NCBI GenBank assembly: GCA_003105035.1 | Contig: PQAL01000003.1 | Span: 186,001 to 250,000, forward strand | Direction: 5' to 3' | Origin: Anaerolineales bacterium | GTDB taxonomy: Bacteria > Chloroflexota > Anaerolineae > Anaerolineales > UBA4823 | DNA: 64,000 nt | In this document: positions 1 to 64,000 of the stretch, one piece after another | Position numbering within the stretch: position 1 is the first letter of the stretch | Layout of the letters: every line of letters starts with the position of its first letter | Notes under the pieces: generated by a model | What the model saw: the letters and a program-made list of their open reading frames with translations, nothing else | Databases searched by the model: none | What the model was told of the DNA's origin: nothing | Program-made: the position numbers and the translations under genes

Positions 1-3000
1 AGACATCGGCACAGGTCTCATAAGCCAGCACAGGAAACTCCATGCCTGCACCTGAGTACTGTTTCAGGTAGTCTTGCAGCGGAAAAACATGCTCAACAGC
101 TGATCGGCGATCGCTTACCGCCAAAAGGCAACGCGCCACTCCTGCTTCGGCGTCGAACATATTACCCATCGTGCCAATGCCTTTTAATACTTCAGCCGCC
201 TGGTTATAGAGGGCCAAAGCTTGATCGACCTGCCCGCCCAGCTCACTGGCCATCGCCATATAAGTATGCCCTGTGCCATAATCCAGGATGTCATTCATGC
301 TGTGTAAATCTGGCAGGCACTCTTCTAATTCCGTCACGGCTGAAACTGGGTTGCCATTGCGCAGGTAAGCCAGGCCAAGGTTGAGCCGACTGTAAGCAAA
401 AAAACTGCGGATGCCATTATCCCATGCAATCCTGGTGCAGCGCTGGAGCACTGGGATAGCCTCCGCAGGCATGCCCAGCAAGATATAGACATAACCCAGG
501 TTTGATAGCCCAATCACCTGCCCTTCAATATTGCCTATCTGTTGATTAATCTCCAGCTGATGTTCCAGCATCCTGGCAGAGCGAGCCATGTCACCTGTTT
601 CGGTGTAGTATAAGGAGACATTCGTAAGGGTACGGGCCAGCACCTCCAGGTCGCCCAAGGATTCCGCACAGTGCAGGGCAGCCTGGGAAGTCTGGGCGGC
701 AGCTTCAAGGTCGCCCAGGTGCACCGCACAAAACACCTTCAGACCCAGGATCAAAGCCTCGTAGCGGAGATCATGGATACGCCTGGAAGCCTCAAGCCCT
801 AAATTGTAAACCTCCCACTCCTGGCGGTACTGCCCCTTCACCCCTAAATAGTAGCCCTGGCGGTAGTACGCTTCAGCGAGCAGTTCCTCATTTCCAATTA
901 TCCTGGCCAGCATAACCAGGGCAGTGTCATCAGCAAGGCGCCCTTCGGTATCACCAAGGATGCCAAGGACGTCGTCCCGGCCAAGGAGCGCTTGCCAGTG
1001 CCGGTCGAGCTCAACGGTGGGTGTGGTGGCGTCTACATTTGCAGGGAGCAAGCCCAGGGCACGGTCAAAGAACAGGCGCGCCTGGGTAGGGGCACCCTGT
1101 TTGCGGGCAGTCTTCCCCGATTGGATGTACCAGTCAGCCGCCAGCTCACGCCTTCCAGCCGCCTCGTAGTGCCCGGCAATGATGGGGGCAAACTCACCTG
1201 AGCGCTGGCTGGTTAATGTGGAAACAATTATCCAGCCTGCCACCTGGTCGTGATACGCTTGCCGATCTCGCTTAACTAAGGTTTGGTAGGCAGCATCACG
1301 CAGCAGGGCATGGTGAAAGCGATATTCATCCGTCCCTGCAAAGGTGGAAGTCTCCTGAGGAATAATAAACCCCCGCCTGGATAAATCTTCCAAGTCTGCC
1401 TCAATAATTGGCTTTTTGCCGTGGACAGCCTGCAGGGCAGCGCGCCAGAATACCCGTCCAATCACAGCGGCTTGCTGGACGAGCACTCGCTGGACTAAGC
1501 TTAAGTTATCCAGGCGCGCTTCCAGCAAGGCAGCCAATGTGTTGGGTAGCTCCAGCCTGCCCAACTTCTCGGCATCCAACTTCCAACGAGTTTCTCCTGG
1601 GCCACATTGGATAACCCCGGCATCCACCAGGGATTGAATATATTCTTCCAGGTAGAAGGGATTTCCGTCGGCGCAGTCCAGGATGCGATCGCGCAGGTCA
1701 ACGGGCAGTTCTTCAACATTACGCAGGATCTCGTCCATTAATGCCAGGCTATTTTCCCGAGAAAGCGGGGCAAGCTCGAGGGTATGCTTGTGGGGTGAAT
1801 AAGCTGTTATTGATTCCAGCGGTGTAACCGCAGGCTGATCCGTACCCCAATCAGGGAACCGCTCAGCAAGTGCTGGTCGAGCCAGGCAGATAATGAGCAG
1901 GGGAATCCCAGGGCATTCTTTCATCAGATGGGAGATGAAACTCACCGAAGGTGCATCGGCCCAGTGCAGGTCATCCAACATGATGACGGTTGGTGATAGG
2001 TTGGCAACCTTGCTGAAGCACTCCGTGAGGTATATCCAGGCACGTTCCTGCAACTGGTTAGGGTCGTCTTGAACACCGCGCAGGAAAGGACTGGCGGAGA
2101 AATCGAAACCCAATAACGAGCCAATGAAATGAGCCTTCATCTCCGCCTGGTCAGGGACAATACTCGCGAGGCGCTCCACCAACCGCTGGCGGGTGAGCTG
2201 AGCTGGATCGGTGGAAAGCAATTCCAGGTGGTAGGAAATCATCTCGCGAAGCATTCCAAAGGGTATGCTCGTCATTTGGGGGGAGGCGCGGGCCTTAAAA
2301 GCCATCACCCGCCGGGAAGGCTGAGCAAGCCACTTGTCGAACTCATATAATAAGCGGCTTTTACCTACCCCGGCATCCCCTAAAATTGTGACCAGGCGGG
2401 TTTGCCGGTTTTTAACCGCCTGTTTCAGGTGTAGTTTAAGCTGGTGAAGCTCATTTGCACGCCCGATGAGCGTTGTTTCTACACCCTCCACACCGCGGGT
2501 GAACGTCCTGAAAGTGCGCGGCCGGGCAGAGAGCACCTGATATACGGTGATGGGCTGGGGAAAACCCTTGGCAGCTATGGAAGGCAGCAGGTTTACCTCG
2601 AACGCCCTGCGCACGTGCTGATAAGTGAACTGCGAGATAAACAGGCTGCCGGGAAGAGCAGCCTGCTCCATGCGGGCTGCCAGGCTCACCGTCAGACCCA
2701 TTACCGGCGATTCGCCTTCCGAAAATCTACCCGGCACAACTCTGCCTGTATTGATCCCAATGCGCACCATAAAATCTCTTATCCCATAGTGGTTTTCTAG
2801 GTCAGCAGCACAAGCATTCGCTTCGCCGAGGATGGCTAATCCTGCGCGCACAGCCTGACGGGCGTCATTTTCATGGATGTGCCTTAAGCCGAAAACTGCC
2901 ACAAAGCCATCACCCATGAACTGCGTGATCTGACCTCCGTGGCTTTCGATGGGAAACGACAGGCGCTTTAGAGTGCCACCAATGATTTCCTGCACCTCCT

Positions 3001-3217
3001 CAGGCTCAAGACCCTGGCTGAGGGAAGTCGAGTTAACAATATCCAAAAACAGTATCGTCACTAGGCGGCGCTGACGGCCGGCAGGTTGGGATGCATCCAG
3101 AGCTGCCAGCCTGACATGCAGAGGCTCAAGTGCGCTATCAACCACATCGTCACCCAGCTTTGGCCGCTGTGTCTCTAAGGCCGTGATCGCCTGCATTAGT
3201 TCTTCAATCTCTTGCAT
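1..3217 (-). CDS. Class III cyclase - AAA ATPase - TPR signalling protein (C-terminus outside window)
   Basis: The frame is open from an ATG at 3217 to the left edge, giving 1072 visible residues with no stop, so the gene is truncated only by the window. Residues about 45-190 are a class III nucleotide cyclase domain: the two metal-binding aspartates are D59 (FLDIVNST) and D103 (FMGDG). The usual transition-state Asn is Ser178 (VSLAARMEQ) while Arg182 is kept. Many AAA-linked cyclases vary at this place, so activity is uncertain. A P-loop ATPase follows, with Walker A GDAGVGKS at 280-287 and Walker B LDDLHWAD at 414-421. From about residue 700 onward there are degenerate TPR repeats. The architecture matches large STAND-like signalling ATPases. 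It is transcribed away from the CDGSH gene. Ligand and output are unknown. Confidence 0.9.
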   Translation of the reverse strand, partial: MQEIEELMQAITALETQRPKLGDDVVDSALEPLHVRLAALDASQPAGRQRRLVTILFLDIVNSTSLSQGLEPEEVQEIIGGTLKRLSFPIESHGGQITQFMGDGFVAVFGLRHIHENDARQAVRAGLAILGEANACAADLENHYGIRDFMVRIGINTGRVVPGRFSEGESPVMGLTVSLAARMEQAALPGSLFISQFTYQHVRRAFEVNLLPSIAAKGFPQPITVYQVLSARPRTFRTFTRGVEGVETTLIGRANELHQLKLHLKQAVKNRQTRLVTILGDAGVGKSRLLYEFDKWLAQPSRRVMAFKARASPQMTSIPFGMLREMISYHLELLSTDPAQLTRQRLVERLASIVPDQAEMKAHFIGSLLGFDFSASPFLRGVQDDPNQLQERAWIYLTECFSKVANLSPTVIMLDDLHWADAPSVSFISHLMKECPGIPLLIICLARPALAERFPDWGTDQPAVTPLESITAYSPHKHTLELAPLSRENSLALMDEILRNVEELPVDLRDRILDCADGNPFYLEEYIQSLVDAGVIQCGPGETRWKLDAEKLGRLELPNTLAALLEARLDNLSLVQRVLVQQAAVIGRVFWRAALQAVHGKKPIIEADLEDLSRRGFIIPQETSTFAGTDEYRFHHALLRDAAYQTLVKRDRQAYHDQVAGWIIVSTLTSQRSGEFAPIIAGHYEAAGRRELAADWYIQSGKTARKQGAPTQARLFFDRALGLLPANVDATTPTVELDRHWQALLGRDDVLGILGDTEGRLADDTALVMLARIIGNEELLAEAYYRQGYYLGVKGQYRQEWEVYNLGLEASRRIHDLRYEALILGLKVFCAVHLGDLEAAAQTSQAALHCAESLGDLEVLARTLTNVSLYYTETGDMARSARMLEHQLEINQQIGNIEGQVIGLSNLGYVYILLGMPAEAIPVLQRCTRIAWDNGIRSFFAYSRLNLGLAYLRNGNPVSAVTELEECLPDLHSMNDILDYGTGHTYMAMASELGGQVDQALALYNQAAEVLKGIGTMGNMFDAEAGVARCLLAVSDRRSAVEHVFPLQDYLKQYSGAGMEFPVLAYETCADV

Positions 3218-3412
3218 GGCAAACCCTCAGGCGATCAAGCGTTAATTCAACGGTTCTTCCATAATACTGCCCAATCATAGACATTGATTCGAAAAACCTT
3301 CCTATTGCTCGTTCATGAGCTAAGCAATTGCCAGCTGCACAGAAAAAAATGCTGCCTTGCTCAAGGCTGGTTTTGAAGTCAACTCGCTCCCCACATGAAT
3401 GTATCGAATTTT

Positions 3413-3440
3413 AGTTTAGCACAGTTTATAATTTTTTCAA
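3413..3440 (-). promoter_or_regulatory. Candidate promoter of the cyclase-AAA gene
   Basis: On the minus strand TTGAAA (3440-3435), a 16-base spacer and TAAACT (3418-3413) preceded by TGTGC form an extended -10 promoter. The same TGTGCTAAACT -10 block occurs in the recA promoter at 53231-53241. The predicted leader is about 190 bases. Confidence 0.45.
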
Positions 3441-3573
3441 TATATGAAAAGGGAACGAGCACTTCGTGAAGTTCTGTTAATGAGCCACCCCCGATAAGAT
3501 TCATCGATAACTTCCTTCTCCTAACCTTAGAAAACGCTCATCCTTCCAGGTAATTCGCCCGGGATAGATTCGG

Positions 3574-3579
3574 TATAAT
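3574..3579 (+). promoter_or_regulatory. -10 element of the CDGSH gene
   Basis: A consensus TATAAT lies 28 bases before the ATG at 3608. The -35 match (TAATTC at 3551-3556, 17-base spacer) is poor. GGAG at 3597-3600 fits as the ribosome binding site. Confidence 0.5.
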
Positions 3580-3607
3580 AATCCAACCTCACAGATGGAG
3601 CGCAGCG

Positions 3608-4333
3608 ATGATAGAGCATGGTGAGATGAAATTCCCAAAGCAGATTGAAGTATCCCGCAATGGACCTTACTTGGTCACCGGCGGGATCCCGCTTGTAAGA
3701 AAGATTCAGGTTGTTTCAGAGATGGGCGAGCCACTGACCTGGCAAAAGCAAGGTGAGATTGAAGCCGGTGAAGCGTACTGCTTGTGCCGGTGCGGCAAGT
3801 CTCGCGATAAACCCTTCTGTGATGGCACTCATATTACTGCCGGATTCGAGGGAAGTGAGCAGGCTCCAGTCAGCATCTCTGCTGAGCGGAGGGTAAAGTT
3901 CCCCAGCAATAACCAGTTGGAGATATCATTCGATCTGGACCTGTGCACTGAGTCGGGCTTTTGCGGTAACCGAAACTTCTCGCTTCTAACTGGGATGGTA
4001 GACACGAACGACATCGAGAAGCGCACCATGGCGATCCATATGATTGAGCATTGCCCTTCCGGTGCGCTAACCTACCGGTTTGTGGGAGAGTCGACCGATA
4101 CAGAGGTCGATCTGCCAGAGGAAATCGCCGTCACCACCGAGATCACCTCTGAGGGAGCTATCGAGGGACCACTGTGGGTGACGGGGGGCATTCGTGTGCT
4201 CCGCACTGATGGAAAACCGTTTGAAGTCCGGAAAAGGATGACCCTGTGTTCCTGTGGTCACTCGCAGTCCATGCCCTTGTGTGATGGATCGCACCGCTCC
4301 CTGGAGAATCAACGGCGCGTCGCAAAGGAATAG
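3608..4333 (+). CDS. CDGSH - Fer4_19 - CDGSH iron-sulfur protein
   Basis: This 241-residue soluble protein has three iron-sulfur sites. The first CDGSH motif uses C60, C62, C71 and H75 (CRCGKSRDKPFCDGTH). The second uses C214, C216, C225 and H229 (CSCGHSQSMPLCDGSH). Between them, residues about 105-155 resemble the Fer4_19 (DUF1271) ferredoxin-like domain, with C113, C119 and C149. The 3Cys-1His CDGSH centre normally binds a labile [2Fe-2S] cluster involved in electron or cluster transfer. The partner is not known. The ATG at 3608 has a well-spaced GGAG; an ATG at 3626 is an alternative. The gene is monocistronic and convergent with rpoC. Confidence 0.9.
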   Translation: MIEHGEMKFPKQIEVSRNGPYLVTGGIPLVRKIQVVSEMGEPLTWQKQGEIEAGEAYCLCRCGKSRDKPFCDGTHITAGFEGSEQAPVSISAERRVKFPSNNQLEISFDLDLCTESGFCGNRNFSLLTGMVDTNDIEKRTMAIHMIEHCPSGALTYRFVGESTDTEVDLPEEIAVTTEITSEGAIEGPLWVTGGIRVLRTDGKPFEVRKRMTLCSCGHSQSMPLCDGSHRSLENQRRVAKE

Positions 4334-4394
4334 CACCCATCAGTATGGGGTAGCAAAACGATCAGGAATGATTGTTGAATAAGGAAGTAAATGA

Positions 4395-4421
4395 AGCGGG
4401 GCTGGGTAATCCAGCCCCGCT
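4395..4421. terminator. Hairpin between convergent CDGSH gene and rpoC
   Basis: A perfect 11-bp stem (AGCGGGGCTGG / CCAGCCCCGCT) with a 5-base loop lies between the two convergent stop codons. There is no long T-run on the plus side; the minus side continues TCATTTACTTCC. It probably serves rpoC, possibly both genes. Confidence 0.7.
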
Positions 4422-4478
4422 CTTGATCGGTAGATTTAATCGGTCTACCACCTTGGTCAGGTGTCTTACCAATAATGG

Positions 4479-7400
4479 TTAGTCCACTGAGAAGTTATCA
4501 TCCTCGGCAATGTCATCTGCCAGGGCGAAATCATCGGTGGTGTAATCATCTTCAAACTCACCTTCCGTGCGGTCGTGAGCCATACCCTCACCAGCTTCTT
4601 TCTCAGTGAAACGTCCATGGACGAAGCCCGTGCCAGCCGGGATGAGCTTGCCAATAATCACATTCTCCTTAAGGCCATACAGAGGGTCTTCAGAAGCAGC
4701 GATGGCAGCCCCAGCCAGCACCTTGATGGTATGCTGGAAGGACGAAGCCGATAGGAAAGAATCGGTGGACAGGGAAGCCTTGGTGATACCCAGGAGAGTC
4801 TCGAGGAAGCGTGCCGGGCGTTTGCCCTGGGATAGTAACTCTTCGTTCACCTTCTTTAGCTCAAGCAAGTCAACCAGGTCGCCGGGCAGGTAGTTGGTAT
4901 CGCCCGGGCGGGTGATCTGCACCTTGGAGGTCATCTTGCGGATGATCACTTCGAAGTGCTTGTCATGGATATGCTGGCCCTGGCTAACGTACACCTTCTG
5001 AACTTCTGTCATCAGGTACATCTGAGCGACGTAACGACCTTGGATGCGCAGGATGCGGTGTGGGTTGAGCGAGCCTTCGGTGATCGGCTGGCCAGGCTCC
5101 ACATGGTCACCATCCTTGATCAGCAGGCGGGCGTTAGTGGGGATCTCGTGCTCAGCCTCCTGACGCACCTCGTACGAAACGATTACCTTGGCACCAGCCC
5201 CGTTCTCGCCCGTTTCAAGGCGGGCGCGTCCGTTGTGCTGGGCCACGATGGTAGCTGTGTCGAGGAAAGCCACCACATCACCCTGAGCCACTTCGCTGGC
5301 ATCTTCCACCGCCACCTTCCAGGCTTCGGGAATGGAATACTCATCACCGACCATCTCAGAGTGCTCGATGCGTACCAGGCGTAGCTCGGAATACTTATCC
5401 GACTGCATGATGTGGGCAGTACCAGCGATCTCAGCTACTTTGGCTTCACCTTTCGGCATGCGACGAGCTTCGAACAGCTCTTCCACGCGCGGCAGACCAG
5501 TGGTGATGTCACCTCCGGCAGCCACACCACCGGTATGGAAGGTACGCAGGGTCAGCTGGGTACCAGGCTCGCCGATGGACTGGGCGGCAACGATGCCAAC
5601 CGCAGATCCCATCTCAACCATCCTGCCACGACCCAGGTCCATGCCGTAGCATGCGGCGCAGATGCCATGGTCTAACTCACAGGTAAGCGGCGAACGCACA
5701 ATCACTTCTGGCGCACCGGCTGAGGTGAGCTTGCGTACCAGATCGTGGTCAAGCAGCTCGCCGCGCTCAGCCAACACCTCACCGGTATTTAGATCTAATA
5801 CCGACTTGGCGATCACGCGCCCAAACAGGCGTGTGCCCATTGATTGACCGGCAATATCATCCGCCTTCCGAATAGGGATGCCTTCCAGGGTATTACAGTC
5901 CAGCTCATTGATGATCACATCCTGGGCCACATCCACCAGACGGCGGGTGAGGTAACCAGCATCAGCAGTACGCAAGGCGGTGTCAGCCAGGCCCTTACGA
6001 GCACCATGGGTGGAGATGAAGTACTCCAGGGCGTTCAACCCCTCGCGGAAGTTTGAACGGATTGGGTGAGCAATGATGCGCCCAGATGGGTCAGCCATCA
6101 GGCCACGCATACCGGCTAGCTGCGAGATAGGACCGAAGCCACCCTTGGTGGCACCAGAATTGGCCATTGTTGCCAGGTTCCCATGCGGGTCCATGTTGCG
6201 CTTGACGGCATCTTCCACTTTCTTTGTAGTATCCTGCCAGATGTTGATTACCCGGTCGTTCTGCTCTTGCTCGGTGAGCAAGCCACGGCGGAAGTCTCGC
6301 TGGACCAGCTCAACTTCCTTGAGCGATCTTTCGATAATGTCCTTCTTTTCGGCCGGGACAGCAATATCGGAGACAGCGATGCTGTAGCCCGAGCGAGTGG
6401 CATAGGTAAAGCCGATTTCCTTGATGCGGTCAGCTACATCGGGGGTTTGATCTTCACCTCCGACCTCATACAGCTCGGCGATCAAGTCCTTCAGCTCGCC
6501 TTTGTCCAGCTCCCTGTTGATAAACTGGATCTCGGGTGGTAGGATGCGGTTGAAAATGACACGCCCCACGGTGGTCTTCACCAAGCGCTCTTCAACTTTT
6601 GGCAAGCGCGAGCCTTGCTCATCGTACCAGGTGGTGACGACCACCTGAATATTGCTGTGAACTTCCAGCTGGCCCAGGTTATAGGCCAACTCCACCTCGT
6701 CTTCATCAGCGAAGTTTCGGCCATCGCCCTTATGCTTGATGGTGTCATTGGAGGTGGTCAGGTAGTAGACGCCCAGGACCATGTCCTTGGATGGGCTGAT
6801 GATGGGCTCTCCATCGGCAGGCTTGAGCAGGTTGCGAGAGGAAAGCATCAGATCGCGCGCTTCCTGGACTGCCTTCTGGGAGAGAGGCACATGGACAGCC
6901 ATCTGGTCACCATCGAAGTCGGCGTTGAAGGCGGTGGTCACCAGGGGATGCAGTTGGATGGCTGAACCCTCGATCAGGATCGGCTCAAATGCCTGGATAC
7001 CCAGGCGGTGCAGGGTGGGGGCCCGGTTGAGCATCACTGGACGCTCTTTGATGACCTCTTCCAGCACTTCCCAGACTTCAGGGCGGTTACGCTCGATGAA
7101 ACGTTTGGCTCCCTTGACATTGGCGGCGTAATTGTGGGACACCAGACGGGAAATGACAAATGGACGGTAGAGCTCGAGGGCCATACCCTTGGGCAGGCCG
7201 CATTGATACAGCTTGAGCTGGGGCCCGACGACAATCACGGAACGGCCGGAGTAGTCGACGCGCTTGCCCAGTAAGTTACGGCGGAAACGGCCTTTCTTAC
7301 CCTTGAGCATGTCACTCAAGGATTTAAGCTCACGCCGACCCCGGCGTGAGAGAGCTTTGCCACGTTGTGAGTTATCAATGAGGGAGTCAACCGCTTCCTG

Positions 7401-8789
7401 GAGCATACGTTTTTCATTGCGCACGATCACATCCGGCGCACCGAGCTCCAACAACCTCTTTAGGCGGTTGTTACGGTTGATCACCCGGCGGTACAGGTCA
7501 TTCAGATCAGAGGTAGCAAAACGGCCACCATCCAGCTGGACCATGGGGCGCAAATCGGGAGGAATGACGGGTAAAACAGTGAGCACCATCCACTCCGGTC
7601 GGTTTCCACTGCGGCGGAAAGCCTCTACCACCTTCAAGCGCTTGGTGGCTTTCTTGCGCTTTTGCTTGCTCTTGGATGTACGAACTTCTTTCCAGAGCTC
7701 CTCAGCCAGCTTGGTCAGGTCGAGGCGGCGCAGGATGTCATAGAAGGCTTCTGCGCCCATGTCAGCCCGGAACACCTGGCCCCAGCGGGTCTTTAACTCG
7801 CGGTAGCGGGTTTCACCCATGAAGGTAAGCGGGCGCAGATCGACCAGCTCGTCGCGCAGGCTATCGTTTTCATCGCGGACTGTGCCAGATTGTTCTTCCA
7901 TCTGGTTGCGCAGGCCTTCCATGGTCATGTCGGCTTCGGCGCGGATGCGCTCGACATCCATCTTCAGATGCTCGAGCTCGCGGGCTTTCTGGTCCTTCAG
8001 CTGGCGCTCGAGCTCTTCTACTTTCTCTTTCACCACCTTCTGCAGGCGGAGGAGATGCTCGTTACCAACTTTTTCGCCAGCTTCCACCACCACCGTATCC
8101 GTCTGGAAGGTGATGGCGGTCTTGGTGACTTTGCCTTGCTTATCAGTGATCAGGGTCTCCAGGTGCTGACCCTCCTTGATGATGGGGTCAAGCTCGCTGG
8201 ATTCGTCATAACGCTTGTTGATCTGCTGGCGTAAGCCTTCCTGTTCGGCCAGGGCGCGGTCGCGCCCGGCTTTCGTTTCGGCGATCTTTGAATTGATCTG
8301 GCCAGCGTACTCCCGCTCAGCAGCAATGATATTGTCATCGAGACGCTTTAATGCCTTCTGGCGAGCGTCCTCATCCACGTAGGTGACGACATACTGGGCG
8401 AAGTAGAGCACACGATCGAGGTTGCGGCGGGAGATATCCAGCAGCAAGCCAAGGTAGGATGGAATTCGACGGGTATACCAGACGTGGGCAACGGGGGCAG
8501 AGAGCTCAATATGCCCCATGCGTTCGCGGCGTACGGAAGATCGGGTGACTTCCACGCCGCATTTATCACAAATGATGCCCTTGTAACGGATGTTTTTATA
8601 CTTCCCGCAGTAGCACTGCCAATCGCGGGTAGGCCCAAAAATGGCTTCGCAGAATAAACCATCTTTTTCGGGCCGCAAGCGACGGTAGTTGATCGTCTCG
8701 GGTTTAAGCACCTCACCATATGACCAACTACGGATAGTCTCTGGGGATGCCAGGCTGATACGAAGCGCTGTCAGTCCTTTAGTTTCCAC
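4479..8789 (-). CDS. rpoC: DNA-directed RNA polymerase subunit beta'
   Basis: This 1436-residue protein is full length. The N-terminal zinc site uses C59, C61, C74 and C77. The catalytic magnesium loop NADFDGDQM is at 622-630 with D624, D626 and D628. A second cysteine cluster ([11 protein letters not shown]) lies in the C-terminal half. Residues about 141-325 form a charged, largely coiled-coil insertion at the place where Thermus-type beta' subunits carry a non-conserved domain and E. coli has none. The C-terminus is an acidic tail. The start is GTG at 8789 with AGGAGG six bases upstream. rpoB, usually directly upstream, is absent: the upstream neighbour is a histidine kinase, and a dedicated promoter lies between them. 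Confidence 0.98.
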
Positions 8790-8816
8790 TCAATGCCTCC
8801 TGGAAAATAGACGAAG

Positions 8817-8856
8817 AAAAGCCCGCGCTTGAGTAATTATCTCTCAAGCGCTAGGC
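8817..8856 (-). terminator. Terminator-like hairpin in the rpoC leader
   Basis: Minus-strand arms GCGCTTGAG (8851-8843) and CTCAAGCGC (8833-8825) pair perfectly. An outer GCC/GGC extends the stem after a small internal loop, and TTTTCTT follows at once (8820-8814). It lies downstream of the predicted rpoC start site and upstream of the GTG codon, so it could act as an attenuator. Confidence 0.6.
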
Positions 8857-8891
8857 GGAAACAGTCATTCCTTGGATTCATGCAAATGATG

Positions 8892-8921
8892 ATTATACCT
8901 AAAATGATAGGATTTGGTCAA
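8892..8921 (-). promoter_or_regulatory. rpoC promoter
   Basis: On the minus strand TTGACC (8921-8916), an 18-base spacer and a consensus TATAAT (8897-8892) form a strong sigma-70-type promoter in the 153-base gap after the kinase stop codon. The predicted start is near 8885, giving a leader of roughly 95 bases. Confidence 0.75.
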
Positions 8922-8942
8922 GAGGATTTATTAAGAGGAAGA

Positions 8943-11900
8943 TTAGGGTTTATCCCCATCCCCTCGATTGCCCCCTTTATTCTGCCTGAACGGAATGGCC
9001 AGGTGGAAGGCACTGCCCTTGCCTAGCTGGCTTTCAACCCACACCCTGCCTTTATGACGGTCGGCGATGGACTTTACGATGGCCAGGCCTAAACCTGTAC
9101 CCTGGCGTTTCTTGGCTTCCTTCTGGCCCCCACGGTAAAACTTCTCGAAGATACGGGGCAGATCCACCGGGGCGATGCCGATCCCGGTATCGACCACCGT
9201 GAAGACCATCTGGTCCTTGTCGGGCTCAACCCGCACCGAAATCTTGCCGCGCGGCTCGGTATAGACGACTGCATTCTCAATCAGATTATGCAATGCCTGT
9301 TGGAGCAGGGCATAGTCGGCTTCGATGAGCGGAATGGCATGCTGGGAGATATCGCTGGAGATGACCACCTGCTTCTGAGACGCCTGCAATTGCAAGGCAC
9401 CCACCACCCGATCGACCACCTCCTGGACAGGCACCATCTCAAGCTGCAAGTCCACGCCAGCATCGATGCGGCCCAAATCCAGCAAGCTGGTGACGAGCTG
9501 GTTCATGCCATCCACACTGGTGAGGATCTTTTTCACATACCCGGTCTGCTGCTCGTTCAGCTCCCCGACCATCTCAAGCATGGTGGCATAGCCACGCATG
9601 GTGGTGAGTGGATAGCGCAGATCATGGCTGACCGTGGCGACAAACTCCGACTTAAGCGTATCCAGCTCCTTGAAGCGGGTGACATCGCGCAGGATGCATA
9701 CCCGGCCAACCGGCTGGCCTTCAACGATGACGGATGAAGCGGTGGCGAGGTAAACTTTGCCATCCCCCAGCTCCACTTCGGCGGACTGTTTCTCTTCTGA
9801 AACGACCTGGAGCAACCCTAAAAGAGCCGGCTGCTGGATGATGGAATCGATCGATTTGCCATTGACTGATTCTCCGGGTAAACCCAACACCTGCCAGGCT
9901 GCCGGGTTGGCCAGGAGCAGACGGCCCTGATAATCGGTTACCAGCACCGGGTCGGGAGTAGAGTTGAGGGTGGCAGCCAGGCGCTGGCGACCAATCTCAG
10001 CATTCGAAAAAAGTTGAGAATTGGCCGAAGCCAGGGCGGCTTGTCCGGCAATAGTGGTAAGAAAACGAATCTCGTCCTCGTTGAACTGGTGGGGTGTGTT
10101 GTATGCCAGCCAGATAGCGCCGTAAAACATGTTTTCGTGGTGCAGAGGCAGGGCCAGCAGGGCTTCTGGGCGGGGAGCGTTGGGTGGGAAGGTGAGCAGG
10201 CGCACCCTGCTCAAATTATTCAGTGCCACCACTTCCTTCTGGCGGACCATGGGCAGAATCTGATCATCCAGATAGCTGTACTGTTCATGATCAGCACCTG
10301 AACCGAAACGGTTGGGGGCAGGTGTGCCACCTTTCATCTCAGGCAGTGCTTCAGGTGTGAGTACCACCCGTACGGCACTCGCCCCGGTGCTCAGGGCAGC
10401 TTCTAAGACGGGTTTCACCGATTCCTGAAATTCGAGGCTGGAAGCAACACCGCGGCTGACCTGCAACAGACGGTTGAGCTCATCCAGGCGGGCTTTCAAG
10501 CTGGTACGCATGTTTTCAAACGCGTGACCCAGCTGACCAACTTCATCGTTCCCGCCTAGCTCAAGTGGGCTGTCGAGCTCACCGCTGGAGATACGGTTCG
10601 TTTCCTGAGCCAGGTTCTGCAAGGAAGCTGTTACACTTCGCAGCGAAAAGGCCATCACAAGCGCGGCGATAAGGAATAAGATAACAATGATCACCATGAG
10701 TGGTGCAGCGATCTGCAAGGCGATCTGCTGAGCCTCCTGCATGGGTGTAGATGTCACCACGCCCCACAGCCGACCCCACACAGGCTGGTAGAACATCAGG
10801 CTGCGGATATCATCAGGCGTCACACCTTCAAAGGCCAGACCTTCCAGAGAGGATTGCCCCTGGTAGGTTTGCATTACCCATTCACTGGTTGAGCTATAGA
10901 TGATTGTATTATTGTCATCCAGGAGCATTCCCTCACCATTGATATTGGCAAGGCTGTTCAAGGAAATGCTGATGGATTCGAAAAACGGGTTAGTGCCGAG
11001 GTCAGTGCGCCCCACCAACACCCCTTCGCGGGTACCCTTTCCACTGTACACGGGTGACTGGAATGACAGGCGAGCGGCTACGCCGCCCAAGGTGGGTGGC
11101 AGCGTGTACATCTGGATCGGCACGCCGCTCAGCGCATGGGTGATGCCCATATACTCTTCAGCTGATGGGTTGGCGTCATAGAAGTCATCCACCGGGTAGC
11201 CGGTGACAGGCTGGCCATTGACATCCAGCAAGTAAACCTCGCTAAAATAAGGAATGGTACGCAAGATATCGCCCAGAAGGATATTTTTCTCTGACAGGGT
11301 TCCTTCGGTCCAGGTGGGATCCTTGGCAAATAATTGGATCAGGTTCTGCCCAGTTTCAAGGAAAGCCGGGACGTTATTGGCAGCCATCTTGGAGGTGCTA
11401 TCCAAACGGTCATTAAGCATACCGGTGGCGGCACGACTGGCCACAACCCAATCGCCAGCCATCAATCCGACTGCCACCAGGATCGCCATGAGCGCCAGGC
11501 TGAACAGGAACCGGCTCTGCAAGCGGCGTTCCACCGGGGAGGGTTCCAACGGGCTGGAGAAGCCCCACAGGCGCGGGAAGAAAAGGGCAATGACTTGCGA
11601 AACCAGACCTGCTACCAACAATTGCACACCTACTACCAGGGCAGCAGCTTCAACCTGTGAAAAGGCAATATCCAAGCGTGCTGCCAGGCTGCCAGGGCTG
11701 GCTAAGGCTACATCCAGAAGGTATAAGAGCGGATAGGTAAGCGCCAGAAGAACAGTGGCAAACAGGGGGTGGCGCAGCAGCTGGAAAAAACGGGTGCGGT
11801 AGCGTTGGTGGAAGGCCGATCCCAGGAAGGTCGCCATGAGGCCGTATTCCAGCAGGGTGAACATGCTGTGTGTATCGAGGAGGGCAATGATAGCCCCAGA

Positions 11901-12257
11901 AAGCAACCCCAGACCGGCCGCCGGGAACACACCCAGCAATCCAGCTGCCAGCACCCATGGGAGGGCGGCAAGCACAGCCACAGCCGCATCGCCTGTGCTG
12001 CCAGGTTGAGCTGGAATCTGGAGGGCTCCCAGGTTAGAGATTTGTACTTTAAAGAAGATATTGGTCAGAATCAGGAGGACGAGCAGACCAACAAAAATAC
12101 CCCCTTGCAACCCCGTCCATTTTTTATTGAGATGACGCCATCGAAAAAGCAGCAGGGCCAGAATACCCGCCATTAATAGCCATCCCACCCACCCGATTAA
12201 TTCCTGTGGTCGATCGATGTACAGCGGAATACCAAGCAAAGTGAAATTAATAACCAT
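8943..12257 (-). CDS. Multidomain membrane sensor histidine kinase
   Basis: This 1104-residue protein starts with about six membrane helices (residues 1-235). A further helix near 250-275 leads into a probable extracytoplasmic sensing domain (about 280-520). A helix near 525-550, a HAMP linker, a GAF domain (about 610-780) and a PAS domain (about 790-860) come next. The HisKA domain has phosphoacceptor H878 in VSHDLRYP. The ATPase domain shows an N box (LIENAVVYT), G1 (DTGIGI) and G2 (GTGLGLAIV). It should autophosphorylate and pass phosphate to a response regulator, but none is encoded nearby, so it is an orphan here. The signal is unknown; the unusual polytopic N-terminus could sense a membrane state. 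Confidence 0.92.
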   Translation of the reverse strand: MVINFTLLGIPLYIDRPQELIGWVGWLLMAGILALLLFRWRHLNKKWTGLQGGIFVGLLVLLILTNIFFKVQISNLGALQIPAQPGSTGDAAVAVLAALPWVLAAGLLGVFPAAGLGLLSGAIIALLDTHSMFTLLEYGLMATFLGSAFHQRYRTRFFQLLRHPLFATVLLALTYPLLYLLDVALASPGSLAARLDIAFSQVEAAALVVGVQLLVAGLVSQVIALFFPRLWGFSSPLEPSPVERRLQSRFLFSLALMAILVAVGLMAGDWVVASRAATGMLNDRLDSTSKMAANNVPAFLETGQNLIQLFAKDPTWTEGTLSEKNILLGDILRTIPYFSEVYLLDVNGQPVTGYPVDDFYDANPSAEEYMGITHALSGVPIQMYTLPPTLGGVAARLSFQSPVYSGKGTREGVLVGRTDLGTNPFFESISISLNSLANINGEGMLLDDNNTIIYSSTSEWVMQTYQGQSSLEGLAFEGVTPDDIRSLMFYQPVWGRLWGVVTSTPMQEAQQIALQIAAPLMVIIVILFLIAALVMAFSLRSVTASLQNLAQETNRISSGELDSPLELGGNDEVGQLGHAFENMRTSLKARLDELNRLLQVSRGVASSLEFQESVKPVLEAALSTGASAVRVVLTPEALPEMKGGTPAPNRFGSGADHEQYSYLDDQILPMVRQKEVVALNNLSRVRLLTFPPNAPRPEALLALPLHHENMFYGAIWLAYNTPHQFNEDEIRFLTTIAGQAALASANSQLFSNAEIGRQRLAATLNSTPDPVLVTDYQGRLLLANPAAWQVLGLPGESVNGKSIDSIIQQPALLGLLQVVSEEKQSAEVELGDGKVYLATASSVIVEGQPVGRVCILRDVTRFKELDTLKSEFVATVSHDLRYPLTTMRGYATMLEMVGELNEQQTGYVKKILTSVDGMNQLVTSLLDLGRIDAGVDLQLEMVPVQEVVDRVVGALQLQASQKQVVISSDISQHAIPLIEADYALLQQALHNLIENAVVYTEPRGKISVRVEPDKDQMVFTVVDTGIGIAPVDLPRIFEKFYRGGQKEAKKRQGTGLGLAIVKSIADRHKGRVWVESQLGKGSAFHLAIPFRQNKGGNRGDGDKP

Positions 12258-12365
12258 ATCGGTGGAATGACATAGAATCTTGTGCTAAAACGATTATAGC
12301 ATGTATGTAGCTCCGCTATTATGGGTATAGATAGACTTCTTTAGCGGGTTTTCTAAACTGTTAAC

Positions 12366-13100
12366 TCAAACCCACTCAATGGTTTCCTGAGTGGCAAGCG
12401 ACAGGTCAGAATAATACCCGCGGCGATGTTCCGGCAGCATACCAGACAGGATATACATGGCTTCATCGGTCATCAGGCGCAGCCTGTCACGCCTGGCACG
12501 CTGCCCGTCCATTTTGAACCGAAATGGGTGTCCGAAGATGACCCGTGCGCCAGGTTCGCGCCAGCGGTGTGAGAAGGGGTAAGTCGGGTAACCGATGGTC
12601 CCATCGATGGCGACTGGCACGATAGGCACACCGGCACGCGTGGCAAGGAAGGCAACCCCTTCCTTCCCCTGGCGCAGCTCCGGGCCGCGGTGAGCCTCTG
12701 GAGCCACCAGGATGATCTCTCCTGCCTTCAACACTTCCAGTGCACCCTGAACAGCCCGCCGGTCAGTCTCCTCGCGCTGGACGGGTATCACGCCATACAT
12801 GCGCGGGAAGATACCGACGATGGGATAGCCGTACACCTCGATCTTTGCCATGGGGACAATGATGCGTGGCAGTGACCCAATGACGACGAATGGGTCCACG
12901 AAGTTGATGTGGTTGATCATCAGGATCGCCGGACCCTCGGAGGGCACATGCTCAACCCCCTCCACGTGATCTATTTTTGCAAACAGGTTGAAGCCGATCA
13001 CCCGCAGCAGAAAACGCAATACGCGGCGGCGACCCTCCCAATGGCTGTGATCATACCCATCGGGCGACCACACCGACGACCGGTCACCTTCCCCGGTCAC
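12366..13100 (-). CDS. 1-acyl-glycerol-3-phosphate acyltransferase, PlsC family
   Basis: This 244-residue membrane-associated acyltransferase has the catalytic HX4D box in NHINFVDPF and the substrate-binding block APEAHRG, both typical of the PlsC/LPLAT family. The family transfers an acyl chain to lysophosphatidic acid to make phosphatidic acid. The start is a GTG whose GTGA overlaps the stop of the preceding acyltransferase, implying translational coupling. It is the last gene of the cmk-plsC-plsC series. Having two tandem copies suggests different acyl acceptors or chain preferences. Confidence 0.88.
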   Translation of the reverse strand: MTGEGDRSSVWSPDGYDHSHWEGRRRVLRFLLRVIGFNLFAKIDHVEGVEHVPSEGPAILMINHINFVDPFVVIGSLPRIIVPMAKIEVYGYPIVGIFPRMYGVIPVQREETDRRAVQGALEVLKAGEIILVAPEAHRGPELRQGKEGVAFLATRAGVPIVPVAIDGTIGYPTYPFSHRWREPGARVIFGHPFRFKMDGQRARRDRLRLMTDEAMYILSGMLPEHRRGYYSDLSLATQETIEWV

Positions 13101-13780
13101 TCCAGCTCCTCGGGGTGGAGGTAAACCCCATGGTATTCAGGGGGCATCATACTGGCAATGGCCAGCATGATCAGGTCGGCGTTCGACTGCAGAGACTTGT
13201 GGCGGTCAGCCCCCTTGCCCTCAATGGGGGGCAGGTGGATGGGCTTCCCAATACGCATCTCGAGGGGTGGGCGCTTAAAACGGAACGCACGGGGTAAGAA
13301 TTCGTCAGAAGTGCCCAGGATGGCCACAGGGACCACCGATACGCCAGTTTTTTCCACAATAAATGCTGCGCCTGGCCTGGCGCGATTCATGCCGGGTTGA
13401 TGTGCACGGCGCCCTTCTGGCGCCATGCACAAAGGCCTGCCGGATTGCAAGGCAGCGATAATCATCTTCAATGGCTTGTGTTCAGGCTCATCGCGGTTGA
13501 TAGCGATGCCATGATAAAGACGAGCCAGGAGGTCCTGACCCGGCCTCTGCCAGACTTCCACCGCCCCCAGAGCTTCGGGGATAACCGGCCAAAATGCAAT
13601 GACCATGGGTGGCTCAATATGCGAGATATGGTTGTAGGCGATCAAGTAAGGACCTTGAGCAGGGATATTCTCCCATCCACTGATCTTGACATCACTCAGA
13701 ATGTGGAAAACCAACCTGAAGACCGGGCGCAAAGTGGCTCGGGCGATACGATTAGCCAGGGGAACCGAGTACTCAGTCAT
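13097..13780 (-). CDS. PlsC-like acyltransferase with HX4E box
   Basis: This 227-residue protein is a paralogue of the next gene. The substrate block APEGRRA is conserved, but the catalytic box reads NHISHIE, so the usual aspartate of HX4D is glutamate. The ATG at 13780 forms an ATGA overlap with the cmk stop and is preferred over an in-frame start at 13843, which lies inside cmk. The downstream end overlaps the second acyltransferase by four bases. It may be an acyltransferase with altered substrate or activity. The family call is safe; the exact reaction is not. Confidence 0.85.
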   Translation of the reverse strand: MTEYSVPLANRIARATLRPVFRLVFHILSDVKISGWENIPAQGPYLIAYNHISHIEPPMVIAFWPVIPEALGAVEVWQRPGQDLLARLYHGIAINRDEPEHKPLKMIIAALQSGRPLCMAPEGRRAHQPGMNRARPGAAFIVEKTGVSVVPVAILGTSDEFLPRAFRFKRPPLEMRIGKPIHLPPIEGKGADRHKSLQSNADLIMLAIASMMPPEYHGVYLHPEELE

Positions 13781-14457
13781 TGCCCAAAGACCATGGCTTT
13801 CGCAGCTTCGAGGACCTGGTCGGCATCCATGCCATCGGAGCACAGGATGCGGGCATCATCAGCAGGTCGCAGGGGGGCTACCTTGCGATGAGAATCGATC
13901 TGGTCGCGCTTGCGCATAGCATCCAGAATTATGGTGTAATCGGCAGGCTCGCCACGCCCGCGTAACTCTTCATACCTGCGACGAGCGCGCTCTTCGACGG
14001 ATGCATCCAGGTAGATCTTCAGCTCAGCCTCGGGCAGCACCACCGTCCCAATATCGCGGCCGACCATGACGACCCGCCCACGCTCACCGATGCGGCGCTG
14101 CTGGGCAGACAGGGCTTTGCGCACGCCGGGATAGGCAGATACCGGCGAGACATAGCGCTCTACATCCGGCTGGCGGATATCCCAGGTGATGTCGCGTCCA
14201 TCAATAATTACAGTGTACGCCCGGCCGTCTTGCATCGAAGGCGGTTGGACGTCAATTTGGGTTTGCTCTGCCATGGCCGTAATGGCAGTTTCATCGGTAA
14301 TCTCAACTCCCCTGGACAATGCAAGCCAGGTGATTGCCCGGTACATCACGCCTGTATCAAAATACAGGTACCCTAGTGCCTGGGCGAGGCGATGGCCGAG
14401 GGTGGATTTCCCCGATGCGGCTGGCCCATCAATGGCGATAATTTTAGGTATACCCAT
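13777..14457 (-). CDS. cmk: Cytidylate kinase
   Basis: This 226-residue protein has the P-loop GPAASGKST at residues 11-19, directly after the N-terminal strand, followed by YFDTGVMYRA, a hallmark of CMP kinases. A GRDIGTVV stretch and the C-terminal basic region also fit. It phosphorylates CMP and dCMP with ATP. It sits 26 bases after a GT-C membrane gene and overlaps the downstream acyltransferase by ATGA. Pairing of cmk with plsC genes is common in Gram-positive-type bacteria. Confidence 0.96.
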   Translation of the reverse strand: MGIPKIIAIDGPAASGKSTLGHRLAQALGYLYFDTGVMYRAITWLALSRGVEITDETAITAMAEQTQIDVQPPSMQDGRAYTVIIDGRDITWDIRQPDVERYVSPVSAYPGVRKALSAQQRRIGERGRVVMVGRDIGTVVLPEAELKIYLDASVEERARRRYEELRGRGEPADYTIILDAMRKRDQIDSHRKVAPLRPADDARILCSDGMDADQVLEAAKAMVFGQ

Positions 14458-14483
14458 GCACTATCTCACCTGTCCAAAATATG

Positions 14484-16259
14484 TCACGGGGTGGCATTCT
14501 CGCTGGCAGACGGGCCTCCGCCCGGGAAGCTATCGGTCCGCGTCCATAAAATGACTTGCTCCTGGCTCAGGGGTGCCTTGCGGAAGGCCAGCCAATTAAT
14601 GAAATCTGTCGGGAAAACTCCCTGCCAACCTGGGGACAGGCGCCAGATGAAATCCTGGCTGCGGTATTCCTGGACCAGACGAGGCTCCTCGGCCTCTTTG
14701 AGGGTGATCACAACCGGGGGAGATTCTGCACTTGCCAGGCTTGCCTCAGAGCGGGCAAAGGGAAAGTCGCGTAAAGCCCACTGCATGGCTGGTGAGCCGG
14801 TCATATCCACCACTTCTAGCTGGTCGCGTAGGCCTGTATTCCAGCTGGATAAGTCTGTTAGCGTTTGCATCAATTGGCCAACCTGGCCCGGGGTAGGCGA
14901 GCTGCTCCACAGCTCCTGGGCTCCATTTTGCCGCACGATCGACATGCCCCAGCTACCCGCAAACAGGAACAGGCCGAGCATCAGGCACAGTGACCAGACC
15001 ATGCCCAGGCTGGCTGCTGAATTCGCCTCTTTTGAAGAAAAGGCGGTCATCACCAACAGCACGGCCACCAGCCCCAGGAGAAATGCCCCGGCAATAATGG
15101 CCGCATACAACAAAATGTTCGCCTGGTAGCGCCCGATAGCCAGAAAATTGAACCATCCGATCACGGCAAAGATGCTGAGCAAGACCCCCAGGGCTCCCGC
15201 CACCAGGTAAGTGTCACGCTCCTCACCACCCAGGAACGAACGGCTAATTTCCAAAGATGCCAGGGCCCACAACGGCACAAGAGCCCAGGAAAGGTCGCTC
15301 ACCTGCCTTCCAACGTAAATAAACGGCAGGATAATCGCAATCACTACCCAAATGCTCAACCCGACCATCACCCGGCGGACATCTGGCTCACTTCGGTACC
15401 CCAGCCAGGCTTTTCCAGCCCCGATCAGCCCGAACAGGACAGCAATCAGTTGATATACGAGCAGGCTGGCTGGTAGGCGCAAATAGGGAATGCCACTGGA
15501 GGTCAAGAAGGTTTGCACGTACGCTGACACGCTCTCAGCCAGGGCGCCTAGCCCCTGCGGATGGCGGAAAAGTAGCGTGCCCACTGCCAACAAAGTAAAG
15601 AGAAAGGTTATGCCAGCGACCCTGAGCAGCGCAGCCGGAATAGGATGTGTATCCGCAACAGATTCATCTTCCTCCCGGGGTTTCGTCATCCAGCGGCTGA
15701 CAAGTAGGTATATTCCCCAGCTTACCCCCAGGATCAGCAACCCCTGGAGGAAGGCTGGGCCGGAAAGCACTGCCAACCCGGCACAAACCCCGCTCCAAAC
15801 CATGCGGCGATTGTAGAGGCAAGCCAGGGCTAACAGTGTAAATGCCAGGGCGGGCATCGGGCTGCCAACCTGTCTTGAAATAGAGACAAGACCAGGGTCG
15901 AGCGCCAGGCCAAATGCCATCACCAATCCGGCGCGCTGCCGCCATGCTGAATCGCCCATCCAGCCACGGAAAAAGAAAGGCAGCCAAACCAGCAAGCTGC
16001 CCGACAGAGCGGGGATAAAACGCGCCAGCGAATTGGTGCTGCCAATCAATGAAAATAATAAACTGGTAAGCATCAGGTAGCCCGGCTGACCGCCTAAAGT
16101 GACCGTATGTCCACGTGCCAGATCCAACGCTTGAAGAGCCCAGGTTGCTTCTCCATCGCTGAGCGCACCTGCACCCAGCTGGTAAAAGCGGATCCCCAAC
16201 GCCAGCACGAATGTCAGCGCATAAAACCAAACTTCAGGTGTGACCTTGTTCGTCTTCAT
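14484..16259 (-). CDS. GT-C / GT39-like integral membrane glycosyltransferase
   Basis: This 591-residue polytopic protein has about ten to twelve predicted membrane helices. An acidic pair in the first extracytoplasmic loop (D35 and E37 in ALSDGEA) corresponds to the catalytic acidic motif of PMT/GT39 proteins, which transfer sugars from polyprenyl-phosphate donors outside the membrane. The C-terminal 150 residues are soluble and probably extracytoplasmic. A terminator separates it from the larger GT-C cluster upstream, so it may be co-transcribed with cmk instead. Acceptor and sugar cannot be inferred. Confidence 0.8.
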   Translation of the reverse strand: MKTNKVTPEVWFYALTFVLALGIRFYQLGAGALSDGEATWALQALDLARGHTVTLGGQPGYLMLTSLLFSLIGSTNSLARFIPALSGSLLVWLPFFFRGWMGDSAWRQRAGLVMAFGLALDPGLVSISRQVGSPMPALAFTLLALACLYNRRMVWSGVCAGLAVLSGPAFLQGLLILGVSWGIYLLVSRWMTKPREEDESVADTHPIPAALLRVAGITFLFTLLAVGTLLFRHPQGLGALAESVSAYVQTFLTSSGIPYLRLPASLLVYQLIAVLFGLIGAGKAWLGYRSEPDVRRVMVGLSIWVVIAIILPFIYVGRQVSDLSWALVPLWALASLEISRSFLGGEERDTYLVAGALGVLLSIFAVIGWFNFLAIGRYQANILLYAAIIAGAFLLGLVAVLLVMTAFSSKEANSAASLGMVWSLCLMLGLFLFAGSWGMSIVRQNGAQELWSSSPTPGQVGQLMQTLTDLSSWNTGLRDQLEVVDMTGSPAMQWALRDFPFARSEASLASAESPPVVITLKEAEEPRLVQEYRSQDFIWRLSPGWQGVFPTDFINWLAFRKAPLSQEQVILWTRTDSFPGGGPSASENATP

Positions 16260-16306
16260 GGAATTCCAGACCGTATTATACCAACTCCATCACCAGGGAA
16301 TAAAAA

Positions 16307-16328
16307 GGGCACGGCTACCGCCGTGCCC
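16307..16328 (-). terminator. Rho-independent terminator of the GT39/DUF2298 cluster
   Basis: A perfect 9-bp stem (GGGCACGGC / GCCGTGCCC) with a 4-base loop is followed on the minus strand by TTTTTATT. It lies 12 bases after the stop codon at 16340 and marks the end of the long minus-strand operon. Confidence 0.9.
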
Positions 16329-16339
16329 TGATCAGCCTC

Positions 16340-18982
16340 TCAGGGTACTTTAAAAATCGTCAGATTGCCTTGCTTGAATACCGGCTCAAGCACCTGATTT
16401 AGCTTACGCAAGGCAGTGCTCAGCGTGCAACCCGCGCTCGCCTGGTTGCAAATATGCTGGATGTAATTCATCTCGGGCTGACCCAGGATGACGTAATCCA
16501 CGCCATACTTGTTCAGGAGATCTAGCGTCAACTGTCCATCGGAGGAGGTGTAGATCGTAGCGATATCTGGCTCACGCTTGGCTTGCTCATCATAACTACC
16601 GCGCCATTGGCTCTCGTGGACTGCCCAACCCAGCATGGTTGGGAAGCCTGTGAAGGCGCTCATCCGTCCCTCATAGGTGTACGAGCCACCCAAGGGAGGA
16701 ACACTGGGTGCTTCGAGGATCACCGGCACATCCCCAGCTGGCAGCCCTTGCTCAGCATTGGCATCCAGCCACTCGATCGCCGCCCAGTCATCCGGGTTAG
16801 CCTGGGCGATCGAGCTCGAGCCATCCAGATTAGCCGGACCACTAAACCCACCAGCCCGGCTGGGATAAGCCATCAGCGGGTAGACCAGGCCTAAACCGAT
16901 AAATACGATAGCCCCAGCCGCGAATATGATGCGGCCGGCAGGGCGCTTGAGGTGAGCCAGCAGCCACCAGGTGCCATAGGCACCGGCGATTCCCAGCATG
17001 ACCCAGGCTTGATAGTAAAACTTGAATACGGTGTTCATGCGCACGCCGAAACTATCGCGCAGGTAGATAAATTCGACGATCAAGGTCAAGGCCAATCCGG
17101 TAAAAATTAACAACAAGGCAAACAGGTCACTGCTGAAGGCCGGTAAAGCATGTGCCGGTTCCTCGCCGGGCTCAGCAATTGCTGAACGACCTTTCAATAC
17201 CGCGCCCACACTGGCAAGTACCAGGGCCAATAAGGCGGTTAGCATGAGCAACAGCCAGGGATCGCTGAGGCGCGCCTGTATACTGGCCAGGTAGGCTTCC
17301 TTCAAGCTCATGCCTCCTAACACCTGCTGCAGGGTGGCCATTAATGAGCTATCTGGAGCAGGGTTCAGAACGAGGAAGGCCAAAGCGATGATCAGCATGA
17401 TCGCCAGGAATATCCCCACGCAGATTCCCAGGATGCGTAGCCACCAGAAAAGGAAAGAACGCCACACGCGCTGGCCCGCTTCACCTTGCTGGTGGAGATA
17501 CACGGTCAGGAAGCATATAACCAGGAAGACCAGTGTGCCAAACATGACCAGGTATTGGACCAGCCGGGTGGGTGGAAATACATAGGGCAGGACGCCAGCG
17601 GCTTGTGAGCTGAAACTTAGATAGAAAAAGATATATAGGAAAATAGAAGCGATTCCCAGGCCTATGCCGAGCACGACAGAGCGCACTATTGCCTCCCAAT
17701 CCAGGTGGCCCCTCTGCATAACCAGACCCAGGCCATACGCCAATACCACTAACCCCAGGTAGATGGGCAGGTCCCAGGTGTTCAAGAAACCCAGGGCACC
17801 CAGGATAAGGGCGGAGAACATAAACAATAACCAGTCATTATCCAGGGCAAAGGCTACCGGATTCCACCAATGTGAACCTGATTTGTGCTCAGAATCTACC
17901 TCCTGCTCAACCTCCCGGCGGCTGCTTTCCAGCTGACGCACCAGTAAGTTGAAGGCCATACCAATCGCCAGCAGCACGAAGGGCAGAGCCAATACGTGTG
18001 GGTGGTTGTCGCCCAGCAAAAAACTAAAGAAAGGAAATTCATCGATCGGTTGAACGATCATATTCTGCCCGAGGAAATTCTTATCCGCCAGGACGCGCGA
18101 TGCCTTCCACCACCACAGAAAGATATCACCCGTGTACCACGAGCCGGTTACCGGTGCCTGGACCAAACCCGGGATGTCGATCCAGTTCCAGAAGCGCTCA
18201 GACAGGATCCCGCGGGCATGCAGCGATTCAAGCACACCTTCCAGGTTACCCATCACCGCCACCAGCACCCCGCCCAACACACCAGCAGCCAGGGCAGGGC
18301 CAGAGCGCAATGGAGGGTCACCAACCTTACTACGAGCTTTTCGGCTATAGGCTACCAGGTTGTATACCACACCGAACGCGCCAATCAGGGTAAGGGCAAA
18401 CAGCAGGGCATCATACAGGTCGAATGCCACACCGGAGATTGCTGTTGAAATCCGGGTGAGCGTGGCCAGCATCACATAGCCGTAATAATAGTATGAGATG
18501 GCGAAGCCTGACAGCCAGGGGTCAAGGGGTGGGAAGTGCTGGCTGCGTAAGATGGCATTCTGGAAGGCGATTTCCATGAATTTCTCACCACCCGTAGGCT
18601 CAATCTTGTAAGGAGCATAAGCCCGCAGGACAGCCCAGGCTACCAGGGCCAGGGCAAATAACACCTCAACTGTGGCGACCAGCTTCCATTTGTCCTTAAG
18701 GAAGCCACCCAAATTGGGGATAAGCGTGCCCCGGCAGCGAAAATAAAACCAGGCGGAGATGCCCGCCACGAGCAGGATTGCCAGCAGGCTGCCACCCAGG
18801 TCATTATTCACCAGGCCGGTACTGGCACCCAGCCACAGGAAATAACTGGCCAGCAGCAGACCGAGCGCCTTGCTGAAGGAATAACCACGATCGGGCAGCC
18901 ATCGGAAGATGCGCATGGCAGTCGGCAGAGCCAACCAACCCAGGATCTCCATGAGCAGCCACCAGACCAGTACCTGGATCAT
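16340..18982 (-). CDS. DUF2298 (Chlor_Arch_YYY) integral membrane protein
   Basis: This 880-residue, very hydrophobic protein carries the family's YYYxG motif (SYYYYGYVM, near residue 162). It follows the PPLDPWLSG block, and MNTVFKFYYQAW lies later. The N-terminal helix segment with PDRGYSFSKALG matches the second half of the neighbouring 1852-residue protein, so the two are paralogues. The C-terminal 170 residues look soluble and extracytoplasmic. The family is uncharacterised and thought to be related to GT-C membrane glycosyltransferases. Its ATG overlaps the upstream stop by four bases, suggesting coupled synthesis and perhaps a complex with the fusion protein. It is the last gene before the terminator. 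Confidence 0.9.
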   Translation of the reverse strand: MIQVLVWWLLMEILGWLALPTAMRIFRWLPDRGYSFSKALGLLLASYFLWLGASTGLVNNDLGGSLLAILLVAGISAWFYFRCRGTLIPNLGGFLKDKWKLVATVEVLFALALVAWAVLRAYAPYKIEPTGGEKFMEIAFQNAILRSQHFPPLDPWLSGFAISYYYYGYVMLATLTRISTAISGVAFDLYDALLFALTLIGAFGVVYNLVAYSRKARSKVGDPPLRSGPALAAGVLGGVLVAVMGNLEGVLESLHARGILSERFWNWIDIPGLVQAPVTGSWYTGDIFLWWWKASRVLADKNFLGQNMIVQPIDEFPFFSFLLGDNHPHVLALPFVLLAIGMAFNLLVRQLESSRREVEQEVDSEHKSGSHWWNPVAFALDNDWLLFMFSALILGALGFLNTWDLPIYLGLVVLAYGLGLVMQRGHLDWEAIVRSVVLGIGLGIASIFLYIFFYLSFSSQAAGVLPYVFPPTRLVQYLVMFGTLVFLVICFLTVYLHQQGEAGQRVWRSFLFWWLRILGICVGIFLAIMLIIALAFLVLNPAPDSSLMATLQQVLGGMSLKEAYLASIQARLSDPWLLLMLTALLALVLASVGAVLKGRSAIAEPGEEPAHALPAFSSDLFALLLIFTGLALTLIVEFIYLRDSFGVRMNTVFKFYYQAWVMLGIAGAYGTWWLLAHLKRPAGRIIFAAGAIVFIGLGLVYPLMAYPSRAGGFSGPANLDGSSSIAQANPDDWAAIEWLDANAEQGLPAGDVPVILEAPSVPPLGGSYTYEGRMSAFTGFPTMLGWAVHESQWRGSYDEQAKREPDIATIYTSSDGQLTLDLLNKYGVDYVILGQPEMNYIQHICNQASAGCTLSTALRKLNQVLEPVFKQGNLTIFKVP

Positions 18983-21900
18983 TGGATCACCTCGTAGATG
19001 ACCGTATTCTCATCCCGGTAGACTTCATTCCAAAAATTACCGACGAACGCCGGGAACTTATCCAGCCCAGAGCCGGGATAGGTGAGCTGCTCCAGCTGCC
19101 CGACCACGATATATCTAACCTGGTACAGGTTCAGGAACTGCTTGACGGTTTGCGTATCGATGGTTGTGTAAAACTCATCCACATCCATAATGCGCTTGGT
19201 CACCCATTCGGGTGGGTTGACGGCGCGTTGTTGCTGCTGGTGCCACTCCCATCCGACCACGCCAGGCAAGCCCGTATTGATGGTGAAACGCGTGTACCAG
19301 CGGTACAGGTTGCGCGAGTTGGCTTCCACGATCACCGACGAACCATGCACGTTTTCCTGCATCCACTGGATGGCGCGGTAATCCTGGCTTAAATCCATCG
19401 CAAGCCCGCGCTGGTTGGCTGGGGTGCTCTCGGTAGTGTTAGTATAATCTTCATAATAAGTCGCATAGGGCATGTAGGCCATGCCATCCAGGGTGTGGGG
19501 GGCGGCAGGCACCCAACGATCCTTGATCTTGGCCATCGTGCCGTACAAGGTGAATAAAAAGGCTGAGAATACCAGGAAAGCAAACCCCACCCGCCAAGCT
19601 CCACGCCAACCGGGCAGCCAGCCCCGCATCGGCTCGAGCAGCCATCCCAAAGCAGCCGCCGCACTCAGGGCAAACAACCCCCAGACCTGCAGGTAAAACT
19701 TAAACACGGTGTTCATGCGGCCAATATCCCCGCGCACCACCACCATCTCGACCATCAAAGTGATAAGCAGGCCGGTCCCCACCCAGAAGAGCACCAGGCG
19801 CTTCACGTCAGGCAGCCCAGGCCGTAAGAGCAACACCCCGGCCCATGCCGCCAGTGGCAGGATGACCCAGACCATGGCAGCGCCTCGCCCAATGGGAAGC
19901 TTGCTTAGGAAAGGCATGGCTTCGATCCCAGGAATCTTGATGCTCACCAGCAAGCAAGCCAGTATGAGCAGCACAATCCCGGCAATGATCAGCCCGGCGT
20001 ATTTCTCCAGCTTGCGCAGTGAGGCCAGGGGCGTATTGGCCATCCACTCGCGCGTCTCCCATACCATCCAGGAGACAATGACGAACAGGAACAAGCCCCA
20101 ATGGGTTAAATAGGACCACAAGGGGGTATGCGTACCCGTCCAGGGGATGACGGCAGAGTATGGTTGGGCATACCATAAGCGGTAAGGTAGATATAAAGCG
20201 TAGGATAAGACCGCCAGGAGCAATATGCCTGCCCCAGCAATGAGCAAACGTTTTAAGGTCAGGCTGACCTGGGGAAGCCAGGTGAAACGCTGTCGATCGG
20301 CATACCGAAAAAGGGCATAGCCAAGGACGAGCATCCCAATGGGCAGGTAGGCATAAATATCAGAGAGATTGGTGGGGTAAAGGGCGCCGATCGCCAGGCC
20401 ACCCAACAGCAAGCTCAGTAAGCCTGCCCCACGACTGCTCGAATGAGCTTTACCCAGCAGCACCGCCACAGCCCAGGCAAGAGCCAACATGGCGATGGCC
20501 ATGGCGATCATGTGGGCATGCAAGTCGCCATACAGGAAGGTGAACAGGGGAAATTCAGTGATTGGTTCAACGTCATTCGGGGCAGGGATAGCCCGGCTTG
20601 GTAGCCAATACCAATCAGCTAGGCCATAAGGTAGCTGGGCGCCGTGGAACAGGTTGTTCCATATTCCCACAGGCAGACCGGCCAGGCGAGTGAGCAGGGG
20701 CGTCGTGTCGGTCACTCCACCCTGAACACCCAGCTGCTCCCAGCCCTTGAGAAACATGCGCAGGGTGCCCAGGTTGCCGACGATGGTCATGCCGACCGCC
20801 GAAGCTACCCCGATCCAATACGGCCGGCTGGTGGAAGCTTCAGGCGGCTGGTCACCATCAGTGGCGGCCGGGTCATCAGGCTGCTCGACTCCCTGTGAAC
20901 GAGGGTGACTGAGGTTGTAGCCAATGCAGAAGGCTCCCATGGCAACTAGGCTGAACAGGGTGGGGAGGATCAGGTTGTAGGCAATGGAGGGCACGATGCC
21001 CAGCCACTTGACCAGCACACCGACGAAGACAAAACCCCAGTAGTAATAATTCATATAGCCACCAGCGTACCAGGGGTCATAAGGCGGGAAGGAACTGCTC
21101 TTCAGGATGGCGTTGAAGTAAGAAAAGTCCATCGGCTTTTCCCCACCCTTCCACGGGTGCCACAGGTCGGGGTTACCCAGCCGGACGAGCAGGAAGGCCA
21201 CGAAAAATACCAGGAAAAGCCCTTCAATGATCAAGAAATACTTGCGCCGCGAGCGCCATTCCTCGCGCAGCTCGACCCGCTGACGGTACGCCAGATAGAT
21301 CCCCACCGCGGCCATGATCAGGATGACCAGGGTAATGGTCAGGCGGCTGAAGGAGATATTGACCGAGCCAGCCAGCCAGGTAAGGTAAGCCAGGATCAGC
21401 ATGCCTGCCGTACGGGCCAGGGGGTAACCGCGATCCCGCAAGCCTGGCAGGGTAATGCGCAACAGGGGATAGGTCAGCAACCCCAGGACAGCTACGCTCA
21501 GGTACCATACTATTACTGCAAGGATCTGGTAGCGATTTTGCGGGGCCTGTGGATCAAACAGCTGTGACCAGGTGCCCCCAATGGTCTGCAGGTACAGGCG
21601 TACCTCAGGGAGAATCAAATTTGCCGGGTGGTAGGCAGCCTTCTTGGGCGTGATCCGCACGATCTCGCCGAAATTCGCCTGGCTGAGTATCTGGCGCATC
21701 TGATCGGAATTGTAGCTGCTGGTCTTTTTGAAGACCAACACCTTGGGATGGTCGTAAACCGTGAAAGCTTCCTCGGCAAATTGGTCGTTGACGCTGAACG
21801 GACCGATCGTTGGATCAGATTGGAAGATCGCCACAAGCTCGAAACCCAGCTTGCCCTGGAACAACCCGGGTTCGGCCACGCTGTAGCACCAGCCGATATC

Positions 21901-24537
21901 CTTGTCATCCGGGCAGCCCAGCAGGTAGCGATAATGCAAACTGCTCATTGGAAAACGCTCAGGCAGGCGTGGTAGCGAGCCCCATTGGCGATTGGAGCTG
22001 ATCAGGATGTACTCGGTGCGGTCATACACGTCGATGAAATGCTCAAGCTTGTCGGCATTATCATCGGTGTACATGTTAAAGTTCAGGCCGGGGGTATAGA
22101 TTCCGCCAAAAGGATCGTAGCCATCCACCCGCAAGGGCAGGCCATCATCCCAATCGCCTTCATTCGCAATGGCTGAGCCCTGGACGGTGAGTCTACCCTC
22201 TCCAGAAACCAACGCCAGGGAAAGGTTGTAATTCCGGCCAGCCTCCAGCACAAGGGGCGTATCCAGCGTCATGGTATAGCCCGTACCAGCGCCGAAATCC
22301 GCAGTCAGGCTGGCAGTTACCGGCGGTTGAGACTCCTCGCCCGAAGCGATGCTGATCTGGATTGTTTGCTGGCCCTGAGCTGGGGTCTGATCCACCAGTT
22401 GGCTCAGAGAGATTGACTCCAGGGAACCATCGACCTGGATCGGCAAGGATACTGTAAATTCAGAACCAGGCTGGATCAGGCACTGGGTGGGTGTGGGGAT
22501 GGACTGCACGGTTTTAACACCAGCAGTTAGAATGGTCAGTTCAAGCGGACCGCAGGCGTTCAGTACCCGGGAGGAATCCGGCGTGGTGAGCATCAGCGTG
22601 TACTCGGCACCAGCCTTGACTGGCAGGGGTGTAGCTAGTGCCAAGATTTCTTTACTCGAGAAGGAGATTCCAGATCGAGACGGGGTGACCATCTCAGATG
22701 ACTGGCTTAACGGTACCTCACCGGTTGTGCTAAAAACGAATACGTCCAGTGCTACCGGCTGGGCCAGCTCGTTGGCAACATGCCCGAGGGCAACCTCGTT
22801 CACGGTACCGCTTTCATGAGCAGTAAATACGGTCTGGTATGGCAAATCAGCCTGGATGGTGATGCCATACGGGATTGAGAGCGGCTGGTTGTACTCCCCG
22901 CTCCCGGTTTGGATGTGCAGGTTGATCGGTCCAGGGATATTCTGGTAAATCCAATCAGAGGCAGCCACGCGCGTGATGGGACGGGCATAGATCAGGCTGA
23001 ACCCCAAGGCCCAGAGGAGCGTGGCGACCAATACGAGGGCTCCCCCCAGGATTGCAACGGGCTTTGCCCACTTCACAGCTGCGGGTTGATGCTCGTCTTC
23101 CGGAGATGTCGCTCCTCCCCGTTTACGGCGCCGGAGATTCCATAATTCCACCAGTCCCCAGGCAGCATAGATGGTCAGGATGGGATAAGTGGGCATCTGA
23201 TAACGCATGGTCGGGTTAAACTGCATCGACTGCCAGACGAAATAAAACCCTCCCCATGACCAGAGCACAACATGTCGCTGCCAGTCTCCTTTGAGCATGC
23301 GCCAGCCCGCCCACAGGAAGCCGAAAGCAGCCAATATCGCCAGGGGAATACCCAAACCCCATTCCGCCATGTTTTGGGCTGAAAACCAGATCGGTCGGCG
23401 GGCCCATTGCAGCGAAGGTGGAAAGTCGATGTCACCGGCCGCCTGGGCACGCTGCTCACGGATATTGGACACCCACTGCGGGTTGGGACGCACCCCAAGG
23501 AACCCAGGTCCCAGGAAGGCATAGGGTTGGAAAAGTCGAAATACCAGTATGCTCACAACGGCTGCAATACCCAGGTACACAAACGCATTAATCAGCCAGC
23601 GCGAGCGCTCGGCAGCGGGCTTGCGGAAGATCACCACCGCATAAGCCACCGGAAGCACAAAGGCCACCGGTGCGGCGCTTAATTTGGAAGCGACAGCGCA
23701 ACCCAGGGCAATCCCAAAAGCAATCGACGGGCCAAAATAGGGCTGCTTGATGAAGTCGGCGATACGGGCAGACGTTGATAGGGGAGCATTGCCCCGCTGG
23801 CCCTCAGCGGGACCTTCCGGCGAGTCTTCACCAGGTTCAGGCTGTTGAACAACGACTTTCCCATTCAACAGGCTGATGCACACGGCAAAATAAACCGCCA
23901 GCAGGGTAAAGAAGCTGAAGAAGGTATCCATGGTGAAGAAGTGCGACTGCTGGATGTTCAGCACCGTGAAGGCAGCAAAAGCTGCCGCCAGGAGGCCCAC
24001 CGACCGGCTGAACAGGCGCTTCCCAATCAGGTATACCAAGACGACCGACGACAGATCGATAATTGCAGAAAGGATTCTGCCGACGATGGTCATCTCATTG
24101 AAGCCGGAATGACCGTACACCCACTCCACAATATAGCGGGTGATGAACATCGGTAGCGTACCGTAAACATAAAACGAATGGCCGCGGTTATTGGGGTTGA
24201 GAGGCGAGCAGGAGGCATCGAAATAGCCGCCCCAATTCTTGCAATCCGGGTAAGCATCAGGGTATTGCGCCCGCCAGGAATTGTTTACCGTGTTGGGAGG
24301 CGTCCCCAACTCGGCATCGGGCGTGTCGATTGGGGCGATATCCGTCCCAACCCAGATCAGGAAACGCTCATCCGGGTGTAGATATTGGAATTCACCCCAC
24401 TGGATACCGATAAAACGAAAAGCCGCGCCGATCAAGAGCACGAATACCAGCAGGATGTCGTAGATCAGGGGGGTGACCCAACGAGCTCTTTTCTGCTGGA
24501 CAGGCAACTGTGATGAAGAGGGAACGGCTTCAGTCAT
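18979..24537 (-). CDS. GT39-type glycosyltransferase fused to a DUF2298 (Chlor_Arch_YYY) domain
   Basis: At 1852 residues this is the largest protein in the window. Residues 20-520 are a GT39/PMT-like membrane domain with an acidic first-loop motif (LHPDERF, D56-E57). Residues about 530-835 are beta-rich, without helices, and probably extracytoplasmic; 836-985 resemble the soluble tail of GT39 proteins. From about 1000 to the end is a complete DUF2298 domain with NYYYWGF near 1162 and MNTVFKFYLQVW later. The frame is intact. Its ends overlap or adjoin other GT-C genes. A natural fusion of a sugar transferase with a YYY domain implies the YYY domain acts on the same substrate, but this is inference. 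Confidence 0.9.
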   Translation of the reverse strand: MTEAVPSSSQLPVQQKRARWVTPLIYDILLVFVLLIGAAFRFIGIQWGEFQYLHPDERFLIWVGTDIAPIDTPDAELGTPPNTVNNSWRAQYPDAYPDCKNWGGYFDASCSPLNPNNRGHSFYVYGTLPMFITRYIVEWVYGHSGFNEMTIVGRILSAIIDLSSVVLVYLIGKRLFSRSVGLLAAAFAAFTVLNIQQSHFFTMDTFFSFFTLLAVYFAVCISLLNGKVVVQQPEPGEDSPEGPAEGQRGNAPLSTSARIADFIKQPYFGPSIAFGIALGCAVASKLSAAPVAFVLPVAYAVVIFRKPAAERSRWLINAFVYLGIAAVVSILVFRLFQPYAFLGPGFLGVRPNPQWVSNIREQRAQAAGDIDFPPSLQWARRPIWFSAQNMAEWGLGIPLAILAAFGFLWAGWRMLKGDWQRHVVLWSWGGFYFVWQSMQFNPTMRYQMPTYPILTIYAAWGLVELWNLRRRKRGGATSPEDEHQPAAVKWAKPVAILGGALVLVATLLWALGFSLIYARPITRVAASDWIYQNIPGPINLHIQTGSGEYNQPLSIPYGITIQADLPYQTVFTAHESGTVNEVALGHVANELAQPVALDVFVFSTTGEVPLSQSSEMVTPSRSGISFSSKEILALATPLPVKAGAEYTLMLTTPDSSRVLNACGPLELTILTAGVKTVQSIPTPTQCLIQPGSEFTVSLPIQVDGSLESISLSQLVDQTPAQGQQTIQISIASGEESQPPVTASLTADFGAGTGYTMTLDTPLVLEAGRNYNLSLALVSGEGRLTVQGSAIANEGDWDDGLPLRVDGYDPFGGIYTPGLNFNMYTDDNADKLEHFIDVYDRTEYILISSNRQWGSLPRLPERFPMSSLHYRYLLGCPDDKDIGWCYSVAEPGLFQGKLGFELVAIFQSDPTIGPFSVNDQFAEEAFTVYDHPKVLVFKKTSSYNSDQMRQILSQANFGEIVRITPKKAAYHPANLILPEVRLYLQTIGGTWSQLFDPQAPQNRYQILAVIVWYLSVAVLGLLTYPLLRITLPGLRDRGYPLARTAGMLILAYLTWLAGSVNISFSRLTITLVILIMAAVGIYLAYRQRVELREEWRSRRKYFLIIEGLFLVFFVAFLLVRLGNPDLWHPWKGGEKPMDFSYFNAILKSSSFPPYDPWYAGGYMNYYYWGFVFVGVLVKWLGIVPSIAYNLILPTLFSLVAMGAFCIGYNLSHPRSQGVEQPDDPAATDGDQPPEASTSRPYWIGVASAVGMTIVGNLGTLRMFLKGWEQLGVQGGVTDTTPLLTRLAGLPVGIWNNLFHGAQLPYGLADWYWLPSRAIPAPNDVEPITEFPLFTFLYGDLHAHMIAMAIAMLALAWAVAVLLGKAHSSSRGAGLLSLLLGGLAIGALYPTNLSDIYAYLPIGMLVLGYALFRYADRQRFTWLPQVSLTLKRLLIAGAGILLLAVLSYALYLPYRLWYAQPYSAVIPWTGTHTPLWSYLTHWGLFLFVIVSWMVWETREWMANTPLASLRKLEKYAGLIIAGIVLLILACLLVSIKIPGIEAMPFLSKLPIGRGAAMVWVILPLAAWAGVLLLRPGLPDVKRLVLFWVGTGLLITLMVEMVVVRGDIGRMNTVFKFYLQVWGLFALSAAAALGWLLEPMRGWLPGWRGAWRVGFAFLVFSAFLFTLYGTMAKIKDRWVPAAPHTLDGMAYMPYATYYEDYTNTTESTPANQRGLAMDLSQDYRAIQWMQENVHGSSVIVEANSRNLYRWYTRFTINTGLPGVVGWEWHQQQQRAVNPPEWVTKRIMDVDEFYTTIDTQTVKQFLNLYQVRYIVVGQLEQLTYPGSGLDKFPAFVGNFWNEVYRDENTVIYEVIQ

Positions 24538-24581
24538 AATCTAGGTAAATAATAATCCTGTGAATTTCCTGAGCGTTATCC

Positions 24582-26777
24582 TCAGGGAATCACCACTCCT
24601 CCCGGTCCAGGTACTGCACCTGGACTCGATGACGCCTTTGGAACCATGTAGATGTAGAAATCCTTTCCAACCTGCGAATTGTAACTGGAGACCGTCCCAT
24701 GAGGGAACAATTCGTATAGCAGTTTAAGGTCAGCTTGGTCTTGTGGATTGATGATGAACAGCTTCGGCTGGGGGAAGTTGACAGTGTTATCAATTTGGTC
24801 AGGCATGATAGCCATATCCCGGGTAGGGTCACCGGCATTCATGCCCACCAGGCGCGTGTCCACCCAGTATGGATAAGGGACCACATAGGCATTGTTCATC
24901 CCGCCATACAGCTCGCCAAAATCACGGATGACGCTACCCATCTCGGAGCTATTGATGGAGGCCAGCACATAAGCCCGTTGGTACTGGTTGAAAACTAAGT
25001 CATAATTCCCCAGGGCGGAGAAGAAAATGAGCGCAATCGCAAGCCCCCACGAAAACCTTGACCCGCTTTTGGAAGGCATGCGTTGCTCAATACCCGACAT
25101 CAACCCATCCAGGGCAATGGCAATGATGACAAAAACCGGCACAATGGCGCCTCCCGCCCGGTTCAAAGCCGGGTTCTCGTCCGGAAAGGCCAAAGATAGT
25201 ATGGATGGCAGCATCAACACCGGTACTGAGATGAGCAAGGCTAGGTCTTGCCAGGTACGCCTGCGGATGTAGCGTACCAGCAGCAAGACCACACCGAGGA
25301 AGTACAGGGCTGCGGAGATAACATCCAGGGCCGGGCTGTTGGTCACCGAGTGGACCCAGATATTACCGTCCGACCAGAAGAACATGGTGGATGCGTTCCA
25401 TAAGTTCTTAATGAAAATCAGCAAGGCGGGGCCAGGCAAAGAACGCTCAGATTCCCCCAGGCGTGAAAAAGCCCGGTAGTCAAAAAGGGAGGGATATTCG
25501 ATCGCAAAGCGTAGCAGGGGCAGGAAGACAAGCAGGGAAATCAGGATCAGCACCATTAGCCCGGTAAATACCTGTAGCCTGCGGCCCCGGGCCTGAGGGT
25601 GAAGCAAGAACAGGCCAACAACGATCAACACGAGAATGGGCAAGATGCGGATGGGCGTGTAGCCGTGCAAGCCAATCCCCAGGGCCAAGCCCGACAGGAT
25701 GAAATCGTTGCGCCTGCCAGTACGCAGGCCACGCATCAAGTAAAACAAGGTCGGAGCGACAAATAGCGGGTAGAGCGGGAAGCGTAGTCCGACACGGGAA
25801 ATCACATTCGGCCAGTAACCAATGCCCGCAAACAGTAAGGCGAACAGTCCCACCCGGCGGTTGCCCAGCTCCTTACCCAGCAAGTAAACGAACGGCAGGG
25901 TAAGTAACCCCACCAGAACGGTGCCGATCTTCAGGCTCAGATAGGTATAGCCGGTGTGCAGCAGCTTGATGATCCCTGCCGTCAGGTACATTTGAATAGC
26001 TTCTCGCCCGGTATTGCGCGGGAAGAAGATCTGCGTTTGCCCATGGAGCACATCCCAAATATCCAGCAGCTTCTCGGCATGATCGCTGACCATCTCCGGG
26101 GGCACCTGGGTAATGCGGAAGGTGCGGAAGAAGACCACCAGCGCTAACACGGCAATGACGAGTAAAGCCCAACTGGAGATGGAGAACTTCCACGGAAAGT
26201 GCAGGTGATCCTTGAGCCACTGCCACCACCCCTTGAATGGCAGCTCTCCCTGCCAGAAAGCCAGGCAGGTAAATATCACCGCCAGAAGCCATACAGAGAC
26301 ATTGAGGACGGTGAAACGGTTTCCCCCGAGGAGCAGGAAGGCTACCAGGGCCAGGGGCAGACTGATGATCAGCCAGCGAGAACGCACGCGATAATCTTCG
26401 GGGTGATCTTCGGGCTCGGGCAGCTCGGCCGGCGCCCACTCGCCTTTCCATACTGCCCACACCAGCACGCCTGCCGCGAGTAAGTACAGGATCACGCCCG
26501 GGATCCACTGCCGGTTGGGGCGGGGAAGCAGGGATAATTGGGCCACCAGAGCCAACCCGAGGGCCAGCAAGGAGCGCCAGGGGAGCTCGAGGTGTGAGCG
26601 GGGCAGCACACGGGCCTGGGTTGAATCAGCCAGCAACTCCATCTGCTCAGGACGTTCTATGGATTGTTCAGTACTTTCTGGGGATGTTTGGGGGGCAGGT
26701 TCAGCGGCGGGAATTGCCAGTGGCTTCCCGTGCAGCAGGGATTTAAGGTAATCCAGAACCGTTGGTTCACGGTTCAT
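24582..26777 (-). CDS. GT39-family integral membrane glycosyltransferase
   Basis: This 731-residue protein has a soluble proline- and glutamate-rich N-terminus (about 65 residues), a block of helices and then a GT39/PMT core. The core has an acidic loop motif (MVSDHAEKLLD), a long run of helices, and a C-terminal extracytoplasmic domain ending in a proline/glycine-rich tail. It should use a polyprenyl-phosphate sugar. The ATG overlaps the stop of the upstream methyltransferase (ATGA), and the next GT39-DUF2298 gene begins 44 bases downstream, so all belong to one transcript. The sugar and acceptor are unknown. Confidence 0.85.
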   Translation of the reverse strand: MNREPTVLDYLKSLLHGKPLAIPAAEPAPQTSPESTEQSIERPEQMELLADSTQARVLPRSHLELPWRSLLALGLALVAQLSLLPRPNRQWIPGVILYLLAAGVLVWAVWKGEWAPAELPEPEDHPEDYRVRSRWLIISLPLALVAFLLLGGNRFTVLNVSVWLLAVIFTCLAFWQGELPFKGWWQWLKDHLHFPWKFSISSWALLVIAVLALVVFFRTFRITQVPPEMVSDHAEKLLDIWDVLHGQTQIFFPRNTGREAIQMYLTAGIIKLLHTGYTYLSLKIGTVLVGLLTLPFVYLLGKELGNRRVGLFALLFAGIGYWPNVISRVGLRFPLYPLFVAPTLFYLMRGLRTGRRNDFILSGLALGIGLHGYTPIRILPILVLIVVGLFLLHPQARGRRLQVFTGLMVLILISLLVFLPLLRFAIEYPSLFDYRAFSRLGESERSLPGPALLIFIKNLWNASTMFFWSDGNIWVHSVTNSPALDVISAALYFLGVVLLLVRYIRRRTWQDLALLISVPVLMLPSILSLAFPDENPALNRAGGAIVPVFVIIAIALDGLMSGIEQRMPSKSGSRFSWGLAIALIFFSALGNYDLVFNQYQRAYVLASINSSEMGSVIRDFGELYGGMNNAYVVPYPYWVDTRLVGMNAGDPTRDMAIMPDQIDNTVNFPQPKLFIINPQDQADLKLLYELFPHGTVSSYNSQVGKDFYIYMVPKASSSPGAVPGPGGVVIP

Positions 26778-27514
26778 TCTTTCGCCGCCACCACAATCAG
26801 GCTTTCACCCATACGAAGGGGAATAATACTCCATCCAAGAACAGCTTGCAAGCCCCCCGGCAGGCCAAAGAACAGCTTCTGCAGGGCGGTGGGGATGACT
26901 GGGAAATAAGGAGCATCCCAAAACCCATCGGAAAAGGCCTTTACCACCCGAAACTGGTTGAGACGCAAGCAGGCCAGCCATTCCTCGGGAGGCTTCAGGT
27001 TGATGTGGGTGGGATCCTGATACCCAATCCAGCCTGGGCCTTTCCTTTTCCGCATGGGCGAGCTCAAGTTAGGAGTGGCAAGGATGAGCGCACCGCCAGG
27101 CTTCAATACGCGGCTCATTTCGGCGATGGCTTGCTCAGGATGCTGCAGATGCTCCACCACATGCTTGGCTATCACGATTTCAAAAGAGGCCGGTGGAAAG
27201 GTAAAGCAATCATCGGCGGAAAGGACCGCAAAGTGCCCACCAGGCACATTCAGCTTCGCCTTGGCTAACGCCCATGGGTTGATATCGGTGCCATACACAC
27301 CATAGTGCTCTGCCAGCCAGGAGAGCAGGTGGCCCATACCGCAGCCCAGCTCCAGTACGGCACCCCTGGCAGGCCCAAAGCGGCATGCCAGATGAGCATA
27401 ATATCGGTTTGACCACCAATACTGGCTGTAACGCTTGAAGTTCACCCCAGCGTAAGGACCGGTTGAAAAGTAATCCTGATTAAACGGCTGGGTGCCGGGA
27501 GCAATCTGGCTCAT
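26774..27514 (-). CDS. Class I SAM-dependent methyltransferase
   Basis: This 246-residue protein has the SAM-binding glycine motif VLELGCGMGH, the acidic end of strand 2 (YGTDINPWAL), and the post-I motif IVIAKHVVEHLQHPEQA typical of Methyltransf_11 proteins. The C-terminal 40 residues are hydrophobic and may touch the membrane. It overlaps the downstream GT39 gene by four bases and follows another methyltransferase by six. Its substrate is probably a sugar, lipid or glycan made by the same cluster. Confidence 0.88.
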   Translation of the reverse strand: MSQIAPGTQPFNQDYFSTGPYAGVNFKRYSQYWWSNRYYAHLACRFGPARGAVLELGCGMGHLLSWLAEHYGVYGTDINPWALAKAKLNVPGGHFAVLSADDCFTFPPASFEIVIAKHVVEHLQHPEQAIAEMSRVLKPGGALILATPNLSSPMRKRKGPGWIGYQDPTHINLKPPEEWLACLRLNQFRVVKAFSDGFWDAPYFPVIPTALQKLFFGLPGGLQAVLGWSIIPLRMGESLIVVAAKE

Positions 27515-27520
27515 GGGTTA

Positions 27521-28306
27521 TCAGGTGCTCCGCGCAACAAAGAAGGTGAACGTACCCTCAGGATCAGGCTGGGCGATGGCATAGCGGCGTACATAACGCT
27601 CGGTAAAGAACAGGTTCCAGCGGTAAGGGGCGATGATCCAGTGCCCCGTGAGGGCATGTGGAAGTAACGTGGGCCCACCTAGGTAATGGCCCCACTCGAG
27701 GGTGCGCATAGCTTGGGGAGAAAAATAATGCCACCACTTCTCAAGTTTAAAGCCTGCCCCCTCCAGCCAGGTTTGCCAGGTTTCAGGCCATACGGCATGT
27801 TCAACACGCGACATGCGCCTGAACCAGGCAGTGTAGGCCTGTCCAGCGCCTTTTAAGGCAATTTTACCCAGCAAGCGGGGTATGGAAAGCTCACTCAGGT
27901 AGAGCGGGTTAGGCACGCAAAACAGGAAAATAGCCCCGGTTGCCATCACCCGCCTGAGTTCAGCCAGCACCTGCTGCACATGTGGGATGTGTTCCATGAC
28001 CGAATTGCTGACCGCGCTGGAGAAATAGCCTTCTGGGAACGGTATCCGGCCGCCATCCGCCTGCACTAGTGACTTATAGCCACCATATTTCCTCGCCTGG
28101 TGGATAGGCCCGGTCCATGGGTCAAGCCCAACATCCAATTTACGCTCGAAGGTGATGCTGGCAAAATGTCCATCGCCACAGCCCAGGTCGAGGGTGGGTG
28201 AAGTCAGCTCAAACTGCTGGTAAAATTCAGCCTCCACAGCCCTGAGCATGGCCCGAAAATAGGGCAGCTCACGCAGGTTTAGCCAGAGGAAATCAGGGTG
28301 GGTCAT
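27521..28306 (-). CDS. Class I SAM-dependent methyltransferase
   Basis: This 261-residue protein has SAM motif I (LDLGCGDGHFAS) and a VMEHIPHVQQVLAELRRVM segment like its downstream neighbour, but the two differ outside the core. Its later residues (LGGPTLLPHALTGHW) are not typical of small-molecule methyltransferases, and substrate is not predictable. It sits between a GT4 glycosyltransferase and the second methyltransferase, consistent with decoration of a glycan or lipid carrier. Confidence 0.85.
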   Translation of the reverse strand: MTHPDFLWLNLRELPYFRAMLRAVEAEFYQQFELTSPTLDLGCGDGHFASITFERKLDVGLDPWTGPIHQARKYGGYKSLVQADGGRIPFPEGYFSSAVSNSVMEHIPHVQQVLAELRRVMATGAIFLFCVPNPLYLSELSIPRLLGKIALKGAGQAYTAWFRRMSRVEHAVWPETWQTWLEGAGFKLEKWWHYFSPQAMRTLEWGHYLGGPTLLPHALTGHWIIAPYRWNLFFTERYVRRYAIAQPDPEGTFTFFVARST

Positions 28307-28348
28307 GTGAAAATCACCAGGATAGTGGGGCGATCACATCATCAGGGA

Positions 28349-29536
28349 TCAGGAGGCATTCTCCACCGGCGAGCGGGTGATCGTCCTTTCTTTGAGCAGG
28401 CTGCGAAACAACTGTTCATAAGCTTCAGCAATATGCTCGGATGAAAACATCGTTTTTACTCCCTCAACATCGCCGGTATAGCGCTCCGGCTGATCGAGCA
28501 CCTCGTTAATCCCCTGCGCCAGGGAGTGAGCATCTGCCGGCGGAATGAGGCGCCCCATGCCAGTGATCTTCACCGGTTCGCGCACGCCAGGAATATTGGA
28601 AGCCACTACCGGCGTGCCGCTGGCCATCGATTCCACCTGCACGATCCCGAACGATTCGGTGCTGTTGGTGCTGGGTAAGACGGTCACGTCGCAAAGCTGG
28701 TAGAATGCGGCTAGCTCCGCCGCGGGAAGGATTCCCATGAAGGTCCAGTGATTATCCAGGGCTTCGATCCTTGGTTTCAGCTTGGCGGCATACTCCTCTT
28801 CACCAAGGACGTTCTGGTACTGCCCGACATGCAGCACGCGTGCCTGTGGATGCCTCTTTAAGATCTCGGGCATGGCTTCCACCAGGTATTCCACCCCTTT
28901 CTCAGCGGCCAGGCGGGCAACCATCCCAATCACGCGCTGACCAGGCTCCAACATGGCTTTTTCCTTTAAGCTCTGCAGGTCATCCTGTGTGGGGGAAGCC
29001 AGTTCCACCGGGGTGGGGATGGCGCGAATTTTCAGCAGGTAATGGCGCAGGAAGGCGGATTCTCGGGCGTAATCCAGGGTGTTTACCACCACCTCATTCG
29101 ATAGACTTAATGACATATGGTTAGCCAGGTGCGATACCTGGTTGGCGATGGCATGGATGAAGCCTTTAGGAAGCAGCAAGTCACAATGATAAGTGAGCAC
29201 CACAGGCTTGTGCAGCAAGCGGCTGATCAGGGCGATATAGGAAGCGTCAAGCTGAGGCAGGTGCAGATGTACGACGTCTGCCCGGCGGATGTTCACCCAT
29301 GCCCAATACCACATGCTCGGCATGAGCACCCCTTTGCTGACGTGCATCAGCACATGCGGCCGGATGACCTGCACGCCATCCCTGACCTCACGAGCAGGCA
29401 GGCTACGGTCATAGCGCGAGGTCAGCACGGTCACCTGGTGCCCACGCCTCGTCAGGGCACGCGCCAGGCGCTCGGCGTAAATGGTCAGGCCTGAATAATG
29501 GGGGCGGTAGTAGGTAAGGGTGGTCAGGATCCGCAT
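28349..29536 (-). CDS. GT4-family glycosyltransferase (GT-B fold)
   Basis: This 395-residue cytoplasmic protein has the two Rossmann-like halves of GT-B enzymes: an N-terminal acceptor domain starting RILTTLTYYRPHYSG and a C-terminal Glycos_transf_1 domain. The donor-binding EX7E motif is visible in ESFGIVQVE, followed by MASGTPVVAS. It likely transfers a sugar from a nucleotide-sugar donor to a lipid such as diacylglycerol or to a polyprenyl-linked glycan. It lies in the middle of the membrane-glycan cluster. Confidence 0.92.
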   Translation of the reverse strand: MRILTTLTYYRPHYSGLTIYAERLARALTRRGHQVTVLTSRYDRSLPAREVRDGVQVIRPHVLMHVSKGVLMPSMWYWAWVNIRRADVVHLHLPQLDASYIALISRLLHKPVVLTYHCDLLLPKGFIHAIANQVSHLANHMSLSLSNEVVVNTLDYARESAFLRHYLLKIRAIPTPVELASPTQDDLQSLKEKAMLEPGQRVIGMVARLAAEKGVEYLVEAMPEILKRHPQARVLHVGQYQNVLGEEEYAAKLKPRIEALDNHWTFMGILPAAELAAFYQLCDVTVLPSTNSTESFGIVQVESMASGTPVVASNIPGVREPVKITGMGRLIPPADAHSLAQGINEVLDQPERYTGDVEGVKTMFSSEHIAEAYEQLFRSLLKERTITRSPVENAS

Positions 29537-29563
29537 AGCAATAGCACAGACGCAACGCGCGGC

Positions 29564-30661
29564 TTAAATGTTTCCGTCAGCCGGATGCTCGGGTTCTCCT
29601 TCAGTTTTCATTTTCCCCAGGCGGGTGTACATCCCGGATAGCGATTCTCCATCCTTGTACAGACCATAACCGCCTATCAGGCTGGTGAGGACATAACTGG
29701 TGATGTGCACTGACAAGGCAAAGGCCGTGGCTGTGGCAGCGTTCACCCCTGTACCGGTCAGGGCAACCACTAAAGCTGCCTCGAAAACACCCAGCGCCCC
29801 AGGCGATGAGGGTGCAGCAACTCCCAATGCGCCTACACCCAAGGCGAAGAGCACTCCCAGCAGGCCGGGGGAGGGGAAGAAAGCCCGCAGGAACAGGTAA
29901 TACTGCAGGACGGCCACCAGCCAGTTCAGCGTCTCCCACCCCAGCGCTTCCAGGAACAGGCGGCTGTCGGTAATGATGGCTAGCCCGTCAAAGAAGGCGA
30001 TCACCCGCTTGCCGGTCAGCTTAAGCACCATGCTTGATCGCTGAGCCAGTCGCTCTATCCAACCCAGCACCCGCTGGCGGTTACGCGCCAGGATGTATAT
30101 GCCAAGTAACCCAACCACCACGATGAATGCGATAGTGATGGCGGCTTCTCTGGCCCAAGAGACACCGATTACAAAGGGCAGGGTACTGAGAAAGATCCCC
30201 GCGGCAAATGCCAGGTCGAGGGCTCGCTCGATGATAATTGACGGGATTACCTGCCAGAAATCAATGTGAGCCTTACGCCCGATAAGGAATGCCCGCCCAA
30301 TTTCCCCCAGGCGCAGGGGCAGGATATTGTTGAGCAAGTAACCTTCATTAACAGTGATGAATGCATCCCGATAGGAGGCTTTCTTTTGCAACAATGTGCG
30401 CCAGAAAAATCCGCGCACGATCAGCCATAGGATCTCTGTCAGAAGCCCTAAGAACAGGAAGGTGGGATTGGCTTGCTGCACCGCCAGGACAAATTTCTTC
30501 GGATCCAGCATGCGAAATACGATCACCAGGGCTACCACGCTGATGATCAGCCCAGGCAAGATACGCTTCCAATTACCCCTGCTTGAGGCTGTCGCGATCT
30601 TACTCCTCCCCAATGCGCAGCACCGCCAAGAAGGCTTCCTGGGGGATTTCAACATTACCAA
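29564..30661 (-). CDS. Flippase-like (LPG synthase transmembrane / UPF0104) membrane protein
   Basis: This protein of up to 365 residues has eight or so membrane helices and the LPG_synthase_TM pattern ([19 protein letters not shown], then [14 protein letters not shown]). The family includes the membrane half of MprF and proteins proposed to move lipid-linked sugars. The annotated start is a TTG at 30661 inside lepA, with an ATG at 30655. The first 25 residues are hydrophilic and derive from lepA in another frame, so the true start may be later. It likely moves or presents lipid substrates for the glycosyltransferases beside it. Confidence 0.85.
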
Positions 30662-32402
30662 CCATCTTCATACGCTTCTTGCCGCGCTTCTGCTTTTCCA
30701 GCAACTTCTTCTTACGGGAGATGTCACCCCCGTAGCATTTCGCCAGCACATCCTTGCGTAGAGGCTTAATATTGGCGCGTGAGATCACCCGCCCTGCAGC
30801 ATAAGCCTGGATGGGAACCAGGAACAGCTGGCGCGGGATGACATCCTTGAGCTTGGTGATGACCGCCTGCCCCTTGTGATAGGCATCGTTGCGGTGCACG
30901 ATGGTCGCCAGGGCATCCACCGGTTCTTCGTTGACCAGGATCTCCAGCTTGACCAGGTCGTCCTGGCGGTATTCGGCAAACTGGTAATCCAGTGAAGCAT
31001 AACCACGCGTGCGCGATTTAAGCAAATCGAAGAAATCCACGATGAGCTCGGAAAGGGGAATCTCAAAGTTGAGCTGGACGCGGTTGGGGGCGGGGTAATC
31101 CTGGGTGGTGAACACACCGCGCTTCTTCTTAACCAGCTCCATGATCGTTCCGTAGAATTCCGTGGGGCTGAAAACCTCGATGTTCATCCACGGCTCGCGG
31201 ATCTCCTGGATGAGCATCTCATCCGGCAAATCAGCGGGAGAGTCGATCAATATGGTCTCGCCAGTCAGCAGCACCACCTCGTATTCCACCGAAGGAGAAG
31301 TGACGATGATGTCCAGGTCGTATTCGCGCTCCAGGCGCTCCTGGATGATCTCCATGTGGAACATGCCCAAAAAGCCACAGCGAAAACCAAAGTTCAGCGC
31401 CTGGGAAGTTTCGGGCTCGAAGGTCAGGGAGGCATCGTTGAGCTGTAGTTTATCCAGGGCATCCTTCAGGTCGGCGTAATCCTCGCCCTCCACGGGGTAG
31501 ATGCCGGCGAAGACCATCGGCTTCACCTTGCGATAACCTGGCAGGGGCTCGGCCGCTGGGGTGGCGACGTTGGTGAAGGTATCGCCCACCCGGCATTCAT
31601 GCACGGTCTTCAAACCGGTGGCGATGTAGCCCACTTCACCCGATAGCAAGGTGATCACTGGGCGCAGGTCAGGGGTAAAAATGCCAATCTCAACCGGCTT
31701 GACATGGAAGCCAGTGGCCATCAGCAGCAGGGAGTCGGTATGGTCGATCCGCCCATCCATCAGGCGCACATAGGCCACCACACCTTTGTATGAGTCGTAG
31801 TGTGAATCGAAGATGAGCGCCCGCAGGGGAGCTTGCTCATCACCTTGGGGAGGTGGCACCTGCCTGACGATGACTTCCAATACTTCCTCGACATGGGTGC
31901 CCTCCTTGGCTGAGATGCGGATGATCTCATCCGGAGGCGTGCCGAGCAGGCTGCTGATCTCCTGAGCCACTTCGTCTGGCCGGGCAGAAGGCAGGTCGAT
32001 TTTGTTGATGATGGGGATGATTTCCAGGTCAGCTTCCAGGGCACTGTACAGGTTAGCCAGGGTCTGAGCTTCGATGCCCTGGCTGGCATCCACCACCAGC
32101 AAAGCACCCTCGCAGGCTTCCAGAGCACGGCTAACCTCATATCCAAAATCGACGTGTCCTGGGGTGTCGATCAGGTTCAGCTCGTACTTCTCGCCATCCC
32201 AGGCGGTGTAGCTCATGCGCACGGCAGAAGCCTTGATCGTTACACCTTTTTCGCGCTCCAGGTCCATGCTATCGAGGATTTGCTCGGTGGTATCGCGGTC
32301 AGACACGGTACCGGTGAGATGTAACAGCCGGTCCGCCAGGGTGGACTTCCCGTGATCGATATGGGCGATGATGCAAAAGTTACGTATATGTTCCGAGGTC
32401 AT
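30600..32402 (-). CDS. lepA: Elongation factor 4 (LepA GTPase)
   Basis: This 600-residue protein is the usual length. G1 (AHIDHGKST), switch and G3 (DTPGH), and G4 (NKID) motifs are all present at the N-terminus, and the C-terminal LepA-specific domain ends in the basic stretch [15 protein letters not shown]. It binds ribosomes and promotes back-translocation or late assembly. The 3' end overlaps the flippase-like reading frame by about 60 bases. It is flanked by tlyA and the glycan cluster, all on the minus strand. Confidence 0.98.
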
Positions 32403-32463
32403 TGACGGGGCATAGTATAACCCATTTTAATGTATGAAAGGCAATGCGCCTGGTGAGGCTGGA

Positions 32464-33264
32464 TTAATTTTGCGCCTCAAACAGCGTATCGACCAGGCTT
32501 TCGATCGAGACCTGCTGCTCAGCCGGATATTCCAGCCAGGCCAGGAATTCCACGTTGCCTTTCGGCCCGGTGATGGGGCTGCGGATCAGCCCATGCAAGG
32601 CATATCCAAGTGGGATGGTTGAGCCCAGCACATCCAATAACACCTGACGATGGAGCAGGGGGTCCCGGATCACACCCTTGCCCCGGGCTACTTCATGGCG
32701 ACCGGCTTCGAATTGCGGCTTGACCAGGCTGATCACCGTCCCGCCTTGCCCATCCGTAGCCAGCCAGCTCATCACCACCGGCAGGATGATTTTCAATGAT
32801 ATGAAGGAGACATCGACAGTGACCAGTTGAACCGGCTCTGGAAGGACCTCAACGAAACGGGCATTGGTATCTTCCATCACCACCACGCGCGGGTCTTGGC
32901 GTAGCTTCCAATCCAGGATGCCATGCCCGACATCGATGGCATACACCCGCAGCGCACCATGTTGCAGCAAGCAATCGGTGAACCCGCCTGTGGATGCTCC
33001 AACATCGGCACACAGCTTGCCCTTCACTTGAATGGGGAAGGCTTGCAGGGCAGCAGCCAGTTTTTCACCCCCGCGCGAGACAAAGCGCGGCCCCTGATCG
33101 ATTTCAAGAATGGCATCCGCCTGCACGCTTGCCGCGGCTCGCAGCACTACCTGCCCGTCGACGCGCACCTGACCAGCCATCACCAGGCGCTGTGCCAACG
33201 AGCGGCTCTCCGCCAGCCCGCGCTCCACCAACAGCACATCCAGCCGCGATTTTCCCATAGGCAT
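32464..33264 (-). CDS. tlyA: TlyA family rRNA 2'-O-methyltransferase
   Basis: This 266-residue protein has an N-terminal S4 RNA-binding domain (about 1-65, SRLDVLLVERGLAESR), the SRGGEKL linker, and an FtsJ-like methyltransferase domain with SAM motif DVGASTGGFTD. TlyA enzymes methylate ribose of 16S and 23S rRNA cytidines; the old hemolysin name is misleading. It is 61 bases upstream of lepA, so both ribosome-related genes may share a transcript. It is divergent from the UbiA-like gene. Confidence 0.92.
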   Translation of the reverse strand: MPMGKSRLDVLLVERGLAESRSLAQRLVMAGQVRVDGQVVLRAAASVQADAILEIDQGPRFVSRGGEKLAAALQAFPIQVKGKLCADVGASTGGFTDCLLQHGALRVYAIDVGHGILDWKLRQDPRVVVMEDTNARFVEVLPEPVQLVTVDVSFISLKIILPVVMSWLATDGQGGTVISLVKPQFEAGRHEVARGKGVIRDPLLHRQVLLDVLGSTIPLGYALHGLIRSPITGPKGNVEFLAWLEYPAEQQVSIESLVDTLFEAQN

Positions 33265-33337
33265 ATATTAACTCAGATTCGGACGATGAAAGCAGTGATT
33301 CTCGTACCATAAATTGATGATTCTCAGGTAAACTAAT

Positions 33338-34237
33338 ATGAATAAGAACATGTCTCTCGCCTGGGTGAAGCCACTGCTTAAAACGATGCGCCCGCGCCAT
33401 TGGGTGAAAAACGGGCTGCTATTCATCCCGCTTATCTTCGATAAACAGCTGACCAACTGGGTTGCCCTGGGTCGCACAATCCTGGGGGTCATCCTGTTCT
33501 GCCTGCTTTCAAGCCTCATTTACATCATCAATGACCTGGTGGACCTGGAAGCTGACAAGAAGCACCCGCTTAAAAGCCAGCGGCCGCTGCCATCCGGTGC
33601 CCTGAAGGTGCGCACGGCCAAGGCGGCAGGCATCCTGCTGACTTTAATCGTATTCATCCCAGCTGCTTTGCTCTCGCTAGAATTTGCCTTGATCGGTTTG
33701 GCCTACCTGGTGCTCAACCTGGCTTACTCAGCCTGGCTCAAGCATGCCCCCATCCTGGATGTGATGTGCCTGGCCAGCTTTTACGTCTTGCGTGTGGCCG
33801 CCGGGGTGTCACTGATCACCGTCACGCGCTTCTCCCCCTGGCTGTATGTCTTCACCACCTTCCTGGCCCTTTACCTGGGAATCGGCAAGCGACGGGCTGA
33901 GCTCAGCTTGCTGGCCGGAGAGGCGAACGCTCACCGGAAATCGCTGGGGGAATACACCCTGCCGCTGCTTGACCAGCTTATCTTGATCGTCTCGAGCAGC
34001 TCGATCATCACTTACAGCTTATACACCTTCTCAGCACCCAACCTGCCTGCCAACCACACCATGATGCTGACCATCCCGTTTGTGATCTACGGCATCTTTC
34101 GCTACTTGTGGCTTATCCAGGTTAAGGAATATGGCGGCGAGCCTGAGGAGGTGCTACTGAACGACCGGCCACTGCAGATCACGATCTTTTTGTGGGCACT
34201 GGCCATCCTGGTCATTTTCTATTCCTCCCCTGTTTGA
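33338..34237 (+). CDS. UbiA-family prenyltransferase, decaprenyl-phosphate phosphoribosyltransferase-like
   Basis: This 299-residue integral membrane protein has about nine helices. The first Asp-rich motif is NDLVDLEAD, and the second active-site region reads GIGKRRAEL. The N-terminal RPRHWVKNGLLFIPL matches the subgroup that attaches phosphoribose to polyprenyl phosphate, the first step to decaprenyl-phosphoryl arabinose-like donors. Such a lipid-linked pentose donor would suit the GT-C enzymes encoded upstream on the other strand. It is the first gene of the isoprenoid operon. Confidence 0.85.
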   Translation: MNKNMSLAWVKPLLKTMRPRHWVKNGLLFIPLIFDKQLTNWVALGRTILGVILFCLLSSLIYIINDLVDLEADKKHPLKSQRPLPSGALKVRTAKAAGILLTLIVFIPAALLSLEFALIGLAYLVLNLAYSAWLKHAPILDVMCLASFYVLRVAAGVSLITVTRFSPWLYVFTTFLALYLGIGKRRAELSLLAGEANAHRKSLGEYTLPLLDQLILIVSSSSIITYSLYTFSAPNLPANHTMMLTIPFVIYGIFRYLWLIQVKEYGGEPEEVLLNDRPLQITIFLWALAILVIFYSSPV

Positions 34238-34251
34238 TCTACAATATTAAA

Positions 34252-35199
34252 ATGCCCGCCTTTTCTGCATCAGCACCTGGAAAAGTGATTTTATTCGGCG
34301 AACACGCAGTGGTTTACGGGCAGCCGGCGATCGCTGTGCCTGTGCTGCAAGTGCGCGCCAAAGCCATCGTGAACATGGACCCGCGCGCTCCATCCGGTTC
34401 GGTCAGGCTACAGGCGCCCGACATCGGCCTGGAAGCGAACCTGAGTGACCTGCCAGAGAGCCACCCCCTGGCAGCAGTGATCCACAAGGCTGCTGAGGTT
34501 ATTCAGGTGAAGCGTTTGCCAGCCTGCACCATCAAGGTGACTTCCACCATCCCGATCGCTGGGGGGATGGGTTCGGGAGCAGCAGTGTCGGTAGCCATCC
34601 TGCGGGCTTTTTCAGCTTCCCTCGGTCACCCGTTGACCGATGAGCAGGTATCGGATATCGCCTACCAGGTGGAAGTGATCCATCACGGTACCCCGTCAGG
34701 CATCGATAACACGGTTATCACCTATGCCCGGCCGGTGTATTATATTAAAGACAAACCAATTGAGCTCCTGCAGGTGAAACAACCCTTCATCCTGGTCATC
34801 GGTGATACGGGAATCCACAGCCCGACCGCCAGAGCCGTAGGTGACCTGCGAGATGCATGGGAGAAAGATCGCTCATTCTATGAAAGTTTGTTCGACAATA
34901 TCGGGGAAATCGCCTCCACAGCCAGCGCGGCTATCAGAGCCGGCAAAGTTGACGCCCTGGGATCATTAATGAACCATAACCACAGCCTGCTGCAGGAACT
35001 GGGAATATCATCTCCAGCACTAGATAGCCTGGTGGAAGCTGCCAGGTCAGCGGGTGCGCAGGGAGCCAAGCTCTCCGGCGCTGGGCGGGGCGGCAGCATG
35101 ATCGCCATGGTCACCTCAGAGACGTCCAGCCAAGTGGCAGAGTCACTGCTAGCTGCCGGGGCCGTTCGCACGATCACCACCGAGGTACCCACAACATGA
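34252..35199 (+). CDS. mvk: Mevalonate kinase
   Basis: This 315-residue GHMP kinase begins MPAFSASAPGKVILFGEHAVVYG. The ATG at 34252 is chosen because the family starts at the PGKVILFGEH strand, whereas the longer in-frame start (34192) lies inside the UbiA gene. The ATP loop is GGMGSGAAVS, and GTPSGIDNTV is the mevalonate-kinase signature. The C-terminal GHMP motif is KLSGAGRGGSM. It phosphorylates mevalonate. No clear Shine-Dalgarno precedes it; TACAAT at 34240-34245 could place a start site right at the ATG. It overlaps isopentenyl phosphate kinase by ATGA. Confidence 0.95.
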   Translation: MPAFSASAPGKVILFGEHAVVYGQPAIAVPVLQVRAKAIVNMDPRAPSGSVRLQAPDIGLEANLSDLPESHPLAAVIHKAAEVIQVKRLPACTIKVTSTIPIAGGMGSGAAVSVAILRAFSASLGHPLTDEQVSDIAYQVEVIHHGTPSGIDNTVITYARPVYYIKDKPIELLQVKQPFILVIGDTGIHSPTARAVGDLRDAWEKDRSFYESLFDNIGEIASTASAAIRAGKVDALGSLMNHNHSLLQELGISSPALDSLVEAARSAGAQGAKLSGAGRGGSMIAMVTSETSSQVAESLLAAGAVRTITTEVPTT

Positions 35200-35996
35200 G
35201 CCCCCGGCTGGTTTTCCTCAAGTTAGGTGGCTCGTTGATCACCGTCAAAGCCCAACCCCACACCCCGCGCATGGATGTGCTGGCTCGCCTGGCAGGGGAG
35301 ATCGCCGAAGCACGATCGCAGGACCAAGGTTTACAAATCATCCTGGGGCACGGCTCGGGCTCATTTGGGCATGTACCCGCCAGCAAATATCACACCCGCC
35401 AGGGAATACATTCAACAGAAGAGTGGCTGGGTTTCGCAGAAGTCTGGCAAGAAGCGTCTGAATTGAATCGCCTGGTGATGCAATCCCTCGAACAGGCCGG
35501 CCTACCGGTGATGGTATTCTCGCCTTCCGCCACGGTGATCTCCAGGGATGGCAAAGTGGCAATCTGGAACCTGATCCCGCTGCGTAGCTCGCTTGAGGAA
35601 GGGCAGCTCCCGGTGGTCTACGGAGATGTAGTCTTCGACCTTATGCGTGGCGGGACGATTCTATCCACCGAAGACCTGTTCTCCTATCTCGTGCCCATAT
35701 TCAGACCGGTGCTTTTGCTCGAGGCGGGCATTGAACCCGGCGTGTGGCAGGATTATCCCACGAACACCAGGCTGCTGAGGGAGATTACACCCCAAAGTTT
35801 TCCTATCATCCAGGCTAGCGTTAAAGGCTCAGCCACTACGGACGTGACCGGCGGTATGCTTGACAAGGTTCACCAGGTTTTAACCATGGTGGAGCGTGTG
35901 CCAGGGCTAAACGCTTCCATCTTTTCGGCTGAGCCCCCCGGCAGCCTGCTGCGTGCGCTGTTGGGCGAAAATATGGGCACCCTGCTCCACGGCTAA
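35196..35996 (+). CDS. ipk: Isopentenyl phosphate kinase
   Basis: This 266-residue amino-acid-kinase-fold protein starts KLGGSLITVK and has GHGSGSFGH at 51-59, where H59 matches the histidine that distinguishes isopentenyl phosphate kinases from related kinases. It converts isopentenyl phosphate to IPP, the last step of the alternative mevalonate route described in Chloroflexi (Roseiflexus) and archaea. The four-base overlap with mevalonate kinase supports the assignment. Mevalonate phosphate decarboxylase is not in the window. Confidence 0.93.
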   Translation: MSPRLVFLKLGGSLITVKAQPHTPRMDVLARLAGEIAEARSQDQGLQIILGHGSGSFGHVPASKYHTRQGIHSTEEWLGFAEVWQEASELNRLVMQSLEQAGLPVMVFSPSATVISRDGKVAIWNLIPLRSSLEEGQLPVVYGDVVFDLMRGGTILSTEDLFSYLVPIFRPVLLLEAGIEPGVWQDYPTNTRLLREITPQSFPIIQASVKGSATTDVTGGMLDKVHQVLTMVERVPGLNASIFSAEPPGSLLRALLGENMGTLLHG

Positions 35997-36027
35997 GAGC
36001 CGGTGTGAGCTCCATAATATCCGGGGT

Positions 36028-36033
36028 TATAAT
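36028..36033 (+). promoter_or_regulatory. -10 element before the dGTPase gene
   Basis: A consensus TATAAT sits 48 bases before the ATG, in the 84-base gap after isopentenyl phosphate kinase. No good -35 is seen 16-18 bases upstream. Confidence 0.4.
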
Positions 36034-36080
36034 ATGGTTCGGATAAAACAAGTCTGAAAAGGCGAAAACAGGGCGAAAAT

Positions 36081-37232
36081 ATGTATTTTACGCGTAAAGA
36101 GCTTGAAAAAATTGAGGACCTGAGCCTGGCACCCTATGGCATCCGTAGCAAGGATTCGAAGGGGCGCTGCTACCCGGAGGAGGAGCCAGAATATCGCACT
36201 GCTTTCCAGCGCGATCGCGACCGCATCCTGCACACCACCGCCTTCCGTCGGCTGGAATACAAGACCCAGGTATTTATTAATTATGAGGGTGACTATTACC
36301 GCACGCGGCTGACCCACACCCTGGAAGTCTCGCAGATCGGGAGGACGATCGCCCGTGCCTTGGGCGCCAACCCCGAGCTGACCGAAGCGATCTGCCTGGC
36401 ACACGACCTGGGACACCCGCCCTTTGGACACAACGGTGAGGCCACCCTGGCACGCCTGATGAAGGACCATGGCGGGTTTGATCACAACCGTCAGTCATTG
36501 CGCATCGTCGCCAAACTCGAGCAGCGCTACCAAGACTTCCCCGGCCTCAATCTCACCTGGGAGGTACGAGAGGGGATCGTCAAGCACGAGTCGGAATACG
36601 ATATCGCTGATGCACGCGAATACGATGCCGACCTGCGCGGCCATCTGGAAGCACAGATCACCAATATCGCCGACGAGCTATCCTATACCGCCCACGACCT
36701 GGACGATGGACTGCGCTCAGGGATGATCAGCACTCACATGCTGGAAGGCATCACTTTGTGGGAGATCCTGGTGGAGAGCGTTGGCTGGAGAGGTCAGGTG
36801 CTGGACGATCTGGCGCGCCATCGCATGATCCGCAACCTGATCGATATGGAAGTGAGCGACATGATCCAGGCGACCAACAGCCAGCTGCGCGAAAGCGGGG
36901 TACGTTCGGTGATCGATCTGCAGAGTCTGTCTTATAACGTGGTGACCTTTAGCGAGGAGATGCACCAGCGCAACCGCCAGCTGAAGGACTTCCTGTACAG
37001 CAATCTCTACCGCCACCACCGCGTGGTGCGTATGGCGGTAAAGGCTGAGAGGATCATCACGGACCTATTCAAAGCCTACTTGCAGGAACCCGCCATCCTG
37101 CCCAACCACGTCCAGGAATTGACTAGGGAGCGGGGTTTGGAACGGACGATCTGTGACTATATTGCTGGGATGACTGACCGCTTCGCAGTGGAAGAATACC
37201 AGAAGCTATTTGACCCGGTGATGAAACCTTAG
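36081..37232 (+). CDS. dgt: Deoxyguanosinetriphosphate triphosphohydrolase-like protein
   Basis: This 383-residue HD-domain protein has the metal ligands in TRLTHTLEVSQIG and CLAHDLGHPPFGHNGE, the dGTPase signature (DRDRILHTTAFRRLEYKTQV), and the downstream YTAHDLDDGL block. It hydrolyses dNTP to the nucleoside and triphosphate; the family often acts on several dNTPs, so dGTP specificity is not proven. It is followed after nine bases by greA. Confidence 0.93.
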   Translation: MYFTRKELEKIEDLSLAPYGIRSKDSKGRCYPEEEPEYRTAFQRDRDRILHTTAFRRLEYKTQVFINYEGDYYRTRLTHTLEVSQIGRTIARALGANPELTEAICLAHDLGHPPFGHNGEATLARLMKDHGGFDHNRQSLRIVAKLEQRYQDFPGLNLTWEVREGIVKHESEYDIADAREYDADLRGHLEAQITNIADELSYTAHDLDDGLRSGMISTHMLEGITLWEILVESVGWRGQVLDDLARHRMIRNLIDMEVSDMIQATNSQLRESGVRSVIDLQSLSYNVVTFSEEMHQRNRQLKDFLYSNLYRHHRVVRMAVKAERIITDLFKAYLQEPAILPNHVQELTRERGLERTICDYIAGMTDRFAVEEYQKLFDPVMKP

Positions 37233-37241
37233 AGGTAATCT

Positions 37242-37709
37242 ATGGAACAGGAAATTTACTTGACACCCGAAGGTGCTGAAAAAATAAAGCTCGAGCTGGT
37301 GGAGCTGAAAGGCCCGAAGCGAGATGAGATGGCCAAGCGGCTGCGCTCCGCCATCCAGATGGGTGACCTCTCCGAAAACGCTGATTATCATAAAGCCAAG
37401 GAAGACCAGGCGTTCATGGAGGGCCGCATCCAAGAGCTTGAATACCTGCTGAAAAATGCCATCCTCATCGACACAAGTGCAGTGCCAGGTGATACTGTCC
37501 AGGTCGGCAGCCACGTTACAGTCCAGGAAGGGAATGACCCTGAGGAGACCTTTTGGCTGGTTGGCGCCAAGGAAGCTGACCCGCGCAACGGTATGATTTC
37601 CAACGAATCACCCATCGGCAGTGCGTTGTTGGGTGGACGGGTAGGCGACGAAGTGTCTGCCGATACCCCTGGTGGAACGATCAAACTGAGAATCCTAAAA
37701 ATTGAATAA
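37242..37709 (+). CDS. greA: Transcription elongation factor GreA
   Basis: This 155-residue protein has the usual length and the two GreA domains: an N-terminal antiparallel coiled coil (residues 8-75, EGAEKIKLELVELK and GDLSENADYHKAKEDQ) carrying the acidic tip, and a C-terminal FKBP-like domain with ISNESPIGSALLG. It enters the secondary channel of RNA polymerase and triggers cleavage of backtracked RNA. It follows the dGTPase by nine bases in one operon. Confidence 0.97.
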   Translation: MEQEIYLTPEGAEKIKLELVELKGPKRDEMAKRLRSAIQMGDLSENADYHKAKEDQAFMEGRIQELEYLLKNAILIDTSAVPGDTVQVGSHVTVQEGNDPEETFWLVGAKEADPRNGMISNESPIGSALLGGRVGDEVSADTPGGTIKLRILKIE

Positions 37710-37766
37710 AAATTACTGATTACATATTTGCCTTGTCCAGACGTTTGACTTGGTTGGATAAAATCA

Positions 37767-38174
37767 TCAACCTGAATTTTTTTCAACATTCAGGATGATC
37801 AACTCTTTTAACACGTCTATATTAACCTCGCGCAATCTCTTAAGATAGAGACAGCCTTTCCCGGTCTTATATTTCCCTAGCTTATCCAGCAATTTAATAT
37901 CCTGGAGACCTCCGAAGGTCAAATAAAGAGTCAGGTTCTCCTTGCGAGGTGAAAAACCCACCAGAAACCAATCACCTTCGCGTCCACTTTCATAGCGATA
38001 ATGCCGATCACCAAAGCCAATAATGCTGGAACCCCACATCCTGGGTTCTGCTTCAGTGATTTGCCGCATCATCTCTAAAATAACAAATGAATCATTTCGT
38101 TTGGTTACGTCTTCAATTGTATTTAGGTATTCTTCAACACTGGCTTCACTCGGTTTTGTTTTTAATTCGGACAT
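37767..38174 (-). CDS. DUF1801 domain protein
   Basis: This 135-residue protein has the DUF1801 pattern (PSEASVEEYLNTIEDVTKRND, then MWGSSIIGFGDRHY and YLKRLREVNIDVLKELI). The fold is that of the YdhG-like family, proposed to bind small ligands; no catalytic role is known. It is minus-strand and convergent with greA. Composition is more AT-rich than its neighbours, suggesting possible transfer. Confidence 0.85.
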   Translation of the reverse strand: MSELKTKPSEASVEEYLNTIEDVTKRNDSFVILEMMRQITEAEPRMWGSSIIGFGDRHYRYESGREGDWFLVGFSPRKENLTLYLTFGGLQDIKLLDKLGKYKTGKGCLYLKRLREVNIDVLKELIILNVEKNSG

Positions 38175-38284
38175 GGGTTCCTCCAGCCAAATGAATTCAG
38201 ATTAACCCTCTAAAAATTCTGTAAGCCCAACTTAGTATTTCACATTTTCATTAAAAATGACAGTATGTTACTATGAGAAAATGA

Positions 38285-38318
38285 AAAGAGTGGACCAGTC
38301 AACGCCAGTCCACTCTTT
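38285..38318 (-). terminator. Rho-independent terminator
   Basis: A perfect 11-bp stem (AAAGAGTGGAC / GTCCACTCTTT) with a 12-base loop is followed on the minus strand by TCATTTTCTC. It ends the membrane protein gene at 38337-39443. Confidence 0.75.
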
Positions 38319-38336
38319 AGCGAGTTGATGGGTATA

Positions 38337-39443
38337 TTACTGCTTCTGCCAGATAGCCAGCTCAAGCACCAGCGAATCGAAGTAGCTGTTCTCGGGCATG
38401 GCGCCCTGGCCGTAAGCCATGTCGACCACACGTGCCACCAATCGCAAGGTGGCAGTTTCCAGGATCGTTTGCCCACCGGCAACAGCCTGGAATGGCTCAC
38501 CCTTGGCTTCCAGCTTCTGGCGAATGGTCGGGTCGTTGAAGGCGTGATCGCTCATCAGCACCTTGGTCACCGTCTGGATGTCATTCTTGTCGAACAGCCA
38601 GACCTCAAAAGCGGTGACTTTCTTGGGAACACCTACCCCGATGGTCTCGGAAATCCCCACACCACACTCGCCCAGGAATTCACCTGAAGGCGAATCGATG
38701 CTGAATGAGTCATCGAACAGGTCATCGCCGGCCTTATAGGAAGCCATAAACTGCACCATGGGGGCTTGCTCGGAGGTCGCCGGGTAATTGGTCCACTCAG
38801 TTGGGGCCACTTCTTCGGACGAGATTGTTTCCATACTGGGGGCAGTAGGGGCATTCTTCTTGCGGTTCTGTAGGACGAGATAAGCTACAAGCGCGGCACC
38901 CACCAGGAGGGTGATCACGCAAAACACGATCAGCAAAGTGCCAAGGTTGGATTTTCCAGTAGTCGTCCCGGCAGCTGTGGGTGCTACACCTGGTGCGGTG
39001 GTGGTAGGTATCACACCGGGTGCGGTGGTTTGTGCAGGTAGTTGGGCGGGGGCTGAAACCGCAGCACCGTATTGAACAATCAGATTAGGGTCGATATTAC
39101 CGGGTGAAGACTGCACCGCTGCCAGGACAGTCGGTCCAAATTCCCCCAGGGCGTCATATTCGGCTTTAGCGGTGGCGGCATCACCTGTGGCGCCGTAGGA
39201 AATGATCGACATCCGCATCCACCAGTCTTGGTAACCGGGGTGCATGTTAGAGGGGGCAGCATCATACCACTGGACAGGCCACAACCACCAGCCTAATACC
39301 ACCAACCCGACAAATAATCCCACCACCAGGCCTAGGATACCAGTCACCAGTGGTTTCTGGGCATACTCACGCGCCTGGTCGGCTAGGGATTGCGGTGTTG
39401 GAGGTTGATCCATCTGTAATTGATCCAGCTGATTATCGTCCAT
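38337..39443 (-). CDS. Two-helix membrane protein, unknown function
   Basis: I do not recognise this 368-residue protein. TM1 is at 33-55 (GILGLVVGLFVGLVVLGWWL). Residues 56-167 follow, probably extracytoplasmic, with a Pro/Thr/Ala-rich linker at 130-160. TM2 is at 168-190, and a cytoplasmic or soluble C-terminal domain at about 205-368 ends in SLVLELAIWQKQ. The C-terminal domain has the most ordered look (FSIDSPSGEFLGECGVGISETIG). The layout suggests a membrane-anchored scaffold rather than an enzyme. It is monocistronic with its own terminator. Confidence 0.75.
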   Translation of the reverse strand: MDDNQLDQLQMDQPPTPQSLADQAREYAQKPLVTGILGLVVGLFVGLVVLGWWLWPVQWYDAAPSNMHPGYQDWWMRMSIISYGATGDAATAKAEYDALGEFGPTVLAAVQSSPGNIDPNLIVQYGAAVSAPAQLPAQTTAPGVIPTTTAPGVAPTAAGTTTGKSNLGTLLIVFCVITLLVGAALVAYLVLQNRKKNAPTAPSMETISSEEVAPTEWTNYPATSEQAPMVQFMASYKAGDDLFDDSFSIDSPSGEFLGECGVGISETIGVGVPKKVTAFEVWLFDKNDIQTVTKVLMSDHAFNDPTIRQKLEAKGEPFQAVAGGQTILETATLRLVARVVDMAYGQGAMPENSYFDSLVLELAIWQKQ

Positions 39444-39940
39444 GGCTAATCTCCTGGCCTAAAATTCTAATGGGAAGATAGGCAAAATTTCAAGTAAGGA
39501 TGAGTACAACGGTTCTAATTTTAGACCAATGTGGTGAAAAATGCAACTATCTTTGACCAATGCAGAGAAGTTGCAAGAGAAATGCCAGGTGGATAGCACA
39601 GAAGTAGAAATGCATAATATTTTTATGCGGAAATTCTCGGGAACAGGGTGTGGCAACCACTTAATTCGATCTTTCTAATGTTTAACAGACTGTTTCGAGG
39701 ACTGGTGGGTGTTAACATGAAGCTACACCGCATTCTTGCACGTACGTCAGCGTGTTCAGCGCCGCTGAGCGGGGACGTGGGAATGTAGGTGAGGCATTAT
39801 CGTAGAGGCGCCCATGTGGACGCCTCTACCTTATTAAATGCTTAGCTACGCACACCAGCCAGGATTAACCAAATTTGCCCTTTCTCCCTTGAGTTGAATT
39901 ATACTAATCCTGATTTACCAAATGACATCTTGGAAAATTT
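39444..39940. other. Gene-poor region, 497 bp
   Basis: No supported gene. It contains the palindrome at 39802-39829 and borders the YfhO remnant; short frames here look accidental. Confidence 0.6.
39802..39829. repeat. Palindromic repeat, copy 1
   Basis: GTAGAGGCG (39802-39810) pairs with CGCCTCTAC (39821-39829). Three more pairs in the centre extend it with one mismatch. A related palindrome is at 40504-40532, on the other side of the YfhO remnant. There is no T-run, so this is likely an extragenic repeat rather than a terminator. Confidence 0.6.
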
Positions 39941-40470
39941 ATGCGTAATAAGGGCTGGAACACTGATCTGCTCCCATTAGTTATCATCGTACTGCTTCCA
40001 CTTTTAATGATTGGAGGGGCAGTGGTTCCGCAACGAACCTTATTACCCGCCGATGTATTATCCAACTATCCTGCCTGGCAGGGGGTTGTGGACGGCCGAA
40101 AGGATTCCAATGGTTTACTGGGCGATGATATCCTGCAGTTTTATCCATGGCATAACCTGGCTTACGCAGCTGCCCAAGCTACGGGCAGTTTCCCACTTTG
40201 GAACCCTTATGAGCTGACCGGCCAGCCTTTGGTCGCCAACGCACAATCAGCCTTATATTATCCACCGAATATTTTGTTGCACTGGGTCAGGCCGGAAGTT
40301 AATGGATGCCATTCCTTGATTTTTTGCTTCACAGTGCCACCCTTGCAGAAGGTGGGCGACCCATGGGGGAACAAATGCGCTTTACGCGCCTGACTGGCGT
40401 ATCAACCTGACTACCCTGGTAACTTTAGCGTGTGTGGCCTGATCGTTCTTGTTTTCCCGGGGACTTTCGA
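39941..40470 (+). pseudogene. YfhO-like membrane protein, decayed
   Basis: A 150-residue frame (39941-40393) starts as a YfhO-type GT-C membrane protein: TM1, then LLPADVLSNYPAW, DDILQFYPWHNLAY and GSFPLWNPYELTG up to YPPNILLHWV. It then loses all similarity and stops, while family members run to 700 or more residues. In another frame at about 40358-40470, YAPDWRINLTTLVTLACVA followed by TGA looks like the C-terminal helix of such a protein. The simplest reading is a large internal deletion plus frameshift. Palindromic repeats lie on each side. Confidence 0.65.
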
Positions 40471-40503
40471 GATATATAGGATTTATACTAAAAAGGGATA
40501 AAC

Positions 40504-40532
40504 GAAGAGACGCCCCAATGAGACGTCTCTTC
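40504..40532. repeat. Palindromic repeat, copy 2, possibly also the topA terminator
   Basis: GAAGAGACG (40504-40512) pairs with CGTCTCTTC (40524-40532) around an 11-base centre. It resembles the palindrome at 39802-39829 in arm sequence and spacing. It lies 35 bases after the topA stop; on the minus strand TTTTT occurs eight bases beyond the stem. Confidence 0.55.
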
Positions 40533-40566
40533 AAAAATTAACTTCTATCCGGGTGTAACTTCAGTT

Positions 40567-42873
40567 TTATTTCTCCACTTCGACGGCCTCTTCCACAGTG
40601 ACCTGGTCAAGGGGGAAGACTGTTTCGCATGACAAGCACTGGGCTTGATTCTTATTAGCCACCACCAGCATGCCTCCGCACTCAGGGCAGTGGTGAGAGA
40701 GGGGCAACTTCCAGGAAGTGAAGTCGCAGCTCGGGTAGTTGGCGCAGCCATAGAACGTGCGGCCTTTACGGGTCTTACGGGACACGATATCTCCGCCGTC
40801 CTTTGGGCAGGTTACCCCGATCTTCTCCAGCCAGGCTTCGGTATGGCGGCAATCGGGGAATCCGCTGCAGCTAATGAACTTGCCATAGCGCCCGTAGCGA
40901 ATGACCAGCTCTTTGCCACAGTCAGGGCACATCCTGCCGATGGGTTCAGGACCCATATTCAACTCGGGCATCTGCTTCTCAGCCAATACTACCTGCTCGG
41001 CAAACGGCTCGTAGAATTCTCGTATTGAAGAAACCCAATCACGCTTGCCTTCGGCGATCAGGTCAAGGTCTTCTTCCATTTTAGCGGTGAAACCGTAATC
41101 TACCACCTCGGGGAAATGCTCGGTGATCAGATCGTTCACCAGCACGCCGGTCTCGGTGGGGGAAAGGCGCTTGGCATCACGCACTACGTAACCGCGCTGC
41201 TGGATGGTGCCTAGGATGGGTGCGTAGGTGGAAGGTCGACCAATGCCATACTCCTCCAGGGTGCGCACCAGGGTGGCTTCGGTGTAGCGAGGTGGGGGTT
41301 GGGTGAAGTGCTGCTCTGGGAGTAATTTCACCAGCTTCTGATTCTGACCTTCGGCAATGCCGGCCGGGATGCGGGCATTCTCCTCCTCTTCCGAAACCTG
41401 GTCTTCATCTTTGGCTTCTTCATACACCACCAGGAAGCCAACGAACTTGACCGTTGAACCGGAGGCGCGCAGCAGGTACTCGTGTGCAGGAGATTTTCCA
41501 GTCACTTCCACCGAAAGGGTGTCGAATACGGCTGATTCCATCTGGGAGGCAACGAAGCGCTGCCAGATTAATTGATACAGCCTGAGCTGATCGCGGTTCA
41601 GGAACTCCTTGATGCTGTCGGGTTGGCGCATGACGGAAGTCGGGCGGACAGCCTCATGTGCTTCCTGGGCGCCTTTGGCTTTAGTGGCATATTTGGGCGG
41701 TTCAGGGGGCAGGAAGCTATTCCCGTATCGCTCGGCGATAAATTCCCTGGCTTCCGCCTGAGCAGTCTCGGCCACATTAGTCGAGTCGGTACGCATATAA
41801 GTGATGAGGCCCACGGCACCTTCACCCAGGTCAATGCCCTCGTAAAGTTGCTGGGCCAATGCCATAGTGCGCCGGGCGGTATAGCCCAGGCGGCGGGAGG
41901 CTTCCTGCTGCATGGTGCTGGTGGTGAAGGGCGCGGAGGGTTTGCGCCGCCGCTCGCCTCGCTTGATCCTGGAAATGATATAGCTCGAAGCTTCCATGTC
42001 CTCCAGGATCGGCTGGACTTCTGCCTGTTTCCCCAGCACAGGGTCGGCTTCATCGACCTTGGCCAACTTGGCAATAAAGGTTTCCTTGAGCTTCTCAGGG
42101 CGCAGCTCGGCAGCGATCGACCAATACTCGACTGGATTGAAAGCCTCGATCTCACGCTCGCGTTCAACCACCAGGCGTAATGCCACCGACTGGACGCGCC
42201 CGGCTGAGAGGCGGCTGCGTACCTTGCGCCATAACAGCGGGCTCAGGTTGTAGCCTACCAAACGGTCGAGGATACGGCGGGCTTGCTGGGCATCCACCAG
42301 ATCCATGTCGATGCCGCGTGGGTGAGCGAACGCTTCGGCAATGGCGGGCTCAGTGATCTCGTGAAACACCACGCGCTGGGTGCGTTTTTGCTCGATCTTG
42401 GCTGACTCGAGCAAATGCCAGGCAATCGCCTCGCCCTCGCGGTCGGGGTCGGTAGCCAGGTAGATCTCAGCATGTGACTTAGCCAGGGCCTGGATCTCTT
42501 TAACCACTGGGCGTTTCTCATTAGGCACCCGGTATTTGGGGGCAAAGTCGTGCTCTACGTCCACCGAAAGCTGCGAATGCAGCAGGTCGCGCACATGCCC
42601 CACCGAGGCCTTGACGGTGTAGCCTTTGCCGAGGAAGCGCCCTACTGTGCGCGCTTTGGCAGGGCTTTCGACAATGACCAGCTTGCCCTTGCGGTTTTCA
42701 CCCTTCTTGGGAGCGATCAAGCCTTCGTGGGCTGGGGTATTGCCCATGCGGAACAGGGTCGTCCCACACACCGGGCAGGTGCCCTTCGAAGCCGGGGTAC
42801 CGTTAGTGGTAAAGACCGGCTGGGGATCTGTAATCTCGCGTTTCGTGCGACATTTTACACAATAAGCATCCAA
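40567..42873 (-). CDS. topA: DNA topoisomerase I with N-terminal zinc ribbon
   Basis: This 768-residue type IA topoisomerase has a Toprim domain beginning KLVIVESPAKARTVGRFLG and the cleavage tyrosine Y359 in LITYMRTDST. Three C-terminal zinc-ribbon modules start CPDCGKELV, CPKDGGDIV and CPECGGMLV. The unusual part is residues 1-60, a small four-cysteine unit (CVKC ... CPVC) like DUF5679, placed before Toprim. It relaxes negative supercoils. The start is an ATG with AGGAGG about eight bases upstream. dprA lies 70 bases upstream; this pairing is common in bacteria. Confidence 0.96.
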   Translation of the reverse strand: MDAYCVKCRTKREITDPQPVFTTNGTPASKGTCPVCGTTLFRMGNTPAHEGLIAPKKGENRKGKLVIVESPAKARTVGRFLGKGYTVKASVGHVRDLLHSQLSVDVEHDFAPKYRVPNEKRPVVKEIQALAKSHAEIYLATDPDREGEAIAWHLLESAKIEQKRTQRVVFHEITEPAIAEAFAHPRGIDMDLVDAQQARRILDRLVGYNLSPLLWRKVRSRLSAGRVQSVALRLVVEREREIEAFNPVEYWSIAAELRPEKLKETFIAKLAKVDEADPVLGKQAEVQPILEDMEASSYIISRIKRGERRRKPSAPFTTSTMQQEASRRLGYTARRTMALAQQLYEGIDLGEGAVGLITYMRTDSTNVAETAQAEAREFIAERYGNSFLPPEPPKYATKAKGAQEAHEAVRPTSVMRQPDSIKEFLNRDQLRLYQLIWQRFVASQMESAVFDTLSVEVTGKSPAHEYLLRASGSTVKFVGFLVVYEEAKDEDQVSEEEENARIPAGIAEGQNQKLVKLLPEQHFTQPPPRYTEATLVRTLEEYGIGRPSTYAPILGTIQQRGYVVRDAKRLSPTETGVLVNDLITEHFPEVVDYGFTAKMEEDLDLIAEGKRDWVSSIREFYEPFAEQVVLAEKQMPELNMGPEPIGRMCPDCGKELVIRYGRYGKFISCSGFPDCRHTEAWLEKIGVTCPKDGGDIVSRKTRKGRTFYGCANYPSCDFTSWKLPLSHHCPECGGMLVVANKNQAQCLSCETVFPLDQVTVEEAVEVEK

Positions 42874-42942
42874 AGTAAACCTCCTGGTTCATTAACAACA
42901 ATTTCCAATATCAATAGCATCCAAGCGGATGCAAAGATAGCC

Positions 42943-44052
42943 TCAGGCTTCGTAATTTCCAGTTTCTTCTCTGACCGCAACGTAATTCATGCCACCCACC
43001 TGGCGTACCATGCCCTTTAGCTCCATCATTGCCAGGGTGGCTGAGACGGTCTCAATGGGCATGCCAGCTTGCATGCGGATCTCGTCCACGTACATGGGCT
43101 GCTGCGAGAGCAGCTTGTAAAGGCTGACCTCCACCGGATCGGTAGGCAGGCTCACACGCGCTGCCTGGTGCTCAGTAACCATGGTCAGGTTGAGGGCTTC
43201 CAGCACATCCTGTGGATTAAGCAGCGGCTGAGCGCCATCGCGGATCAACCGGTTAGTTCCCTTGCTCTGTGGGGCAGTGATGTTCCCGGGCACGGCAAAC
43301 ACATCGCGTCCTTGCTCGGCAGCGAAAGTGGCGGTGATGAGCGCTCCGGAAGTCTCTCCGGCTTCCACGATAATCACTGCCAAAGAAAGCCCGGAGATGA
43401 TGCGGTTGCGGGGCGGGAAGTTCACCCCATCAGGTTGGGTGCCAAGGGCGTAATCACTTATCAGGGCACCGTGTTCCATGATCTGGGCAGCCAGCTTGCG
43501 ATTCTCGGGTGGGTAGACCTGGTCGACACCATTTCCCAGCACTGCCAGGGTACGTCCTCCGGCATTGAGGGCTGCCTGGTGAGCCACCGAATCAACACCA
43601 CGCGCCAGCCCGCTCACCACGGTAACACCGCTATGCGCCAGCACCGTGGCAACATCCTCAGCCACCTGACGTCCATATGCCGTCACCTTGCGCGTTCCAA
43701 CGATGGCAACCGCCCATTCATCTTCCGCCTGCAGGGAACCCCTCACGTAGAGCACCGGTGGCGGCTGGTCAATCTCCTTCAGATGAGACGGGTAAGCCTC
43801 GTCTTCCCAGGTGAGTACCTGCACCCCTAAAGACTGGATGCGCTCCCAAACTTGCTCCAGGTCGACATCCTTGCGAAACCTCTGGAAGGATGCGACAATT
43901 TTCTGGCTTAGCCCGGCACTTTGCAGGGCTTCGGGGGAGGCATTCCAGGCAGATTCGGCAGAGCCGAAGACATCCAACAGGGCCTTGAAGCGCACTGCAC
44001 CAATGCCCTTGACCATGTTGAGGCCTATCCAGTACAGGCGCGGGTCAACCAA
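42943..44052 (-). CDS. dprA: DNA-processing protein DprA
   Basis: This 369-residue protein has an N-terminal helix-hairpin-helix region (GIGAVRFKALLDVFG), the Rossmann-like core with AIVGTRKVTAYG, SGLARGVDSVAHQAAL and NRIISGLS, and a C-terminal winged-helix domain (residues about 305-365). It loads RecA onto incoming single-stranded DNA during transformation. It is separated by two bases from rimM and lies in the ffh-topA operon. recA is also in this window, but not linked. Confidence 0.95.
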   Translation of the reverse strand: MVDPRLYWIGLNMVKGIGAVRFKALLDVFGSAESAWNASPEALQSAGLSQKIVASFQRFRKDVDLEQVWERIQSLGVQVLTWEDEAYPSHLKEIDQPPPVLYVRGSLQAEDEWAVAIVGTRKVTAYGRQVAEDVATVLAHSGVTVVSGLARGVDSVAHQAALNAGGRTLAVLGNGVDQVYPPENRKLAAQIMEHGALISDYALGTQPDGVNFPPRNRIISGLSLAVIIVEAGETSGALITATFAAEQGRDVFAVPGNITAPQSKGTNRLIRDGAQPLLNPQDVLEALNLTMVTEHQAARVSLPTDPVEVSLYKLLSQQPMYVDEIRMQAGMPIETVSATLAMMELKGMVRQVGGMNYVAVREETGNYEA

Positions 44053-44054
44053 GC

Positions 44055-44627
44055 TTATGGCTCCTCCTGGAGCATCCCGGGGATAAGGTGCACGGTTATC
44101 TCACCAGCCTCCAGGTCAATATCCTGTATAAAGGTATCGTTGACCGGGATGAGCACCTCCGGCCCCGCCTCAGGGCGGACCACCAGCACATCACTGGCAG
44201 GTGCCTCGAGGATCTCGGTCACTACGCCCAGGCTGAGGCCGCCATCGCTGATGACCCGCAGGTCGATCAGCTCGTGATGGTAATACTCGCCTTCTTCTAA
44301 GGCCGGGCGGTCATCCTGCCTCACATACAAGATCCGGTTGCGCAGCACACCTACCTCTTCCGGGGTGGTATAGCCTTGAAGGGTGAGCAGCAGGCCTTGA
44401 TGGTGTGGGCGGCATTTCAGCAGGGTCACCTCGCCGGTAGGTTTTTCCAAGTAGAGAAGCGTGCCTGGCCGAAGGCGCTCGGGAAAGTCGGTGTACACCT
44501 CCATCAGGATCTCACCACGAACCCCGTGGGGGTGCCGGAGCTTACCCACTGCTAAGAACGCAGGCTCGCCGGGCAGTGGCGAGCCTGCAGCGTTCAAGGG
44601 CGCTGAAGCAGAACGCTTGCGTGTCAT
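44055..44627 (-). CDS. rimM: Ribosome maturation factor RimM
   Basis: This 190-residue protein has the RimM N-terminal beta-barrel (VGKLRHPHGVRGEILMEVY) and the C-terminal PRC-barrel (YYHHELIDLRV, then GVVTEILEAPASDVLVV). About 20 extra residues precede the core. It helps 30S head assembly by binding S19. The ATG overlaps the khpA stop (ATGA). Confidence 0.95.
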   Translation of the reverse strand: MTRKRSASAPLNAAGSPLPGEPAFLAVGKLRHPHGVRGEILMEVYTDFPERLRPGTLLYLEKPTGEVTLLKCRPHHQGLLLTLQGYTTPEEVGVLRNRILYVRQDDRPALEEGEYYHHELIDLRVISDGGLSLGVVTEILEAPASDVLVVRPEAGPEVLIPVNDTFIQDIDLEAGEITVHLIPGMLQEEP

Positions 44628-44860
44628 TGCGGATCTTCAACGTCCAAATAAGCCTGTTTGCCTGTGCGAGAAGCGGATACGTTGAGCAGCATACGCATGG
44701 CGTTTGCCACGCGTCCCTGCCTGCCAATCACCCGCCCCATATCTTCCTTGGCAACTTTCAGCTTCAGATAAATTTTGCCCCCATGTTGCTCCTGGCTGAC
44801 GCGCACCTGGGTAGGGTCATCCACCAATGAGGAGGCAATAAATTCGATGAGCTCTTTCAT
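44624..44860 (-). CDS. khpA: KH-domain RNA-binding protein KhpA
   Basis: This 78-residue protein is a single KH domain, with the GxxG loop in GRVIGRQGR. The ATG at 44860 is preferred to an upstream in-frame start at 44887, because GGAG lies at a good distance and the family begins MKELIEFIA. It binds structured RNA and probably works with KhpB in cell-wall or ribosome control. It lies between rpsP and rimM as in Gram-positive bacteria. Confidence 0.93.
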   Translation of the reverse strand: MKELIEFIASSLVDDPTQVRVSQEQHGGKIYLKLKVAKEDMGRVIGRQGRVANAMRMLLNVSASRTGKQAYLDVEDPQ

Positions 44861-44965
44861 CCCATACTCCTTGATCCCTGGGTGCATGGCGAGTCAGGGC
44901 GACCATCACCATGGCCCATAAGCGTCCGAAACCACCCGGAGAATTGCTAGAACCCTGGCGGGTGC

Positions 44966-45313
44966 TTACTTGCGCTGGCTGGTCTGTCGGCTCAGCTGGC
45001 GGGCATCCTGGGCCGTTTTGGCTTCTGCCAGCAAAACCTCAAGTGGTTCACCAGCTTTGTAACGCACAAAGCGATCCAGCAAACCGCTGGTTCGGAACAG
45101 CTTATTTACCGATTCACTGGGCTGGGCACCATGGCTGATCCAGTCATAGATGCGATCCTCTGCCAGCTCGATCGTCTCAGGCTGGGTCCGGGGATTATAG
45201 AACCCCAGGATTTCCAGGAACCGCCCATCGCGGGGGTGTTCAATGTCAGCCGCGACAATGCGGTAACTGGGCTGTTTTTTTGCTCCTACACGGCGTAAAC
45301 GAATACGTACCAT
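44966..45313 (-). CDS. rpsP: 30S ribosomal protein S16
   Basis: This protein of about 115 residues begins MVRIRLRRVGAKKQPSYRIV, the invariant S16 start, so the ATG at 45313 is taken and not the TTG at 45334. The central part (DGRFLEILGFYNP) is conserved; the C-terminal 35 residues are longer and more variable than in E. coli. It lies downstream of ffh and upstream of khpA. Confidence 0.97.
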   Translation of the reverse strand: MVRIRLRRVGAKKQPSYRIVAADIEHPRDGRFLEILGFYNPRTQPETIELAEDRIYDWISHGAQPSESVNKLFRTSGLLDRFVRYKAGEPLEVLLAEAKTAQDARQLSRQTSQRK

Positions 45314-45450
45314 TTTGAAACCAATCTCCTTCAATCTAAATAATGTTTGTAGTCAGTGTTCCTGGGTATCGTACCCGGTGAAATGAAAGGGCGCGGAAGG
45401 GACGCGGCCACCGGGGTAAATCCCCAGACGATACGGGTGCTCCCGTACCG

Positions 45451-46773
45451 TTATCCAAACAAGCGTGGCATCCCACGCATGCCAGATTTCTTAATGTTTT
45501 TAAACAGCTTCTGCGCTTCACGGTACTGCTTGATCAGGCGGTTAACATCCTGGACCTGTGTCCCAGAGCCGCTAGCAATGCGCCGGCGGCGGCTGGCATT
45601 CAGCACGTCCGGGAAGCGGCGCTCCTTGGGGGTCATCGAGTTAATGATGGCCTCCGTCATTTTAAGCTGTTTTTCGGCATCCTTAGGGTCAATCTGGCGA
45701 GCCATTTGGCCCATGCCGCCAGGCAGCATTTCCAGCACCTGGGCGATCGGCCCCATCTTTCGTACTTGCCTGAGCTGGTTGGCAAAATCCTCAAGCGAGA
45801 ATTCGCCAGCCATCATGCGCTCAGCATCCTTTTGAGCCTGTTGCTGGTCAAAGGCAGCCTCGGCCCGTTCAATCAGACCCAGTACATCTCCCATGCCCAG
45901 GATGCGGGAAGCCAGGCGGTTCGGGTCGTAAACTTCGATGGCATCCATGGCTTCGCCTGTGCCGATATATTTGATCGGCACACCTGTGACGGAGCGGATG
46001 GAGATCGCCGCACCACCCCGGGCATCGCCGTCCATCTTGGTCAGGATCAAGCCAGTGAGCGATATAGCTTCACGGAAACCCTTGGCGATATTCACCGCTT
46101 CCTGACCAATCATCGAGTCAACCACCAGCAAGGTTTCAACCGGGTGAACCTTTTTGCTGATGGCAGTCAGCTCATCCATGAGGGCATTATCAAGCTGTGA
46201 ACGGCCTGCCGTATCTAATAATAAGACCGTACTGCCACCTTTTTGTCCTTTATCCAGGGCGCGCCATGCCAGGTCGGGTGGCTTCACCCCTGCTTCAAAA
46301 TATACCGGTACGCCCAGCTTCTCACCCAGGGTTTCAAGCTGCTTGACCGCTGCTGGTCGGTAAGGATCAGCCGCCACCAGCATCACGCGCTCACCCTGTG
46401 AGCGGAGTAGGCGAGCCAGCTTGCCGGCTGCAGTGGTCTTGCCTGAACCCTGCAGGCCTACCAGCATGACAACCACCGGACGAGGCCCAGCCAGATTGAG
46501 GCGCTCAGGCGCTCCAAGGGTGTTGATCAGCTCCTCATTGACAATTTTGATCACCTGCTGAGCCGGGTTGAGCGCTTTGGAAACCTCGACACCGATTGAG
46601 CGCTCACGGACGCGGGCGATAAAATCCTTCACCACGCCATAATTGACGTCGGCTTCGAGCAAAGCCAGGCGGACTTCACGCATGGCGATATCAACGTCAG
46701 CCGCCGAGAGCTTTCCCCGGCGGCGTAACTGCGTGAATACATTATTCAAGCGTTCAGTCAGGTTCTCAAACAC
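45451..46773 (-). CDS. ffh: Signal recognition particle GTPase Ffh
   Basis: This 440-residue protein has the N domain, the GTPase G domain with G1 GLQGSGKTTAAGKLA, DTAGRSQLD and TKMDGDARGG, and a Met-rich M domain (MLPGGMGQMA) that binds signal peptides and SRP RNA. It delivers ribosomes with nascent membrane proteins to FtsY. It is the first gene of the ffh-rpsP-khpA-rimM-dprA-topA series. The SRP RNA gene was not seen. Confidence 0.98.
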   Translation of the reverse strand: MFENLTERLNNVFTQLRRRGKLSAADVDIAMREVRLALLEADVNYGVVKDFIARVRERSIGVEVSKALNPAQQVIKIVNEELINTLGAPERLNLAGPRPVVVMLVGLQGSGKTTAAGKLARLLRSQGERVMLVAADPYRPAAVKQLETLGEKLGVPVYFEAGVKPPDLAWRALDKGQKGGSTVLLLDTAGRSQLDNALMDELTAISKKVHPVETLLVVDSMIGQEAVNIAKGFREAISLTGLILTKMDGDARGGAAISIRSVTGVPIKYIGTGEAMDAIEVYDPNRLASRILGMGDVLGLIERAEAAFDQQQAQKDAERMMAGEFSLEDFANQLRQVRKMGPIAQVLEMLPGGMGQMARQIDPKDAEKQLKMTEAIINSMTPKERRFPDVLNASRRRRIASGSGTQVQDVNRLIKQYREAQKLFKNIKKSGMRGMPRLFG

Positions 46774-46964
46774 AGGACTGCATTTTAGCGCCTAAGCGTG
46801 GAATGGTCAAGAGTAGATAATGAAGAGAGTCCAGCCGAAATGGACAAATATTGAATAGCTTTAGCCATGCCGCCAGGTAACGCAACTATAAGGGCAGCTA
46901 TGGGTTATACCACAATTAGATATATATTTGATTAAACAAATATCCTCGCCAAGGAGAAAACAAA

Positions 46965-47816
46965 ATGTCTAAAATAGCGCTTGTCACCGACAGCACCAGT
47001 TATATTCCCAAGGATCTGGTCGATAAATATCAAATCAATGTCGCCCCGCAGATACTGATCTGGGGCGAAGAGAGCTTCGAAGACGGGGTAAATATCCTGC
47101 CTTCGGAATTTTACACACGCTTGAAAAAGGCCACCGTCATGCCTTCCACCTCACAGGTGACCGTGACGAAATTTCAAGAAATCTTCCAGCGGCTGCTTGA
47201 GCAGGAGTATCAGGTGCTGGCTATCCTGATTGCCGACAAGCTCTCGGGGACGATTAACTCAGCTGTTCAGGCTAAGGCCATGCTCCCGGCTGATGCACCC
47301 ATCGAAATCTGCGATTCCAACACCACGGCTATGGCCATGGGATTTCACGTATTGACGGTCGCCAGGGCGATTGAACAAGGCGCCAGCTTACCAGAATGCG
47401 TACGGTTGGCTCAGGAGGCGACCAAACTCACTGGGGTGTACTTTGCCGTAGACACGCTTGAATTCCTGCACCGCGGGGGGAGGATTGGCACCGGTAGCCG
47501 CTTCCTGGGAACTGCTTTGAATATAAAACCCATTCTGGAAGTACGTAACGGGGCCGTGGAAGCCGTGGAACGTGTGCGAACGCGCCGAAAATCGCTCAGC
47601 CGCATCATCGAGCTGGTGGAGCAGCAAATCGGTGGGCGAACACCCGTCCGTCTGGCTACCTTGCACGCCAATTCCCCGGAGGATGCCCGGATTGTGCTCG
47701 AGGAAGCTAATCAAAAGTTAGGCGCTGTGGAGAGTATCTTTTCCGAGGTCAGCCCGGTGATCGGCACACATGCCGGGCCTGGAACGGTTGGGCTGGCTTT
47801 CATGGCTGGAATGTAA
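46965..47816 (+). CDS. DegV family fatty-acid-binding protein
   Basis: This 283-residue protein shows the DegV pattern: KIALVTDSTSYIPKDL at the start, STSQVTVTKF, and a C-terminal GTHAGPGTVGLAF. Members bind fatty acids, and many (FakB) present them to the FakA kinase for phospholipid synthesis. FakA is not nearby. AAGGAG lies 8 bases before the ATG, and a strong terminator follows. Confidence 0.93.
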   Translation: MSKIALVTDSTSYIPKDLVDKYQINVAPQILIWGEESFEDGVNILPSEFYTRLKKATVMPSTSQVTVTKFQEIFQRLLEQEYQVLAILIADKLSGTINSAVQAKAMLPADAPIEICDSNTTAMAMGFHVLTVARAIEQGASLPECVRLAQEATKLTGVYFAVDTLEFLHRGGRIGTGSRFLGTALNIKPILEVRNGAVEAVERVRTRRKSLSRIIELVEQQIGGRTPVRLATLHANSPEDARIVLEEANQKLGAVESIFSEVSPVIGTHAGPGTVGLAFMAGM

Positions 47817-47835
47817 TCCAACAGGCAGGTCAATC

Positions 47836-47864
47836 GCCGCGGGTATTGCCACCCGCGGCTTTTT
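47836..47864 (+). terminator. Rho-independent terminator after degV
   Basis: A perfect 9-bp GC-rich stem (GCCGCGGGT / ACCCGCGGC) with a 6-base loop is followed directly by TTTTTATTT. It begins 20 bases after the stop. Confidence 0.95.
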
Positions 47865-47965
47865 ATTTATGAAAAACCTTTCTGGGAAGATTTGATGAGC
47901 ACACGGCTTATCCAGCAAAGCTGCTGGTACAATTAACGCATAACCATGCGTGTTGCGGAGGCCAA

Positions 47966-49282
47966 ATGAAAACGTATCCCCACCTTGCCGTACAGCTCCC
48001 GGATGTATACCTGCCGCGCCCGGGGATAGACCTGACAAAATGGGCTGTGATCGCTTGCGACCAATTCACTTCGCAGCCGGAGTATTGGTGTAAGGTTGAA
48101 GAAGTCGTTGGGAGCGCCCCCTCGACTCTCAACATGATCTTCCCGGAGGTGTATCTCGAGCAGCCTGGAGCGGAAGAGCGGATCCGGCACATCCAGCAAA
48201 GCATGACGGATTATCTGGCCGGTGACCTGCTGAGGCCATTTTCGGGCCTGGTGTACGTTGAACGGCAGGTGGGAGGCAAATTACGCCGCGGGCTGGTGCT
48301 CGCCCTTGACCTGGAGCAATATGATTACAACAAGGGCTCGCACTCACTCATCCGCGCCACCGAGGGGACTATCATCGAACGACTGCCGCCGCGCATGCGC
48401 ATCCGGGAAGGTGCCCAGCTCGAGCTGCCGCATATCCTGGTGCTGATTGACGACCCTGACCGCTCAGTGATCGAGCCGGTGGGAAAAGCCAAGGCCCAGC
48501 TGAAAGAGCTGTATGATTTTGAGCTAATGGCTGGCTCCGGCCACCTGAACGGATACCTGGTAAATGAGCCGAAAATCGAAGGTGGGGTAATCGCCGCCCT
48601 GGAGCGCCTGGCCGATCCGGGAGTTTTCCGGAAGAAATATGATCTGGAAGGGAACCAACCCGTACTGCTCTTCGCCATGGGCGATGGCAACCATTCGCTG
48701 GCTACCGCCAAGGCCATCTGGGAGAAGAACAAGGCCAGCGTGGGGATGGACCACCCCTCAAGATTTGCCTTAGTGGAAATCGAGAATGTCCACGATGAGG
48801 GCTTGGAGTTCGCACCGATCCACCGGGTGATTTTCGGGCTGAAGCAAGACCTCCTGGGCGACTTGCAGCGCTGCTATCAACCAGGCTGCTCCTATATCGC
48901 TTGCGATGACCAGGCTGAGATGATGGACAAGGTGAACCAGGCGACGGGTAGACCCCAGACGATTGGGGTAATCTCTCCCCAGGGTTGCGGTGTGTTGGAA
49001 ATCAGCAACCCCGCCTCCAACTTACCCGTAGGCACCCTGCAGATCTTCCTAGATGAATTTATGAAAAAAGGCGGGGCAGAAAAAATTGACTATGTCCACG
49101 GTGAAGAGGTGGTGTGCCAGCTGGGCGCACTGCCAGGGCATACAGCATTCTATCTGCCCGGCATGGATAAAAGTGACCTGTATAAAACCGTGATTCTGGA
49201 CGGTGCCCTGCCCCGTAAGACTTTCTCCATGGGAGAAGCCTATGAGAAGCGTTTCTACATGGAGTGCCGAAAAATTGCTTGA
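47966..49282 (+). CDS. DUF1015 family protein
   Basis: This 438-residue cytoplasmic protein matches the DUF1015 family throughout. The signature GDGNHSLATAKA lies in the middle, and FAPIHRVIFG follows. The family is broadly distributed in anaerobes; its biochemical role is not something I can state with confidence. The start has GGAG seven to eight bases upstream. It lies alone between the degV terminator and a small unknown gene. Confidence 0.88.
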   Translation: MKTYPHLAVQLPDVYLPRPGIDLTKWAVIACDQFTSQPEYWCKVEEVVGSAPSTLNMIFPEVYLEQPGAEERIRHIQQSMTDYLAGDLLRPFSGLVYVERQVGGKLRRGLVLALDLEQYDYNKGSHSLIRATEGTIIERLPPRMRIREGAQLELPHILVLIDDPDRSVIEPVGKAKAQLKELYDFELMAGSGHLNGYLVNEPKIEGGVIAALERLADPGVFRKKYDLEGNQPVLLFAMGDGNHSLATAKAIWEKNKASVGMDHPSRFALVEIENVHDEGLEFAPIHRVIFGLKQDLLGDLQRCYQPGCSYIACDDQAEMMDKVNQATGRPQTIGVISPQGCGVLEISNPASNLPVGTLQIFLDEFMKKGGAEKIDYVHGEEVVCQLGALPGHTAFYLPGMDKSDLYKTVILDGALPRKTFSMGEAYEKRFYMECRKIA

Positions 49283-49380
49283 CTAGGCAAGGGGCAGATG
49301 AAGGACCAGTTATGTCAAGTATCCGACATGCGCATCGAGCCAGGGTAGCCTGAGCAGCAGGTGACGATTTCTACAATAAT

Positions 49381-49779
49381 ATGAACCCTTTTTTTCAGGA
49401 TCCGAACGAAGTCAGGTTCCCGCCAGAGGATGTGCGCCTGCAGGAGCTGCAGGTTTTCCCTGCCGGTCATAGCGGGCGGGTAAAAATCCGCCTCATGCTG
49501 ACGCCCTTCCAGAAAAGGCCATGCGTGGAAGTGACCATTTCAACTATTGACGGTAACCAGGCTGCCCATATCAGCATCCTGGAGACGATGCTTAACGAGC
49601 TGGAATTCACCATGCATTTACGACAGCCTCAGCCGGGAAGTGAGTATTCAGTTGAGGCGGTCGTGTACTATCAGAAACTGCCGGAAGCCACCAGCTCACC
49701 CATCGATATTCCCCTTCCCGAGCCACTGATCGTGGACCGGCAGCGGACAAAATTTTGCCTACCGGAACAGGTACCCTGA
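49381..49779 (+). CDS. Small protein of unknown function
   Basis: I do not recognise this 132-residue protein. It has no signal peptide or membrane segment and no cysteine cluster. The sequence alternates beta-prone stretches (GRVKIRLMLTPF, CVEVTISTI) with one helix (ISILETMLNELEFTMHL), as in a small alpha/beta fold. There is no clear Shine-Dalgarno; TACAAT just upstream is too close to be its promoter. The gene is real by length and lack of overlapping candidates, but support is moderate. Confidence 0.6.
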   Translation: MNPFFQDPNEVRFPPEDVRLQELQVFPAGHSGRVKIRLMLTPFQKRPCVEVTISTIDGNQAAHISILETMLNELEFTMHLRQPQPGSEYSVEAVVYYQKLPEATSSPIDIPLPEPLIVDRQRTKFCLPEQVP

Positions 49780-49931
49780 AAGTACCTGTGATCATCAGCT
49801 GATTGGGACTGTAGCAATCAATATCGAGTGAAGACACACAATTCCACAGTACTTGCGGGCATAAAAGCCATAAAGAGGTTTCCGCCCGTGCATACTTCTT
49901 GCATCGGGTAAAATAAACCTGGATTTCACTT

Positions 49932-51992
49932 ATGACCAGCCAAACAGAAATACCAATCCCATCCCGCTCGCCGCGCTCCAGGCGCCGCGGGGTTGGGTGG
50001 ACGATTCGCATCACCCCAACGGGCATCTTGTTCCTGGTGTTATTCAACCTTTTCGTGCTGATTGGCCTGGTTTATTTGACTACACGGCTATTGCAAGAAC
50101 CCGGCTTTTCATGGCTGGCTAGCCTCGGCTTCGCCTCCGAAACACCCACGGCTGTGCCGACCGGGACCGAACTGCCTGCCACAATTACCCCCACACGACT
50201 GCCTTCAGACACTCCCACACTCGAGCCTTCAGTAACATCCACCCCCGAACCAGCCACTGCCACCCCCCAACCGATCAGCACATTGACCCTTAACCAGGGG
50301 GTAATTGTCCTGGCATTGGATGAGGGCGGAAATACCCACCTGTTCGTCTATCAGCCTCAAGAAAGTGGAGCAGGTCAGCCCCTGCCGCTCACCAGACTCA
50401 CCTCGGGCCCCTGGGATGATATCACCCCCGCCATCAGCCCGGATGGGCAAACGGTGGCGTTCGCCTCCAGCCGCAGCGGGTATTGGGATATTTATCTGCT
50501 CAGCCTGAACAGTGGGAACATCACCCGCCTGACGGATACCCTGGCTTACGACGCAGCCCCGGCATGGTCTCCCGACAACCAATGGGTGGTTTACGAAACG
50601 TATCTCAATGACAACCTGGAGATCGAAATCCAATCCGTAGTGAGATCCCAGGATACTATCCGGCTGACAGAAAATCCAGCGGCAGATTTCAGTCCAGCCT
50701 GGTCACCTGGTGGCAGGCAAATCGCCTTCGTCTCCAGCCAGGGCGGTGAGAATGATATCTGGCTGGCAGACCTGGACCAGGGAGAGGAACAGCGCTTTCT
50801 AAATATCAGCTCAAACCCGAACAGTGCCGATGCGCACCCGGTCTGGTCGCCGGATGGAAAATCAATCGCCTGGGTGGGTGAACAGGATGGCATTCATAGC
50901 CTATTCCTGCAGGATCTCTCACTACCTGGAGATCCCAGCACCTTACCCACAGCCACGAAACCGATAAACCTGGGGAGCGGTGACTGGCCCACCTGGAGTC
51001 CGGATGGCGAAACTATCCTGACCATCCTGGAGGTGCCCAACCGCACCTATCTGACCGCCTACCCCGTTCATTACCGAGGTCTCATCTTTCCGACCCTCGA
51101 GCTACCCGGATCGGTTAACGGTATAAGCTGGGGCAATATTGCACTGAGTTCACCCATTCAGACCGTCTTCCAGCAGTCAGCGGTAATTACCCCCACAGCC
51201 CTGTTCGTCCCCTCCCTGACCCCCCAACCTGGCGATAATGGGGGAAGATACCAGTTGATCGTGCTTAATGATGTGCTGGCCCCCAACCCGTACTTGCAGG
51301 ATGCAGTAGACGAGAGCTTCCAGGCATTACGGCTGCGCATTGGCCGCGATTCGGGTTGGGATATCCTGTCCGGCCTGGAAAATGCCTATGTACCTCTCAC
51401 CACGCCATTGGACCCGGGTATGGGAAACGATTGGCTGTATACCGGACGGGGCTTTGCCTTAAACACTCTGCCAATGAACGCCGGTTGGATTACTGTGATG
51501 CGGGAGGATTTCGGTGCTGAAACGTACTGGCGGGTATATATCAAAGCCCTTTACCAGGACGGCTCTGCCGGTATACCCCTGCACGACCATCCCTGGAACT
51601 TCGAAGCACGTAACAATGGCAGCAGCCTCGCCTATGAACAGGGGGGAGCCAGAATGGACTCGATCCCAAGTGGATATTGGATCGATTTCACCGAGCGGGC
51701 GGTAGCCTATGGATGGCAGCGATTGCCTGCGCTGTCAAACTGGACAGCCTTCGCACCGGCAGCACTGTTCAATGAATTTGCCTTCACAGATGGGCTGGAC
51801 TGGCATTCAGCAATGCTGCAGATTTACCCGCCCGAAGTGATGATCACCCCCTCGCCTGTGATTCCACCTTCCCGCACCCCCACCGCCACCCTGCGCTGGT
51901 ACGTCTCGCCTACCCCAACAGTCACGCCTACTCCACGGCCTACCTTTACCCCCTATCCCGTGCCAACCATCAGTACCACCCCTGGGGGCTGA
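49932..51992 (+). CDS. Membrane-anchored beta-propeller (TolB/PD40-like) protein
   Basis: This 686-residue protein has a basic N-terminus, one membrane helix at about 36-58 (GILFLVLFNLFVLIGLVYL), and a long Thr/Pro linker (about 70-115). A TolB/PD40 propeller then has repeats ending WSPDNQWVVYE, WSPGGRQIAFVSS and WSPDGKSIAWVGE. The residues from about 430 onward form a second domain of unknown type (LGRDSGWDIL, HDHPWNFEARNNG), and the C-terminus is again Pro/Thr-rich. It is probably extracytoplasmic. The M23 peptidase gene starts 25 bases downstream, so cell-wall binding or remodelling is plausible. Confidence 0.8.
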   Translation: MTSQTEIPIPSRSPRSRRRGVGWTIRITPTGILFLVLFNLFVLIGLVYLTTRLLQEPGFSWLASLGFASETPTAVPTGTELPATITPTRLPSDTPTLEPSVTSTPEPATATPQPISTLTLNQGVIVLALDEGGNTHLFVYQPQESGAGQPLPLTRLTSGPWDDITPAISPDGQTVAFASSRSGYWDIYLLSLNSGNITRLTDTLAYDAAPAWSPDNQWVVYETYLNDNLEIEIQSVVRSQDTIRLTENPAADFSPAWSPGGRQIAFVSSQGGENDIWLADLDQGEEQRFLNISSNPNSADAHPVWSPDGKSIAWVGEQDGIHSLFLQDLSLPGDPSTLPTATKPINLGSGDWPTWSPDGETILTILEVPNRTYLTAYPVHYRGLIFPTLELPGSVNGISWGNIALSSPIQTVFQQSAVITPTALFVPSLTPQPGDNGGRYQLIVLNDVLAPNPYLQDAVDESFQALRLRIGRDSGWDILSGLENAYVPLTTPLDPGMGNDWLYTGRGFALNTLPMNAGWITVMREDFGAETYWRVYIKALYQDGSAGIPLHDHPWNFEARNNGSSLAYEQGGARMDSIPSGYWIDFTERAVAYGWQRLPALSNWTAFAPAALFNEFAFTDGLDWHSAMLQIYPPEVMITPSPVIPPSRTPTATLRWYVSPTPTVTPTPRPTFTPYPVPTISTTPGG

Positions 51993-52017
51993 GTGGGAAT
52001 CATGGCTCCGCTCCTGA

Positions 52018-53217
52018 ATGCTCATGCTTAACTCCGCTAAAACCTTCCAAAAGGTCTCGGGGTACCACCCCGCTGGATTAAAGCTATTCATTACGATATT
52101 GTTATTAAGCCTGGCTGCCTGCCAGAATGTCGAGCCAACCACCCTGGTAGAGACGATCGCCCCCACGCTCACCAGCACACCACCCGCCTCTGCGACCCCC
52201 ACGCTACCCGCCACACCAACCCGGGACCCAGCCTTGGATACCGAGTTAGCCATCACACCAACACCTTATACGAGCACCATCGTCATGGATTCGGCGGGCG
52301 CAATAAAGCTGGTGAATCCAACCCCTGAACCCCAGGTAACTTATTCGTGGCGGCCCCCGCTTTACCCCATCCCGTGGGCTCCCAGCCTGTTTGATCACTT
52401 TTACTTTGCCAGCCCAATTGCCGCCAAGGAGCTGAACCCGACCGTATCGGATTATCGCTATGGAGGGGTATTCTTCGAAGATGTCGTCCATACCGGTGTA
52501 GACATCCCCTCGCCAAACGGCACCCCCATCATGGCGGTTGGCCCTGGTAGCGTAGTCTGGGCTGGTTACGGAGTGTTCCAGGGCGGTTATGACCCAAAAG
52601 ACCCGTACGGCCTGGCTGTGACCATTCGCCACGATTTTGGGTACCTGAATCAAGGTCTGTACACCATCTACGGTCATATGCGCGAGATTGATGTGGTTGT
52701 TGGGCAGCATGTGGAAGCCGGTGATCTGCTCGGTCTGGTGGGAGAGACGGGTAGGGTTACTGGACCTCACTTGCACTTCGAGGTACGCGTGGGCGACAAT
52801 AATTTCTTCACCACCCGCAATCCGGAGCTCTGGATAGTACCGCCCATCGGGTGGGGAATCATCGCCGGCCGCATGACCGATACGGTTGGCCAGCTGATCT
52901 ATGACCAGCAGCTAATCATCACCGACCCGCAGGTCGAGCAAAACTGGCTGGCCTGGTCTTATGGTAAAACTGCAGTGAACAGCGACCCATACTACCAGGA
53001 AAACCTGGTAATCGGTGATCTGCCAGCCGGCAATTACCTGCTCAGGACCGCTTTCGGAGGCATGAATTTCAGCATCCCGATTGAGGTCCGCGCGGGCGTG
53101 ATCAATTACTTCACCTTTCGTGGGTACGAAGGTTTTAAAATCGAATCACCGCCTGCCCCCGGTGCCGATTTCACCCCGGCACCCATAGGCGTAGCCATAG
53201 GCGCCGCCATCCCTTGA
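52018..53217 (+). CDS. M23 family metallopeptidase lipoprotein
   Basis: This 399-residue protein has a lipoprotein signal with lipobox LAAC (C35) and a Thr/Pro-rich linker. The M23 domain has zinc ligands H158 and D162 (HTGVD) and H253 (HLH), with catalytic H220 and H251. All key residues are present, so it should cleave peptidoglycan cross-bridges at the cell surface. Residues 275-399 are a C-terminal beta-rich extension. Its last codons hold the recA -35 region. It follows a propeller protein with the same style of linker. Confidence 0.92.
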
Positions 53218-53241
53218 CACCTCGAACATATGTGCTAAACT
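53214..53241 (+). promoter_or_regulatory. recA promoter
   Basis: TTGACA (53214-53219), a 16-base spacer and TAAACT (53236-53241) with upstream TGC form a strong extended promoter. The -35 overlaps the stop codon of the M23 gene. Confidence 0.75.
53223..53236 (+). promoter_or_regulatory. LexA-like operator
   Basis: CGAAC-ATAT-GTGCT sits between -35 and -10 of the recA promoter. It differs from the Gram-positive-type SOS box CGAACN4GTTCG at two positions. Position and gene support it, but the sequence is imperfect. Confidence 0.5.
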
Positions 53242-53273
53242 ATGCACATAAATCGGAACTAAGGAGTTGCTTC

Positions 53274-54356
53274 ATGGTTAAAAAGTCAAGCACACCGCCA
53301 CCTGAAATGGATGAAGCCCGCCAGGCGGCTCTGGATAAAGCCCTGGGAGATATCACCAAGCGTTATGGGGATGGCTCGATCATGCGCCTTGGGGAAGCTC
53401 ACCAGCTAAGGGTGGAAGCCATACCCACCGGTTCCCTTTCCCTGGATATCGCCTTGGGCGTGGGAGGCATCCCGCGCGGCCGCATTACCGAAATCTACGG
53501 TCCGGAATCGTCCGGGAAAACCACCATCTGCCAGCATATTGTGTCAGAAGCACAAAAGCTGGGCGGCACAGCCGCGTATATTGATATGGAGCATGCCTTA
53601 GACCCAACCTATGCAGCCCGGTGCGGGGTGGATGTGGAGAACCTGCTGATCTCACAGCCCGACATGGGAGAGCAAGCGCTGGAAATAACCGAAACCCTGG
53701 TGAGATCAGGGGCCATTGACGTGATCGTTATTGATTCAGTAGCCGCCCTGGTGCCTCGAGCTGAGATCGAAGGTGATATGGGCGATGCCACGATGGGCAT
53801 GCAAGCACGCTTAATGTCGCAGGCACTGCGCAAGCTCTCGGGCGCCATCAAGCAAACCAACACCTCGGTGATCTTCACCAACCAGCTACGGCAAAAAATC
53901 GGCATCATGTTCGGTAACCCCGAAACAACCACCGGTGGCATGGCATTGAAGTTTTACGCCTCGGTGAGGCTGGATGTAAGGCGCATCCAGTCGATCAAGC
54001 TGGGAGCAGAGATCATCGGCAACCGTACCCGGGTGAGGGTGGTTAAGAACAAGGTCGCTCCGCCCTTCCGTACAGCCGAATTTGACATCATGTATAACGA
54101 AGGCATCTCCAAAGCCGGAGACTTGTTGGACCTGGCAGCTGCCATGGAGATCATTACCAAGCGAGGCTCGTTCTTCAACTATGGTGATCTGCGCCTCGGT
54201 CAGGGCCGCGAGAACGCCAAGGATTACCTGCGCGCTCACAAGGAGCTGGCTGCCGAGATAGAATTGGCCGTCAGAGAACGAGCAGCCAGCGGTGAGGCAG
54301 CCTTAGGCTTCGGCGCGGGAGCTGAAGAAGGAATTGAAAACGAGGCCGAGCTGTAA
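53274..54356 (+). CDS. recA: Recombinase RecA
   Basis: This 360-residue protein begins [16 protein letters not shown] at 53274. AAGGAG lies seven bases upstream and the promoter just before it, so the longer in-frame start inside the promoter is rejected. Walker A GPESSGKT is at 76-83, and the L2-loop region [21 protein letters not shown] is intact. It forms filaments on single-stranded DNA, drives strand exchange and triggers LexA self-cleavage. A strong terminator follows, so it is monocistronic. Confidence 0.99.
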
Positions 54357-54391
54357 GATTTTAGCCCTTGATCACCAACTTAGAAATGCGC

Positions 54392-54435
54392 AGATACGCA
54401 ATACGCCAACGGTATTGCGTATCTATTTATTTTCC
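54392..54435 (+). terminator. recA terminator
   Basis: A perfect 13-bp stem (AGATACGCAATAC / GTATTGCGTATCT) with a 7-base loop is followed by ATTTATTTTCC. It begins 36 bases after the recA stop. Confidence 0.88.
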
Positions 54436-54465
54436 GGTGGTACTCCATTAACTGAGCTATAGGAC
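54436..54465 (-). other. tRNA 5'-half-like fragment
   Basis: The minus strand reads a 7-base start, then TAGCTCAGTTAATGG and GTACCACC. This resembles the 5' acceptor and D arm of a tRNA, including the A-box core TAGCTCAGT. No anticodon or T arm follows, so it is not an intact tRNA. It may be a tRNA remnant or chance. Confidence 0.35.
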
Positions 54466-54639
54466 AAACTTTCTCAAAGGACGTCCTGTTCCGGGCTGTA
54501 AAAGCTCCTCCGCGTTGTGATATCAAAAGATTAATGGATATTTATTCGCCAGTATTTTAAAGGCATTATAATTTCGGTAATTTCACCTCGGAATTGATTT
54601 ACAAATCCCGGAGGGAATGATTTTTTAACGGGAGTGAAT

Positions 54640-55707
54640 ATGCAAAATGCGTTAATGCTCGTTGTGACCCTGCTGCTGGCCCTCAGCCTGCCAGGCGGTG
54701 TAAAAGCCTCGCCTGAGCCTGGCGAACTACCCGTGGTGCATGCTGTCTTGTTTTACTCACCGGGCTGCCCATATTGCAGCGAGGTGATGAACGATACCCT
54801 CCCCCCACTGCAGGAGCAATACCAGTCACAACTGAGCATCCTGCTAGTTGAGCTTGCCACCCTGAAAGATATCGACAACCTGTATTCCCTGGGAGCAACC
54901 TTCGGCCTGACCAAGGAGCAGGTGGCCGTACCATTTCTGCTGATCGACCAGACGCCTTTGATTGGGGCGGACGAAATCAACACCAAGTTGGCTGGTCTGG
55001 TGAAGCAATACTTGGCTACAGGTGGGCTGGATACCCCGGATATACCCTTGTTGAACGAGATGTCAACTAATGGGATCGATTTCACTGCATACGACCCGAC
55101 CCAGCCCACAGCGACACAGGTTCAACCCGTTGCAAATTCGACCGGTATGAGCATGGCCTGGGTGATCATGGTCTTCATGCTGCTTGCCCTGATCATATCG
55201 ATTATTCTGATCTTGCGAGCCTTTCAAGGCAAGCCGGTTCCACCACTAAAAAAATGGCTCGAAATCTCTATCCCGGTGCTGAGCCTGATTGGCTTGGGGG
55301 CAGCAATTTATCTCACCTATGTGGAGATCACCCACACGCGCGCCATGTGTGGGCCAGTGGGTGATTGCAACACCGTGCAAAGCAGCCCGTATGCCAAATT
55401 GTTCGGTCTCATTCCAATCGGCCTCGTGGGGGCTGTAGGGTATATCGCCATCCTGGTTGCCTGGCTGTGGCGGCGCACCCGCCATGACTCCTTCTCTCGT
55501 ATTGCCGGACCAGTCATGTTTGGGATGGCCCTGTTCGGAACACTATTTTCTGTGTACCTTACCTACCTGGAGTTATTTGTCATCCACGCAGTGTGCATCT
55601 GGTGCCTGACCTCCGCGGTCATCATCACGGTTTTAATGCTGCTCAGCTTGCCGCAGATTACCCAATGGCTGGCAATCGCCGACGAGGAGGATCAGTCCGT
55701 TGAGTGA
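54640..55707 (+). CDS. Thioredoxin-like / VKOR fusion
   Basis: The ATG at 54640 has GGAG five bases upstream and is preferred to a GTG at 54634, giving 355 residues. A signal-like helix (residues 1-22) leads to a thioredoxin-like domain with CXXC at C43-C46 (PGCPYC). A VKOR domain of four to five helices follows, with C237, C243 and the active CIWC at C319-C322. The thioredoxin-like partner is N-terminal here. It probably oxidises extracytoplasmic protein thiols and passes electrons to quinone. It overlaps the MFS gene by eight bases. Confidence 0.9.
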   Translation: MQNALMLVVTLLLALSLPGGVKASPEPGELPVVHAVLFYSPGCPYCSEVMNDTLPPLQEQYQSQLSILLVELATLKDIDNLYSLGATFGLTKEQVAVPFLLIDQTPLIGADEINTKLAGLVKQYLATGGLDTPDIPLLNEMSTNGIDFTAYDPTQPTATQVQPVANSTGMSMAWVIMVFMLLALIISIILILRAFQGKPVPPLKKWLEISIPVLSLIGLGAAIYLTYVEITHTRAMCGPVGDCNTVQSSPYAKLFGLIPIGLVGAVGYIAILVAWLWRRTRHDSFSRIAGPVMFGMALFGTLFSVYLTYLELFVIHAVCIWCLTSAVIITVLMLLSLPQITQWLAIADEEDQSVE

Positions 55708-56941
55708 AGTAAGCGTGGTCAGGCAGATCAACGTGCGGGGTACGTTTGCCTCCCTGAAGTATCCCAATTACCGCCTGTGGTTTATCGGGCAGCTGGTTTC
55801 CCTCGTAGGCACCTGGACACAAACCGCAGCGCAAGGTTATCTGATTTACCAACTGACCAAATCACCTGCCTACCTGGGCTACGTGAGCTTTGCCAGCGGT
55901 TTGCCCTCCTGGATTTTCACGCTGTACGCTGGGGCAATCGCCGACCGGGTCAGCCGGCGAACGCTGATGGTGATCACCCAGGCTTCCATGATGATCCTGG
56001 CTTTCATCCTGGCATTTCTAACCTTTACCAACCTGGTGCAGCCGTGGCATATCATCGTTCTTTCATTCTTGTTGGGGATAAGCAACGCCTTTGATGCACC
56101 TGCCCGCCAGGCATTTGTGCTCGAGATGGTCGACCGGGAAGACATGACCAATGCCATTGCCTTGAATTCAACCATGTTCAACCTGGCATTCGTGGTCGGA
56201 CCAGCCCTCGGTGGGTTGATCTATGCCGCGGTTGGACCCGGGTGGTGTTTCGTGATCAATGGCATTTCTTTCATCGCGGTGATTATTGCCCTGCTCCTGA
56301 TGAAGTTGAAGCCTTTCATACCCATTGATACCACGAAGAGCGCCATCAGTGACATGAAAGAAGGCCTGAAGTATGTCGTTAACCACTCGGCCGTAAGGAT
56401 GTTAATTACCAACCTTTTTATTACCACATTATTCGGCCTGGGAATTACTGCATTAATCCCCGCCTGGTCTACCACCGTTTTAAATGGCGATGCCAAAACA
56501 AATGGTTTTCTCCTGGCTGCGCGCGGCTTTGGATCCCTGGTCGCCGCATTGATGATTGCTGCGTTAGGCCGCTTCAGGTGGCGGGGAAAATTATGGCTGG
56601 CGAACAGCCTGCTCTTACCCATCAGCATGATCCTGTTTGCACTATTAACTTGGTTAATTCCCTCTTTGGTTGCCATGGCAGCTATGGGCTTTGCGTTCAT
56701 GGTGATTGTTAACCTTTCGAATGCCATGGTACAAACCCGCATCGCAGACGAAATGCGCGGTCGGGTAATGGGTGTCTACACTTTCTTCTTCTTCGGGGCT
56801 ATTCCGATTGGCTCACTCCTTGCCGGCTGGTCGGCTGAGGTCATTGGAGAGCCAAGGACCGTGATCATCGCTGCCATCATCCTGTTATTATTCGCCCTGT
56901 GGGTATTATGGCGTCAGCCGGCGATGCGGCAAATGGAGTAA
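55700..56941 (+). CDS. MFS transporter (EntS-like)
   Basis: This 413-residue protein has twelve predicted helices, with MFS signatures GAIADRVSRRTLMV between TM2 and TM3. It resembles the EntS/DUF894 exporter group. The start is TTG with GAGGAGG nine bases upstream, overlapping the VKOR stop, so the two are coupled. Substrate is not predictable; linkage to a disulfide-forming protein gives no clear clue. Confidence 0.9.
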   Translation: MSEVSVVRQINVRGTFASLKYPNYRLWFIGQLVSLVGTWTQTAAQGYLIYQLTKSPAYLGYVSFASGLPSWIFTLYAGAIADRVSRRTLMVITQASMMILAFILAFLTFTNLVQPWHIIVLSFLLGISNAFDAPARQAFVLEMVDREDMTNAIALNSTMFNLAFVVGPALGGLIYAAVGPGWCFVINGISFIAVIIALLLMKLKPFIPIDTTKSAISDMKEGLKYVVNHSAVRMLITNLFITTLFGLGITALIPAWSTTVLNGDAKTNGFLLAARGFGSLVAALMIAALGRFRWRGKLWLANSLLLPISMILFALLTWLIPSLVAMAAMGFAFMVIVNLSNAMVQTRIADEMRGRVMGVYTFFFFGAIPIGSLLAGWSAEVIGEPRTVIIAAIILLLFALWVLWRQPAMRQME

Positions 56942-57007
56942 AGCCTGGTCGCTCGTGAAAACATCCCCAAGCGCCAATGCCTCACGGTAAGCAACAATTC
57001 CTGGCAA

Positions 57008-57036
57008 TTGACGTAGGCCAGGGGAGATGGTAAAAT
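57008..57036 (+). promoter_or_regulatory. tRNA-Glu promoter
   Basis: TTGACG (57008-57013), a 17-base spacer and TAAAAT (57031-57036) place the start about seven bases before the tRNA. Confidence 0.7.
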
Positions 57037-57049
57037 TCCGTCGCTTTTC

Positions 57050-57122
57050 GCCCCCATTGTCTAGCGGCCCAGGACGCGGCCCTCTCAAGGCCGAAACACG
57101 AGTTCGAACCTCGTTGGGGGCA
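57050..57122 (+). tRNA. tRNA-Glu (anticodon CTC)
   Basis: A 73-base cloverleaf: acceptor GCCCCCA / TGGGGGC, D arm GTCTAGCGGCCCAGGAC as in E. coli tRNA-Glu, and anticodon stem CGGCC / GGCCG with loop CTCTCAA (anticodon CTC). T arm ACGAG-TTCGAAC-CTCGT and discriminator A complete it. The CCA end is not encoded. Confidence 0.98.
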
Positions 57123-57124
57123 CA
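57114..57124 (+). repeat. 11-base direct repeat at tRNA-Glu 3' end
   Basis: TTGGGGGCACA spans the acceptor 3' strand and two bases beyond. The identical sequence is at 58600-58610, on the far side of the phosphotransferase gene. Confidence 0.5.
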
Positions 57125-57230
57125 GGAACATATAGACCACGTATTCCATACGGTACAATTTTCCCTGTCGTGCCCTGTTTTCGGGCCGTATTTTTTTGTT
57201 TCATGCGGCTTCAGGCGAATATACAAAACC

Positions 57231-58289
57231 TTATAACGAGAATGGCTTTTCAGGTGAGTAGATGCTATCAAAGAAGCCCATATAGGGCAGATCGTTCTCG
57301 ATACACTTGATCTTATAGCTCAGCCGCTTTTGCATTTTCTCGTTGGGATCATCTATGTACTGAATGTAATACAACAACTCTTCAACCTGAATCAACTGCA
57401 CAAACATCGGTAAACGCGCCATCCACTCAACAGATAGCTCATTCTTGCAAGCATAGCCATTCATGATCTGTTCCATGTAGTGATCCATAAAAGTCTTGCG
57501 TTCTTCCAGACCGCTGAACATGATCCTGCCAATGCCACCTTCCCAGGCTGAGGCCAGTTCGTAAATGAACCAGAAGTAACCGCAATCGTCAAAGTCGAAA
57601 ACGGTCATGTCTCCATTATCATAATCAACGATGAAGTTGCCATCGTTGAAATCGCCGTGGATCAAGCCGTAGGAATTCCGATCCCGCGGAAGCGAACGAA
57701 TTTCTTTCAGAAGAGACTGAATTCGATCACATACAACCGGAAACCGCTCTGACACCTGCGTTTCAATCACCAATCTCGATCTATTGATCTCGAACCACTC
57801 AGGACGTTTTTCCTGTTCGTTTATCGGTTGGTAGTCTTTTGCCAGGGCGTGCATTTGTCCCAGAACCCACCCCCAGTTCTGAAAATACTCTTCGATGGGC
57901 ACATCCTCGCGGTAGCGATAGTGATTGTCTGGAACCCGCATCCCTTTGCCCCTGACAAAAGATGCGATGTGCAGTGGCATTCCTCGAACTTGAATCGTCT
58001 CAAGTAGCCGGCCGTTTTGAGATGGCATTGGCCTGGAAACCCGGACGCCATGCTCGGCCAGGTAATCCACAAAGTGCAATTCGGCCCGAATCTGATCGGC
58101 AGTTCTGTCGGGACGGAAGGAAATTCGCAGAATGCTGGGTTGCCCTTCATGTTCGTACTCGTACACAAGGTTTGCGCAACCTTCAGAGCCGGCGAACAAT
58201 TTCAAGGCATCCATCTTTACACCGAACAATTGGGATGCTGTGTAGAGAATTTCTTGGTCGCAAATGCTTATTATCTCTTCTCTTTGCAT
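57231..58289 (-). CDS. Aminoglycoside phosphotransferase (APH) fold kinase
   Basis: This 352-residue protein has the APH catalytic loop HGDFNDGNF and the metal-binding FDFDDCG. The family phosphorylates aminoglycosides, choline, homoserine or other small alcohols; the substrate here is unknown, and an antibiotic-resistance label would be unsupported. It lies just after tRNA-Glu, is transcribed toward it, looks less GC-rich than its neighbours, and is bounded by the 11-base tRNA repeat, all hinting at acquisition. Confidence 0.85.
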   Translation of the reverse strand: MQREEIISICDQEILYTASQLFGVKMDALKLFAGSEGCANLVYEYEHEGQPSILRISFRPDRTADQIRAELHFVDYLAEHGVRVSRPMPSQNGRLLETIQVRGMPLHIASFVRGKGMRVPDNHYRYREDVPIEEYFQNWGWVLGQMHALAKDYQPINEQEKRPEWFEINRSRLVIETQVSERFPVVCDRIQSLLKEIRSLPRDRNSYGLIHGDFNDGNFIVDYDNGDMTVFDFDDCGYFWFIYELASAWEGGIGRIMFSGLEERKTFMDHYMEQIMNGYACKNELSVEWMARLPMFVQLIQVEELLYYIQYIDDPNEKMQKRLSYKIKCIENDLPYMGFFDSIYSPEKPFSL

Positions 58290-58599
58290 GCGGTCTCCTG
58301 AATTATTAGTGAAGTATTCGTTTGGGAAGGTTTTACCTAACGCGCAGTCAAGCCGCCCGCCTAATTCCTTATGGACTTCATTATCACTGCCCGCTTCCGG
58401 AAAGATTATTGGGTATCAGGCTGTGAAACTTGAAACGATGGTCGATCAGCCTACCCTCACTGATGAGTATAGCAAAGCAGAAAACAATAGGCAAGTGCCT
58501 GCATTGCAAATAAAAAAAGTTCGATCTAGTGCATCGCACATTCGGAATCCTGCACTAACCCCCTCTCAACTTTGTATTATCCGTTTATCAAGCACCCCC

Positions 58600-58610
58600 T
58601 TGGGGGCACA
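58600..58610 (+). repeat. Second copy of the tRNA-Glu 3' end repeat
   Basis: TTGGGGGCACA, identical to 57114-57124. It could be the distal attachment site of a small tRNA-integrated element, or chance. Confidence 0.45.
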
Positions 58611-58613
58611 CCC

Positions 58614-58640
58614 AAATCTGCCTTCTTAGGCAGATTTTTT
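58614..58640 (+). terminator. Rho-independent terminator, orphan
   Basis: A 9-bp stem (AAATCTGCC / GGCAGATTT) with a 6-base loop runs into six T's on the plus strand, but no plus-strand gene precedes it. It may terminate an unseen small RNA or be a remnant. Confidence 0.6.
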
Positions 58641-58788
58641 ATCTCAGAATAATGGGGTGAGCTTGAGGTTTATCAGGCGGTCACTCGGTAAGGTTCGTCT
58701 CGAGCCAAAGGCTAAACACGGTAAATCTCACCCACCCCTGACGCAATTAAAAAAGACATCCGATTATCTTTATGTGTGTAAAGCTTTC

Positions 58789-59166
58789 CTATTCCTCTGT
58801 GCGGATGACCTTCACAACAATCCCCGAGGCCGGGTCAATACAACGCACATACTCAGTGGTTACCCCGTTCTTGTTGATTATCTTCTCGTAAGGGGTGCCT
58901 TTATATTGCCATCCCAGGGTGCCTCCAAACCGTAGCACCTGGATGACGGGATCCATACTGCTGAGCAGCCAGGGGCATATTTTTCCGGTGTCATCTGGAT
59001 AGAGAAATTTCTGGCCAACCTGATAGCTCTTTTCCCCATCGCCGCGGTACATCCAGGCACAAATTCCAAGTGCCTCAAAATTGCGGGGGTAGATAATTCG
59101 GCCGTTGTCTTTACGTAACTCCCCACCTTTACCTTCAAATATCTCGATCTCAATTTTGTACGGCAT
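58789..59166 (-). CDS. TIGR04076-like protein
   Basis: This 125-residue protein resembles the TIGR04076 family in its second half (CPWLLSSMDPVIQVLRFGG, then CIDPASGIVVKVIR). The N-terminal half is longer and divergent (YKIEIEIFEGKGGELRK). Function is unknown. GGAG lies six bases before the ATG. It sits between the phosphotransferase and the glycyl radical operon, in the same low-density stretch. Confidence 0.7.
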   Translation of the reverse strand: MPYKIEIEIFEGKGGELRKDNGRIIYPRNFEALGICAWMYRGDGEKSYQVGQKFLYPDDTGKICPWLLSSMDPVIQVLRFGGTLGWQYKGTPYEKIINKNGVTTEYVRCIDPASGIVVKVIRTEE

Positions 59167-59525
59167 ACTTCTCTCCTACCTTTAGATTTCCCTCGGTTGT
59201 AGGTCCACCATCTACTCTATGGACTGATCTTCATCCGCATTATTAGTATTTTATATCCTGTTTCAAACTTGAGTTTTGGAGAGACATTCCATACCAGGCA
59301 ACAAAAATCCATAATTTACTTCGATTACCCGACACCATTCAGGATGGTTCTCTTAACGATATAATTCTTGAAAATCGATCGATAACCTGTCCAACAAGCA
59401 CTTGATGAAACTGGCAAATGGCAATCAGCTCCGTGCAGAGTTTTTTTTACAGGCAATTTTGAAGCAACGATGCGAAATACTCAACGGGCTGAGTCTGACG
59501 CAGAATATCTGGAAGGAGAATGCCC
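59167..59525. other. Upstream region of the glycyl radical operon, 359 bp
   Basis: No gene. It holds a good -10 (59360-59365) without a matching -35, and a 10-base palindrome ATCGATCGAT at 59374-59383 near the predicted start. This could be an operator. Confidence 0.5.
59360..59365 (+). promoter_or_regulatory. -10 element of the glycyl radical operon
   Basis: Consensus TATAAT with no recognisable -35 at 16-18 bases, as in activator-dependent promoters. The leader to the ATG is about 150 bases. Confidence 0.4.
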
Positions 59526-62045
59526 ATGACCACCGATGTTTGTGCTCCACCAAGCTACGCCATCAAGACACCTACCAACCTTTCGCCGCGCATCCAATGG
59601 TTGCGTGATTACTATTTTCAAGGGGTGAAGCGGGCCTGGAACAATGAATACACCTCCTGGACCACCGGCACCCCCTGGGATTTCCAATACAACGAGCTGA
59701 CGTTTTACATCGTCCCCGAAACCTACACATTCCTGCAGACCTTCCGCTCATCCTTCAACCAGATTGCTCGTCCGGTCAGCCTGCACCCCGATTTCTGGAA
59801 GTGGTCACTACCCGAGCGCCGCGCCTGGTTCAACCGTGAAGTGATGGTGCATTACCTTCCCAAGGAAATCCTGCCTGGTGACCTGCTGGCGGGCGGCCGT
59901 TTCAACATCCAGACCTCTGCCTGCCTGACCGAAAAAGAGACCAGGGAACGCGACAAGCTGGTGTATGGTCCCAATGGCAGCCGGGCTGCCATGCTGTGGT
60001 TCCACAACCACGGCTACGGTAATGTAGGAGCCACTTCCGGGCACTTGATCCCGGACTATGGGCGCATTATTCGCGAGGGTTGGAAAGCTGTCCACTCCGA
60101 GCTAACCTCTACGTACGCCGCGTTATCGCAGGCGGACAAGCAAGGTAAAAAAGGTGCCCAGCTGCGGGCCATGCTGACTGCGGCAACCATGGCACGCGAC
60201 CTTGCAGCGGAGTATTCTCGAGTATGCCAGGAGCTTGCGAATGTGGAAGCTGACCCACAACGCCGCAATGAGCTGCTGCAGATGGCTGATAACCTCACCC
60301 GCGTGCCTTGGGAGCCCGCCGCGAATTTCTGTGAGGCCGTCCAATCGCTATGGCTGACCCACATGTTGGTCATGGCTGACGAAAATTACCCTGGCCCAGG
60401 AGACTCTTTTGGACGCCTGGACCAGTATCTATTCCCCCTGTGGGAAAAATCAATCGGCGAGGGCATGGACCCAGAGTTTGGCAAGGAAATCCTGAAGTGC
60501 TTCTGGCTGCACTGCAACACCGCCTACGATGGCATGATCCGCACGGGCGGCAACCAGGGCATTACGGCTGGTTACGGACAGTTATTCACTATCTCGGGGA
60601 TGGGGGCGGGCGGCAAGGATATGTCGAACGACCTCACCTACACCTTGTTGGATGTGATCGATGAGATGTCGCCCATCCTGGAACCCAAGCCCAACGTGCG
60701 TTTGCACCGTGGCTCACCAGAAAAATTGCTCGATCACGTGGTGGAAATGATCGCTTCCAGCCAGGGATCACCCTTCCTGCTCAACTTCGATGAGCGCTCG
60801 ATGGCCGGCATGATGTTGCAAGCCCGGAAATCAGGTGTGGAGCAGCTCATCCACAAGGATAATGTCTTTGATTACGCTCCGGTAGGCTGCCTGGAGAATA
60901 CCATGGTCGGCAACGATCGTAGCGGCACGGTGGACGCCAACCTAAATTTACTTAAGGCTGTGGAGCTGGCCATGACCGGAGGTTATGACCTGCTGCCGTT
61001 TACCGACTCCATGACCGGCAAAGCTGACCCTGCCACGCGCTGGGGCGTCGACACGGGCGAGGCAACTCACTTTGAAACCTGGGAGCAATTCTGGCAGGCA
61101 TACACCCTTCAGACCCAGCATATCATCAAGCGCATCGCAGAGCTGTATGAGCAGAGTGAATCCATGCGGGCGCGCTACGCCCCCACGCCATACCTCTCCT
61201 GCCTGGTGAAAGGCTGCGCCCAAAAGGGCCTGGATATCACCGAGGGCGGTGCAGAATTGGGTTTTGTGACCATCGAAGCGGTGACCTATGCTACCACGGT
61301 CGATTCACTGCTGGCGATTAAATACCTGGTTTATGATCAAAAAGCCTGCAGCATGGCAGACCTCATCCAAGCGCTCAAGGATAATTGGAAGGGACATGAA
61401 GTGCTGCAGGCACGCGCCCTGCACAAAGCCCCCAAGTACGGTCGCGATGATGACACCGCGGATGCCATGGCGCAGCAGGTGATGGAGTTGTGGACTGATG
61501 AGACCTGGAAGTACAAGACCCAATCCACCAGGCGTCAATTCCGGCCTGGCATGCTGTCTTGGAATTACTGGGTGGCCGATTCGTTCATCCTGCCAGCCAG
61601 CCCGGATGGGCGTCCGTGCGGCAAATTCCTATCGAACGCGGTGTGCCCTTCCAACGGAGCCGATATCAACGGGCCAACCGCCAATGTTAACTCGGTGGGT
61701 AAAGCCCTGGGGGGCAAGGCTGCTGATGGCCAGGGTGATTGGGATGATTATCTGAACCTGCTACCCAATGGTGCCAGCCACACGATGACCTTCAACCCGT
61801 CTATGCTGCGCGACCCCGAGCACCGTGAGAAATTCAAAGCCTTCCTAAAGGGCTACATCGAAAATGGTGGCTCAGCCTTACAGGTCAACCTGATCAATGC
61901 CGACCTGCTGCGAGACGCCCAGGATCACCCCGAGAACTACCGCCACCTGTTGGTGCGCGTCACCGGCTACAACGCCTACTTCACCTCGATTGGGCGGGAG
62001 CTGCAAAACGAGATCATCGCCCGCGAAAGCCACCAGATGAAATGA
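59526..62045 (+). CDS. Glycyl radical enzyme (pyruvate formate lyase family), substrate unknown
   Basis: The ATG at 59526 is chosen because AGGAG lies seven bases upstream; the ATG at 59520 has the site only one base away. The 839 residues span the full PFL-like barrel. The thiyl radical cysteine is C455 in VGCLEN, and the glycyl radical residue is G814 in RVTGYNAYF, 25 residues from the C-terminus. A C-L-E cysteine motif, unlike the CC of pyruvate formate lyase, is found in decarboxylase and dehydratase types. The N-terminal part (ARPVSLHPDFWKW) is not familiar. It overlaps its activase by four bases. Oxygen-labile, so anaerobic. Confidence 0.93.
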   Translation: MTTDVCAPPSYAIKTPTNLSPRIQWLRDYYFQGVKRAWNNEYTSWTTGTPWDFQYNELTFYIVPETYTFLQTFRSSFNQIARPVSLHPDFWKWSLPERRAWFNREVMVHYLPKEILPGDLLAGGRFNIQTSACLTEKETRERDKLVYGPNGSRAAMLWFHNHGYGNVGATSGHLIPDYGRIIREGWKAVHSELTSTYAALSQADKQGKKGAQLRAMLTAATMARDLAAEYSRVCQELANVEADPQRRNELLQMADNLTRVPWEPAANFCEAVQSLWLTHMLVMADENYPGPGDSFGRLDQYLFPLWEKSIGEGMDPEFGKEILKCFWLHCNTAYDGMIRTGGNQGITAGYGQLFTISGMGAGGKDMSNDLTYTLLDVIDEMSPILEPKPNVRLHRGSPEKLLDHVVEMIASSQGSPFLLNFDERSMAGMMLQARKSGVEQLIHKDNVFDYAPVGCLENTMVGNDRSGTVDANLNLLKAVELAMTGGYDLLPFTDSMTGKADPATRWGVDTGEATHFETWEQFWQAYTLQTQHIIKRIAELYEQSESMRARYAPTPYLSCLVKGCAQKGLDITEGGAELGFVTIEAVTYATTVDSLLAIKYLVYDQKACSMADLIQALKDNWKGHEVLQARALHKAPKYGRDDDTADAMAQQVMELWTDETWKYKTQSTRRQFRPGMLSWNYWVADSFILPASPDGRPCGKFLSNAVCPSNGADINGPTANVNSVGKALGGKAADGQGDWDDYLNLLPNGASHTMTFNPSMLRDPEHREKFKAFLKGYIENGGSALQVNLINADLLRDAQDHPENYRHLLVRVTGYNAYFTSIGRELQNEIIARESHQMK

Positions 62046-62995
62046 CCACCGGCCACATCTTGCATTTCCAGCGCCTCTCCACCGAGGATGGGCCTGGCAT
62101 CCGCACGACGGTGTTTTTTAAGGGCTGCCCACTGCGCTGTGTCTGGTGCCACAACCCTGAGAGCATCTTCATGCAGCCGCAAACGCAATGGTTCGCCGTG
62201 CGCTGCATCGGGTGCAAAACCTGCCTGGGGGTGTGCCCCAATGGTTGCATCAGCCTGGACGGGGATGACCTAGTCTTTGACCGGACCAAATGCGTGGCGT
62301 GTGGTAAATGTGTTGAAGCCTGCCCATCTGGAGCGCGCGAGCTGCTAGGCAAGAATGTCACCGTAGATGAAACACTGGCTGAATTGAACAAAGACCGCGC
62401 CTTTTATATTAAATCGGGTGGAGGTGTCACCCTGTCTGGCGGCGAGCCGACCTTCCAGCCGGATTTCTGTGAAGCTTTGCTGAAAGGATTAAAGGAGCAG
62501 GGCATCTCCACCGCCCTAGATACCTGCGGCTTGACTTCGGCAAGTACGTTTGACCGCCTGCTGCCCTTCACTGACCTGGTCCTGTTCGATCTCAAACTTC
62601 TGGATCCCGAGCGGCATCGCCAGCTCACCGGCGCCAGCAATCAACACATCCTGGAAAATCTGCGCCATATCCAGGGCTATATCAAGAAACATGCCCAGCC
62701 GATTGAGCTGTGGATCCGTACCCCGCTCATCCCGGGCGCGACGGATAGTGAAGAGAATCTAGCTGCCATCGGCCGTTACCTGACCGACCAACTGGATGGG
62801 ACGGTCTCATGCTGGGAATTATGCGCGTTTAACAACCTGTGCCGTGACCAGTACTCCCGCCTGGGCCTGCAGTGGCATTATGCTTCCACCCCGCTGATGA
62901 CCGCCGCTGAAGTGAAGCACTGTGAACAGCTCGCCAGAAACGCATTCAACCACCCAGAGAGGGTGCACGCCAGCGGGGCAACCCGCTTTGAGTAA
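62042..62995 (+). CDS. Glycyl radical enzyme activating enzyme (radical SAM)
   Basis: This 317-residue protein has the radical SAM CX3CX2C motif at C29, C33 and C36. Two ferredoxin-type [4Fe-4S] sites follow, with C55, C58, C61, C65 and C84, C87, C90, C94. The extra clusters are typical of activases for decarboxylases, dehydratases and succinate synthases, not of simple PflA, which supports a non-PFL substrate. The GGEPTFQPDF block is also conserved. It generates the glycyl radical on the upstream protein. The start is within the ATGA overlap. Confidence 0.95.
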   Translation: MTTGHILHFQRLSTEDGPGIRTTVFFKGCPLRCVWCHNPESIFMQPQTQWFAVRCIGCKTCLGVCPNGCISLDGDDLVFDRTKCVACGKCVEACPSGARELLGKNVTVDETLAELNKDRAFYIKSGGGVTLSGGEPTFQPDFCEALLKGLKEQGISTALDTCGLTSASTFDRLLPFTDLVLFDLKLLDPERHRQLTGASNQHILENLRHIQGYIKKHAQPIELWIRTPLIPGATDSEENLAAIGRYLTDQLDGTVSCWELCAFNNLCRDQYSRLGLQWHYASTPLMTAAEVKHCEQLARNAFNHPERVHASGATRFE

Positions 62996-63013
62996 ACCAC
63001 AAAGGAGCTAGGC

Positions 63014-63865
63014 ATGGAGATATCATCACATTCCACCTTTTCTGAAACTGATATCCAGAACACGCAGGTGCCCATGAAGATCGGCCTGCTGGCAACCGTC
63101 ACGCCAGAAGGACTACCGCATGTCACTCTGCTTTCATCGCTCATGGCATGCGCACCCAACCAGCTGTGTTTTGGGCAGTTCACCGAGGGGATGTCGAAAG
63201 GGCACATCCTGTCTGATCCGAAGGCGGCCTTTCTCATCATGGGCCTGGATAAAAACCTGTGGCGCGGGCTGGCCAGCTATACTCATTCAGTAAAGAATGG
63301 GCCGGAATATGATTATTACAACAATGTGCCCATGTTCCGCTACAACGCCTATTTCGGCGTCCACACTGTGTATTATTTCGACCTGATTTCACACACCGGT
63401 AAATTGCCTCTTCCGATGAACCAGATTGTCTTCGCCGCGGTCAAAACGATGCTGGCGCGTAGCCTGGGCCGCAAGCCGGGCCGAAAACCCGTGCTCAACC
63501 ACTGGACACGCCTGTTTCTGGATAAGCTTGACAACCTCAAATTCCTATCCTATATCGGTGCTGACGGTTTCCCGGTCATCATCCCGGCTATCCAAACCCA
63601 AAGCCTGGGTACCGACCATGTGCTGTTCTCCACTTCAGTTTACAAAGACGAGTTGCATTCCATCCCAGCTGGGGTACCCATGGCTGTATTCGACATGGCG
63701 CTGACCATGGAGGATGTGCTTCTGCGCGGCAAATATCTCGGTATCCAGCGGGTGGGAGGCATCCAGGCCGGTGTGGTGGAGCTGGATTGGGTCTACAATC
63801 CCATGCCGCCCGTGCAAGGGCAGGTCTATCCGCCCGTAGAGCTGAAGGCCATCACCCAATTCTAA
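63014..63865 (+). CDS. FMN-binding split-barrel (PPOX-type) protein
   Basis: This 283-residue protein resembles pyridoxamine 5'-phosphate oxidase-type flavoproteins in its first 100 residues (IGLLATVTPEGLPHVTLLSSL), with a longer C-terminal domain (KFLSYIGADGFPVIIPAI) that looks like a second, related barrel. GGAG lies seven bases before the ATG and 19 bases separate it from the activase, so it belongs to the operon. It may be a flavin reductase or sensor for the glycyl radical pathway; this is inference. Confidence 0.75.
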   Translation: MEISSHSTFSETDIQNTQVPMKIGLLATVTPEGLPHVTLLSSLMACAPNQLCFGQFTEGMSKGHILSDPKAAFLIMGLDKNLWRGLASYTHSVKNGPEYDYYNNVPMFRYNAYFGVHTVYYFDLISHTGKLPLPMNQIVFAAVKTMLARSLGRKPGRKPVLNHWTRLFLDKLDNLKFLSYIGADGFPVIIPAIQTQSLGTDHVLFSTSVYKDELHSIPAGVPMAVFDMALTMEDVLLRGKYLGIQRVGGIQAGVVELDWVYNPMPPVQGQVYPPVELKAITQF

Positions 63866-63877
63866 AAGACCCACCTA

Positions 63878-64000
63878 TTGGGGCTTAAGAAGTTCATTGG
63901 TTTGATCTATCGATCTAGACAGCAGGGGTTTGAAACGATTTCTGAGCTACGCAAACACTACTTTATCCGCAAGGGATTGGTCCCGAGTCGGCTCAAATCA
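63878..64000 (+). other. Open frame at right edge
   Basis: A frame from TTG at 63878 remains open to the window end (41 codons), 12 bases after the preceding stop. No ribosome binding site or recognisable motif supports it. Confidence 0.2.

Follow-up and report, generated by a model that had tools for sequence, protein, structure and literature searches.

An 1852-residue protein encoded in the window, by which we mean the whole 64,000-nucleotide stretch of Anaerolineales DNA analysed here, probably joins in a single chain two complete GT-C glycosyltransferases that differ in subtype; both would face outward and pass sugars in turn to one acceptor. The gene and the parts of its product that bear on this reading are as follows.

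18979..24537, minus strand: whole fusion gene, 1852 aa, ATG to stop.
22939..24486, minus strand: first GT-C module, residues 18-533, 11 predicted TM helices, PMT/ArnT/AglB-like (AlphaFold2, VIA, PMT_2/PMT matches).
24361..24381, minus strand: LHPDERF, residues 53-59, outer loop 1 of module 1; D56 and E57 in 53/53 sequences.
23200..23205, minus strand: R-Y, residues 445-446, outer loop 5 (before the second-last TM helix) of module 1; invariant in 53/53.
22534..22899, minus strand: beta-sandwich copy 1, residues 547-668 (profiles, AlphaFold2 model).
22168..22524, minus strand: beta-sandwich copy 2, residues 672-790, homologous to copy 1 (profiles, AlphaFold2 model).
21583..22155, minus strand: SOL1, alpha/beta extracytoplasmic domain of module 1, residues 795-985, conserved across the phylum.
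18988..21528, minus strand: DUF2298 / Chlor_Arch_YYY module, residues 1004-1850, predicted GT-C fold (Pfam, NCBIfam, AlphaFold2, Foldseek, VIA).
21283..21528, minus strand: three additional TM helices preceding the second GT-C core, residues 1004-1085, predicted topology.
21127..21147, minus strand: GGEKPMD, residues 1131-1137, outer loop 1 of the YYY core; E1133 in 81/81, D or E at 1137 in 81/81.
20512..20526, minus strand: DLHAH, residues 1338-1342, end of outer loop 2 of the YYY core; D1338 in 81/81, H1340 in 80/81, H1342 in 81/81; possible metal site.
19708..19719, minus strand: RMNT, residues 1607-1610, loop 6, before TM12 of the YYY core; R1607, N1609 and T1610 in 81/81.
18985..19401, minus strand: C-terminal globular domain, residues 1713-1851, resembling the AglB C-terminal domain (Z 10.2, 118 residues, 2.5 A).

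The original prediction of an intact frame holds at exactly these coordinates, with 1852 codons between ATG and stop; it was silent on the strand, which is the minus. It was also right to place LHPDERF and a YYY domain in one chain. The former begins at residue 53 and NYYY lies at residue 1163, with Pfam matches to PMT_2 and PMT at residues 150-219 (2.5e-7 and 6e-5) and to DUF2298 (PF10060) at residues 1048-1622, where the score (2e-114; 383.7 bits against a cut-off of 27.8) marks a full member. The NCBIfam model TIGR03662 (Chlor_Arch_YYY) spans residues 1004-1850 at 476.7 bits, against a cut-off of 300.25, and is matched over positions 1-726 of 727.

DUF2298 occurs in 37 of the 41 genomes used for checking the frame (the window's own and its relatives), and because 31 of these 37, the window's own and 30 relatives, carry the intact fusion, the frame is neither a chance product nor broken. 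The other six hold contig-edge or partial pieces and, in G031, a broken frame. That broken frame is the sole support we found for the idea that an assembly or sequencing artefact has fused two genes, to which we give practically no credence: set against it are the 31 intact genomes, a phylum-wide clade of fused YYY domains and the 32 fetched orthologues, each an uninterrupted single frame (1593-1886 aa, 36-56% identity), which rule out an artefactual joining. Two genomes of the same order each hold two distinct full-length fusion paralogues (G033, L043 and L047; G040, L056 and L063).

In the AlphaFold2 model of residues 1-1000 (alignment of 53 sequences, pLDDT 88.5) the N-terminal half has a GT-C fold. 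Comparison with known structures using VIA gave Z values of 24-29, among them AglB at 28.8, STT3 at 28.1, ArnT at 27.5 (362 residues, 4.1 A) and Pmt4 at 26.0 (388 residues, 3.6 A), so the original prediction, which was to be abandoned if the N-terminal part had no GT-C fold, survives on the likeness to AglB, ArnT and PMT. Its GT39 label is nevertheless too specific, because the PMT and PMT_2 matches barely pass their cut-offs, and over 70 residues, PMT_4TMC is missing, and ArnT, AglB and PMT are about equally near. The domain pair that marks GT39 was not found in module 1: PMT (PF02366) lies just above its cut-off, and a Pfam search of the fusion protein returned no PMT_4TMC (PF16192) at E<=0.1. 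Module 1 thus resembles bacterial PMT (GT39) and ArnT (GT83) in its GT-C fold, its 11 TM helices, the acids of loops 1 and 2 and a last outer loop with an R(-x2)-Y type site (R441 and Y444 in MtPMT; PMC12331936), but differs from them in the missing PMT_4TMC, the 70-residue extent of the PMT_2 match and the second GT-C module that follows. The GT-C motif itself is present, with the loop-1 acids D56/E57 in 53/53 sequences and R445 (53/53) followed by P452 (46/53); in outer loop 2, Q196 and H199 are invariant and position 204 is D in 43 and E in 5 of the 53.

DUF2298 itself is also predicted to have a GT-C fold. The AlphaFold2 model of residues 985-1852 (alignment of 81 sequences) reached a pLDDT of 94.0 and a pTM of 0.95, and the 12 best Foldseek entries for it are all GT-C. 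So are the 44 best VIA rows, at Z 14.5 down to 7.0, with unrelated rows beginning at 6.3; chance alone can give helical bundles Z values as high as 13, a range which these values overlap, and the case for the fold therefore rests on the uniform GT-C identity of those rows. They comprise AftA (14.5), STT3 (13.7), DPY19 and AglB (both 11.7), ALG12, Pmt4, ArnT, PglB, AftD, Emb, PimE and kin. Neither phmmer nor a profile search matched DUF2298 to any solved GT-C sequence in the PDB, and hhalign of YYY against module 1 aligned just a stretch common to both inputs and gave no sequence-level relation, so the assignment of module 2 depends on the predicted fold; that YYY is a recognisable duplicate of module 1 was rejected on the same null result. 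The original prediction had taken the fusion as direct evidence linking the family to GT-C chemistry. The link stands, but through the predicted fold of DUF2298, as fusion alone shows functional association and nothing further.

Module 2 lacks some of the marks of known GT-C sequence families. WWDYG occurs in 0/81 sequences and Pfam returned no STT3 (PF02516) match, and in the last outer loop R1607 is present in 81/81 with no P after it in RMNTVFKFYLQVW. Since the Rx4-14P motif is lacking there, we assign module 2 to GT-C by its fold and place it in none of the known GT-C sequence families.

Predicted helices, hydropathy and the positive-inside charge bias agree with 11 TM helices in module 1, as in PMT and ArnT, and with 3+13 in YYY, the count of 13 being an estimate that includes two short core helices (1238-1251 and 1556-1570). 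The two halves would accordingly belong to different GT-C subtypes, the second resembling STT3 and DPY19. Since module 1 finishes on the outer side, three further helices, being an odd number, would bring the start of the second core back inside.

In both modules, the alignments show acidic, His and Arg residues that are invariant on the predicted outer face, in 53/53 sequences for module 1 and in 81/81 for YYY, second and stand-alone YYY copies included. Those of YYY include R1315 and E1328 in loop 2 and N1390 in loop 3, besides the motifs listed above. GT-C enzymes typically carry conserved acids in loop 1, R, D or E in loop 2, a site in loop 3 and R or K in the last outer loop (PMC6801728); PglB uses D56, R147, D154, D156 and R375, with His replacing D156 in AglB (PMC6801728), and MtPMT needs D74, D176, R441 and Y444, in loops that correspond to the sites of module 1 (PMC12331936). 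YYY has the acids of loop 1, but spaced as E-x3-D/E instead of DxD, and its other departures from the pattern are the missing P after R1607, a short loop 5 and the lack of WWDYG. With residues equated by loop position and not by structural superposition, the YYY core is like STT3/AglB/PglB and DPY19 in its 13 TM helices in the same order (PMC6801728), loop-1 acids, the R and D-x-H of loop 2, where AglB too has D-x-H (PMC6801728), N in loop 3 and R in loop 6; with AglB it also shares the C-terminal globular domain. It differs from all of these in WWDYG, loop 5, the missing Pfam STT3 match and the three extra N-terminal helices.

These residues also bear on the main rival to our reading, in which YYY is catalytically silent: a GT-C-fold partner, comparable to PIG-U in the GPI transamidase, that holds a lipid acceptor or donor for the PMT-type module. 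We consider it unlikely. Inactive GT-C-fold proteins do exist, PIG-U among them (PMC7801869), YYY has neither Rx4-14P nor the WWDYG of STT3, and it always occurs near other GT-C genes. Against a silent partner, 81/81 distant copies, stand-alone ones included, keep the same acidic, His and Arg residues in the outer loops, and YYY proteins exist on their own, one of them replacing the fusion in the genome G201.

Between the two membrane cores, the original prediction described a single beta-rich domain of some 300 residues. The region is indeed beta-rich, but it consists of two homologous sandwiches (547-668 and 672-790) followed by an alpha/beta domain (795-985), and the "middle domain" of residues 530-835 mixed the sandwiches with the start of the conserved SOL1. 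Of 33 proteins of the order, 19 have a single sandwich unit of about 115 residues and 14 have two, and a profile built from single copies detects both units in every two-copy protein. Outside the order the unit is absent from 19 of 20 fetched fusions, the exception being L152, of the same class. On the tree of fused YYY domains a single change (99*) accounts for its presence, and copy number requires 9 steps in all. Elsewhere in the window's genome the search found no sandwich beyond the two copies of the fusion gene.

The suggestion that this region is a carbohydrate-binding module holding the acceptor for both active sites, put forward in the original prediction, now appears doubtful. In its favour are the beta-sandwich of the N-half model, the precedent of EmbC, another GT-C enzyme, with its acceptor-binding, CBM-like jelly-roll after the TM core (PMC3044687), and weak matches to families of secreted proteins, namely choice_anch_R (16.8-22.4 bits, below the cut-off of 30) and, in 1 of 53 members, DUF4082 (5.5e-5); these two families gave no other match. 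The viral-capsid jelly-rolls in the structure search are weak fold look-alikes. Set against acceptor binding as a general rule are the absence from 19/20 out-of-order fusions, the repeated changes of copy number and an identity of 17-22% at 601-750, where conservation within the protein is lowest. The few conserved aromatics mostly form part of NExxWDDGLP, an edge motif of the domain that follows, with no conserved surface-type aromatic cluster in the sandwich region and no Pfam CBM match in the beta region. The sandwich is unlikely to be an essential acceptor site, because it evolves fast, varies between one and two copies and is limited to the order plus one relative in the class. Within this lineage the sandwiches possibly bind the acceptor, but this cannot be general; they may otherwise be a lineage-specific spacer, or a domain making weak glycan or protein contacts.

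DUF2298 scores above the cut-off in 266 of 399 Chloroflexota genomes, with many frames of 1400-1900 or 2500-2870 aa. Profiles derived from the orthologues, searched against 20 distant long proteins picked by length from about 18 families, gave the order GTC1-SOL1-YYY in 20/20, several with a second YYY copy in the same chain. Six proteins of 2353-2766 aa from other Chloroflexota lineages (L145, L157, L159-L162) carry two YYY copies behind the N module, which, if the fold holds, makes three predicted GT-C modules per chain. A fully supported branch of the YYY tree separates stand-alone YYY from all fused and second copies; the tree, which has no archaeal or other outgroup, fits a single old fusion.

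Each module can exist alone, since two genomes carry separate module proteins. The single-contig genome G201, of the same order (L184, G201:C1:1488000-1502000, and L182), has an operon reading GT4, methyltransferase, PMT_2, YYY, YYY. A YYY of 838 aa stands there where relatives have the fusion, the fused N module is missing, and about 0.5 Mb from the operon lies a GTC1-SOL1 protein of 817 aa, which may be either the displaced N module or a paralogue. G037 has an 801-aa GTC1-beta-SOL1 protein, sandwich included, in addition to its fusion. That G201 does without the fusion counts against the reading as two enzymes.

The fusion gene lies in an operon-like cluster ordered cmk, Agl23-like, YYY, fusion, PMT_2, two methyltransferases, GT4, flippase-like and lepA, of which the members nearest to it are these.

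14484..16259, minus strand: Agl23-like membrane protein (TIGR03663 61 bits, below the cut-off of 126).
16340..18982, minus strand: stand-alone YYY, 880 aa, sharing 4 nt (ATGA) with the end of the fusion gene, which it also follows directly in most relatives.
24582..26777, minus strand: PMT_2 membrane protein, 731 aa, 44 nt upstream of the fusion (Pfam).
26774..29536, minus strand: two methyltransferases and a GT4 glycosyltransferase, operon-like cluster of the fusion (Pfam).

Of 72 usable Anaerolineales loci, 61 have the stand-alone YYY as the next gene after the fusion, and PMT2 and Agl23-like genes are present in 65 of 80; at six loci (L102, L103, L109, L110, L111, L138) the fusion adjoins the Agl23-like gene without a stand-alone YYY between. 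Two neighbouring PlsC-type acyltransferase genes (12366-13843 of the window) lie by the cytidylate kinase gene and flank the cluster. Elsewhere in the window's genome, a 1157-aa frame with its neighbours (G000:C36:168297-169931; L173, L174) has a full TIGR03663 (Agl23) match at 235.9 bits and, being far above the 435-aa model length, is possibly another long membrane fusion.

This neighbourhood could be taken to mean that DUF2298/YYY is a translocase of lipid-linked glycans and not a transferase, as TIGR03663, the family next to it, bears the name "flippase activity-associated protein Agl23" and Pfam identifies a flippase-like LPG_synthase_TM gene in the cluster. We regard this as very improbable: the fold search returned GT-C enzymes, with MurJ, MATE and other transporter folds at noise level, and the conserved residues gather on one face, as in an enzyme.

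We therefore return to two GT-C enzymes in one chain, a tandem that probably acts outside the membrane in successive steps on a shared acceptor. The predicted folds, the outer-face residues, the phylum-wide fusion and the operon are its basis, and from them we infer the donor class, catalysis by both modules, the order of the steps and the acceptor. In this model, module 1 (residues 18-985) would be an enzyme of the PMT/ArnT type with 11 TM helices and an outer C-terminal domain of its own, and module 2 (1004-1852) the DUF2298/YYY enzyme, its 13 core TM helices in STT3/DPY19-like order after three TM helices. Each would take its sugar from a polyprenyl-phosphate carrier, with an acidic residue in the first outer loop (D56/E57 in module 1, E1133/D1137 in module 2) serving as base or metal ligand, an Arg as phosphate ligand (R445 and R1607, respectively) and D1338-x-H1340-x-H1342 as the likely metal site of module 2. 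The two would add two sugars in succession to a single acceptor, which would be either a secreted protein or a glycan lipid of the surface, and the other GT-C-like proteins of the cluster may act together with the fusion. A bolder version, which we offer tentatively and hold to be somewhat less likely than not to apply in full, combines one chain, two successive extracytoplasmic transfers and two GT-C subtypes with a module 2 that would be the first member open to characterisation in a metal-dependent (E...D-x-H-x-H) 3+13-TM GT-C family covering all DUF2298/YYY proteins of Chloroflexota and archaea.

Compared with Chlor_Arch_YYY (TIGR03662/DUF2298/PF10060), of which the C-terminal half is a full member, the protein differs by its fusion behind a PMT-type module and by a predicted fold that assigns the family to a functional class. 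The TIGR03662 family note appears to include longer chains that carry a PMT-like motif at the N terminus, as well as paired YYY copies with TPR repeats, and the extended architecture as such may already be on record there. EmbC and AftA offer a further parallel, AftA as the top structural match of YYY and EmbC through its jelly-roll after the TM core, but they share no sequence similarity with the fusion and have one GT-C module per chain. The literature searched held no functional account of DUF2298 and no biochemistry on activity, donor or acceptor, made no mention of TIGR03662 or PF10060 and contained nothing on tandem or dual GT-C chains.

The family has no assigned function, yet roughly two in three of the sampled Chloroflexota genomes encode it, as do some archaea. 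With a GT-C fold and specific residues proposed for catalysis, the function of DUF2298/YYY would become directly testable. In the whole genome G000 no STT3 (PF02516) match rose above the curated cut-off and, because the genome has no clear STT3, the fusion and its kin are candidates for its extracytoplasmic glycosylation. A chain holding two GT-C subtypes would, if true, provide a ready system for studying how sequential sugar transfers are coupled.

Follow-up and report, generated by a model that had tools for sequence, protein, structure and literature searches.

Two candidate ways to isopentenyl phosphate in an Anaerolineales genome with a mevalonate kinase and isopentenyl phosphate kinase gene pair

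Main finding

In a window of 64,000 nucleotides (the whole stretch of DNA that was analysed) from the genome of an Anaerolineales bacterium we found a gene for mevalonate kinase (MVK) coupled to a gene for isopentenyl phosphate kinase (IPK), a pair which is real and ordinary for the class Anaerolineae. Judged from sequence, this pair very probably belongs to a mevalonate pathway with IPK as its last kinase. What is new here is a genome that appears to offer two possible ways to isopentenyl phosphate, which is uncommon in the class. An earlier note on this DNA had proposed that decarboxylation precedes the last phosphorylation. The IPK-ended pathway that this implies is supported, but a second candidate gene set for the decarboxylating step, of archaeal type and on another contig (C5), had been missed, so that phosphomevalonate decarboxylase (PMD) cannot simply be assumed for it.

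According to the predicted activities, MVK would make mevalonate 5-phosphate, which would then be decarboxylated to isopentenyl phosphate and converted by IPK to isopentenyl diphosphate. The latter may serve, among others, polyprenyl products such as the UbiA-type enzyme encoded upstream would use. The archaeal-type set on C5, together with a UbiX encoded elsewhere, may provide another way of carrying out this decarboxylation.

The gene set in the window

Both members of the pair were confirmed, each scoring above the cut-off of its curated model (Table 1). The MVK stop runs into the IPK start in a 4-base overlap (ATGA), and 14 bases lie between the end of the UbiA-type gene and the start of MVK, so that the adjoining UbiA-type gene recorded in the earlier note forms a tight three-gene set with the pair. 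The top PDB matches of MVK were solved mevalonate kinases (best 6mde, 153.5 bits). For IPK the closest solved relative was the isopentenyl phosphate kinase 3ll9 (112 bits, with GSFGH in common), and the score against the related FomA model was 40.4 bits at a cut-off of 550. The set is followed on its 3' side by a dGTPase-like gene and GreA, and a divergent gene for a TlyA-type methyltransferase lies upstream.

Table 1. Genes of the three-gene set and GT-C-like membrane protein genes in the window
Feature	Position	Strand	Evidence
UbiA-superfamily gene, decaprenyl-phosphate phosphoribosyltransferase-like	33338..34237	+	NF008977 245.2 bits > cut-off 234; PF01040
Mevalonate kinase (MVK), GHMP family, 315 aa	34252..35199	+	TIGR00549 262.8 bits > 163.05; PF00288, PF08544
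Isopentenyl phosphate kinase (IPK), amino-acid-kinase family, 266 aa	35196..35996	+	NF040647 145.1 bits > 120; PF00696
Two DUF2298 proteins (880 and 1852 aa)	16340-24537	-	
PMT_2 protein	24582-26777	-	

A similar IPK (59%) was found at two named loci, one in an Anaerolineales MAG and one in a Chloroflexota MAG, which suggests Anaerolineae as the class of our genome. The order UbiA-type gene, MVK, IPK recurred in 7 of 33 annotated IPK-bearing loci (L035, L036, L152, L155, L156, L157 and L158), two of the 33 being one and the same place. Around IPK in the four order-mate loci L146-L149 this gene row was absent, and MVK does not adjoin IPK there either. The UbiA-type gene fits a role in the supply of polyprenyl donors, which might feed GT-C proteins as the earlier note had suggested. 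Elsewhere in the window (16340-26777) the genes for the two DUF2298 proteins and the PMT_2 protein follow each other on the minus strand as a cluster of GT-C-like membrane proteins.

Remaining pathway genes in the genome

The window is part of contig C3 of an assembly of 4.45 Mb that is 97.1% complete and 4.1% contaminated, for which reason gene absences are not absolute. A gene row on contig C37 encoded an HMG-CoA reductase (TIGR00532, 410 at a cut-off of 260), an HMG-CoA synthase of archaeal type (539 at a cut-off of 353) and a thiolase-like gene, and a type 2 isomerase was encoded on contig C36 (414.6 at a cut-off of 281.3). The MEP pathway, whose absence the earlier note had named as a check and which we judged by IspG and IspH, appears to be missing: neither gene was found in the genome. 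IspG was found in none of 120 genomes of the class, our own genome included, with 9 of 14 controls positive; for IspH, searched in our own genome, 10 of 14 controls were positive.

A search with PF00288 returned four GHMP genes, namely a galactokinase, the MVK of the window, an MVK-like gene on contig C18 and a decarboxylase gene on contig C29. The last of these encodes the PMD homologue that the earlier note had suggested to look for. The expected lack of a phosphomevalonate kinase also held within the GHMP family, where none of the four genes scored above a phosphomevalonate-kinase cut-off. The C18 gene is a second MVK-like GHMP gene (TIGR00549, 174.4 at a cut-off of 163.05). Against two phosphomevalonate-kinase models its protein scored 46.6 (cut-off 165.7) and 40.6 (cut-off 500). 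The gene overlaps with the final part of a DHH gene that is similar to archaeal RecJ nucleases (L080:5615-7862). We considered this second MVK as a general feature of the class and rejected the idea, as the second MVKs of three other genomes were closer to the MVK of the window (81-107 bits) than to the C18 protein (37-69 bits); these had no DHH neighbour within the 6 kb inspected.

The decarboxylase on contig C29

The C29 protein, an apparently vertically inherited PMD homologue, is most likely the resident decarboxylating enzyme. It scored 272 on the diphosphomevalonate decarboxylase model TIGR01240 (cut-off 171) and 209.6 on the PMD model NF040704 (cut-off 475). Its closest solved relative was 6n0x (408 bits); leaving aside the variant 6n0z, the runner-up reached 217. 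According to PMC9254496, 6n0x is the PMD of Anaerolinea thermophila with mevalonate 5-phosphate bound, and Thomas et al. turned PMD specificity by mutagenesis into that of the diphosphate enzyme. In the aligned stretch two substitutions set 6n0z visibly apart from 6n0x, Lys in place of Asn and Met in place of His; the C29 protein has Asp and His at these sites. It is without the Lys (Lys21) of diphosphomevalonate decarboxylases and carries His as 6n0x does. A pattern with a Lys missing and a His kept is described for Chloroflexota in PMC11052028, and we infer that the His kept in the C29 protein is the same one. Dellas et al. 2013 (PMC3857490, Table 4) give Arg83 for the PMD of Roseiflexus castenholzii and Arg/Thr for Chloroflexi. 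At the position of this Arg83 the C29 protein has His and no Arg.

The decarboxylases of 62 loci were aligned with our own protein (L050 being the same protein). The C29 decarboxylase kept 77 of 81 columns that are near-invariant in 29 sequences of the class, which themselves keep 75-81 each. The four changed columns were N29D and R35H, which are the phosphate-selectivity positions by which PMD is distinguished from diphosphomevalonate decarboxylase, as well as G109S and S140T. The selectivity positions thus read Asp/His in the C29 protein and Asn/Arg in order-mates, and the Asp/His pair occurred in none of the other 53 tabulated sequences. The motifs DAGPN, which we take to hold the catalytic Asp, and GSGSACR are both intact. 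A tree of 47 rows, from which 16 of the 62 loci were omitted (close duplicates, the fragment of G034, L050 and five of the seven R. castenholzii-like rows), grouped the C29 protein with order-mates with support 96/68. Its branch length was 0.84 versus order-mate paths of 0.44-0.66, while the branch of the IPK of the same genome (0.65) was not longer than those of order-mates. From the grouping with order-mates, the conserved columns and the branch lengths, the C29 decarboxylase looks inherited, intact and changed at its phosphate end.

An archaeal-type gene set on contig C5

Searching for AcnX (PF04412) we found a gene scoring 502 bits on contig C5. It stands in the order UbiD-family gene, AcnX-L, AcnX-S and aminotransferase class V gene, the last of which overlaps the cluster. 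The UbiD protein scored 352.5 on TIGR00148 (cut-off 244.85), and a UbiX was encoded on contig C13 (262 at a cut-off of 188). This set is on a contig separate from that of MVK and IPK. In relatives from the class it is usually linked to IPK or MVK, though such linkage does not strictly define the pathway. In L143, for example, the order is MVK-UbiD-AcnX-L-AcnX-S-IPK and in L137 nearly the same, which ties these genes to the mevalonate pathway.

PMC10040528 characterizes phosphomevalonate dehydratase as a two-subunit AcnX that has Cys at each of the sites A, 1 and B but lacks it at site C. The C5 AcnX-L has C119, C294 and C351, and Val at site C. The same pattern of three Cys and none at site C was present, in the same alignment, in an AcnX encoded on C37 and in the proline-type row 7d2r, so that the cysteines did not discriminate between them. 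Conservation was compared over 106 positions invariant in 16 homologues of the class (reference rows from which G002 and Thermococcus kodakarensis were left out). Of these, the C5 AcnX-L keeps 92, the putative dehydratase of T. kodakarensis 86 (its input stretch ends early), the AcnX of G027 and G071 75 and 74, respectively, the proline-type AcnX 66 and our own C37 AcnX 57. The C37 AcnX was rejected as a mevalonate enzyme, as it lies among acyl-CoA genes and keeps few of these positions, though the three Cys are present. It belongs to a second, different AcnX pair (large and small subunit; L078:7126-8905) that suggests some dehydratase, with neighbours resembling acyl-CoA dehydrogenase, thiolase, ketoacyl synthase and acyl-CoA ligase, most of them named by eye. 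The AcnX of G027 and G071 was also rejected as a mevalonate enzyme because of a Ser at site 1 and the lack of a matching UbiD (G071 does not occur among the 67 UbiD matches); for this reason the genomes of the class were cross-tabulated by UbiD and not by AcnX. In the AcnX pairs of these two genomes (L144, L145) the site-1 Cys is replaced by Ser (GSPH), which marks them as another type of AcnX within the class.

The C5 UbiD keeps 96 of 117 invariant positions, versus 58-59 in three background UbiDs, and its identity to the IPK-type UbiDs with which it was aligned is 43-51%. In a midpoint-rooted tree its clade joined the IPK-type UbiDs against the three background UbiDs with support 96/99. The AcnX tree, also midpoint-rooted, placed our genome and G021 outside 17 IPK-type rows (87/89), as it did T. 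kodakarensis. The stems of the C5 clade, which comprises our own genome, G021 and, for UbiD, also G057, were long (0.87 for AcnX and 1.57 for UbiD). In G057 (L127:3-4718) the UbiD gene follows, on the same strand, genes for a corrinoid protein, a methyltransferase of the MttB family and an alpha/beta hydrolase, possibly as part of a methylamine-linked module.

The C5 trio is 68-71% identical to that of G021, a genome of another order, versus 42.5% for IPK and 49.7% for MVK, and a UbiD of C5 type was absent from the four order-mates sampled. This points to lateral transfer, either from one lineage to the other or into both from a shared donor, and it looks as if the C5 set was laterally acquired and arrived after PMD. 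In G021 the C5-type set coexists with a standard PMD that keeps 81 of 81 columns. Contamination as the cause of the two routes was rejected on the tetranucleotide profile of C5, which matches our own genome: four C5 pieces had correlations of 0.80-0.84, compared with 0.64-0.88 for all own pieces and 0.44-0.58 for pieces of four other genomes. For the 4.3 kb trio by itself the correlation was 0.62, as would fit a short piece or a foreign origin.

Distribution within the class

Among the 120 genomes of the class, IPK was over the cut-off in 105 and MVK in 108. A C5-type UbiD without PMD was found in 50 genomes, PMD without UbiD in 54, both in 8 and neither in 8. This near-exclusion (Fisher p 1.2e-16, kinship ignored) argues for equivalent roles of the two systems. 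Both occurred in our own genome (G000) and in G002, G013, G021, G040, G063, G072 and G091. The genomes with neither were G022, G025, G047, G049, G076, G081, G098 and G112, among which IPK was not over the cut-off in G025, G047, G049 and G076, and AcnX was over the cut-off in G022, G076 and G112. G081 and G098 have IPK and MVK over the cut-off with neither route found, which might reflect an assembly gap or a further route. G001 has AcnX and PMD with no UbiD match, and three genomes with a C5-type UbiD had no AcnX over the cut-off (G044, G057, G064). PMD-type, MVK and IPK genes shared one neighbourhood in L098, L103 (the same as L162), L155, L156, L160 and L161.

For these counts UbiD was scored at 258.9 bits or more (58 genomes), with a gap below this value down to 195.3. 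Weak or extra TIGR01240 matches were ignored (G088, and second matches in G009, G013, G034, G052 and G111), and IPK was scored as not over the cut-off in G065, where it is split by contig ends, and in G113, where it is cut short. The PMD count includes seven R. castenholzii-like sequences that fall under the TIGR01240 cut-off. These come from seven genomes of families f5 and f37 (L105-L111), with the motif YHGLxDW (YHGM in one), and are not of the A. thermophila type.

The selectivity residues were tabulated for 54 of 55 genomes with a PMD over the cut-off, the fragment of G034 being dropped. In 40 IPK-bearing genomes without a C5-type UbiD they were Asn/Arg in 27, Val/Asn in 7, Asn/Asn in 3, Gln/Asn in 2 and Ala/Asn in 1. 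The eight genomes with both systems had Ala/Asn twice, and Asp/His, Asn/Arg, Lys/Asn, Arg/Asn, Asn/Asn and Ala/His once each. Arg was thus absent from PMD in 7 of the 8 two-system genomes versus 13 of 40 without UbiD (p 0.006, kinship ignored; p 0.002 if G001 is counted as having both), an association that is suggestive only, because the genomes are related and two families give two genomes each. As 13 IPK-bearing genomes without a C5-type UbiD do without it, Arg is plainly not indispensable and does not define the PMD family in the class. Lys/Asn, which PMC3857490 assigns to Sulfolobales and some eukaryotes, occurred in G013 and in G024 and G092, the latter two without IPK over the cut-off.

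Comparison with known pathways

Our genome shares MVK, a PMD homologue near 6n0x and IPK with the PMD and IPK (haloarchaea-type) pathway of Chloroflexota, as represented by R. castenholzii and the A. thermophila PMD, and likewise no IspG or IspH and no recognised phosphomevalonate kinase were found in it. It differs in the Asp/His of its PMD, where 6n0x and order-mates have Asn/Arg, and in the second candidate route. With the archaeal modified mevalonate pathway it has in common adjacent UbiD, AcnX-L and AcnX-S genes, UbiX, IPK and the three cluster cysteines; in contrast, its set is on another contig than MVK and IPK, forms part of a divergent clade, has an aminotransferase gene next to it and is accompanied by PMD in the same genome. 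The classical mevalonate pathway shares the upstream enzymes and MVK but differs by its phosphomevalonate kinase, for which no gene over the cut-off was found here, and by the diagnostic Lys that our decarboxylase is without.

Kanno et al. 2024 reportedly described the archaeal modified mevalonate pathway in the Chloroflexota bacterium Candidatus Promineifilum breve. A 2026 review (PMC13001223) likewise states that some Chloroflexota encode the archaeal-type pathway, for which it refers to Kanno et al. 2024 and Dellas et al. 2013, so that the route itself is already known. Our literature search, not exhaustive at the full-text level, returned no report of both routes coexisting in Chloroflexota. 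Asgard contigs that carry archaeal-type marker genes together with eukaryote-type genes, as described in PMC11052028, show a similar mixture.

Which route feeds IPK

Several observations count against the IPK-ended reading with PMD: the changed selectivity positions and the long branch of the C29 protein, its score under the NF040704 cut-off, the C5 set as an alternative for that step, the second MVK-like gene on C18, and an assembly that is not fully complete. Within the IPK-ended pathway we consider it quite possible, at somewhat less than an even chance, that both PMD and the C5 set feed IPK. A real but lesser possibility is that C5 encodes a related but different module, acting on another hydroxy acid and possibly linked to amino acids or methylamines, with PMD alone serving the MVK and IPK pair. 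The long stems of the C5 clade, the overlap with the aminotransferase class V gene, the MttB and corrinoid neighbours in G057, the standard PMD alongside the set in G021 and the absence of the UbiD from the order-mates sampled are all consistent with such a module. However, most family-invariant positions are kept in C5, its AcnX-L is by this measure nearer to the IPK-type set than the putative dehydratase of T. kodakarensis, the UbiD shares 43-51% identity with IPK-type UbiDs, and the PMD of the same genome is changed at both selectivity positions.

It is unlikely, in our view, that the archaeal route operates alone, with the C5 AcnX-L/AcnX-S dehydrating mevalonate 5-phosphate to trans-anhydromevalonate phosphate, UbiD decarboxylating this product with prenylated FMN from UbiX, IPK finishing the pathway and PMD being freed. 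The consecutive UbiD, AcnX-L and AcnX-S genes with UbiX present, the conservation of AcnX-L and UbiD, the grouping of the UbiD clade, the near-exclusion of UbiD and PMD over the 120 genomes, the Arg missing from PMD in most genomes with both systems, and the three cluster cysteines with site C not Cys speak for it. This has to be weighed against the lack of linkage to IPK, the long stems with the AcnX pair outside the IPK-type rows, the fully conserved PMD of G021 beside a C5-type set, the aminotransferase neighbour here and the MttB-like methyltransferase and corrinoid protein in G057, and a cysteine pattern that does not discriminate. A classical route, with the C18 protein as phosphomevalonate kinase, the C29 protein as diphosphomevalonate decarboxylase and IPK as a salvage kinase, is highly improbable. 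The C18 protein is indeed a second MVK homologue (174 bits), and PMC9254496 mentions a proposal that phosphomevalonate kinase arose from MVK, but the C18 protein falls far under the phosphomevalonate-kinase cut-offs, the C29 protein has neither the Lys nor the Met by which 6n0z differs from 6n0x, and IPK is above the cut-off in most genomes of the class.

Meaning for the class

Tentatively, and as a possibility on the weaker side of even, we picture the genome as standing between two routes: an archaeal-type set may have been gained laterally atop a resident PMD and IPK, after which both phosphate-selectivity positions of PMD would have changed, the remainder of the enzyme being conserved to the same degree as in relatives. 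The routes might then have been swapped repeatedly across Anaerolineae, with PMD, where both are present, usually without the Arg thought to contact the 5-phosphate. The class-wide picture, with no IspG in 120 genomes, IPK in 105 and the middle step assigned to one of two unrelated systems, adds value to this single case. The two systems share a genome in only 8 of the 120, and such genomes allow the exchange and its direction to be tested. If this picture is true, living bacteria would offer a direct test of the evolutionary exchange that has been proposed for these routes.
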